33,308 nucleotides of DNA from Bacteroidota bacterium (GTDB taxonomy: Bacteria; Bacteroidota; Bacteroidia; Bacteroidales; VadinHA17). The notes beneath the pieces were generated by a model, which worked only from the letters and a program-made list of their open reading frames with translations, was not told the DNA's origin and did not search any database. The translations under genes were made by a program, and so were the position numbers. This document shows, piece by piece, positions 1 to 33,308 of this stretch. Every line of letters begins with the position of its first letter. Position 1 is the first letter of the stretch. The stretch covers positions 1-33,308 of the forward strand of contig JAKQPD010000139.1 of the NCBI GenBank assembly GCA_029564935.1, read 5' to 3'.

Positions 1-2
1 AA

Positions 3-62
3 GAATTCAGGTATATTTTCAGAAACACTAATGAAGGTCTGTTACTGGAAGGGATAAGATAA
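3..62 (+). CDS. 3' end of an unidentified protein (partial)
   Basis: Frame 3 is open from the window edge to a TAA at 60-62 and encodes 19 residues ending in EGLLLEGIR. The mix of residues looks protein-like. The other two plus frames also stop within 60 bases, so the choice of frame is a judgement. The product cannot be named. It would lie upstream of the P1 peptidase on the same strand, separated by more than 300 bp of repeats. Confidence 0.4.
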   Translation, partial: EFRYIFRNTNEGLLLEGIR

Positions 63-84
63 TTTAATGCTCTGAATTTGTGAT

Positions 85-205
85 TCTTAGTGCCTTTGCG
101 TCTATTATATAACTCACCCCTAAATCCCCCTATCAAGGGGGACTTTTGAGTCTGAGCGCCCCCCTGGGGGCAAGGGGTGGCAAGAAGGCGCAGCGGCACA
201 GAGGT
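85..205. repeat. Intergenic palindromic repeat element
   Basis: Two GC-rich hairpins lie side by side: TCCCCCT-atca-AGGGGGA at 125-142 and a GCCCC/GGGGC palindrome at 158-171. They are flanked by imperfect inverted arms, GTGCCTTTGCG near 91-101 and a related GCGCAGCGGCAC near 188-199. This resembles the dispersed C-rich/G-rich hairpin repeats common between genes in Bacteroidota, and is similar in style to the element at 17810-18099. No coding function is seen. Confidence 0.55.
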
Positions 206-207
206 GT

Positions 208-287
208 GATGGTACGATGGTATGATGGTAAGATGGTACGATGGTATGACGGTACGAGGGTACGATGGTATGAGGGTATGAGGGGGA
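208..287 (+). repeat. Octamer tandem repeat, GATGGTAN x about 9
   Basis: Nine consecutive 8-bp units fit GATGGTA[C/T/A], with variants GACGGTAC, GAGGGTAC and GAGGGTAT, in perfect register from 208 to 279. A tenth unit at 280-287 decays into the purine tract that follows. The array is not a multiple of three, so reading it as protein gives a low-complexity peptide. Confidence 0.8.
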
Positions 288-371
288 GAAAAGGAGAAGG
301 AGAGAAAGGGAGAGGGTGTGAGAGGAAGAAAGGAGATGAGGAGAGAGGGAGAAAAGGAGAAGGGGAGAGGA
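280..371 (+). repeat. Polypurine tract (about 92 nt of G/A)
   Basis: The plus strand is almost purely G and A from 280 to 371, broken only by a few T residues near 316-318 and 337. Motifs such as GGAGAAGG and AGGAGA recur. Such a tract can form a triplex or act as a slippage-prone spacer. It ends 27 bp before the ATG of the P1 peptidase, so it probably lies in its leader or promoter region. Confidence 0.75.
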
Positions 372-398
372 TTATAAATTTATTATGATTTAAAAAAG

Positions 399-1532
399 AT
401 GAGATATCTGTTATTAGTTTTAGCGATTATGAGCTGTATAAATTCTGAAGCACAGAAGAAACGGGCAAGAGATTACGGGATCGTAATCGGTGTATTGAAA
501 CCCGGGAAGAATAATGCAATAACCGATGTTCCTGGAGTTAAGGTCGGACATGTTACAATCAGGGAAGGTGATTCAATAAACACCGGAGTAACAGCAATAC
601 TACCATATTCCGGAAATATTTTCCAGAATAAGGTGCCTGCAGCTATTCACACAGGCAACGGATTCGGAAAATTAACCGGATACCCGCAGGTTGAGGAACT
701 CGGCAATATTGAAACTCCGGTAATACTCACAAATACATTAAGTGTCCCCGTAGCGACTGATGCACTTATTGATTATACATTCAGTTTTCCTGAAAACAGG
801 TTCGTAAGAAGTGTTAATCCCGTTGTCGGAGAAACCAATGACGGCGGACTGAACGATATCAGAAAAAGGGTCGTTACAAAAGAACATATTCTGGAAGCAA
901 TAAACAGTGCGAAAGATGGAATTGTGCAGGAAGGGAATGTCGGCGCCGGAACAGGGACATCCTGCCTGGGCTTTAAAGGAGGCATTGGAACTTCATCAAG
1001 GATCCTGCCATCAGCCAGGGGAGGCTATACTGTCGGTGTTCTTGTACAAACAAATTTCGGTGGGATCTTGCAGATCGACGGAGTACCTGTAGGAATAGAA
1101 CTCGGAAAATACAGGTTCAGGGAAACCGCAGATGAATATAAGGAAGACGGATCATGCATGATAGTAATAATGACTAACGCACCGCTCAGTGCTAAAAATC
1201 TGAAAAGACTTGCGGCAAGATCATTATTCGGCATGGCAAGGGCAGGAGGAAGTGCATCGAACAGCAGCGGTGATTTTGCAATTGCAGTTTCAACAGATGA
1301 AAAACTAAGGATACCTTATCAGTCAGATTCAATGTTTGATGAATCAAGAGTGTTGCGGAACGAGAATCTTGATATACTTTTTGAAGCAGTTATTGAAGCA
1401 ACTGAAGAGGCGATAATAAACTCACTCTTCGCTGCTGAGACGGTCACAGTCCGGAACAATGTAAAAGTTGAAGCTTTACCGGTCGAAAAAACTCTTGAAC
1501 TGCTGAGAAAATACAACAGGATCAATCCTTAA
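399..1532 (+). CDS. Exported P1/S58 family aminopeptidase (DmpA-like)
   Basis: A 377-residue member of the DmpA/BapA (S58) N-terminal nucleophile hydrolases, which remove N-terminal residues from small peptides and beta-peptides. Residues 1-19 form a signal peptide (hydrophobic core LLLVLAIMS, cleavage near SEA-Q), so it probably acts in the periplasm. Family signatures are ITDVPGVKVGH (41-51), HTGNGFG (84-90), GETNDGGLND (144-153) and GAGTGTSCLGFKGGIGTSS (182-200). The motif NSSGD at 288-292 holds the expected nucleophile Ser290, where these enzymes cut themselves into alpha and beta chains. The preceding residue is Ser, while DmpA has Gly. Length is normal. It stands alone, convergent with the DUF1080 gene. 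Confidence 0.9.
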   Translation: MRYLLLVLAIMSCINSEAQKKRARDYGIVIGVLKPGKNNAITDVPGVKVGHVTIREGDSINTGVTAILPYSGNIFQNKVPAAIHTGNGFGKLTGYPQVEELGNIETPVILTNTLSVPVATDALIDYTFSFPENRFVRSVNPVVGETNDGGLNDIRKRVVTKEHILEAINSAKDGIVQEGNVGAGTGTSCLGFKGGIGTSSRILPSARGGYTVGVLVQTNFGGILQIDGVPVGIELGKYRFRETADEYKEDGSCMIVIMTNAPLSAKNLKRLAARSLFGMARAGGSASNSSGDFAIAVSTDEKLRIPYQSDSMFDESRVLRNENLDILFEAVIEATEEAIINSLFAAETVTVRNNVKVEALPVEKTLELLRKYNRINP

Positions 1533-1589
1533 TCTGGTCGGAAATCGCCCTTATCAGTTTCCGGTCCGTCAAGAACCTTTCTCTATTAT

Positions 1590-2189
1590 TTATTTTGAAA
1601 GTGAACGATAATACAATTCCTTAGCTTCGATCTTCATCCCCGGATTATGCCCCTGTATCGCAAAATGTCCGGATTTGTATTCATCATCATCATAAATCAT
1701 TACAGGTTTATTATTGATCCAGAACTGAATATGCGTTCCGGTTACTTTTATCCTGTAAGTAAACCACTCGCCATCCTTCGTCATTAACGGAGTGGTCGGC
1801 TTGCCTGTTGGCTTTCCGGGTTTCCATAACCAGCCTGTATATGCATCCTGGGTATTGCATATCTGAGCTTCATAACCCCGGGGAAAACCATCAGGATTAT
1901 CTGCAGGTGGATTGGCACGGAAATAAAACCCGCTGTTGGCATTTGTTCCGGAGGTACGGAATTTGCCTTTTACTTCAAAATCCGTACAGATAACATCAGT
2001 GTAGATGTGGCCCATTCCTCCTTCTCCAACCAGAACGCCATCCTGAACGGTCCATACAGCTTTGCCCCGTACAAACCAGCCACTCAGATCCTTACCATTA
2101 AATAACGAAACCCATTTCGGCTTTGCATTCATTGCAAGGGTAAAACTTAACAGGATACAAATAACAAGTAACTTGTGAATTCTTTTCAT
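1590..2189 (-). CDS. Exported DUF1080 protein (3-keto-disaccharide hydrolase-like)
   Basis: A 199-residue protein with a signal peptide (1-22, ending NA-KPKW) and one DUF1080 beta-sandwich domain, related to concanavalin-like lectin/glucanase folds. Diagnostic stretches are SLFNGKDLSGW near the N-terminus, NSGFYFRA, GYEAQICN and a C-terminal GHFAIQGHNPG. Some members of the family hydrolyse 3-keto-glycosides; many are uncharacterised. It is divergent from the GH92 gene with 98 bp between them, so both may respond to the same glycan signal, but no shared operator is evident. Confidence 0.85.
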   Translation of the reverse strand: MKRIHKLLVICILLSFTLAMNAKPKWVSLFNGKDLSGWFVRGKAVWTVQDGVLVGEGGMGHIYTDVICTDFEVKGKFRTSGTNANSGFYFRANPPADNPDGFPRGYEAQICNTQDAYTGWLWKPGKPTGKPTTPLMTKDGEWFTYRIKVTGTHIQFWINNKPVMIYDDDEYKSGHFAIQGHNPGMKIEAKELYYRSLSK

Positions 2190-2287
2190 TTTATTTGATT
2201 TTTTAGCTTAAATAATTCAATTGATGCAATACAAATGATCTAACTTTAACAAATGAGTTTATCAATGACATAAATTTAGTACAAAAG

Positions 2288-4585
2288 ATGCAGAATAAAA
2301 ATAAGCAGATGAATACAGATTTATTCAAACCCCTTATGCATATTGCTACCGGAATGATAATGTTCTGTATCCTGAACAGTCCCGTTTTCAGCCAGGATCC
2401 TGTAGATTATGTAAATCCCTATATCGGATCTGTAGGTCATCTTCTGACGGCAACCACTCCCGATGTCCAGCTTCCTCGCGGGATGGTAAGGCTTATCCCT
2501 CGTACAACCCCGGGTATAAGGGATATTTATCTCGCCGACAGGATATATTCATTTTCCGTAAGATCCCTTTCAAATGATTTTTCCGTCGGAGACTTCTGTA
2601 TAATGCCGGTAAAAGGAGAAATCAAACAAGATCCCAAAGAGAATTCATCATGCTTTGACCACGATATGGAAATTGTAAAACCATATTATTACAGCGTTTT
2701 GCTTGAGGATTTCAATATTAAAGCTGAATATACAGTGGCTGATCATTCGGCATTTTACAGGTTTACCTTCCCTGAATCAGAAAGATCCGGTATCCTTACA
2801 AGCATTCTTCAGAAAGGGGAGATAACCATCACCGGTGATGATGTCATTGAAGGTTTCATGACATCTCCCTACGGACGCGATCAGGGGAGGAGGTTTTATT
2901 TTTATTCAAAGTTCAGTAAACCAATAAGTACTTTCGGATCCTGGTCGCCGGAATATACCCTTGAAGGAGAAAGGCAGAAATCCGGAAACAATACTGGTAT
3001 CTGGAGCTCATTTTCAACCACGGGGAATGAGGTCATACATGTTAAAACAGGATTCTCATTCATCAGTACAGGTCAGGCCCGCGAGAATATGGAGAAAGAG
3101 ATCCCCGGCTGGGATTTTGAAGAGTTAAAGGAAAGAGGGAGAAAGATATGGAATGATGCTCTGGGGAAAATCAGGGTAAAGGGAGGTACAATTGATCAGC
3201 GGATAATCTTCTATACGGCACTTTACCGCGTATTCGGCCGGAAAACAACCAATGTAAGCGAATATGGGAAGTATTACAGTATTTATGACGAAAAGGTCCA
3301 TGAAACGGAAGGTAGTGATTTCTACCAGCTGGGTGAAAGCTGGGGATCATGCCGTTCCCTCTTTCCCCTCGGGATAATTCTTGAACCAGAAAGACAGAAT
3401 GATATAGTGAATTCCTGGATCCGTGCCTATGAACAATGCGGATTCCTTGGTGATGCAGCTCTGAACCGCAGGGTAATGATCGGCAGACATGAGACTGTAT
3501 CGGTTACAGACGCATATTTCAAGGGATTCAGGAATTATGATGTTGAAAAGGCATATGCGGGAATGAAGAAGAATGCCACAGAAGTTACAATGATCCCCTG
3601 GCGCAATGGCCCTTTAACCGGGATTGACAGTATTTATTCCGAAAAAGGTTTCTTCCCGGCATTGCCTCTGGGAGCAAAAGAATGGATTCCCCAGGTTCAC
3701 AGTTTCGAAAAGCGACAGGCTGTCTCGGTCACGCTTGAACATTGCTGGGACGACTGGTGCCTTGCTCAGATGGCCGGAGAACTGAATAAACCGGATGACC
3801 AGAAATATTTCTCACGACGTTCGGAAAACTACAGGAATCTTTACGATCCGGGGATTGGATTCATGGCGCCGAAAACTACTGACGGCAACTGGGTGTTTAG
3901 TGAAAAAGACCTTGATCCTGTCTGGAGCGGAGGTCAGGGCGGACGGGATTACTATACTGAGACAAACGCCTGGACCTACTTGTTTCATGTTCAGCAGGAT
4001 ATTAATGGACTTATTGATCTGATGGGTGGTAAGAATAAACTTTCAGAACGACTTGATGGTCTTTTTCAGGAACAGTTCAGGGGGAAAGGACCTAAATATG
4101 AATTTCTCAGACAATTTCCTGATATGACAGGATTGATAGGTCAGTATCATCAGGGAAACCAGCCCGGATACCATATACCTTATCTTTATAATTATTCAGG
4201 CGAACCATGGAAGACCCAGAAGATTGTCCGGGAAATAATGAAGATATGGTATAATGATAGTCCCCTGGGGATATGCGGTGATGAAGATGAAGGGGAAACA
4301 TCGTCATGGTTCGTTTTCTCCTCTATGGGATTTTTCCCCGTATGTCCGGGTAAACCAGTCTATGATATTGGAAGCCCGGTATTCAGGAAAATAACCATCG
4401 ATACAGGTAATGGAAGGAAGTTCATTATTGAGGCTGACGGTGTTTCAGATAAGAACAAATTTATACAGTCGGCAACTCTGAATGGCAAACCGCTAAATAC
4501 TCCGTGGTTCAGTCATTCAGATCTTACAGACGGTGGGAAACTGATACTGAAAATGGGACCTTTGCCAAATAAAATTAGGGAGTAG
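2288..4585 (+). CDS. GH92 family alpha-mannosidase, exported
   Basis: A 765-residue glycoside hydrolase family 92 enzyme; the family contains calcium-dependent exo-alpha-mannosidases acting on N-glycan or yeast mannan-type chains. A signal peptide precedes SQDPVDYVNPYIGS (about 35-48). The N-terminal beta-sandwich is followed by the (alpha/alpha)6 catalytic domain from about 280. VTLEHCWDDW places the likely general acid at Glu484. GDEDEGETSSWFVFSSMGF (664-682) carries the likely base pair Asp665/Asp667. A second Met at residue 8 is an equally good start for the signal peptide. It is not next to a SusC/D pair, so it is not part of a visible PUL. Confidence 0.92.
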   Translation: MQNKNKQMNTDLFKPLMHIATGMIMFCILNSPVFSQDPVDYVNPYIGSVGHLLTATTPDVQLPRGMVRLIPRTTPGIRDIYLADRIYSFSVRSLSNDFSVGDFCIMPVKGEIKQDPKENSSCFDHDMEIVKPYYYSVLLEDFNIKAEYTVADHSAFYRFTFPESERSGILTSILQKGEITITGDDVIEGFMTSPYGRDQGRRFYFYSKFSKPISTFGSWSPEYTLEGERQKSGNNTGIWSSFSTTGNEVIHVKTGFSFISTGQARENMEKEIPGWDFEELKERGRKIWNDALGKIRVKGGTIDQRIIFYTALYRVFGRKTTNVSEYGKYYSIYDEKVHETEGSDFYQLGESWGSCRSLFPLGIILEPERQNDIVNSWIRAYEQCGFLGDAALNRRVMIGRHETVSVTDAYFKGFRNYDVEKAYAGMKKNATEVTMIPWRNGPLTGIDSIYSEKGFFPALPLGAKEWIPQVHSFEKRQAVSVTLEHCWDDWCLAQMAGELNKPDDQKYFSRRSENYRNLYDPGIGFMAPKTTDGNWVFSEKDLDPVWSGGQGGRDYYTETNAWTYLFHVQQDINGLIDLMGGKNKLSERLDGLFQEQFRGKGPKYEFLRQFPDMTGLIGQYHQGNQPGYHIPYLYNYSGEPWKTQKIVREIMKIWYNDSPLGICGDEDEGETSSWFVFSSMGFFPVCPGKPVYDIGSPVFRKITIDTGNGRKFIIEADGVSDKNKFIQSATLNGKPLNTPWFSHSDLTDGGKLILKMGPLPNKIRE

Positions 4586-4587
4586 AA

Positions 4588-4650
4588 TAAAATACGTTTT
4601 TTAATACGTTTTATAATACGTTTTTTAATACGTAGTTTACTACGTATTTG
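4588..4650. repeat. AATACGT repeat array with terminal hairpin
   Basis: The heptamer AATACGT begins at 4591, 4603, 4616 and 4628, so the spacing is 12-13 bp. The last copy is the left arm of a perfect 9-bp hairpin, AATACGTAG (4627-4635), loop TTTA, CTACGTATT (4640-4648). T-runs separate the copies. The array lies between convergent GH92 and hypB and includes the hypB stop codon (4640-4642). It could be a bidirectional terminator or a multi-site operator. Confidence 0.6.
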
Positions 4651-5479
4651 TTTGAATAGCTGCCTCAGAGATCCACTTTTCCCATTTTTCAATTCCCTCT
4701 CCCGTTTTCGCCGAAACAGTAATTAATTCGAGCCGGGGATTTATATTTTTTGCATTAGTGACGAACTCGTCCATTTTAAAATCCACCCACGGCAGGAGGT
4801 CAGACTTGTTGATCAGGCACAGATGTGATGTCTCGAACATGTTTGGATACTTGAGGGGTTTATCTGAACCTTCTGTTACACTGATTATGACGACTCTCCT
4901 GAATTCACCAAGATCATACCGGGACGGGCAGACAAGGTTGCCTACATTTTCGATGAACAAAATTGAATTTGCTTTCGGATCCAGTTTTTTTACTGCAGAT
5001 TCTACCATCTGAGCATCAAGATGGCATCCCGAGCCCGTGTTGATCTGAATGGCCTGAGCTCCTGCTTTTTCAATCCGGTCGGCATCCAGACGGGTTTGCT
5101 GATCACCTTCAATAACGTAAACCTTCTTTGATGATTTAAGCCTGCCAATGCTCTTTTCCAGGATTGTTGTTTTACCCGATCCGGGGGAGCTGACCATATT
5201 AATGCACAGCACCTTCCGGCCTTCAAAGAACCTGCGGTTCATCGCCGCAGTCATGTTATTCCTGGCAAGAACATCGACTTTCAGATTAATTACCTGCTTC
5301 CCGGAATGATCGTGGGAGCCTTCTTTACCTTTCTTATCATCATAATAGTGGGTATGAGGACCATAACTGTCATGTTCATGAGTATAGGAATGATCGTGAT
5401 CATGATCCTGTTTATTCTTTTTCCCGGGAATTCCTGTTTTTTCCTTTCCTGTATTTCCGCATCCGCATGTCTCACACAT
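4640..5479 (-). CDS. hypB: HypB, nickel-insertion GTPase
   Basis: A 279-residue HypB, which uses GTP hydrolysis to help load nickel into [NiFe] hydrogenase (and in some bacteria urease). The start MCETCGCG gives the N-terminal high-affinity metal site (Cys2, Cys5, Cys7). Residues 26-58 are a histidine-rich nickel-storage segment. The SIMIBI GTPase domain follows: P-loop GSGKT at 100-104, metal-binding Cys152-His153 (TGSGCHLD), ENVGNLVCP at 177-185 and NKSD at 224-227. It lies 28 bp behind hypA and is probably translated from the same message. No hydrogenase subunit or hypCDEF gene is in the window. Confidence 0.95.
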   Translation of the reverse strand: MCETCGCGNTGKEKTGIPGKKNKQDHDHDHSYTHEHDSYGPHTHYYDDKKGKEGSHDHSGKQVINLKVDVLARNNMTAAMNRRFFEGRKVLCINMVSSPGSGKTTILEKSIGRLKSSKKVYVIEGDQQTRLDADRIEKAGAQAIQINTGSGCHLDAQMVESAVKKLDPKANSILFIENVGNLVCPSRYDLGEFRRVVIISVTEGSDKPLKYPNMFETSHLCLINKSDLLPWVDFKMDEFVTNAKNINPRLELITVSAKTGEGIEKWEKWISEAAIQTNT

Positions 5480-5507
5480 AACTTCTGGTTTTTATTTGAT
5501 AACCTGT

Positions 5508-5867
5508 TTAGTCTTTATCATCATTCCTTTCCACAACAATCGATACTACCCTGAACTCATGTCCTCTCCGTATTTCTGAAGGGAATGAATTACAAACGGG
5601 ACAGGTATCAATCCTGTTGTTCATTTCAAACTCCTTGTCACATTCAGAGCAAAATCCTCTGCCATTTACTCTTTGAATATTTATTGCTGTTTTGTCCATC
5701 ATTGTTCCTTCAGTAAGCATTTCAAGGGCAGACCTGAAAGCATCGATTTCAACCCCGCAGAATATTCCGGCTTCAATTGTGATCTCGCTTACACGGACAG
5801 CATCGTTTTTTCCGGCCTCATATCCGGCAATTTTAATAACTTCTTCTGCTAATGATAATTCGTGCAA
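5508..5867 (-). CDS. hypA: HypA, nickel metallochaperone
   Basis: A 119-residue HypA, the partner of HypB that carries nickel to hydrogenase precursors. The N-terminal MHE provides the nickel site (Met1 amine, His2). The zinc ribbon is formed by Cys73-x2-Cys76 and Cys89-x2-Cys92. The start codon is TTG (5865-5867), chosen because it alone gives the invariant MHELS beginning. It starts only 11 bp after the stop of the upstream glycosidase gene, so it is likely cotranscribed with it. Confidence 0.93.
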   Translation of the reverse strand: MHELSLAEEVIKIAGYEAGKNDAVRVSEITIEAGIFCGVEIDAFRSALEMLTEGTMMDKTAINIQRVNGRGFCSECDKEFEMNNRIDTCPVCNSFPSEIRRGHEFRVVSIVVERNDDKD

Positions 5868-5878
5868 TGTCTTATTCT

Positions 5879-8071
5879 TTATATACTTATTCTTATCACT
5901 TCATATTCCTGAATCTCGGGAAGAATAAATGACAGAACCTCGTCTTTTTTTGTGAATTCCAGTTCTCTTGCTGACCAGAGAGCTTTCACATTCTTAATAT
6001 TTTCTCTAACCGGAAGTTCAATTTCCAACCCGTTTACCGGGATGATCCTTTGAATCGGCCTTCTCATTTCTGAAGTAAAATTGATCAGGTAAAGGAACAA
6101 TGAATTTCCTTTTTTCCTCAGATTCACTTCTACTGATGTGGGGACATTCTTCATCCTGACGACCGGCTTGCAGGTTGCATTTACAAGGTTTGAAAGAATA
6201 CGGTAATATTCGGGGAAGCGGTATTTATAAAGCGATCCACCGAAGGTTCCGGCGAAATAGAACGATTTTCCGCTTCCGTAATTATTTTCAACAATGAAAG
6301 GGAATTCAGAGATTTCGGGGCTTGCGGCATAGCTTCCGGGCAGGGGTTTGCAAAAGTAAACCGGTGCCCTTGATGTCGGTTCAGTCTTCAGTCCGTATAA
6401 CGGTGCGTAAATATTATTATCCGCAATGTCTTTAAAGGAAATGTGACCCTTATCTTTAAGTGTTATATAATCCCAGTTCAGCGGGCCGAAAATATCACCT
6501 GTCTTTTTTATACCGAAAAGATCACTGAGCAGAGGCATTTCCTGCAGTCTGCCGCTTTCGTTAAACCGTGAAGTTTCAAAAGTGGAGATTATATTTCCTC
6601 CTCGGGTTACAAATTCCTTTAACTTATCTCTTTCTTCCCGGGAAATGCATGCTGCATTGGGCAGAATGATAAGTTCATAACTGCTTAGATCGTTATTAAG
6701 AGTTACTTCATCTATAACATCGAAGGGGAAATGACCGCGTGATAATCCGTCATAGAATCCATAAAACTCTTCTGAAAGATTGCCTGCCATGGCTGCCCTG
6801 ATTTCTTTTGTGAAATCTGTCAGTGGGACTGAGGAGCCGCTGTAATAGTTCCCCGTCCTTTGTGGCCAGAGAAGTGCGATATTGGCCAGTGATTCTGTTT
6901 TATGGAAGGGATCCGGATTATCTCTGATGAAACTGTTATATTTCTGTATAACCCTCATTTCTTCAGGATGGGAGCGGGGCGAAGTGTTGCATACTGCCAG
7001 CCATACGTTTCCCTGATGAGTAATTGTCTGGCTGTACAATATGTTCAGTTCACCGGGAGGGAGTGATGAATAAGTCCATGGACCCTGCTTTGCCGCATCA
7101 AAAACCACAGTTGGTTTCCCCTCTGCCTGGGTTTCCAGGAGTTTGGCCGTTGCTCCCGGTTTGTAAACCGGTTCAGCCAGTTCCCCATAAAGAAAGCCTC
7201 CTTCTGCTCCCAGAATATCGGTTTCTCTGATTATTTTACGGTTCTCTCTTCCGGTCGGCCAGGATGGGGCAAGAGTATTTCCGTTCATATAAAGAAGGAT
7301 CTGCGGATTTATATCCTTTATGAGCCTGTTTGTATCTCTCAGGAATATGGCAATGCAGTCAGACTGAAACTCCAGGAGGCTTGTCCATGCGGGATCATCG
7401 CGTTTCGATGAAAGGAGGGTTTTTGAAGGTATTTCTTTACCGTATTTCTCTATGTAGAGCTTTTTGCAGTGTTTGCAATAACATGTATTGGAGAAGAAGA
7501 TCGGACCATCGTAAAATATTCCGTCAATTTCGTATCCGGCAAGCTTTCTGACAGTCTGAAAAACCTCTTCACGCCAGGGGCTGTTTATACAAAAAGAAGA
7601 ATCCACACTGTAAACATTATCAATCGGTTTGCCATCATCCTTTATCTGCTGCCATTCCGGATGCTGAAGGGCATAGGATGATACTATTGCATGGACATTA
7701 TAATATATTACAACTTTGATCCCACGCTTGTGAATTTCATTTATGTATTCTTGAAGTGTGCTGAAGTTTATCTTTGCACCGGTAAACAAATTGTGTTCAT
7801 CAATAAATGATGTCCCGGGAGATGTTTCCGTGAACCTTACAACATGTTCCATATTGGCGGCAAGATCTTTTAGAAGATCAGCTTTTTCACCATATTCAAA
7901 TCCCTGTTCCAGTTCAACGATCCGTAAAGGTTCCTTTTCCCACCAGTTATCCTGTTGCAAAGGATAAAGGATGACGGAACCCGGAATTAATGTCAGGCCT
8001 GTTGCAGCAGCACCGGTTGTTCCGATAAATGCTCTCCGGTTTATTCTTCGGGGAATATTCTTCATATCCAT
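5879..8071 (-). CDS. Tat-exported GHL6/GH42-like glycoside hydrolase
   Basis: A 730-residue protein with a twin-arginine signal (NRRAFIG at 11-17, then an Ala/Gly/Leu-rich core). Residues about 50-390 form a TIM barrel resembling the hypothetical glycosyl hydrolase 6 (GHL6) and GH42 types; IDGIFYDGP followed by a CYCKHC cysteine cluster is typical of GHL6. A flavodoxin-like domain of the beta-galactosidase trimerisation kind follows (LIILPNAACISREE, then VTRGGNIISTFETSRF), and a small beta-sandwich ends the protein. The substrate is unknown. It is the first gene of a probable transcript with hypA and hypB. Family is fairly secure, specificity is not. Confidence 0.75.
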   Translation of the reverse strand: MDMKNIPRRINRRAFIGTTGAAATGLTLIPGSVILYPLQQDNWWEKEPLRIVELEQGFEYGEKADLLKDLAANMEHVVRFTETSPGTSFIDEHNLFTGAKINFSTLQEYINEIHKRGIKVVIYYNVHAIVSSYALQHPEWQQIKDDGKPIDNVYSVDSSFCINSPWREEVFQTVRKLAGYEIDGIFYDGPIFFSNTCYCKHCKKLYIEKYGKEIPSKTLLSSKRDDPAWTSLLEFQSDCIAIFLRDTNRLIKDINPQILLYMNGNTLAPSWPTGRENRKIIRETDILGAEGGFLYGELAEPVYKPGATAKLLETQAEGKPTVVFDAAKQGPWTYSSLPPGELNILYSQTITHQGNVWLAVCNTSPRSHPEEMRVIQKYNSFIRDNPDPFHKTESLANIALLWPQRTGNYYSGSSVPLTDFTKEIRAAMAGNLSEEFYGFYDGLSRGHFPFDVIDEVTLNNDLSSYELIILPNAACISREERDKLKEFVTRGGNIISTFETSRFNESGRLQEMPLLSDLFGIKKTGDIFGPLNWDYITLKDKGHISFKDIADNNIYAPLYGLKTEPTSRAPVYFCKPLPGSYAASPEISEFPFIVENNYGSGKSFYFAGTFGGSLYKYRFPEYYRILSNLVNATCKPVVRMKNVPTSVEVNLRKKGNSLFLYLINFTSEMRRPIQRIIPVNGLEIELPVRENIKNVKALWSARELEFTKKDEVLSFILPEIQEYEVIRISI

Positions 8072-8078
8072 GGTATTA

Positions 8079-8116
8079 ACTTTAAGTACTCCAAACTCCA
8101 GCTCACTTTAAGTACT
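8079..8116. repeat. Direct repeat ACTTTAAGTACT x2 upstream of the GHL6-like gene
   Basis: The 12-mer ACTTTAAGTACT occurs at 8079-8090 and again, identically, at 8105-8116, 26 bp start to start. Each copy ends in the palindrome AGTACT. The first copy begins 7 bp upstream of the minus-strand ATG, so it lies in the leader. It may be an operator or a leader element; no known factor is implied. Confidence 0.4.
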
Positions 8117-8210
8117 GATTAATAAATTTTAGATTTCGAATATGATTTATATGTAAATGTATTTTACTTTTATGTAATAGAAAAAAAATAACCCTCAAAT
8201 TCACCAAATC

Positions 8211-8396
8211 ATGGACAGGAAATCATTTCTGAGGACTTCTTTTCCGGGTGGTGCAGCATTAGGTTATTCAGGATTTGCAGGTGAGAAATCAATCCCCAGC
8301 CCGAAAGATGCCCATTCACGTCCCGCCGGACTCAGGATAACTGATATCTGCGGAGCAACTCCTGCGGCTATCTACGACTTTCCAAAAACAGCATAA
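8211..8396 (+). pseudogene. N-terminal remnant of a Tat-exported enolase-superfamily (MR/MLE) protein
   Basis: A 61-residue reading frame starts with a Tat-like signal (MDRKSFLRTSF), continues through a spacer and reaches LRITDICGATPAAIYDFP, which resembles the first strand of mandelate racemase/muconate-lactonising-type proteins that are normally about 400 residues. It then hits TAA immediately. Nothing of the rest of such a protein follows; 11 bp later the metallophosphoesterase begins. I read it as a gene cut short by deletion. It could still be translated and may simply serve as a leader for the next gene. Confidence 0.5.
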
Positions 8397-8407
8397 GAAG
8401 GATATAA

Positions 8408-9307
8408 ATGAAAACAAACCGCCGGAAATTTATCGAAACAACAATTACAATTCTGGGAGGGATCCCACTCTCCGGGCTTGTTTTGTCAGGAAACAGCAGA
8501 ATCCCGGTCCGGTTCGGAATATTTACAGATTCCCATTATGCCGACAGAGAATCCCTGGGCAGCAGGTATTACAGGGAGTCCCTTAAGAAATTATCTGAAT
8601 GCGTTGATTTGATGAACGATCAGAAAGTCGATTTTCTGATCGAGCTGGGTGATTTCAAGGATCAGGGTAATCCTCCCGAAGAAAGTGAGACTATCAGGTT
8701 CCTTGAAGTTATTGAGAAGGAATTCTGCCGTTTCAGGGGCCCGCGGTTTCATGTTCTTGGGAATCATGATCATGACAGCATATCGAAAAGAGGCTTTCTT
8801 GAAAGGATCAGCAATACCGGATTTCCCGAGGCAGCAGGATATTATTCTTTCACTATGAATTCAGTACATTTCATAGTGCTTGACGCGAATTACAGTACGG
8901 GAGGGATCCCCTATAACCGGGGCAGGTTTGACTGGACTGATGCATATGTTCCTGAAAGACAGTTAAGATGGCTAAGAAAGGACCTGAGAAGGAACAATAT
9001 GCCTTCTGTTATATTTTTGCATCACAGGCTGGATGCTACGGGTGACAACAGCATTTACGGCCCGGGCAATGCACATGAAGTAAGAAAGATCCTCGAAGAT
9101 TCCGGAAAAGTTCTTATAGTATTTCAGGGCCATGAGCATGAAGGGGCTCTGAACAGGATTAATAACATTACATATTATACATTAAAAGGAATGGTGGAGG
9201 GATCCGGTCCTGAAAACAACAGTTATGCAATAGCAGAGATCGGCAGGGATCTTACTGTTACGATAAAGGGCTTCAGAAGGGCAAAGTCGGGTGAGTTTAG
9301 TAATTAA
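8408..9307 (+). CDS. Exported calcineurin-like metallophosphoesterase
   Basis: A 299-residue binuclear-metal phosphoesterase. The start MKTNRRKFIE and a hydrophobic stretch to about residue 27 form a Tat-type signal. All five metallophosphoesterase motifs are present: D41-x-H43 (FTDSHY), GDFKD with Asp82, GNHD with Asn119-His120, His205 in FLHH, and GHEH with His242/His244. The fold resembles 3',5'-cAMP phosphodiesterase and purple acid phosphatase relatives. The substrate cannot be assigned. It overlaps the convergent FISUMP gene by 4 bp. Confidence 0.88.
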   Translation: MKTNRRKFIETTITILGGIPLSGLVLSGNSRIPVRFGIFTDSHYADRESLGSRYYRESLKKLSECVDLMNDQKVDFLIELGDFKDQGNPPEESETIRFLEVIEKEFCRFRGPRFHVLGNHDHDSISKRGFLERISNTGFPEAAGYYSFTMNSVHFIVLDANYSTGGIPYNRGRFDWTDAYVPERQLRWLRKDLRRNNMPSVIFLHHRLDATGDNSIYGPGNAHEVRKILEDSGKVLIVFQGHEHEGALNRINNITYYTLKGMVEGSGPENNSYAIAEIGRDLTVTIKGFRRAKSGEFSN

Positions 9308-10347
9308 TCCTTTATGCACCTGACTGACAGGCCGCTCTTCTTGCTGCTTGATGTTTTTTCAACACTGTTATATCCGTAATTCATATTCCGGCAATAAGCA
9401 TCGGAGGTTGAAGACCCCGTTGACGACCACCAGTAACCATAACGTTTAATGCTGTTGAATGAACCCGCAAAATAACGATAGCCTGCCGGGATTGCAGTAA
9501 AGCCGGTTTCATTTGTTGTTGCAGGGCTTGTTGAGACCCAGTGAGTTGTTCCGGTTTCCTTTAGTTTGCCCCCGGCAGATTCACCTCCGCCAAGGTACGT
9601 TACCATAGTTTCCCATTCAGCATCCGAAGGAATGTGCCATCCTGCAGGACAAACATTTTTACCACCGTTTGCCGTGCTGCTGACAACATACCAGTTATAC
9701 AAGCCGCCATATGAAATGGAATCATAGTTGTACCAGCAATAGCCTGGAGTTGAAAGACCTGCCCATGCAGTCGATTCCCTTACAAACGGTATTGCTGTAC
9801 CATCACTGAATGTAACGGCATTGAGGTTTTCCGCCATCCAGGTCTGTACGCCTATCTGAATGGTTTTATATTTATTACCGTCAATATCTGTTACATTTCC
9901 ATAAGTAAGACCGGGATTAAAAACGATGACATTTTTAATCGTATCCGATGTTTTAAATGTAAGATCATTACCGTAGACAGTTTCCGAGGCAGTAACTGCT
10001 TTGACCCGGTAATTGTATGTCTTCCCGGGTATTAATCCTGAAACCACAGCGCTGACGCTGGTGCTTGTATTATCTGTAAGTGTATCCGGATCGGCGCTTA
10101 TGGTAAAACCATATGAGTTTGAAGGTCCGTATTCAAAATAGACGAGGGTCCTGTTGTTGTTAGCGTTTACCGAACCTGCCAGTCTGGCCCATTTCTGCCC
10201 GAACAGGGCTACCTGATTCGTGGTTGCCTCAGGAGTGCCCGGTTCGGGACCTTCAGGATCATTGTCTTTTTTACAGGATGTAATAATTATTGCCAGGGTC
10301 AACAGAAGAATAGTAAAATCTGTCTTTATTTTGTATATCAGTCTCAT
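9304..10347 (-). CDS. FISUMP-domain lipoprotein
   Basis: A 347-residue surface or periplasmic lipoprotein. The lipobox ITSC places the lipidated Cys at 25, followed by the linker KKDNDPEGPEPG. Residues about 40-135 look like a fibronectin type III domain ending in TYNYRVKAVTASETVYGND. The C-terminal half is a Fibrobacter succinogenes major paralogous (FISUMP) domain, with QIGVQTWMAENLN, YNWYVV, CPAGWHIPSDAEWETM and a final SGLSVRCIKD. FISUMP proteins are abundant paralogues in Bacteroidota and Fibrobacterota; their function is unknown, with adhesion or surface display suspected. Confidence 0.88.
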   Translation of the reverse strand: MRLIYKIKTDFTILLLTLAIIITSCKKDNDPEGPEPGTPEATTNQVALFGQKWARLAGSVNANNNRTLVYFEYGPSNSYGFTISADPDTLTDNTSTSVSAVVSGLIPGKTYNYRVKAVTASETVYGNDLTFKTSDTIKNVIVFNPGLTYGNVTDIDGNKYKTIQIGVQTWMAENLNAVTFSDGTAIPFVRESTAWAGLSTPGYCWYNYDSISYGGLYNWYVVSSTANGGKNVCPAGWHIPSDAEWETMVTYLGGGESAGGKLKETGTTHWVSTSPATTNETGFTAIPAGYRYFAGSFNSIKRYGYWWSSTGSSTSDAYCRNMNYGYNSVEKTSSSKKSGLSVRCIKD

Positions 10348-10608
10348 AGGTTATTCATTTCGGTTAATATTTCCCTGATTGGTCATTGGTAATACATTAG
10401 AACGGTAAAAATCCCCTTGAGATTTTATTTTCCATGTATTTTTAATTTCCGATTTTTACGGATTCATCATCCAATTTCTGATAATCTGTCAAATTGTCGA
10501 TTTCCGACTGTTAATCGACCGCGAATATATCCAACTTTTTAATAAGGCTATCGTATAAGCCGGAAAAATAAGCTTCAGTTTAACCCGGGGCAAAAATAGC
10601 AGGGAAAT
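10348..10608. other. Divergent intergenic region, 261 bp
   Basis: This AT-rich spacer separates the FISUMP lipoprotein (minus) from the coiled-coil protein (plus) and must carry both promoters. I saw no exact TAnnTTTG element on either strand, no tRNA and no strong hairpin. Short repeats of the type TTTCCGA occur (10446-10510), with TTTCTGA in between. Confidence 0.5.
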
Positions 10609-12123
10609 ATGAAAATCTGGGATACAAAGAAAATCGGACAATTTCTTTCAGCAGTTGTGGTATTGGTATTTTATTCATCTTCACTTTATTCCCAGTCGGC
10701 GCTTAAGCAGCTTGAGCAGGCAGCAGGAAGATCTATTTCAAGTGTAAATGTTCCGATGCCCGGAGCCCCTGTCCCGGTTAATTCAGCTGCTTCAGCAGCT
10801 AAAGCAATTTCTTCTCCAACATCTATATCAAATATGGTGTCAGGATTCATGATTGAGAGCCTTTTTAACAGTATATTCAGTCCTGCTCCCCAGAAAAGTG
10901 CTGCAGAACTTGAAGCGGAGAGACTGGAGAAAGAAAGGCTCGAGCGTGAGGCGGAAATGCTGAGACAGGCTGAGATAGCCCGTCAACAGCAAATTCATGA
11001 TAAACTGATCAATTCCTCCAAGTCGCTCGATGATTCTGATCCTCTCGACTTCAAAACTCTTGACGGGGAGATGGAAACTATCAGGAAAGAAGCATCTGAT
11101 CAGTTTGAATCCGGTGGTTCAGGAGGTTCTGGCAATAATTACAGTCTGGGTACTTCTTTTTTCGGTATTCCTTTATCTGATGCCGATGTTCAGATTGCTC
11201 TTGATCCGGAAAACACTCCTGTATATAAAGATGTCAGTACTGCCGTGGAGGAATCTGATGAATATCTTACTAATGAACATGATACAGTCAGAATAATATC
11301 CAGACCATCACCATCTGAGGCAAGGGGAGAACCCATTATCCCCAAACCTGACTGTAAAGCTTTGAGCCAGAAGCTGGAACGCTATCAGAAGGACATAATT
11401 CGCTTTAATGGCTGGAATAAAGGCACACTTACCGAACTGGATAAGTGGAAGGAACAAAATGATGAGGCATTCTGGAATGCAGTCACTGACGGGGCCGGCG
11501 CAGCATTTGATGTATTTACGGACTATCTTGATGAGACCCGGTCAAGTGCGATAGGTATTAAAAATGTTCTCGAGGCCAATGAGGCTAAGTTTATCCGGGA
11601 TAAGATTTTTACACCTGAGGATATCACTAAATATAAAGCTGTTCTTGATCAGAGGATAACGACATCGAAGATTACCGGTGCAGCAAAAGACCTTATGGAA
11701 CCGTGGGAATATGTAGATGTTACAAGGAATACACTGCAGGGTACGACGGAACTTATGGCTAAATCTGATGGTGATTGTATGCAGATCATCAATGTTTTAA
11801 AGGAACAAGGAATGCTGAGCGAGACCCCCTGGGTGGATGCAGGGCAGTTTTTAGCCGGGAAAGTCATAGATAAATTCCTTAAGAGCCCGAAGATCGTGAT
11901 CCCTCCAAATTTGCTTGTGAAAGGACTTACTAAAGTCCCTTATGTTAATGCCGCACAGATCATTGTCGACGAAGCATATAATGTTACCGACTGGGTTCTG
12001 AGTTATAAAAACATATGTACTTTGAGAGAAGCTGACGGTATGGCAACCGAGGCAATGAGGAAGATCATCAATGATATGGATAACATCAGAATACAGCTGA
12101 TGGATTGCCCGACCACTTTTTAA
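10609..12123 (+). CDS. Exported coiled-coil protein of unknown function
   Basis: I do not recognise this 504-residue protein. Residues 1-29 form a signal peptide (VVVLVFYSSSLYSQ). A low-complexity Ala/Ser/Pro region (30-95) leads into a charged coiled coil, roughly 96-130, with runs such as ELEAERLEKERLEREAEM. A Gly/Ser linker (SGGSGGSG, near 170) precedes an alpha-helical C-terminal domain (about 245-504) with several cysteines (CKALSQ, GDCMQ, NICTL, MDCPTTF). The layout suggests a periplasmic or surface scaffold. It is 57 bp from the TPR gene on the same strand and probably in its operon. Confidence 0.75.
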   Translation: MKIWDTKKIGQFLSAVVVLVFYSSSLYSQSALKQLEQAAGRSISSVNVPMPGAPVPVNSAASAAKAISSPTSISNMVSGFMIESLFNSIFSPAPQKSAAELEAERLEKERLEREAEMLRQAEIARQQQIHDKLINSSKSLDDSDPLDFKTLDGEMETIRKEASDQFESGGSGGSGNNYSLGTSFFGIPLSDADVQIALDPENTPVYKDVSTAVEESDEYLTNEHDTVRIISRPSPSEARGEPIIPKPDCKALSQKLERYQKDIIRFNGWNKGTLTELDKWKEQNDEAFWNAVTDGAGAAFDVFTDYLDETRSSAIGIKNVLEANEAKFIRDKIFTPEDITKYKAVLDQRITTSKITGAAKDLMEPWEYVDVTRNTLQGTTELMAKSDGDCMQIINVLKEQGMLSETPWVDAGQFLAGKVIDKFLKSPKIVIPPNLLVKGLTKVPYVNAAQIIVDEAYNVTDWVLSYKNICTLREADGMATEAMRKIINDMDNIRIQLMDCPTTF

Positions 12124-12180
12124 TAATTATGTTGAGTTTATAATATTATCTGCAATTAATAATTGTTTAAAGAAATAACT

Positions 12181-14211
12181 ATGAACAAACCGGGATTTGT
12201 ATTTGTAAGTGTTTTGATTTTCGTGTACTTTTTGTGCATTTCTGACTTATCCGGACAGAATGCTTATACGAAATTATGTCTGAAAGCTGTTTCCTGTGAA
12301 GAAGCTGGTAAGTTTGATGAAGCAATTGCCAGTTACGGTGAAGCGATAAATCTGAGACCTGAAGAATGGACAGGTTATAGTTACCGGGCGAAGGTATTTA
12401 TTCATCTGCTGAAGTATAATGATGCGATTGCCGACCTGTCGAAAGCAATAAGCCTTTCACCTCAGACATTGTCATTATATGCCGCCAGAGCAGGCTGTTT
12501 TGAAGCCCGGGGGGATTATGACAGGGCTATAGACGATTACGGCATGGCATTATCCAAGGACTCCAATAGTGGCAGAGATGCTTATATGACTTATTTTGAG
12601 AGAGGCCGTACATATTTCTATGCAAATAAATTCCAGGAATCGCTTAACGATCTTAATACTGCAACGCAGCTGGCAAAAAAAGCCCAGAAATCACTTCCTG
12701 AAATATCCCTGTTCAGGGCAAAATCCAATATTGAACTGAAGAGGTATCAGGAAGCTATAACTGATCTGGAATCTTTTCTGGCGATCAATCCTGAGAATAT
12801 TGAAGCCCTGTGGCTGAAGGGATTTTCACTGTACAAAAATGGTGAGACTGAGAAAGCCAGGGCCATTGCAAATCAGATCATCAAAATGGAACCTGCAAAA
12901 GAGGTTTATTTTTCCGGAAACAGGAATTTTGACATCTTCAACTTTGAAATACTGAGAGAAAAATCGGAGCGCCTTGTAACAGAGGCAAAAGAGCTTATAT
13001 CAGAACACTACACTACTCCTTCAAGGACCCTGGCCGGGATGAAGCTGACAGATGCATTCCAGGCTCTTGATTCTGCCTGGCTTCTAAGCCCGGGTCTTAC
13101 AAAAGAAGATCTGTCGTTAAAGGATACAATTGTAAAAAATATCTTTGTCGTATATCCTCTTATGAAGACAAAGCCTGAAATTTCCGAACAAGTAAGAAGG
13201 TATGCTGTTCAGGCCTCAAACGCGACCCAGGAAAAGAGATATGATGATGCAATAGTACTCTGGACGACTACATTGAAAATAGCTCCATATTACCCTCTTG
13301 CATATTACAACCGGGCTCTGCTTTATGAAATGAAAGGAAACCTGAAGTACAGTATCGCGGATATGGAGAATTATCTTAAATTGACTCCGGATGCAGCAGA
13401 TGCAAGAAGTGCGAGAGACAGGATCTATACATGGGAAGGTAAGATTAAAGAAACGGGTGCTGCTCCCACCTTATTTCAGGCAGGCAAAATAAATCAGATC
13501 GAATCCAAAAGCTACTCTCCCGGTAATTTTAAATTCGCTATGGCAGTAGGCGGGACCTTTGGACTTCAGATATCTAAGAATCCTGACCTCGAAGAACTCT
13601 GGGCACAATGCAACCAGGGTGCAACACCTGATTATGCTTATTCAGATAAGATGCCATTTCTGTTCTCAGGCGACCTTGAATTAACTGTCAGGCCCATAAA
13701 AAGGCTGGGTATTGGTGCATTTGGTAAGTACGCAGGCGGCATAGGAACGCGGACAAGCGTGTCAGAAGTAAAGTATATAATGGACATGGGGACCTTAATG
13801 TATGGCGGCTTCATACGTGGTTACCTGCTTGTAAATAATGGTGCTGCAAAACCTGATCTTTACGTTCAGTATGGATTCGGTAAAAGTCAGCTGACAGGAT
13901 ATTATGGTATTGCAACCATGGACGGAATCATTTTTGACTATTCCTTTTTAAAACGGTTTACAGGTTCAGATATCCTTCATAGTGCAGGAGTGGGCATGGG
14001 AGGCAAGATCGGGAAACATGGATACCTGACAATTTCTGCAGATTATTTGCTTTCAGAGATCAAAAAAATAAATTATGAGGTGACCATTGATAAGAATAAT
14101 TCCGGAAATGTGGGAAGTGAAGGTGTAGTAATCAATACCCTTTCTGATTCAAACACAAGTGCAAAATATAACGGAGTTGTTTTAAAAATGTTATTTGGTA
14201 TCTGTTTCTGA
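12181..14211 (+). CDS. Exported TPR protein with C-terminal outer-membrane-like domain
   Basis: 676 residues. I place the start at ATG 12181, which gives a clean signal peptide (MNKPGFVFVSVLIFVYFL...SGQ). An upstream in-frame TTG at 12163 would only add six residues before it. TPR repeats fill about 30-225 (EEAGKFDEAIASYGEAINLRP is typical) and recur at about 345-410. From about 450 the sequence becomes beta-rich with alternating aromatic residues and ends in VLKMLFGICF, suggesting an outer-membrane barrel or beta-sandwich. Function is unknown; TPR-barrel proteins often organise surface complexes. It follows the coiled-coil protein, a likely partner. Confidence 0.78.
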   Translation: MNKPGFVFVSVLIFVYFLCISDLSGQNAYTKLCLKAVSCEEAGKFDEAIASYGEAINLRPEEWTGYSYRAKVFIHLLKYNDAIADLSKAISLSPQTLSLYAARAGCFEARGDYDRAIDDYGMALSKDSNSGRDAYMTYFERGRTYFYANKFQESLNDLNTATQLAKKAQKSLPEISLFRAKSNIELKRYQEAITDLESFLAINPENIEALWLKGFSLYKNGETEKARAIANQIIKMEPAKEVYFSGNRNFDIFNFEILREKSERLVTEAKELISEHYTTPSRTLAGMKLTDAFQALDSAWLLSPGLTKEDLSLKDTIVKNIFVVYPLMKTKPEISEQVRRYAVQASNATQEKRYDDAIVLWTTTLKIAPYYPLAYYNRALLYEMKGNLKYSIADMENYLKLTPDAADARSARDRIYTWEGKIKETGAAPTLFQAGKINQIESKSYSPGNFKFAMAVGGTFGLQISKNPDLEELWAQCNQGATPDYAYSDKMPFLFSGDLELTVRPIKRLGIGAFGKYAGGIGTRTSVSEVKYIMDMGTLMYGGFIRGYLLVNNGAAKPDLYVQYGFGKSQLTGYYGIATMDGIIFDYSFLKRFTGSDILHSAGVGMGGKIGKHGYLTISADYLLSEIKKINYEVTIDKNNSGNVGSEGVVINTLSDSNTSAKYNGVVLKMLFGICF

Positions 14212-14243
14212 TGACTTTCAGTTACAGTCATTTAGTTAGAATT

Positions 14244-16046
14244 TCAGGTCATCTTATTGCGTTTGCGGTCCGTTTCACTGAGGAGTATTTTCCGAAGGCG
14301 CATCGATCGTGGAGTTATCTCGATGAATTCATCCGATGCGATATATTCCATAGCTTCTTCGAGTGAGAAGCGGACAGGAGGGGGCAGCAGTATCTTGTCA
14401 TCAGAGCCGGATGCTCTCATATTTGTAAGCTTCTTGGTCTTTGTGACATTGACTGTAATATCGCTCTGTCTGGTGGATTCCCCGACAATCTGTCCCATAT
14501 ATACATCTTCCCCGGGAAAAACGAAGAATCTTCCCCGGTCATCCAGCTTGTCAATCGCATATGCAGCAGCCATACCGGTTTCCATAGCTATGAGTGAGCC
14601 GTTGCGTTTAAATGTTATATCTCCCTTCCATGGCTCATAACAATCAAAACGGTGAGCCATTACCGCTTCCCCTTCGGTAGCGGTAAGGAGCTGGTTCCTT
14701 AATCCTATTATCCCTCTTGCAGGTATTTTGAAATCCATCCTGGCGCGGTCATCCTTTATTTCTACTTTAGCTATCTCTCCCCTTCGCTGTGTCACATTAT
14801 CAATGACCTTCCCGGCAAATATTTCAGGAACCATAACGGTAAGTAATTCGACCGGCTCATGTTTCATTCCGTCGATATCTTTTGTAAGAATCTTTGGCTG
14901 ACCTACCTGCAGCTCAAATCCTTCACGGCGCATAGTCTCAATCAGGATTGAAAGATGAAGGATGCCTCTGCCGAAAACCAGGAATGAATCTGATGAATTT
15001 GTCTCTTCAACTCTAAGTGCAAGGTTCTTCTCAGTTTCGCGAAAGAGCCGCTCCCGGAGCTGACGTGATGTGACAAGAGTCCCTTCACGGCCGAAGAACG
15101 GAGAATTGTTTGTCATGAAGATCATGCTCATTGTCGGTTCGTCTACTCCCATATAAGGAAGCCCTTCAGGTTCAACTGCATCAGAAATGGTGTCGCCGAT
15201 ATCAAAATCTTCCATTCCGAATATAGCACAGATCTCACCGGATCTTACCGGTTTCTTTGTTTTCTCCTTTCCAAGCCCTTCAAAGAGGTATACTTCCTTT
15301 ACAGTATTCCTTAAAATACTTCCATTACGCTTGATCAGAGATACCTGACTTCCCGGGACCAGCACTCCACGGCTTATCCTTCCTACTGCAATCCGCCCCT
15401 GATATGATGAGTAATCGAGTGATGAGATCCTCATCTGAAGAGTCCCTTCAACCATCTTAGCAGGCGGGATGTATTTTATTATCGTGTCGAGAAGATAGCT
15501 TACATCACCTGCCGGTTTTGACCAGTCAGGCCCCATCCATCCCTGCTTTGAAGAACCATAAACGGTCGGAAAGTCAAGCTGGTCCTCCGTTGCATCAAGA
15601 CTGTACATAAGATCAAAAACATGTTCAAGGGTCTCTTCAGGTTTACAGTTTGGCTTATCCACCTTGTTTATTACGACTATAGGCTTAAGTCCCAGACTGA
15701 GAGCTTTCTGCAGGACAAATCTTGTCTGGGGCATTGGTCCCTCGAAGGCATCCACAATCAAAAGCGCCCCATCAGCCATATTCAGAACACGCTCTACTTC
15801 ACCTCCGAAATCGGAGTGCCCCGGCGTGTCAATAATATTTATCTTGACGTTCTTATAACGTACAGATACATTCTTTGACAGAATTGTTATTCCTCTTTCC
15901 CTCTCTAGGTCGTTGCTGTCAAGTATAAGGTCACCCATTACCTGATTATCACGGAAAAGCTTGACCTGATATAATATCCTGTCAACGAGAGTAGTCTTTC
16001 CATGATCAACATGAGCAATGACAGCTATGTTCCTGATTTCGTCCGT
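14244..16046 (-). CDS. typA: TypA/BipA ribosome-associated GTPase, probable ACG start
   Basis: TypA (BipA) is a translational GTPase that binds the 70S ribosome and aids 50S assembly under stress. The first ATG (15936-15938) gives only 564 residues and omits the P-loop. Reading upstream in the same frame restores 36 residues of perfect TypA: DEIRNIAVIAHVDHGKTTLV. The frame is closed by TGA at 16050-16052, and no ATG, GTG or TTG lies between. ACG at 16044-16046 sits exactly where MDEIRN would begin and gives 600 residues, the usual length. Later motifs: ERERGITI (switch I), DTPGH, NKVDKP, then the EF-G-like and C-terminal domains. A -7 promoter match lies just upstream. An assembly error at the start is the main alternative. 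Confidence 0.88.
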   Translation of the reverse strand, partial: TDEIRNIAVIAHVDHGKTTLVDRILYQVKLFRDNQVMGDLILDSNDLERERGITILSKNVSVRYKNVKINIIDTPGHSDFGGEVERVLNMADGALLIVDAFEGPMPQTRFVLQKALSLGLKPIVVINKVDKPNCKPEETLEHVFDLMYSLDATEDQLDFPTVYGSSKQGWMGPDWSKPAGDVSYLLDTIIKYIPPAKMVEGTLQMRISSLDYSSYQGRIAVGRISRGVLVPGSQVSLIKRNGSILRNTVKEVYLFEGLGKEKTKKPVRSGEICAIFGMEDFDIGDTISDAVEPEGLPYMGVDEPTMSMIFMTNNSPFFGREGTLVTSRQLRERLFRETEKNLALRVEETNSSDSFLVFGRGILHLSILIETMRREGFELQVGQPKILTKDIDGMKHEPVELLTVMVPEIFAGKVIDNVTQRRGEIAKVEIKDDRARMDFKIPARGIIGLRNQLLTATEGEAVMAHRFDCYEPWKGDITFKRNGSLIAMETGMAAAYAIDKLDDRGRFFVFPGEDVYMGQIVGESTRQSDITVNVTKTKKLTNMRASGSDDKILLPPPVRFSLEEAMEYIASDEFIEITPRSMRLRKILLSETDRKRNKMT

Positions 16047-16066
16047 ATGTCAATTAATTTGGGCTG

Positions 16067-16074
16067 CAAAAGTA
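16067..16074 (-). promoter_or_regulatory. Candidate -7 promoter element for typA
   Basis: The minus strand reads TACTTTTG, an exact match to the Bacteroidota -7 consensus TAnnTTTG. It lies 20 bp upstream of the inferred ACG start, so the leader would be short, about 15 nt. No convincing -33 TTTG was seen. Confidence 0.45.
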
Positions 16075-16118
16075 TAAAAAGAATGGACTATTTGATCAGA
16101 TAAGCTTAATTTTTAACA

Positions 16119-17564
16119 TTACAGCTTCCAGAACGACTTTGAGAACAGTGCCAATACAGGGATAATTTCAAGTCTGCCTATAATCATTACAATGCTCAGT
16201 ATTATTTTACTTATGACCGGCATTGCGGAATAGTTGCTCATAGGGCCAACTGTACCAAGTCCGGGCCCTATCCCTGCAAGGCATGTGGCAACCGAGCTGG
16301 CCGAGGTGACCGGATCTGAGCCCACTAAGGTAATAATTACTGTTCCGAGGGAAAATACGAACAGATATAGCATTATGAAGGAAATAATTGAAATATTTGT
16401 ACGCTGATCTATTTGATTCCCGTTCAGTTTTACAAGCTGTACTGTTTTGGGATGGTTTAAACGACTGAGGACCATTTTAATATTTTTCAGCATTACCAGA
16501 TGCCTTGCCATTTTTATGCCTCCGCTGGTTGACCCTGTGCTACCACCGGCAAACATCAATAAAAAGAGCAGGATCAATCCCGGAAGTGGCCAGAAAATAA
16601 AGTCAGAACTTGCAAAACCTGTACATGTGATAATTGAAATTACCTGGAAAAATCCTTCCCTGATAGCCACTGAAGGAGATTTCCCTGAAATGACCATAAG
16701 TATCAGAACTGCCAAAGCTCCCGACGCCAACACTATGGCCAGGTAAAACCAGAACTCTTCGTTATGTCTGACCTTTCTGAAATTCAGTTTAACAAGATAA
16801 TAATATACAACCTGGCTTGTCCCTGCCAGAAACATAAATATCATTACAATGTACTGGCTGTATGGTGAATAGAACATGAGACTGGCATTTTTTGTTGAGA
16901 ATCCGCCTGTTGCGATCGTCCCGAAAGAATGGCATAAACTGTCGAACAGATTCATATCACCTATTACAAGAAATATGGTTTCAAGAAATGTCAGGCCTGC
17001 ATAGATAAACATGATCCTGATAGCTATTCCTTTGGTTTTCGGATGGATCTTTTCTTTGAGTGAGGATTCCAGACTGAAAAGCTGGTATCCGGAAACACGT
17101 AGTGACGGAAGGATGAGGATTACCAGCACAATAATTCCCAGTCCTCCTATCCAGTGAGTCAGACTTCGCCAGAACAATATTGAATACGGCAGTATTTCAA
17201 CGTCCTTCAGTATGGAAGCCCCGGTAGTTGTAAATCCTGAAACTGATTCAAAAAATGCATTGACAAATGACGGGATTGTGTGACTGAAAATATATGGAAA
17301 TGATCCGAAGATAAGGAACATCACCCATGAAATTGTTACTGTAAGGAATGAGTCGCGGTTACTCGTTTTATCGGTGTCGGGTTTTCCGGTCAGGATCCTG
17401 AGAAAAACAGACAGGATTCCTGTAATAAGTGATGAAAGCAGAAATGGTGCCGCTGGTTCATTATAGATTATTGCCATAGGAAGACACACAAGAAAGGCAA
17501 CTGTCTCTATCAGCAGAATTGTACTTAAAATCCTCAGTATTAAATATGGATGGATCAGCTTCAT
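16119..17564 (-). CDS. trkH: TrkH/KtrB-type potassium transporter subunit
   Basis: A 481-residue member of the TrkH/KtrB family, the membrane subunit that takes up K+. Four M1-P-M2 repeats are recognisable by their filter loops: TTTGAS (112-117), ATGGFS (218-223), TCTGFA (313-318) and AGIGPG (430-435). The loop FAGGSTGSTSGGIKMAR (339-355) is the typical TrkH intramembrane gate. The normal partner, TrkA/KtrA with its NAD-binding RCK domains, is not adjacent and not in the window. A candidate KdpE box lies 76 bp upstream of its start. Confidence 0.93.
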   Translation of the reverse strand: MKLIHPYLILRILSTILLIETVAFLVCLPMAIIYNEPAAPFLLSSLITGILSVFLRILTGKPDTDKTSNRDSFLTVTISWVMFLIFGSFPYIFSHTIPSFVNAFFESVSGFTTTGASILKDVEILPYSILFWRSLTHWIGGLGIIVLVILILPSLRVSGYQLFSLESSLKEKIHPKTKGIAIRIMFIYAGLTFLETIFLVIGDMNLFDSLCHSFGTIATGGFSTKNASLMFYSPYSQYIVMIFMFLAGTSQVVYYYLVKLNFRKVRHNEEFWFYLAIVLASGALAVLILMVISGKSPSVAIREGFFQVISIITCTGFASSDFIFWPLPGLILLFLLMFAGGSTGSTSGGIKMARHLVMLKNIKMVLSRLNHPKTVQLVKLNGNQIDQRTNISIISFIMLYLFVFSLGTVIITLVGSDPVTSASSVATCLAGIGPGLGTVGPMSNYSAMPVISKIILSIVMIIGRLEIIPVLALFSKSFWKL

Positions 17565-17639
17565 ATGAAGACTCCCGGTTATAAACGGTGCAATATTATA
17601 CCGGGATCCATAAGCAGAAAATAAAATATATCCGCGGGA

Positions 17640-17659
17640 TTATAAAGATTTTATAAAGA
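17640..17659 (-). promoter_or_regulatory. Candidate KdpE box upstream of trkH
   Basis: The plus strand reads TTATAAAGATTTTATAAAGA. On the minus strand this is two TTTATA half-sites separated by 5 bp (11 bp period), the layout I recall for the E. coli kdp operator (TTTATA-N5-TTTACA). The same 20 bp occur upstream of kdpD. A near-consensus -7 element (TATATTTT) lies just downstream toward trkH. Confidence 0.6.
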
Positions 17660-17809
17660 AAAAGTCTTTTATCCTGTTCGCTGATTCTATAATAACTTAT
17701 TTCCGGGTAATAACAGCCTTTCTGGCTTAGCCGTCAGTCAAGAAGTTTTGAGGATCAAAGTTACTTCCGTCTCAGGCCATAGCTGTCAATCTGGGGCGGT
17801 TGGGGTCTA

Positions 17810-18099
17810 AAGTTTCCCCTCCTTTTTTCAAGGAGGGGTGGCCGGGATTGCTGATTTTGAAATGTTTACAATTATGCTTTCCCGGTCGGGGTGGTTAAAA
17901 ACGGATTCAGCTGAAATAGAGTTATTTCTCAGATATGTTCTTAATGTTAAAGCTTTTCCGGTTGAAAAGGTTTCTGTTCCCTAAGGATAAAAATAATAAG
18001 GAAAAATTGAATCAACCACCCCGGCCAGACAAATTAAATTTCTGCAAGTCAGATGATTTTGTTGTCTGGCCACCCCGCCTTTAAAAGGCGGGGAAACTT
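17810..18099. repeat. Symmetric composite inverted repeat (REPIN/MITE-like)
   Basis: Outer arms: 17810-17843 contains the hairpin CCCCTCCTT-ttttc-AAGGAGGGG then TGGCC; 18068-18099 is its inverted counterpart, with the near-perfect palindrome CCCCGCCTTT-a-AAAGGCGGGG (18073-18093). Both ends read AAGTTTCCCC when viewed inward. Inner arms: GGTCGGGGTGGTT (17884-17896) and AACCACCCCGGCC (18014-18026), 12 of 13 complementary. Arm spacing is 40 bp on the left and 41 bp on the right. A further inverted pair, GGCCAGACAA (18023-18032) and TTGTCTGGCC (18062-18071), joins B' to A'. There is no ORF inside. Confidence 0.75.
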
Positions 18100-18179
18100 A
18101 TTTGCGTATAATCCAGTTAATTACAATAGTTTTCGTTGTTAAAATATTTCTTAGTTTGGCGGCTATAGCCCGTCCGGAT

Positions 18180-18863
18180 TCAGTTTCCGAACCTGTAGCC
18201 GATTCCGGATTCAGTGATCAGAAGAGTGGGATTTGAGGGATTGTCTTCGATCTTTTTTCTTAGCTGGGCAATGAAAACACGCAGATACTGCGTTTGTTCA
18301 AGATATCCATAGCCCCATATTTCCCTGAGAATATGCTGATGGGTAAGTACACAGCCCTGGTTTTTTGCCAGGAGGGTTAACAGAGTAAATTCAGTAGAGG
18401 TAAGCTTTAATATTTCACCGTTTTTCCGAACAACATGATTGATCATATCAATATTCAATGAACCAGATTCGATCACAGGTTTGTCACCTGATTCCCTGCT
18501 CAGTCTTATCGCAGCACGTATTCTTGCTATAAGTTCACCGCTCCTGAATGGTTTGGTAAGATAATCGTTTGCTCCGTTGTCCAGAGCTTTAATTATTTCT
18601 TCCTCAGAATTACGCACTGATAAGACAATTACCGGTTTGGTAAACCATTCCCTCAGCTTGAGCAGTAATTCCTGACCGTCAATATCAGGGAGACCCAGGT
18701 CAAGAATAATAAGTGAAGGATTATGTGTGGCAGCAGCAATAAGCCCTTGTTTCCCGTCGGCAGCAAAATATGTGTTGAAATCGTTCGATGAAAGAGTGAT
18801 TTCAAGCAAACGACGGATCTGAACCTCATCATCAATTATCAAAACAGAATCAGATATATTCAT
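18180..18863 (-). CDS. kdpE: KdpE-like OmpR-family response regulator
   Basis: A 227-residue two-component regulator, the expected partner of the adjacent KdpD-like kinase. The receiver domain (about 5-118) has the acidic pair Asp11-Asp12, phospho-acceptor Asp55 (ILDLGLPD) and the conserved Lys in YLTKPF. The C-terminal winged helix (about 130-227) has the KdpE-type signatures LTSTEFTLLTLLAKNQG, HILREIWGYGY and the closing ESGIGYRF. It starts 12 bp after kdpD, so the two form an operon. Its likely targets are the two identical boxes at 17640 and 20643. Confidence 0.9.
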   Translation of the reverse strand: MNISDSVLIIDDEVQIRRLLEITLSSNDFNTYFAADGKQGLIAAATHNPSLIILDLGLPDIDGQELLLKLREWFTKPVIVLSVRNSEEEIIKALDNGANDYLTKPFRSGELIARIRAAIRLSRESGDKPVIESGSLNIDMINHVVRKNGEILKLTSTEFTLLTLLAKNQGCVLTHQHILREIWGYGYLEQTQYLRVFIAQLRKKIEDNPSNPTLLITESGIGYRFGN

Positions 18864-18875
18864 CCTTATCTCATT

Positions 18876-20549
18876 TTATTGATTAATATCATCTCTGAAT
18901 ATTTCGGACGGTATCCTGATCGTGAACTTCGATCCCCCGTTTTTCCTGTTTTCGACGCTTATTGTACCTTTATGAGCTTCAACAAATCCTTTGGTTATTG
19001 ATAATCCAAGGCCGGTGCCACCAGGTTTTGAACCTTCAACCCTGAAGAATTTATTAAAAACATAAGGCAGGTCAGTCTTCGGAAATCCGGGACCTCTGTC
19101 CATCACTTCCATATTTAACATACCGTTGTCATAAAAGGCTTTAATTCTTATACTTGTCGAGGGTGGTGCGTATTGTGTGGCATTATGAACAAGATTGTAC
19201 AATACTTCTTCCATTAAACCGAAGTCCATTCTTACAAGCGGCATATCATCCGGAATTACTATGTCAGTTGTAAAATCTCTGAGCTCTTCGCGAAGGTCTT
19301 CACGGGCTTTGTTGATAAGGTCATGAATATCATGCCAGTCAAATCGCGGAGTTATTCGTCCGCTTTCCAGCCTCGACATATTAAGAAGATTTTCGATGAG
19401 GCGGTTAAGTCTCTTTGATGCCTGGAAAATTTCAGATGAGAGTTCATTCCGTATTTCCTTTGAATGTTCAGATGAAAGCAGGGAATCGGAAGCGCCCATT
19501 ATTGTTGCAACAGGAATCCTTAATTCATGAGATATAGAGTTGAACAGGGTTTTATAAAGCTTATCTGATTCATCCAGAAAGCGGGCTTTTCTGGCAAGAT
19601 CGTCAAGGAATTTCCGTTCAATGCTGTTGGAGATCTGTGTCAGAAATATATCCCAGAACTGCTCCTTATCCGCACCCACAGGAGCATCAAGCTTCAGAGC
19701 AATTACACCGGGTTTAATGCTGCTCCCGGTGAGAGGGAAAAATGTAAGCCTGCCTGAAGGCAGGGTATCAGTATATTTCCCTGCTTTGCGTGAATGACGG
19801 AATACCCATTCAGCCACACTCATTTCCGTTTCTGATAATAATTTCGATGATATGCCCATACAATACTCGGATAAATGATTCATCCCATCCTGAAGGATAA
19901 AGATACTATCAGTATTAAAGTGCTTTTTTATGTTTTTCGCGGCAGATTCAATAAGCTCAGTGATACCCGCAGCGGCTGACAGCTCTCTTGTAAGCTGGTA
20001 GAGGGCACTTGCACGTTCTTCCCGGTCACGTGTAAGTTTCTCCTGACGTCTTACACGCGATGTGAGGATACCATTTACAAGGGCAATTATAAAGAACATA
20101 AAGAACATCAGGATATCTTCTGTCTTATCGATATGAATTGTAAATCTGGGTGGAATAAAAAAGAAATTCCAGATAAATGCACCCAGAGAAGAAGCCAGCA
20201 GGATAGGACCTATACCCATAAATGTCGCAAGGATTGATACAACGAACAACAGGATAAAGGAAATTGACTGGTATCCCAGATATTCCGTGAAGCCAAAGCA
20301 CCCAGCGGAAGTTATTATTACAGCCGCTGCTGCTAAAATGTACTGAAGTATACCTGATTTTCCTGGAACGTGAATGTTTTCTTTCAATCTTTCAGACAAT
20401 GCGAAATGAATCATATAATATGTTTTCCCAACTCCTCCATAAATACCTGACAAGATCTTAAGTCTGTCCCTCTTTACATGTCCTTCGTCGTGTTTGATAG
20501 AAGCGGGTTTTATATCCGGATCAGGCCGGTTCTCAAGCGAATTGTTCAT
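18876..20549 (-). CDS. kdpD: KdpD-like sensor kinase lacking most of the cytoplasmic input region
   Basis: A 557-residue histidine kinase; full-length KdpD is about 890. The N-terminus (about 26-55) keeps the start of the KdpD domain with its P-loop, GIYGGVGKTYYM. It then jumps to four membrane segments of the DUF4118 region (about 66-165, with FIWNFFFIPPRFTIHI). The rest of the KdpD domain and the USP domain, roughly 330 residues, are missing. A GAF-like domain (about 185-310) leads to HisKA with His341 (SISHELRIPVATIMGASDS) and a complete HATPase (NLVHNATQYA, DRGPGF, GTGLGL). It is probably active, but input from the cytoplasmic domain must differ. Confidence 0.9.
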   Translation of the reverse strand: MNNSLENRPDPDIKPASIKHDEGHVKRDRLKILSGIYGGVGKTYYMIHFALSERLKENIHVPGKSGILQYILAAAAVIITSAGCFGFTEYLGYQSISFILLFVVSILATFMGIGPILLASSLGAFIWNFFFIPPRFTIHIDKTEDILMFFMFFIIALVNGILTSRVRRQEKLTRDREERASALYQLTRELSAAAGITELIESAAKNIKKHFNTDSIFILQDGMNHLSEYCMGISSKLLSETEMSVAEWVFRHSRKAGKYTDTLPSGRLTFFPLTGSSIKPGVIALKLDAPVGADKEQFWDIFLTQISNSIERKFLDDLARKARFLDESDKLYKTLFNSISHELRIPVATIMGASDSLLSSEHSKEIRNELSSEIFQASKRLNRLIENLLNMSRLESGRITPRFDWHDIHDLINKAREDLREELRDFTTDIVIPDDMPLVRMDFGLMEEVLYNLVHNATQYAPPSTSIRIKAFYDNGMLNMEVMDRGPGFPKTDLPYVFNKFFRVEGSKPGGTGLGLSITKGFVEAHKGTISVENRKNGGSKFTIRIPSEIFRDDINQ

Positions 20550-20642
20550 TTTATACTATCGGGACATAAATTTAAGAGAAAAACATTAATCCGTTTATCT
20601 ACTGAAAAACGGAACTGGGGTTCCCTTTTAATATTTTCCTGC

Positions 20643-20662
20643 TTATAAAGATTTTATAAAGA
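20643..20662 (-). promoter_or_regulatory. Candidate KdpE box upstream of kdpD
   Basis: The 20 bp TTATAAAGATTTTATAAAGA are identical to the box upstream of trkH and in the same orientation relative to the gene. They lie 93 bp upstream of the kdpD ATG, in the 131-bp gap after the BASS transporter gene. This would let KdpE control its own operon. Confidence 0.58.
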
Positions 20663-20680
20663 CCCGGATTTTTGAAATGA

Positions 20681-21589
20681 TCAGTTGAGATTCCTGACAA
20701 TCCTCCTGAATGGCGCCGGGAGAGTATTCCACGGAAGTTCTGACAGTACCATCAGAATCAATATATCCGGACTGAAATAAGCTGCGGCCAGCACTATTGC
20801 CATACCGTTGTTCATATAAGCCGATGTCACAGCATAAGCTATTTTGTTCTTTTTATTCTGTTTTAATCCCATCAGGTAACCTATGCCATGAAGAAGGGAA
20901 AAAACAAGGTATAATACTACCGTTTTCCAGATAAGGCTCACAGGATTTGCTATTATTATATCTCTCTGCGATGAGATGGCTATATATACAAAAGAAAAGA
21001 GTACAAGTACATTAACCGAGGTGAACAGGTGATGTCCCCTGCTTATCGCACGCGGAAATAACCTCTTGGCTGATTGTGCCAGGATCATTGGAATGAAGAT
21101 CAGTATTACTATATCCCTGAATACCATTAATATATTGATATCAAGGCTTTTTGATCCGATAATCCAGAATAAGAACGGAACTGTGAATGGTGCAACGATC
21201 TGTGTTACAACAGCTATGCTCATGGCAAGAGGTATATTACCCCTGAGCAGATCAACCAGGGCGGGAGATGAAACCCCCGCCGGCATGGCAGTCAGAAGCA
21301 ATAGTCCTAATGCCAGTTGTTTATCAAAGATCAATGTCAGAATATAAAACATCAGAGGTACGATGATCATATAAATCAGTACTATTAAGATCATCAGTTT
21401 TATATCTTTTAGTTTTTCAAATACTTCGAGTGCATCAATTTTCATGAATACGAGGAAAAGCATCATTCCCAGTAACAGTTTAAGTATAACCGGAGGTGTT
21501 TCCGATCTCAAAGGCTGCCATAAACCGATTATGATCCCTGCCAGAAGAAAGATCCAGAAATGCTTCTCAATAAATTCGCTGATTTTCAT
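20681..21589 (-). CDS. BASS-family (bile acid:Na+ symporter-like) transporter
   Basis: A 302-residue integral membrane protein with nine or ten hydrophobic helices and short loops. The segment LLTAMPAGVSSPALVDLLRGN (near 100-118) and the later AYAVTSAYMNNGMAIVLAA match the crossover regions of the BASS/SBF fold, where Na+ and substrate bind. The substrate is unknown; members carry bile acids, pyruvate, pantothenate or other organic anions. Its stop is 131 bp before kdpD, and the KdpE box lies between them, so it need not be in the same transcript. Confidence 0.83.
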   Translation of the reverse strand: MKISEFIEKHFWIFLLAGIIIGLWQPLRSETPPVILKLLLGMMLFLVFMKIDALEVFEKLKDIKLMILIVLIYMIIVPLMFYILTLIFDKQLALGLLLLTAMPAGVSSPALVDLLRGNIPLAMSIAVVTQIVAPFTVPFLFWIIGSKSLDINILMVFRDIVILIFIPMILAQSAKRLFPRAISRGHHLFTSVNVLVLFSFVYIAISSQRDIIIANPVSLIWKTVVLYLVFSLLHGIGYLMGLKQNKKNKIAYAVTSAYMNNGMAIVLAAAYFSPDILILMVLSELPWNTLPAPFRRIVRNLN

Positions 21590-21735
21590 CTCCCTTTATC
21601 TGAATGATGATCTTTGGGGATGTTGAGCCTGCCTTTTTAAGATATTGCCGTATTCAACATCCTGTAATATGATTATAATTCAAGGGTGTGAAGATGAAGA
21701 TTTATTTCTTTTTTCAGAAATAATTCAGGGAAAAA

Positions 21736-22866
21736 TTACAGAAGGAATCCGGCAGCCGTAGTTATCATTTTGTTGAAACCATTGTCGACATATCGGCTTA
21801 CCGGGGTAAGGTAAACCGGGAAGGGGTTTTCATGAGAATAGGGATATTCAAAATCCCATATCTCAACATTGTTTGTTTTTACGTTTGATGAAAATCCCAG
21901 GGTCTTCATTATACCATTGGCAGGTATTACTTTATCATGAACCAGACTAACTGACAGGATACGGTCACCAAGAACTGTAAGTGATTTTTCCCTGAATTTT
22001 CTGAATCGTGAAAAATCGATCATTGAACGAAAAGCCAGGCCAACCCGTGATGAAAGAATAGTTTTCATGAATCTCTTCCCTGTTTTTATTTCCGTTTCAA
22101 AATCCTGCATATAATACCTGTAAACTCTGTTATATGCTTCAGAGTCCATTATCAGGCGTGAGGCCCCGTTCATGTTGCTGAATACTGATCCTCCGCAGAA
22201 CATGAATAATTTTGAATTGCTGAAAAGATCCTGCGGATCGGCCATCATTATGATTTCTGCAAGAAAAGCGCCTATGGAATATGCAAAGATGTTGACCTTA
22301 CTGCCTCCCGGAACAACGGGGTGCTTCCCGTCCCTGATCGAGATCATGAGATCTTCAAGATCACGGACTGTCTGATATCCTGAATTCATGAATCGCCGCG
22401 GATCATCCGTCAGCCTTTCGCTGATCGCAATGTTGGCAAAGGTTCTTAACCGGTCATCACCTCTGTTCCTGTTCCTCTCCTTTATTAAACCTGTCATTGC
22501 CCTCGGATCTTTCCATGATTCCGGCGAACGGTTTATGTGGAAAGAGATCGGGAACATGACCACATAACTTCCGGTTAAAAGGGAAAGCGAATATGCCCAG
22601 GCCAGATATTTGGTCCAGCTCCTTTCATTTAGTCCGTGAAGAAGAAGTATCACTTTCCCGTTATCAGAGGGAGGAATAAATACAGGATAGGAGAAGCTCA
22701 GGTTCTCAATTATAGCTGAATCACCTGCATTCAGGAATTCTTCTGATGAGTAATCCGAGGAGAACCCGGTATTCATTATTCTTATTCCCGAATCAGGGAT
22801 CCGGATCTCTTCTGTCACCGGATTATAAACAGTACGTAGCTCTTCAGCCAGATTTGTATACCCCAT
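21736..22866 (-). CDS. DUF6051-like alpha/beta hydrolase
   Basis: A 376-residue protein without a signal peptide. An alpha/beta-hydrolase core is visible: oxyanion region VILLLHGLNERSW (about 72-84), a nucleophile elbow with Ser197 in AYSIGA (the first Gly of GxSxG is Ala) and a late HDK...YSHENPFP that may supply the acid and His. It fits the DUF6051 family of Bacteroidota as far as I can judge; its activity is unknown. It is divergent from the LytTR gene across 219 bp. Confidence 0.7.
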   Translation of the reverse strand: MGYTNLAEELRTVYNPVTEEIRIPDSGIRIMNTGFSSDYSSEEFLNAGDSAIIENLSFSYPVFIPPSDNGKVILLLHGLNERSWTKYLAWAYSLSLLTGSYVVMFPISFHINRSPESWKDPRAMTGLIKERNRNRGDDRLRTFANIAISERLTDDPRRFMNSGYQTVRDLEDLMISIRDGKHPVVPGGSKVNIFAYSIGAFLAEIIMMADPQDLFSNSKLFMFCGGSVFSNMNGASRLIMDSEAYNRVYRYYMQDFETEIKTGKRFMKTILSSRVGLAFRSMIDFSRFRKFREKSLTVLGDRILSVSLVHDKVIPANGIMKTLGFSSNVKTNNVEIWDFEYPYSHENPFPVYLTPVSRYVDNGFNKMITTAAGFLL

Positions 22867-22970
22867 TTAACAATTATTTCGGATTATTCTTCCGCAAAAG
22901 AAATGTCATGGTAGCCGGGATGCAAATTAAAGTGCTGTGCTATGATCCGCAGGGATAGAAATTATCATTG

Positions 22971-23003
22971 TGTGACAAAATTCAGTTATCTGTGACGAAA
23001 TCC
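22971..23003. promoter_or_regulatory. Direct repeat TGTGACRAAATYC, possible LytTR site
   Basis: TGTGACAAAATTC at 22971-22983 and TGTGACGAAATCC at 22991-23003 are 20 bp apart, about two helical turns, so both would face the same side of DNA. LytTR proteins bind paired direct repeats of this general spacing. The pair lies about 53-85 bp upstream of the candidate -7 element of the LytTR gene, so autoregulation is plausible. Confidence 0.42.
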
Positions 23004-23055
23004 GGACGCCGGTCAGGGCAGATTTTATTAAAATGCAGGGTTAAAATAAAAAATT

Positions 23056-23063
23056 TACATTTG
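23056..23063 (+). promoter_or_regulatory. Candidate -7 promoter element for the LytTR gene
   Basis: TACATTTG matches TAnnTTTG exactly. The inferred transcript start near 23070 leaves a leader of about 16 nt before the TTG start codon at 23086. No clear -33 element is seen. Confidence 0.5.
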
Positions 23064-23085
23064 CATACAATTAAGGAAATCTGCA

Positions 23086-23937
23086 TTGGACATTCAAAAA
23101 CCTATAGCACCATATCTGGTTGAAAAGGGTAATATTGTGAGGTTGATTATTTTCACAGCCCTCTTCGCCCTTGTTTTTATAAATATTTATTCTCCGTTCG
23201 GAGCCGACAAGTGGTTCAATCTTACTAAACTTCAGTTTTTTACATATTCGAGTATTGTAATTCTTACCGGGGTACTGGTGGTGGTGATCAGCAGAATAAT
23301 AATGTATCATGTCTGCAAAAAAAGGACAATAAATCTTATCCATTTTCTTGTCTGGATTGGAGCCGAAATACTCTTTATGGCTTCTTTCTATGCCCTTTTT
23401 CAGAAATTTGTCCTGAAGGATTCCAGAATATTCACTGATCTGGTAAAGATATCTGCCCGGAATACGGCGCTGGTTCTTTTATTACCTTATTCAATATCCT
23501 GGCTTTATCTGTCATGGCGCGACAAGAAGGAAAAGATTGACAGGATGGAGGAGATAACATCCATTTCAGGGAGTCCCAAAGAGATGATCCCCTTTTTTGA
23601 TGATAAATCTGTCCTGAAATTTTCGGTTAAAAAAGAGAATCTTTTATACCTGGAGTCAACTGAAAACTACATAAACATATGTTATCTCAACAATGGAAAG
23701 ATCTCCAGGTACATGTTACGTGATACGATGAAGAAGATGGAGGAGAAGTTTGCCGGAACTGAGATAATCCGCTGTCACAGATCCTATATGGTCAATTTTG
23801 ATAAAGTTAAAGTGATCAGGAAGGAAAAAGATGGCCTGAAACTCGATTTTGATAATCCTCAGATAACTGATATTCCCGTATCGAGGACATATGTGGACAA
23901 TGTTATGGAGACATTCTCAAAATACAGCAGGTTATAA
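23086..23937 (+). CDS. Membrane-anchored LytTR transcription regulator
   Basis: 283 residues: four predicted membrane helices (about 17-37, 51-73, 82-105, 125-143), then a LytTR DNA-binding domain (about 175-281) with LLYLESTENYINICY, IIRCHRSYMVNFDKV and the closing IPVSRTYV. It lacks a receiver domain, so it is not a classical LytR response regulator; its own membrane part probably senses the signal. The start is TTG (23086-23088), supported by an AAGGAA stretch at 23073-23078 and the nearby -7 element. It heads a same-strand block of exported hydrolases and may regulate them. Confidence 0.86.
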   Translation: MDIQKPIAPYLVEKGNIVRLIIFTALFALVFINIYSPFGADKWFNLTKLQFFTYSSIVILTGVLVVVISRIIMYHVCKKRTINLIHFLVWIGAEILFMASFYALFQKFVLKDSRIFTDLVKISARNTALVLLLPYSISWLYLSWRDKKEKIDRMEEITSISGSPKEMIPFFDDKSVLKFSVKKENLLYLESTENYINICYLNNGKISRYMLRDTMKKMEEKFAGTEIIRCHRSYMVNFDKVKVIRKEKDGLKLDFDNPQITDIPVSRTYVDNVMETFSKYSRL

Positions 23938-23988
23938 TTTAAAAATTGTTCCATAAAGCAAAGTAATTGCCCTGATAAAAACTTAGCC

Positions 23989-25614
23989 ATGAGATTATTC
24001 ATTTTTATTCTTTTTTCAGTCAGTCTGGGATTTCAATCAACAATAAATAGTGAGGCTCAAAACACTATTGAGGCAGACAGGTTTGTGGTCTCCCTTGAAA
24101 AAAGGATCCCATCCGACCCTGATACCGGTGCTTTCGTCATTGTTAATGAGATACAGGAATGGTACTGTAAAGAGACAGCCATAATAATATGTGATATGTG
24201 GGATCAGCACTGGTGCAAAGGAGCTTCTGAAAGAGTGGCGGAAATGGCTCCGTTTATGAATAATGTTATAACTACAGCCCGAAACAGGGGTATACTGATC
24301 GTACATGCTCCCAGTCAGTGCATGGATTATTATAAAAACCATCCTGCCAGGAAACTGGGACAAAAATATAAAAGCAAAAAAGCAAAGAATCTGATCAGTA
24401 ATAATTTACTGGATTCTGAGAAGTATGCTGTCTGGCCTGTCGACCAGAAAGATGGCGGTTGTGATGATGATCCTCAATGCAAACAGGGACAGCCCTGGAC
24501 AAAACAGACCGTGATGCTGGAGATCAGTGACCGGGATGCAATAAGTGATTCCGGGATTGAAATTGCTGGTCTTTTTGAAGCACGGGGAATCAGGAATGTA
24601 ATATTAATGGGTGTTCACGAGAACATGTGTATTATCGGACGATCGTTCGGTCTCCGTAATATGGTCCGTCTCGGATTGAACGTTGTTCTGATGCGTGACC
24701 TTACAGACACAATGTATAATTCGACACAATGGCCTGTTGTTTCACATTTTACCGGAAACAGCCTGATGACTGAATATATTGAGAAATATGTTTGTCCGAC
24801 AATGCTGTCCTGTGATTTCACAGGACAGAGACAATTTAGATTCAAAGAGGACGATCGTCCTGTTATTGCCTTTATTATTGCTGAAAATGAATATCGTGCA
24901 AATCAGACACTTCCGGAATTTGCACATGAATTATTGCTCACAAAAGGTGTCAGTTGTGAATTTGCTTTGGGGAAGCCGGTTTATACCGGAGAAGGTATAC
25001 ACAATATTGAAAATCTTAAGATACTTACAGATGCTGATCTGGCAGTGATCCAGGTTCGCCGCCGTGCTCTTCCATCACCCGGAATGGCTCTTTTAAGACA
25101 GTATGTCAGCAGCGGAAAACCTGTTCTTGGTCTGCGGACAGCCAGCCATGCTTTCGCGCTTAATAAGCCTTTGCCTGCTACGGGAAGCCAGGCTTCTGCA
25201 GGTAAAGGGAAAGATATTTACTCTTTGGAACAGTGGCCTGAATTTGACAGAGATATCCTGGGAGGAAATTATCAGGACCATTATGGCGCTTTGAAGACAG
25301 GCATAAACTATTCAGTTGTGCCCGGAATGGAGAGCCATCCGCTTTTTAAGGGCATCAATACGGATGATTTTACCGGACCTGTTGCTCCTCTCTATTCTTT
25401 ATATAAAAACCGGCCTCTTAGGTCTCCTGATGTTCAGGTACTGCTTACAGGTAAGATCCCGGACAAGCCTGACGAACCTGTATTGTGGATAAATAATCGC
25501 CGGAACGGGAAAACAATATATACATCAATGGGACATTGGGAAGACTGGAACATGGAACAATTCAGGAAGATAATGTTTAATGCTGTTGATTATTTATTTA
25601 ATAACGGGAACTGA
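23989..25614 (+). CDS. Exported isochorismatase-like/ThuA-like fusion protein
   Basis: A 541-residue two-domain protein behind a signal peptide (1-24, ending SEA-Q). Residues about 55-270 are an isochorismatase/nicotinamidase-type cysteine hydrolase: ETAIIICDMWDQHW gives Asp69, and GVHENMCIIGR gives the likely nucleophile Cys214. Asp72 and His74 resemble the metal site of nicotinamidases. From about 288 to the end is a ThuA-like (class I glutamine amidotransferase-like) domain: PVIAFIIAENEY, VIQVRRRALPSPGMALLRQY, GLRTASHAF and a final TSMGHWEDWN. ThuA relatives belong to sugar oxidation pathways. The joint reaction is unknown. Confidence 0.85.
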   Translation: MRLFIFILFSVSLGFQSTINSEAQNTIEADRFVVSLEKRIPSDPDTGAFVIVNEIQEWYCKETAIIICDMWDQHWCKGASERVAEMAPFMNNVITTARNRGILIVHAPSQCMDYYKNHPARKLGQKYKSKKAKNLISNNLLDSEKYAVWPVDQKDGGCDDDPQCKQGQPWTKQTVMLEISDRDAISDSGIEIAGLFEARGIRNVILMGVHENMCIIGRSFGLRNMVRLGLNVVLMRDLTDTMYNSTQWPVVSHFTGNSLMTEYIEKYVCPTMLSCDFTGQRQFRFKEDDRPVIAFIIAENEYRANQTLPEFAHELLLTKGVSCEFALGKPVYTGEGIHNIENLKILTDADLAVIQVRRRALPSPGMALLRQYVSSGKPVLGLRTASHAFALNKPLPATGSQASAGKGKDIYSLEQWPEFDRDILGGNYQDHYGALKTGINYSVVPGMESHPLFKGINTDDFTGPVAPLYSLYKNRPLRSPDVQVLLTGKIPDKPDEPVLWINNRRNGKTIYTSMGHWEDWNMEQFRKIMFNAVDYLFNNGN

Positions 25615-25695
25615 AATATGAAATCTCCGACTAAGTATGAATGAAATTGTTTATTTTTATGCCATATGTATCATAACCCATTAAACCAGATCAAT

Positions 25696-26259
25696 ATGAA
25701 ACCAAGATTATTTCTAATTGTTATTACTCTTTTGACAACCGTAGTAATATATGGTCAGACGTCTGACAATGCTGTAACAGGTTTGTTATTATCAGCATAT
25801 TCTGAAAGAAATTATACAGCCGATCCTGTGACCGATGAACAGATTGATATCATTCTTAAATGCGGGATCAAAGCCCCAAGTGCAGTAAATCGTCAGCCCT
25901 GGAAATTCACGGTGGTAAATGACACTGCCACAATGAAGCAGGCAATTCCTAATATTGTTCAGGGGAATGTAATAATTGTAATTTCAGGACTTGTATCCCA
26001 GACCGGAACCACACCCGATTTCGATTGCGGACTAGCCACGGAGAATATGTTTGTAGCCGCACACGGACTCGGACTGGGGGCAAGGATTTACACCGGACCT
26101 GTCAGGAACGTAAACCTCAACAGGGATCTGTTTCAGATCCCGGCAGGATATAATGCCGTTTCACTGCTGAGGATCGGTAATGTTGATAAGAATGTTGACG
26201 CAGTTTCTGCTGCAACTCCAAGAAAAACTCCTGAAGAGATCATCAATTACAAGAAATAG
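25696..26259 (+). CDS. Exported nitroreductase-family protein
   Basis: I start it at ATG 25696, which gives a good signal peptide (MKPRLFLIVITLLTTVVIYG-Q); an ATG at 25666 would place ten polar residues in front of it. The mature part, about 165 residues, is a short nitroreductase (FMN-dependent) fold: SERNYTADPVTDEQIDIIL, then APSAVNRQPWKF, the FMN phosphate-binding loop seen in the family, and GLATENMFVAAHGLGLGA. Export of a flavin enzyme is unusual, though such proteins occur in Bacteroidota. The substrate is unknown. Confidence 0.85.
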   Translation: MKPRLFLIVITLLTTVVIYGQTSDNAVTGLLLSAYSERNYTADPVTDEQIDIILKCGIKAPSAVNRQPWKFTVVNDTATMKQAIPNIVQGNVIIVISGLVSQTGTTPDFDCGLATENMFVAAHGLGLGARIYTGPVRNVNLNRDLFQIPAGYNAVSLLRIGNVDKNVDAVSAATPRKTPEEIINYKK

Positions 26260-26286
26260 TTCTGTTAATTGAGGATTAAATAAATC

Positions 26287-26338
26287 GGGTTGCCGGTTGC
26301 AGGGTGCTTTGTTACTGCTTACTGGTTGCTGGTTTGTA
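26287..26338 (+). repeat. Degenerate GGTTGC repeat
   Basis: The hexamer GGTTGC or close variants recur (GGTTGCCGGTTGCAGGGTGC, then ACTGGTTGCTGGTTTG) between the nitroreductase and tannase-like genes. It is a short, decayed simple repeat, similar in nature to the octamer array at 208-287. Confidence 0.5.
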
Positions 26339-26410
26339 CCTATATTGTCCGTATGGATTTGATGCCCGGCTGTTTGAAAAATTGTAAAACTCTAGAAAGC
26401 ACATAAAGCG

Positions 26411-27940
26411 ATGCATAAAGTAATAAAGATGACAGTTTTATTAATGATCATCAACACACTTTTGTTATGTATTTCCGCAGGTCAATCGACGGATCGCTTA
26501 CTGTTTCCCAGAGATAACTTTACGTTGGAGACGAAGACAATTATAACCTCTGCGGGAGAGAAAAAGGTTACTTACCGTTCTTATTTGCATATTCCCTATG
26601 TTTCAAAACCTGTGGATAAAGATTATCAAAGCCTTAATGTCAGTGTTCCGGTTGAGATCGATAATATAACTGTTGATGCCTCAAATGCACCTATATTATT
26701 TGTCATTGGAGTAGGCGGTTATATGTCCGTTAATAATGCACGCAGCGGTGAAGGAGCAACCATGGGTGCTCCGGCCAGGCAAAAGACCAGTCTGCCGCCT
26801 GTACCATCAGGAGTTCAGGGCAGGACTCCCGGAAGCATCAGCCGGATAAGCAGCAGGCAGGATCTGGCGCTTGCTTCCGGTTATGTTGTGGTATCACCGG
26901 GATGCAGGGGACGTGACAACAAAGCGTCCGATGGTACATTTTATGGTAAAGCTCCGGCAGCTATAGTCGACCTGAAAGCTGCTGTCCGGTACATTCGGCA
27001 TAACAAGGGTGTTTTACCGGGAAATACGGATAGAATTGTATCAGTCGGATGCAGCGCCGGAGGTGCGCTCTCAGCTCTGCTCGGAGCCTCCGGTAATAGT
27101 CCTTTGTATGATAAATACCTTAAGGAAACAGGTGCTGCGAATGAGGAAGATGACATTTTTGCCAGTGCCTGTTTCAGTCCGATAACCGACCTGGAACATG
27201 CTGATATGGCCTATGAATGGAATTACGGGTCATTACCGGCCCGTTCAGGACTGGTGGATCAGGAATTATCAAACCAGCTTAAATCTATGTTTTCCGCTTA
27301 CCAGGCATCTTTAAAACTTCAGGGTAAAGATGGTTTCGGGCTCATTACAGCGGATAATTATGACGAATATCTTCTGAAGTTTTATCTTTTCCCCTCGGCG
27401 GATAAATATCTGAAAGGCCTCGGTGATGAAAAACGAAAGGAATATCTTCAGAAGAACACCTGGATCACGTGGACTGACCAGGGCTCCAAATTCACCTTTA
27501 AGGATTATGTTTCACATGTCGGAAGAATGAAAGGACTTCCGGCTTTCGATGATTTTAGTATGAGTCAGCCAGAACCAAATCTATTCGGAAATAAAACAAC
27601 TGATTCACGCCATTTTACAAATTTCAGTCTCAGACATTCTACAGGTAATATGAATGCAGAGATCGACAGCGAAGTCACTGAGCTTGTAAACATGATGAAT
27701 GCGATGTATTTCATCAGGAATAACAATAAAGATTGTGCCGGTTACTGGTGGCTCAGGAACGGCACTAGCGATAATCATACATCACAGACCGTAATGGTTA
27801 ATCTGGTTATAAGTCTGGAGAACCTGAAAAAGGATGTAAACAGCTGGACCTTTTGGGATGGCGGACATTGTGCGGATGAAGATCCCGAAGGGTTTATTGA
27901 CTGGATCGGAAGAATTACAGGTTACAACGAGGTAAAGTAA
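26411..27940 (+). CDS. Exported tannase-like (subtype B) alpha/beta-hydrolase esterase
   Basis: 509 residues with a signal peptide (1-26). It resembles bacterial tannases, which cleave galloyl esters, and related feruloyl esterases. Characteristic stretches are SPGCRGRDN (162-170), GKAPAAIVDLKAAVRYIRHN (179-198) and FSPITDLEHADMAYEWNYG (255-273). The catalytic triad can be read as Ser215 (GCSAGG), Asp454 (NGTSDNHTS) and His486 (WDGGHCADED). A Cys at 214 replaces the Thr I expect in tannases next to the serine. The large lid insertion (about 270-400) is present. It fits the theme of plant-polymer use; the true ester substrate is not proven. Confidence 0.85.
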   Translation: MHKVIKMTVLLMIINTLLLCISAGQSTDRLLFPRDNFTLETKTIITSAGEKKVTYRSYLHIPYVSKPVDKDYQSLNVSVPVEIDNITVDASNAPILFVIGVGGYMSVNNARSGEGATMGAPARQKTSLPPVPSGVQGRTPGSISRISSRQDLALASGYVVVSPGCRGRDNKASDGTFYGKAPAAIVDLKAAVRYIRHNKGVLPGNTDRIVSVGCSAGGALSALLGASGNSPLYDKYLKETGAANEEDDIFASACFSPITDLEHADMAYEWNYGSLPARSGLVDQELSNQLKSMFSAYQASLKLQGKDGFGLITADNYDEYLLKFYLFPSADKYLKGLGDEKRKEYLQKNTWITWTDQGSKFTFKDYVSHVGRMKGLPAFDDFSMSQPEPNLFGNKTTDSRHFTNFSLRHSTGNMNAEIDSEVTELVNMMNAMYFIRNNNKDCAGYWWLRNGTSDNHTSQTVMVNLVISLENLKKDVNSWTFWDGGHCADEDPEGFIDWIGRITGYNEVK

Positions 27941-27970
27941 CTATCCGCAAATGCATTACCGGACTTTAAA

Positions 27971-27991
27971 AAATCCTGATTCAGGAGATTT
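27971..27991. terminator. Possible bidirectional terminator hairpin
   Basis: AAATCCTGA and TCAGGAGATTT can form an imperfect stem, with two bases bulged, between the convergent tannase-like gene and the M28 remnant. A run of A residues precedes it. It is weak, but the position fits. Confidence 0.3.
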
Positions 27992-27996
27992 GTCTG

Positions 27997-28290
27997 TCAA
28001 CAATTCTCAAATCCTCTTTCCCAGTGAGGCACCATTACTTTCTGAAGCCATACGGTGTCAGCCCCTGCATTTATTAAAGCCTGACGTGTAAATTCAATTG
28101 CCTTTAAAGATGCCGGAGAACCCGACAGCCTTCCTCCGGTATGTTTGCACAGATATCTGAGCTGATTGTATGCTGTTGTATCTGTGAGTGCTTCATTAAA
28201 AATTGAGGTCAATACCTTTTCAGGCTGCTGGGATTTCAATAAGGATGAGAACAGCAGAAGAATAAATAGAGAAAATATATTGTTTGCCAT
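27997..28290 (-). pseudogene. N-terminal remnant of an exported M28-type peptidase
   Basis: 97 residues: a signal peptide (MANNIFSLFILLLFSSLLKS-Q) and the opening of a Bacteroidota M28/M20-like aminopeptidase (YNQLRYLCKHTGGRLSGSP, then VWLQKVMVPHWERG). Intact members are about 450 residues and hold the zinc ligands further on; none of that is present. The frame stops after ERGFENC, and the 56 bp to the convergent tannase-like gene have no more of it. I read it as a deletion product. It is probably inactive. Confidence 0.7.
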
Positions 28291-28317
28291 TGGTATGCTG
28301 ATGATATGGTAAATCTT

Positions 28318-28352
28318 ATTTGATTAATGCTCAATCAAATCACAGATTTGAT
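28318..28352. promoter_or_regulatory. Overlapping ATTTGAT palindromes
   Basis: ATTTGATT (28318-28325) pairs with AATCAAAT (28333-28340), and ATCAAATC (28334-28341) pairs with GATTTGAT (28345-28352). The middle arm is shared, so the two hairpins exclude each other. A further palindrome, TTGAC-tttg-GTCAA, lies at 28378-28391. They sit upstream of the M28 remnant and may be an old operator or attenuator. Confidence 0.4.
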
Positions 28353-28535
28353 AATAATACATTATTGTCAAATAAAATTGACTTTGGTCAAACCCTGGTT
28401 TATCTTTGATAAAATAAATCAGGAAACTATTGCGGCAATAAAAAGGTTGCTGGAAGTTTAGCCCTGATTCTCATTTTGATCTTTAGTCCTGGTACTACAT
28501 GAAAAGAAAATTGTAATTGTTCTTTCGTTGAGCAA

Positions 28536-29231
28536 TCATCTGGATACAATATGATAACAACCCTGGCTTTTTTCATATGTTGCCCAGCATTTTTTTTCTT
28601 CTCTCATCTTCCAGATAACCTCCGCCAGGGCTTCCTTCATATACCATTTATCACACTCGGTGACATAAAGCTTTTTTAAATGAAACCTTGCATAGGAAAT
28701 ATCAAATGCATTGCCATTAAGATGTGGGCTGTTGTCCGATGCATTGGTATTTTTCTTCCCAAGGCTTTTCAGATTTCCGGTTGTACGGGTCATCGATGTA
28801 ATTATAAATCCGGAACCTATCAGTCCGTCTTTTCTGACTTTCTTCCTGAACCTTTTACCGGTTTCTTTCAGGAGCTTTTTACTTTCCCTTGTAAGATAGG
28901 GATAGCTGTAGGCCATTTTTTCAACTTTATAATATCTGCTGTTCCTTACCCTGAACAACTGTCCAGTTGAAATCCTCCTTGCAATATCAGCTTCATCAGT
29001 GCATTTCTCTATCCCTTTTGACCGGGCATTATCTATGTAATCAGGTATCCTGTCATTAAGTTTCCGGCTGAACACCTGCTGATAATTCCTGCAGTCCTTG
29101 CTGAAAAATGAAAAAAAAGCAGATCTGTTCGTTTCAGGAATAAAGATGAAACCGAAAGCTGAAGCAGTTAAAATAAATAACCATATCTTAAGACGATACT
29201 CTTTCCTGAGCCTTATCCTTCTGATATGCAT
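28536..29231 (-). CDS. DUF5715 protein, M15-like peptidase fold
   Basis: 231 residues with a basic N-terminus and one membrane or signal segment (about 15-31). The C-terminal part matches DUF5715, which looks like M15/VanY-type peptidoglycan peptidases: TSMTRTTGNLKSLGKKN (145-161), then SPHLNGNAFDISY with His170 and Asp177, and QGCYHIVS with His227. These three residues would be the zinc ligands by analogy. It likely trims cell-wall peptides in the periplasm. It follows the nitrilase gene by 10 bp, so the two are cotranscribed. Confidence 0.78.
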   Translation of the reverse strand: MHIRRIRLRKEYRLKIWLFILTASAFGFIFIPETNRSAFFSFFSKDCRNYQQVFSRKLNDRIPDYIDNARSKGIEKCTDEADIARRISTGQLFRVRNSRYYKVEKMAYSYPYLTRESKKLLKETGKRFRKKVRKDGLIGSGFIITSMTRTTGNLKSLGKKNTNASDNSPHLNGNAFDISYARFHLKKLYVTECDKWYMKEALAEVIWKMREEKKCWATYEKSQGCYHIVSR

Positions 29232-29241
29232 TAATTACTAT

Positions 29242-30588
29242 TTATTCTCCTAATATTCCGAAAAGATCAGCCCGGCGGTCCTTACGCCAGACTCCTTTCC
29301 AGATTCCAAGTCCTGCATTACCTATCCAGTTCCATGGCGGATTGAAATTAAGATCGATTTCTGATGTTATAAGAGTGCCCTGTATCCCGCTTTCCTGAAG
29401 TATATCACCTGCAGGGTTAACAATTACACTGTGTCCGTCAAAAATATTTGTTACGAAATATACCCCGTTGTCGAAAGCTCTTGCACGGGCTGTCAGTTTC
29501 CATGATTCCGGTCCCCTGACATCGCCCCAGACAGGACAAAACAGAATTTCAGCGCCATTGATGGCCAGTATCCTCGATATTTCCGGGAAGGCGCTGTCCC
29601 AGCATATAAGAATGCCGATCCTCCCGAAATCAGTTGTAAACACCGGGAATGTATTTCCGGGTACAGCTCCGGCTTCAGTTTCAGAATCAGGAAGCTGCAC
29701 TTTTTCATATATCCCTTCGATCTTTCCGGTGCGGCCATAAAGTACAGCTACATTCTTTAAAGTATCTCCTTTCCAGCTGTAAAGACCCGAAACTATATAC
29801 ATGCCGTACTCTTTTGCTTTTTCAGACATCATTGCCGAGGCACTGCCCTCCAGTGTATTGGATTCGGTCTTTTGCATCCCGAGGCCTGTATTGCATGTCG
29901 GCCATCCCTCTGGAAGACATATTATTGTACACCCTTCTTTGCCGGCCTTGTCGATCATTTCACTCATTAAAGCAATATTCTTTTCTACAGTCGGTCCCGG
30001 AGGCCGGAAATAAAAAGTACCGACTTTAATTTTCCTAGGGAGTTCCTCGGCACACGCTTCAAATGAGATATCATCCCACCAGACCGTCCCGGTACTCCAT
30101 CTGAACTCCAGAGATAATTCAGCTGTTGTGGACCCTTTTACCGCTTTGATCCTGTCAGATGCATGAAACCATCCATCAGATTCACCTTCAATAGTATATA
30201 TGTAATTATATCCAAGTTGTTCCTTCCCCCTGAACCATTTTACCCTGATAAGTACATTTTTATGAACGGAACTTATATTCTCAGTCCTGAACCTCGCAGT
30301 GACAAGATACGTCTGATCTCCTGTTATTCCAAATGTCTGAACAGCTCTGCCATGGCAGTTGGGATTGGAACTTTCCATCTTGAGTCCTGACCTACCGCTG
30401 AAAAATATATTATTATCAACTGTTGTAGTTGGTTGCATTGATTCAACGGGTCCGGTTATTTTCCAGCTGACCGGATTGACCGGTGAAGCCTCAAATCCCG
30501 GATTCAGGATCAGATTATCGGCTTTCGCAATACCTGGTCCGGTAAGTAAACCCGTCGCAAAGAGAAGGGTAAGTACTCTGTTATTCAT
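29242..30588 (-). CDS. Exported nitrilase-family amidohydrolase with N-terminal CBM-like domain
   Basis: 448 residues. A signal peptide (1-23) is followed by a beta-sandwich (about 24-178) that resembles carbohydrate-binding modules: NLILNPGFEASP...SW near the start and VWWDDISFE at the end. The carbon-nitrogen hydrolase domain (about 187-430) has the Glu-Lys-Cys triad: Glu227 (CLPEGWP), Lys296 (YEKVQLP) and Cys329 (LICWDSAFPE). Nitrilase relatives cleave amides or carbamoyl groups, mostly in the cytoplasm. Export plus a sugar-binding domain suggests an amide on a glycan or glycoconjugate. It is 55 bp behind the TIM-barrel isomerase gene. Confidence 0.86.
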   Translation of the reverse strand: MNNRVLTLLFATGLLTGPGIAKADNLILNPGFEASPVNPVSWKITGPVESMQPTTTVDNNIFFSGRSGLKMESSNPNCHGRAVQTFGITGDQTYLVTARFRTENISSVHKNVLIRVKWFRGKEQLGYNYIYTIEGESDGWFHASDRIKAVKGSTTAELSLEFRWSTGTVWWDDISFEACAEELPRKIKVGTFYFRPPGPTVEKNIALMSEMIDKAGKEGCTIICLPEGWPTCNTGLGMQKTESNTLEGSASAMMSEKAKEYGMYIVSGLYSWKGDTLKNVAVLYGRTGKIEGIYEKVQLPDSETEAGAVPGNTFPVFTTDFGRIGILICWDSAFPEISRILAINGAEILFCPVWGDVRGPESWKLTARARAFDNGVYFVTNIFDGHSVIVNPAGDILQESGIQGTLITSEIDLNFNPPWNWIGNAGLGIWKGVWRKDRRADLFGILGE

Positions 30589-30643
30589 ATGTTTACGGTT
30601 TTACGCATTATCCTGAGATTCCCGGAATGTCGGGATTATTTTG

Positions 30644-31708
30644 TTATCCGATAATCCCAGCAAGGAATTCTCTTGCAAGTTTCACCTGATTATCCACATA
30701 TTTAATATCACCACGGGTATGGTCTTCATTAAGTACAGGGTGACATAGTTCAAAAGTAAAATAACCATTATATCCGATTTCGTTCATTAATCCGATGTAA
30801 TGCCGGTAATCCGGATTTTTTCCACCGGCATAATAATCCAGGATAAGGGGTTTTATTGATCCGTCCTTATCACGGAAATATTCTCCTCCATAATGTGAAT
30901 GGACCTGAAGCTTCCCGACTTCTCTGACGGCATGGGCAACATAATCTTTATCAAGATTTTCCATTATCGGGAGGTCGAGGCATATTTTAAGCCATGGTGA
31001 ATTGACCTCCTTAACCAGGTCGAGGGTATCCTTCCAGGTTCTTATCAGCGGTGCGTGATTCTGGAGCGCCATTGTAATGCCAAATTCTTCTCCGAACTTC
31101 GCAGATTCTTTAAGACAATCCTTAACAAAATTCCACCTGTCAAGCCTGGTCGCAAAAGGGAACTGTCTTTCGAAGGTATAGAAATTTCCTCTGGTAAGGT
31201 CATACGTACCCACCCCTTCATGAATTGGCACACCTGGCCATGCAGCAAACAGCCGGACGATTTTTGCTCCCAGGTCCTTAGCCAGCCTGGCGGTTTCGCG
31301 TACCATAAGAAGCTGACATTCCCTGTGCTCCGGAACAGGACTTGAAAAATCATTATTAGCCGCTACTGCCGGTATTTCCAGGCCGTTCTTCAGGAGAGCA
31401 TTGACCATTTCATCTCTTCTGCGATTGTTAAGATCGAGAGGGCAGCCCATCGGGCGTTTATTGTCGAGCTCCACCCCATCGAATCCGTAATCCTTTGCCC
31501 TTTTGCAGAATTCCTCAAAAGAAAGAGCCTGCCCCTCATACCATATTCCGCCATATGATATTGAATACAGCCCAAGCTTGATCTTCGGTTTTCCTCCCTG
31601 AGGGAGTTCTGATCCTGCCGCTTGTTCGTTAAAAGTGCCGTTCACGCTTCCAAACACTGCAGCTCCGGCTGCAGCACCTGACGTTTCAATGAATTTTCTG
31701 CGATTCAT
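30644..31708 (-). CDS. Exported sugar phosphate isomerase/epimerase-like TIM-barrel protein
   Basis: 354 residues with a Tat-type signal (MNRRKFIETSG and an Ala/Gly-rich core). The rest is the xylose isomerase-like/AP endonuclease 2 TIM barrel. Candidate metal or catalytic sites are the acidic and His residues in FDGVELDNK, ALQNH, ICLDLP, VHSHYGG and FTFELCHP at the ends of the strands. Relatives interconvert keto sugars or inositols or bind sugars. Its substrate is not known. It is the first gene of a three-gene minus-strand set and is divergent from the GH28-like gene over 138 bp. Confidence 0.83.
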   Translation of the reverse strand: MNRRKFIETSGAAAGAAVFGSVNGTFNEQAAGSELPQGGKPKIKLGLYSISYGGIWYEGQALSFEEFCKRAKDYGFDGVELDNKRPMGCPLDLNNRRRDEMVNALLKNGLEIPAVAANNDFSSPVPEHRECQLLMVRETARLAKDLGAKIVRLFAAWPGVPIHEGVGTYDLTRGNFYTFERQFPFATRLDRWNFVKDCLKESAKFGEEFGITMALQNHAPLIRTWKDTLDLVKEVNSPWLKICLDLPIMENLDKDYVAHAVREVGKLQVHSHYGGEYFRDKDGSIKPLILDYYAGGKNPDYRHYIGLMNEIGYNGYFTFELCHPVLNEDHTRGDIKYVDNQVKLAREFLAGIIG

Positions 31709-31846
31709 GGATAGTGATATTAAATTGGTCAGTAAAACATAAAATTAACTTTCAGCGTAAATAATACATAAAGATACTTAAACAGATGAAATTGATTAAT
31801 CTGTAATAATGCATATTTTTATATCAGTATTCTTTAAAAGCGACTA

Positions 31847-33308
31847 ATGGAAATGAGAAATAATGACAAAGACATAGCCGGCAGGATAGATCGTCGTTCA
31901 ATGTTAAAGAACGGGACAACTCTTATTGGGGCCGGATTTTTAGGTTCGGTGATGGTACCGTCCGAATCCACCATGAAGAACGGCTTCAATGTTTATAATG
32001 TAAGAGATTTCGGGGCAACAGGCAACAGGAATGATAAGGCTACCATACCGGTCCGGGAAGCAATTGAAGCATGTACCTCTGCCGGCGGAGGCACTGTCTA
32101 TGTGCCACCCGGAGAATATACAGTGGGAACACTACAGTTAAAAGACAATGTGAATCTCAATCTCGAAAGCGGAGCAACATTGTTTCTCAGCCAGGACCCT
32201 GCTGATTTCATCCAGGGCTCGCGGACAATGATCTATGCACAGGATGCAGTAAATATTTCTGTGACCGGAAGAGGTACTATTGACGGACTGGCAAAATATG
32301 AATTCGTCGAAATGCGGGGAGAAGATCCGGAGATAATTACTGAAATAGAAATAGCCAGAAAAGCGGGTGTGGATATGAGAAGATATTACAGGACCGGTAT
32401 GCAGACATATATGTTCATCCTTAACAACTGTACTAATATCCTGCTGAGTGACATAACGGTCATAAATTCGCCTCTCTGGAATATAAGATTGAATGATTGT
32501 AACCGCGTTTTTATAAGAGGTATTCATATTTTCTCTGATCTTGAAAAGGGAGTGAATGCCGATGGGATTGACATATGCTGTACAAGCAATGTTACAATAT
32601 CCGATTCGGTGATTGTGACCGGAGATGATTCGATCGTCCTTAAAACACCCGCACGGAAAGGCCAGGAAAAAGTCAATCCCGTGGAAAATGTTGTTGTCAC
32701 CAATTGTATCCTCTCTTCATCTTCAACCCCACTGATGATCGGAACTGAAACATTCGCAGATATCCGTCATGTCATTTTCAGCAACTGTACAATCCGTAAT
32801 TCCAACAAGGGATTCGGGATCAATGTCCAGGATGGTGCAACGGTGAGCGATATTATTTTCAGGGATCTGACTGTAGAAACAAACAGACGGCACTGGAACT
32901 GGTGGGGAAGTGCAGAACTATGCAAGTTCAAGCTCAGCAGAAGATCTGAAAACTCAAAGCTGGGACGAATAAAGGATATTGTTATTGACACAATAATTTC
33001 ACATCCCCGGGGAACAAGCACTATTAAAGGTCAGCCGGACCAGCCGATTGAGAACATCAGAATAAACAATGTCCAGATGTTCATGGAGCCTGAAGATGCG
33101 ATCGATAAAAGAAGTTCACACGCACTGATGATCGAAGATGTTAAAGGACTTGTCATAAAGGATATGACAGTAAAATGGAATGAAGAAAATCCTGAAAAGA
33201 ACTGGCAGAGTGCGCTTGTACTTAATAATGTTTCCGGTTTTGAGATCAGATACTTTTCGGGTCGGCAGGGACTTTTAAACGGATCAGATCCGGCAATCCT
33301 CCTGGAGA
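31847..33308 (+). CDS. Tat-exported GH28-like right-handed beta-helix protein (3' end outside the window)
   Basis: An open frame runs from ATG 31847 past the window edge, 487 residues so far. A Tat-like signal IDRRSMLKNG (14-23) is followed by VRDFGATGNRNDKATIPVREAI (about 52-73), the typical start of pectate lyase/polygalacturonase helices. Parallel beta-helix rungs follow. NADGID (237-242) and VTGDDSI (257-263) match the catalytic Asp motifs of GH28. The usual GHG motif is absent; STPLMIGTE occupies that place, and no RIK motif is seen. It may therefore be a relative with another specificity (for example a rhamno- or xylogalacturonan enzyme) or inactive. Confidence 0.85.
   Translation, partial: MEMRNNDKDIAGRIDRRSMLKNGTTLIGAGFLGSVMVPSESTMKNGFNVYNVRDFGATGNRNDKATIPVREAIEACTSAGGGTVYVPPGEYTVGTLQLKDNVNLNLESGATLFLSQDPADFIQGSRTMIYAQDAVNISVTGRGTIDGLAKYEFVEMRGEDPEIITEIEIARKAGVDMRRYYRTGMQTYMFILNNCTNILLSDITVINSPLWNIRLNDCNRVFIRGIHIFSDLEKGVNADGIDICCTSNVTISDSVIVTGDDSIVLKTPARKGQEKVNPVENVVVTNCILSSSSTPLMIGTETFADIRHVIFSNCTIRNSNKGFGINVQDGATVSDIIFRDLTVETNRRHWNWWGSAELCKFKLSRRSENSKLGRIKDIVIDTIISHPRGTSTIKGQPDQPIENIRINNVQMFMEPEDAIDKRSSHALMIEDVKGLVIKDMTVKWNEENPEKNWQSALVLNNVSGFEIRYFSGRQGLLNGSDPAILLE

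Follow-up and report, generated by a model that had tools for sequence, protein, structure and literature searches.

The window, i.e., the whole stretch of 33,308 nucleotides that was analyzed, carries two identical copies of a 20-bp box, one upstream of the potassium uptake gene trkH and one upstream of a gene for a short KdpD sensor kinase. On comparative sequence grounds the best explanation (probability roughly 0.87) is that the neighboring response regulator KdpE uses the box as its operator. Comparison with related genomes shows that the box belongs to a KdpE-type regulon of potassium importers. Control of trkH by KdpE is strongly supported, whereas control by KdpE of its own operon is a weaker claim, plausible but unproven. 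The features concerned are listed in Table 1.

Table 1. Potassium-related genes, predicted regulatory sites and a repeat in the window.
Feature	Position	Strand	Basis or remark
trkH, potassium uptake protein, 481 aa	16119..17564	-	PF02386, E 6e-54
Promoter -7-like element TAATATTG	17591..17598	-	5/6 fixed positions of TAnnTTTG
Second operator copy, degenerate	17609..17627	-	32 bp downstream of the first; 8/19 mismatches
KdpE-type operator (predicted), TCTTTATAAAATCTTTATAA toward trkH	17640..17659	-	Scan giving two copies only; promoters of relatives
MITE-like repeat between kdpE and trkH	17809..18101 (ends approximate)		Repeat matches in own genome
kdpE, OmpR-family response regulator, 227 aa	18180..18863	-	Profile searches; PDB 4kny
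Short kdpD, sensor histidine kinase, 557 aa	18876..20549	-	DUF4118, HisKA and HATPase; without PF02702 and Usp
Relic Walker-A motif GIYGGVGKT (G-X5-GKT)	20421..20447	-	Alignment with full-length KdpD of G045
Second identical operator (predicted), upstream of short kdpD	20643..20662	-	No in-register -7 element, no second box

The predicted operator pair and the two promoters

Scanning of the window located TTATAAAGATTTTATAAAGA at both sites. In the gene-strand reading both copies are parsed as TC-TTTATA-AAATC-TTTATA-A, a direct repeat with an 11-bp period. A sequence-only reading of this DNA had described an identical 20-bp box ahead of both kdpDE and trkH, with the form TTTATA-N5-TTTATA and an 11-bp period when read toward the gene; its coordinates were reproduced, the repeat structure was borne out at both sites, and the given spacing of 76-93 bp to the minus-strand starts was correct to within one base (75 bp for trkH and 93 bp for kdpD). 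Its view that chance identity was very unlikely agrees with shuffles of the window, which averaged 0.02 matches and never yielded two copies (0 of 100). The rest of the window holds no third copy at up to 3 mismatches, and the assembly of the genome (4,175,997 bases in 441 contigs, 95% complete) contains only these two copies at up to 2 mismatches and no match to a control pattern read backwards. Duplication of a longer segment was ruled out, since the identity spans exactly 20 bp and the flanking sequences of the two copies differ. A looser box pattern found no further place in the genome at 0 or 1 mismatch; its remaining matches carry 2-3 mismatches and, counted up to 3, show no enrichment (73 matches versus 100 for the control), so that no wider regulon was seen in this genome.

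The trkH copy stands in a promoter of the type found across the regulon, with a perfect distal box, a weak second box at +32 and the TAnnTTTG-like element, which ends 50 bp past the 19-mer box and is thus in register. The gene assignments of the sequence-only reading were borne out by the profile searches, although TrkH itself scored 273.8 bits against TIGR00933, under the cut-off of 331. The MITE-like repeat between kdpE and trkH has 103 matches in the genome, itself counted, most of them partial.

At the kdpD copy the position at +32 shows 14 of 19 mismatches, nothing resembling a -7 element ends at +50, and the only candidate with five of the six fixed positions ends at +77. In three relatives (G032, G055, and G004) trkH has the box, yet the 600 bp upstream of kdpD yielded no good one. 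Both observations would suit a situation in which the trkH site alone is a working promoter operator, the kdpD copy being either a relic or active in some other way, e.g., through a promoter situated about 27 bp farther downstream or as a site of weak repression, which we regard as a considerable possibility but not the preferred one. Against it, the kdpD copy is perfect over 20 bp and a relic would presumably not stay so for long, and other short kdpD genes have the box together with an in-register -7 element (G080, G196, and G186, and further upstream in G085). The earlier proposal that KdpE controls both trkH and its own operon is partly supported, the comparison giving strong support to the first part and leaving the second plausible but unproven.

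Distribution of the box among relatives

Among the 62 genomes of the genus the exact box (TCTTTATAAARTCTTTATR) occurs at 18 places in 15 genomes. The next gene is kimA at five of them, trkH at four, kdpA at three, kup at two and kdpD at one; the other three lie within kdp loci where the first gene is small or unclear. With one mismatch allowed, the number rises to 38 places versus 15 for the reversed pattern. The exact box is thus not widespread outside potassium genes, a distribution that the sequence-only reading had proposed to check by scanning relatives, but six of the 20 one-mismatch places are away from such genes (G005:C17, G031:C60, G001, G022:C61, G022:C84, and G036) and may be chance matches. 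At the level of the order, 28 exact places were found in 23 of 295 genomes versus 2 for the control. The genes of relatives preceded by the same 19-mer comprise kdpFABC, kimA, kup, trkH, trkA, and short kdpD, with further exact boxes ahead of kdpA in G196, G323, G309, G132, and G313; three exact order-level sites precede sigma-factor-like open reading frames.

The presence of the box follows that of KdpD-type kinases. In the genus, 15 of 35 genomes with such a kinase have the exact box versus none of 27 without (Fisher 4e-5, although kinship among the genomes means that their independence is overstated), the 20 other kinase-carrying genomes being devoid of an exact copy. At up to one mismatch the counts are 22/35 and 2/27, and for the reversed control 6/35 and 6/27. 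The box also follows linkage to kdpDE: all five trkH genes of the window type that adjoin kdpDE have a box with 0-1 mismatch, versus none of the 44 unlinked ones, for which the best match has 5 mismatches (an artefact row, the second one for L170 with its start outside the locus, was dropped to give 44, and one Fisher test used 43). This comparison covers 30 TrkH places with loci and 18 fetched ones, the rest being assessed by the genus-wide scan and a few by other promoter checks. Absence from orthologous promoters, which would speak against the proposed control, thus holds solely for trkH genes that do not adjoin kdpDE. Pairwise comparison of the linked trkH promoters, leaving out the near-duplicate pair G032/G055, gave 17-19 of 19 matching positions in the box, against 15-26 of 60 in the upstream flank and 23-36 of 60 in the downstream flank. 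The genus also has a second type of linked trkH gene, with weaker boxes (1 mismatch in G022, 2 in G037, and 3 in G059), and in G073, which is outside the genus and has trkH adjoining kdpDE, the best match has 5 mismatches.

Of the other importers, kimA has a 0-1 mismatch box in 9 of 10 promoters. Within 600 bp of kdpA (n = 24) the box was found with 0-1 mismatch in eight cases, with 2 in six and with 3 in three; the best match in the remaining seven has at least 4 mismatches, three of these (G049, G042, and G044) having a box with 0-2 mismatches further upstream. No box was found in 4 of the 8 kup promoters examined, and the best match in the stretch retrieved upstream of the kup gene of the window's own genome has 6 mismatches. 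L227, taken as the second trkH of that genome, lies mostly inside trkA and says little about the promoter of that operon.

These data bear on whether the box could simply reflect A+T-rich promoter sequence in general or a repeat arising by chance. It is indeed A+T-rich and adjoins a -7-like element, and its looser form is no commoner than the control at up to 3 mismatches; nevertheless, this explanation was rejected as highly improbable on the shuffles, the uniqueness of the two copies within 4.18 Mb, and the rarity of the reversed pattern in genus and order, and the boxless promoters of all unlinked trkH genes point the same way.

The box is usually followed by a TAnnTTTG-like element ending at +50. 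In 55 hand-picked sites, which omit among others G011, G101, G059, and one-mismatch places away from potassium genes, the TTG end falls at +50 in 36 and at +49 to +51 in 42, versus a mean of 3.2 and a maximum of 11 in 2000 shuffles. For 29 chosen sites a second box at +32 showed a mean of 5.3 mismatches, versus 9.2-14.9 at the other offsets from 20 to 44.

The regulator, the shortened kinase and the search for KdpA

The regulator consists of a PF00072 receiver and a PF00486 winged helix; its best NCBIfam model is PRK10529 (KdpE; 227.7 bits, under the curated cut-off of 325) and its best PDB match is Escherichia coli KdpE (4kny, E 2.6e-57). Regulators of the OmpR family would generally fit direct repeats with an 11-bp period and are hard to separate by sequence, with 97 NCBIfam models matching the one in the window. 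A different OmpR-family regulator might accordingly read the box, but this seems unlikely to us, as the box layout is that of KdpE itself, its presence follows KdpD-type kinases and kdpDE linkage, and its targets are mostly potassium importers. In E. coli the kdpFABC operator, to which the DNA-binding domain of KdpE binds, is described as TTTATA-N5-TTTACA (PMC3264566), in agreement with the form given in the sequence-only reading. Both operators consist of two T-rich 6-bp direct repeats with a 5-bp spacer; in the window TTTATA makes up both half-sites, conservation extends over a longer site, and the gene that follows is trkH, in a genome in which no kdpA was found. Counterparts of the DNA-contact residues R193, R200, and T215 (E. 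coli numbering; PMC3264566) are kept in the window's KdpE, with YLR, LRKK, and ITES aligning as read by eye. Reading by KdpE thus draws on the E. coli layout, the contact residues, the importers of relatives, the linkage to kdpDE, and the in-register promoter element, which together support its control of trkH.

The best NCBIfam model for the kinase is KdpD (PRK10490), at 284.4 bits versus a curated cut-off of 1123. E. coli KdpD is described as combining serine and histidine kinases in tandem, with a Walker-A motif (PMC11018627); the window protein shares its membrane, HisKA and HATPase parts and, in a stump of about 47 residues of the lost N-terminal domain, a recognizable Walker-A relic, but Walker B, the remainder of the KdpD domain, and Usp are absent, a truncation that the sequence-only reading had left unmentioned. 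Profile search found the N-terminal domain (PF02702) neither in the window protein nor in the 95% complete assembly. A scan of genome contigs returned four loci, two of them distant kinases. KdpA (PF03814), by which alone absence of the pump was judged, had no match in the genome, while the same search was positive in 5 of 14 control genomes. With KdpDE present and neither KdpA nor the N-terminal domain of KdpD found, the genome therefore seems to have a KdpDE system without its pump, with trkH as the probable target. Histidine-kinase-only chains have been reported with a separate KdpD/Usp partner chain, in species that had been selected because they possess the pump (PMC11018627).

In a tree of KdpE joined with its kinase (36 rows, with long-branch warnings for G070, G085, and G073, and with the G080 row drawn from two neighboring operons), G000 groups with the short KdpDs of G032 and G055 (96/93). 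This group lies in a clade of ten rows (93/92), nine short and one full-length, and the tree requires at least four switches between the full and short forms. Recent truncation of a full-length KdpD of the G045 type is less likely, as G000 nests among short forms.

At low potassium the short KdpD would phosphorylate KdpE, which would then bind both half-sites, spaced 11 bp apart, and recruit RNA polymerase to the trkH promoter. The kdpD copy may provide autoregulation, a weaker proposal given that the promoter parts there are out of the usual register. Once the pump was gone, its serine-kinase regulator would have become dispensable and been deleted, leaving a sensor with histidine kinase only.

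KdpE as a probable regulator of potassium import

Trk and Kup have been described as constitutive. In Sinorhizobium fredii KdpE binds the kdpFABC promoter and is reported not to bind those of trkA and kup (PMC9239096), whereas in relatives of the window trkH, kup, kimA, and trkA carry the box. Trk and Kdp genes of Mycobacterium tuberculosis are reported to be dysregulated without KdpDE, a link presented in that source as genetic and without a shared operator (PMC13163235). Searches of the open-license PMC literature turned up no report from Bacteroidota of a KdpE operator upstream of trk, kup, or kimA, which is not proof of absence.

We consider it fairly likely that KdpE governs potassium import generally in Bacteroidales-like bacteria, with kdpFABC, kimA, kup, trkH, and trkA all switched on from a single promoter design that has two tandem operators 32 bp apart and a -7 element at +50. 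KdpDE modules would swap importers while keeping the operator, and the lineage of the window would have lost the pump together with the serine-kinase/Usp half of KdpD, so that the remaining sensor has the histidine kinase only and is wired to Trk. The promoter grammar is precise and testable. The operator seems common to several families of potassium importers in one bacterial group and seems to be retained at TrkH where a Kdp pump was not found, a natural rewiring experiment on which parts of KdpD serve transcription and which only inhibition of the pump.

The box and the genes of the kdpDE-trkH cluster

The sequence-only reading described an identical 20-bp box 76-93 bp upstream of two minus-strand starts; both copies were recovered, with box-to-start spacers of 75 bp (trkH) and 93 bp (kdpD), and the remainder of the window held no match within 3 mismatches. 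Two matches to the 20-mer arose in 0 of 100 shuffles of the window, and in the source assembly (4,175,997 bases, 441 contigs, 95% complete) the two copies were the only matches within 2 mismatches. A looser box pattern gave no additional match within 1 mismatch in this assembly and, at up to 3 mismatches, 73 matches versus 100 for the reversed pattern; thus no further regulon is visible there. The box reads TTTATA-N5-TTTATA, compared with the TTTATA-N5-TTTACA site bound by E. coli KdpE according to the available portion of PMC3264566. Residues R193, R200 and T215 of E. coli KdpE, important for DNA binding, are identical in the window KdpE (counterparts located by eye in an alignment with 4kny).

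Features of the kdpDE-trkH region
Feature	Position	Strand	Remarks
DUF6051 gene	21736-22866		near the cluster, likewise in relatives G032 and G055
Box, kdpD copy	20643-20662
short kdpD	18876-20549	-	DUF4118, HisKA and HATPase; without KdpD domain
kdpE	18180-18863	-
MITE-like repeat	~17809-18101		inverted ends; between kdpE and trkH
Box, trkH copy	17640-17659
trkH	16119-17564	-

Toward lower coordinates the minus-strand order is short kdpD, kdpE, repeat and trkH. Aligned with the 891-aa KdpD of the relative G045, the short KdpD is 70-71% identical across the shared part; it retains ~47 N-terminal residues, with the Walker-A motif GIYGGVGKT among them, and then jumps to the membrane domain. Neither the KdpD domain (PF02702) nor KdpA was found in searches of the 95% complete assembly. 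The KdpD domain is described in the accessible part of PMC11018627 as a serine kinase inhibiting the pump through KdpB Ser162, and its loss would be consistent with this role because no pump remains to be inhibited. Still shorter KdpD frames of ~381-384 aa, adjoining kdpE and a boxed trkH, were observed at loci L038 (7750-8889) and L039 (2309-3415); these lack window residues 195-318, the linker that joins the membrane domain to the kinase core.

Besides the window trkH, the assembly encodes one Kup and two TrkH matches (one partial, at a contig edge), with TrkA domains adjoining the second TrkH; a true KimA was not found in it, since the best match had only 26% identity (E 7e-8). The repeat has 103 matches in its own genome, itself included, most of them partial. 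Calculated from coordinates, the kdpE-trkH gap is 615 bp in the window versus ~115-180 bp in G032, G055, G004 and G050, and the window trkH therefore probably depends on a boxed promoter of its own.

Distribution of the box in relatives

The pattern TCTTTATAAARTCTTTATR was searched in 62 genomes of the genus and matched exactly at 18 places in 15 genomes; allowing up to 1 mismatch gave 38 places versus 15 for the reversed pattern, with 6 of the 20 one-mismatch places lying away from K+ genes. The exact places precede kimA (5), trkH (4), kdpA (3), kup (2) and kdpD (1), and the other three (G049, G022:C80:18364, G012:C135:31723) fall within kdp loci that begin with a small or unclear gene. KimA was identified by its match to the solved KimA structure (E 8e-64) and Kup by PF02705. 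The exact box was present in 15/35 genomes with a KdpD-type kinase (E < 1e-90, plus G042) and 0/27 without (Fisher 4e-5, which is indicative because the genomes are related); the reversed pattern occurred in 6/35 and 6/27.

A search of the order (295 genomes) gave 28 exact places, distributed over 23 genomes, versus 2 for the control. Among the 24 order-level places beyond the genus count, 20 precede K+ genes (kdpA 7, trkH 4, short kdpD 4, kimA 2, kup 2, trkA 1), one is at a contig edge, and at the remaining three (L233, L234, L235) the box and a -7 element, perfect and in register, precede ORFs encoding 169-170 aa. Domain scans of two of these ORFs (L233, L234) identified sigma factors carrying regions 2 and 4 (PF04542, PF08281); kdpE is adjacent in L234 and L235, and a KdpE-controlled sigma factor is possible.

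Promoter by promoter, the five kdpDE-adjoining trkH genes of window type found in the genus (window, G032, G055, G004, G050) all carry the 19-mer core 73-77 bp upstream with 0-1 mismatch, and none of 44 unlinked trkH promoters examined has a box with <5 mismatches. With the near-duplicates G032/G055 set apart, the linked promoters are identical at 17-19 of 19 box positions and at only 15-26 of 60 in the upstream flank. Outside the genus the two linked window-type genes have 2 (G101) and 5 (G073) mismatches; trkH of a second type adjoining kdpDE has 1 (G022), 2 (G037), 3 (G059) and 1 (Paludibacter). Boxes with 0-1 mismatch precede 9/10 kimA and 4/8 kup genes, the other four kup promoters having no good box close by. 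For kdpA (n=24) mismatches were 0-1 in 8, 2 in 6, 3 in 3 and ≥4 in 7; three of the last group (G049, G042, G044) have a box with 0-2 mismatches at a more distant upstream position.

Several further features of these loci were recorded. A KimA-type gene is boxed in L061, L066, L136, L138, L140 and L137 (in L137 the match is split in two stretches), and in the first four it precedes a co-oriented kdpA. In the genus, many full kdp operons encode a ~297-aa protein between kdpC and kdpD (L037 9721-10614 and homologues) with a weak HAMP match under the Pfam cut-off. In L068 of G022 a KdpF-like 51-aa ORF (2453-2608, by eye) follows an exact box, separate from the main kdp operon.

Promoter register

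The motif TAnnTTTG, which we take to be the Bacteroidota -7 element, was found at a fixed distance from the box. Among 55 hand-listed sites, some related or from one genome, a TTG ending at precisely +50 (counted from the 19-mer) was present in 36, one ending at +49 in 6 and one ending at +18 in 10; ends at +49 to +51 numbered 42/55 versus a shuffle mean of 3.2/55 (maximum 11). The +18 and +50 positions are 32 bp apart, and a degenerate second box follows the first at this same offset (mean 5.3 mismatches at +32 versus 9.2-14.9 at other offsets tested, 29 chosen sites). At the window trkH site, TAATATTG ends at +50 and the second box is weak (8 mismatches); the window kdpD site has neither an in-register -7 element (3/6 at +50) nor a second box (14 mismatches). 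Of the earlier proposal that KdpE controls trkH and its own operon, the trkH part finds strong comparative support; the second part, kdpDE autoregulation, is possible but draws no support from the promoter register. Phosphorylated KdpE would most likely bind the tandem half-sites and activate trkH at low K+.

KdpDE modules and their probable targets

In a tree of KdpE plus kinase core (36 rows), the window groups with G032/G055 (support 96/93) inside a clade (93/92) of mostly short KdpD with one full-length member. Neighbours of the clade members are kup, trkH or the second trkH type, and the tree implies no fewer than 4 switches between full and short KdpD. KdpDE modules therefore seem to have exchanged their partners and retained the operator.

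Operator, KdpD and KdpE all belong to known kinds, and the differences lie in the target, the missing pump and the missing sensor half. For Bacteroidota, we found no report in the open-licence literature of a KdpE operator upstream of kimA, kup or trkH. The available portions of the sources state that kdpFABC, but neither trkA nor kup, is bound by S. fredii KdpE (PMC9239096), and that genetic evidence connects KdpDE with Trk in M. tuberculosis (PMC13163235).

Since 7/24 kdpA and 4/8 kup promoters are without a good box nearby, we place the following reading no higher than a probability of about 0.7: KdpE would be a general regulator of K+ import (kdpFABC, kimA, kup, trkH, trkA) through one promoter design, its modules swapping importers and keeping the operator, and the window lineage, without the pump and the serine-kinase/Usp half, would have its sensor wired to Trk.
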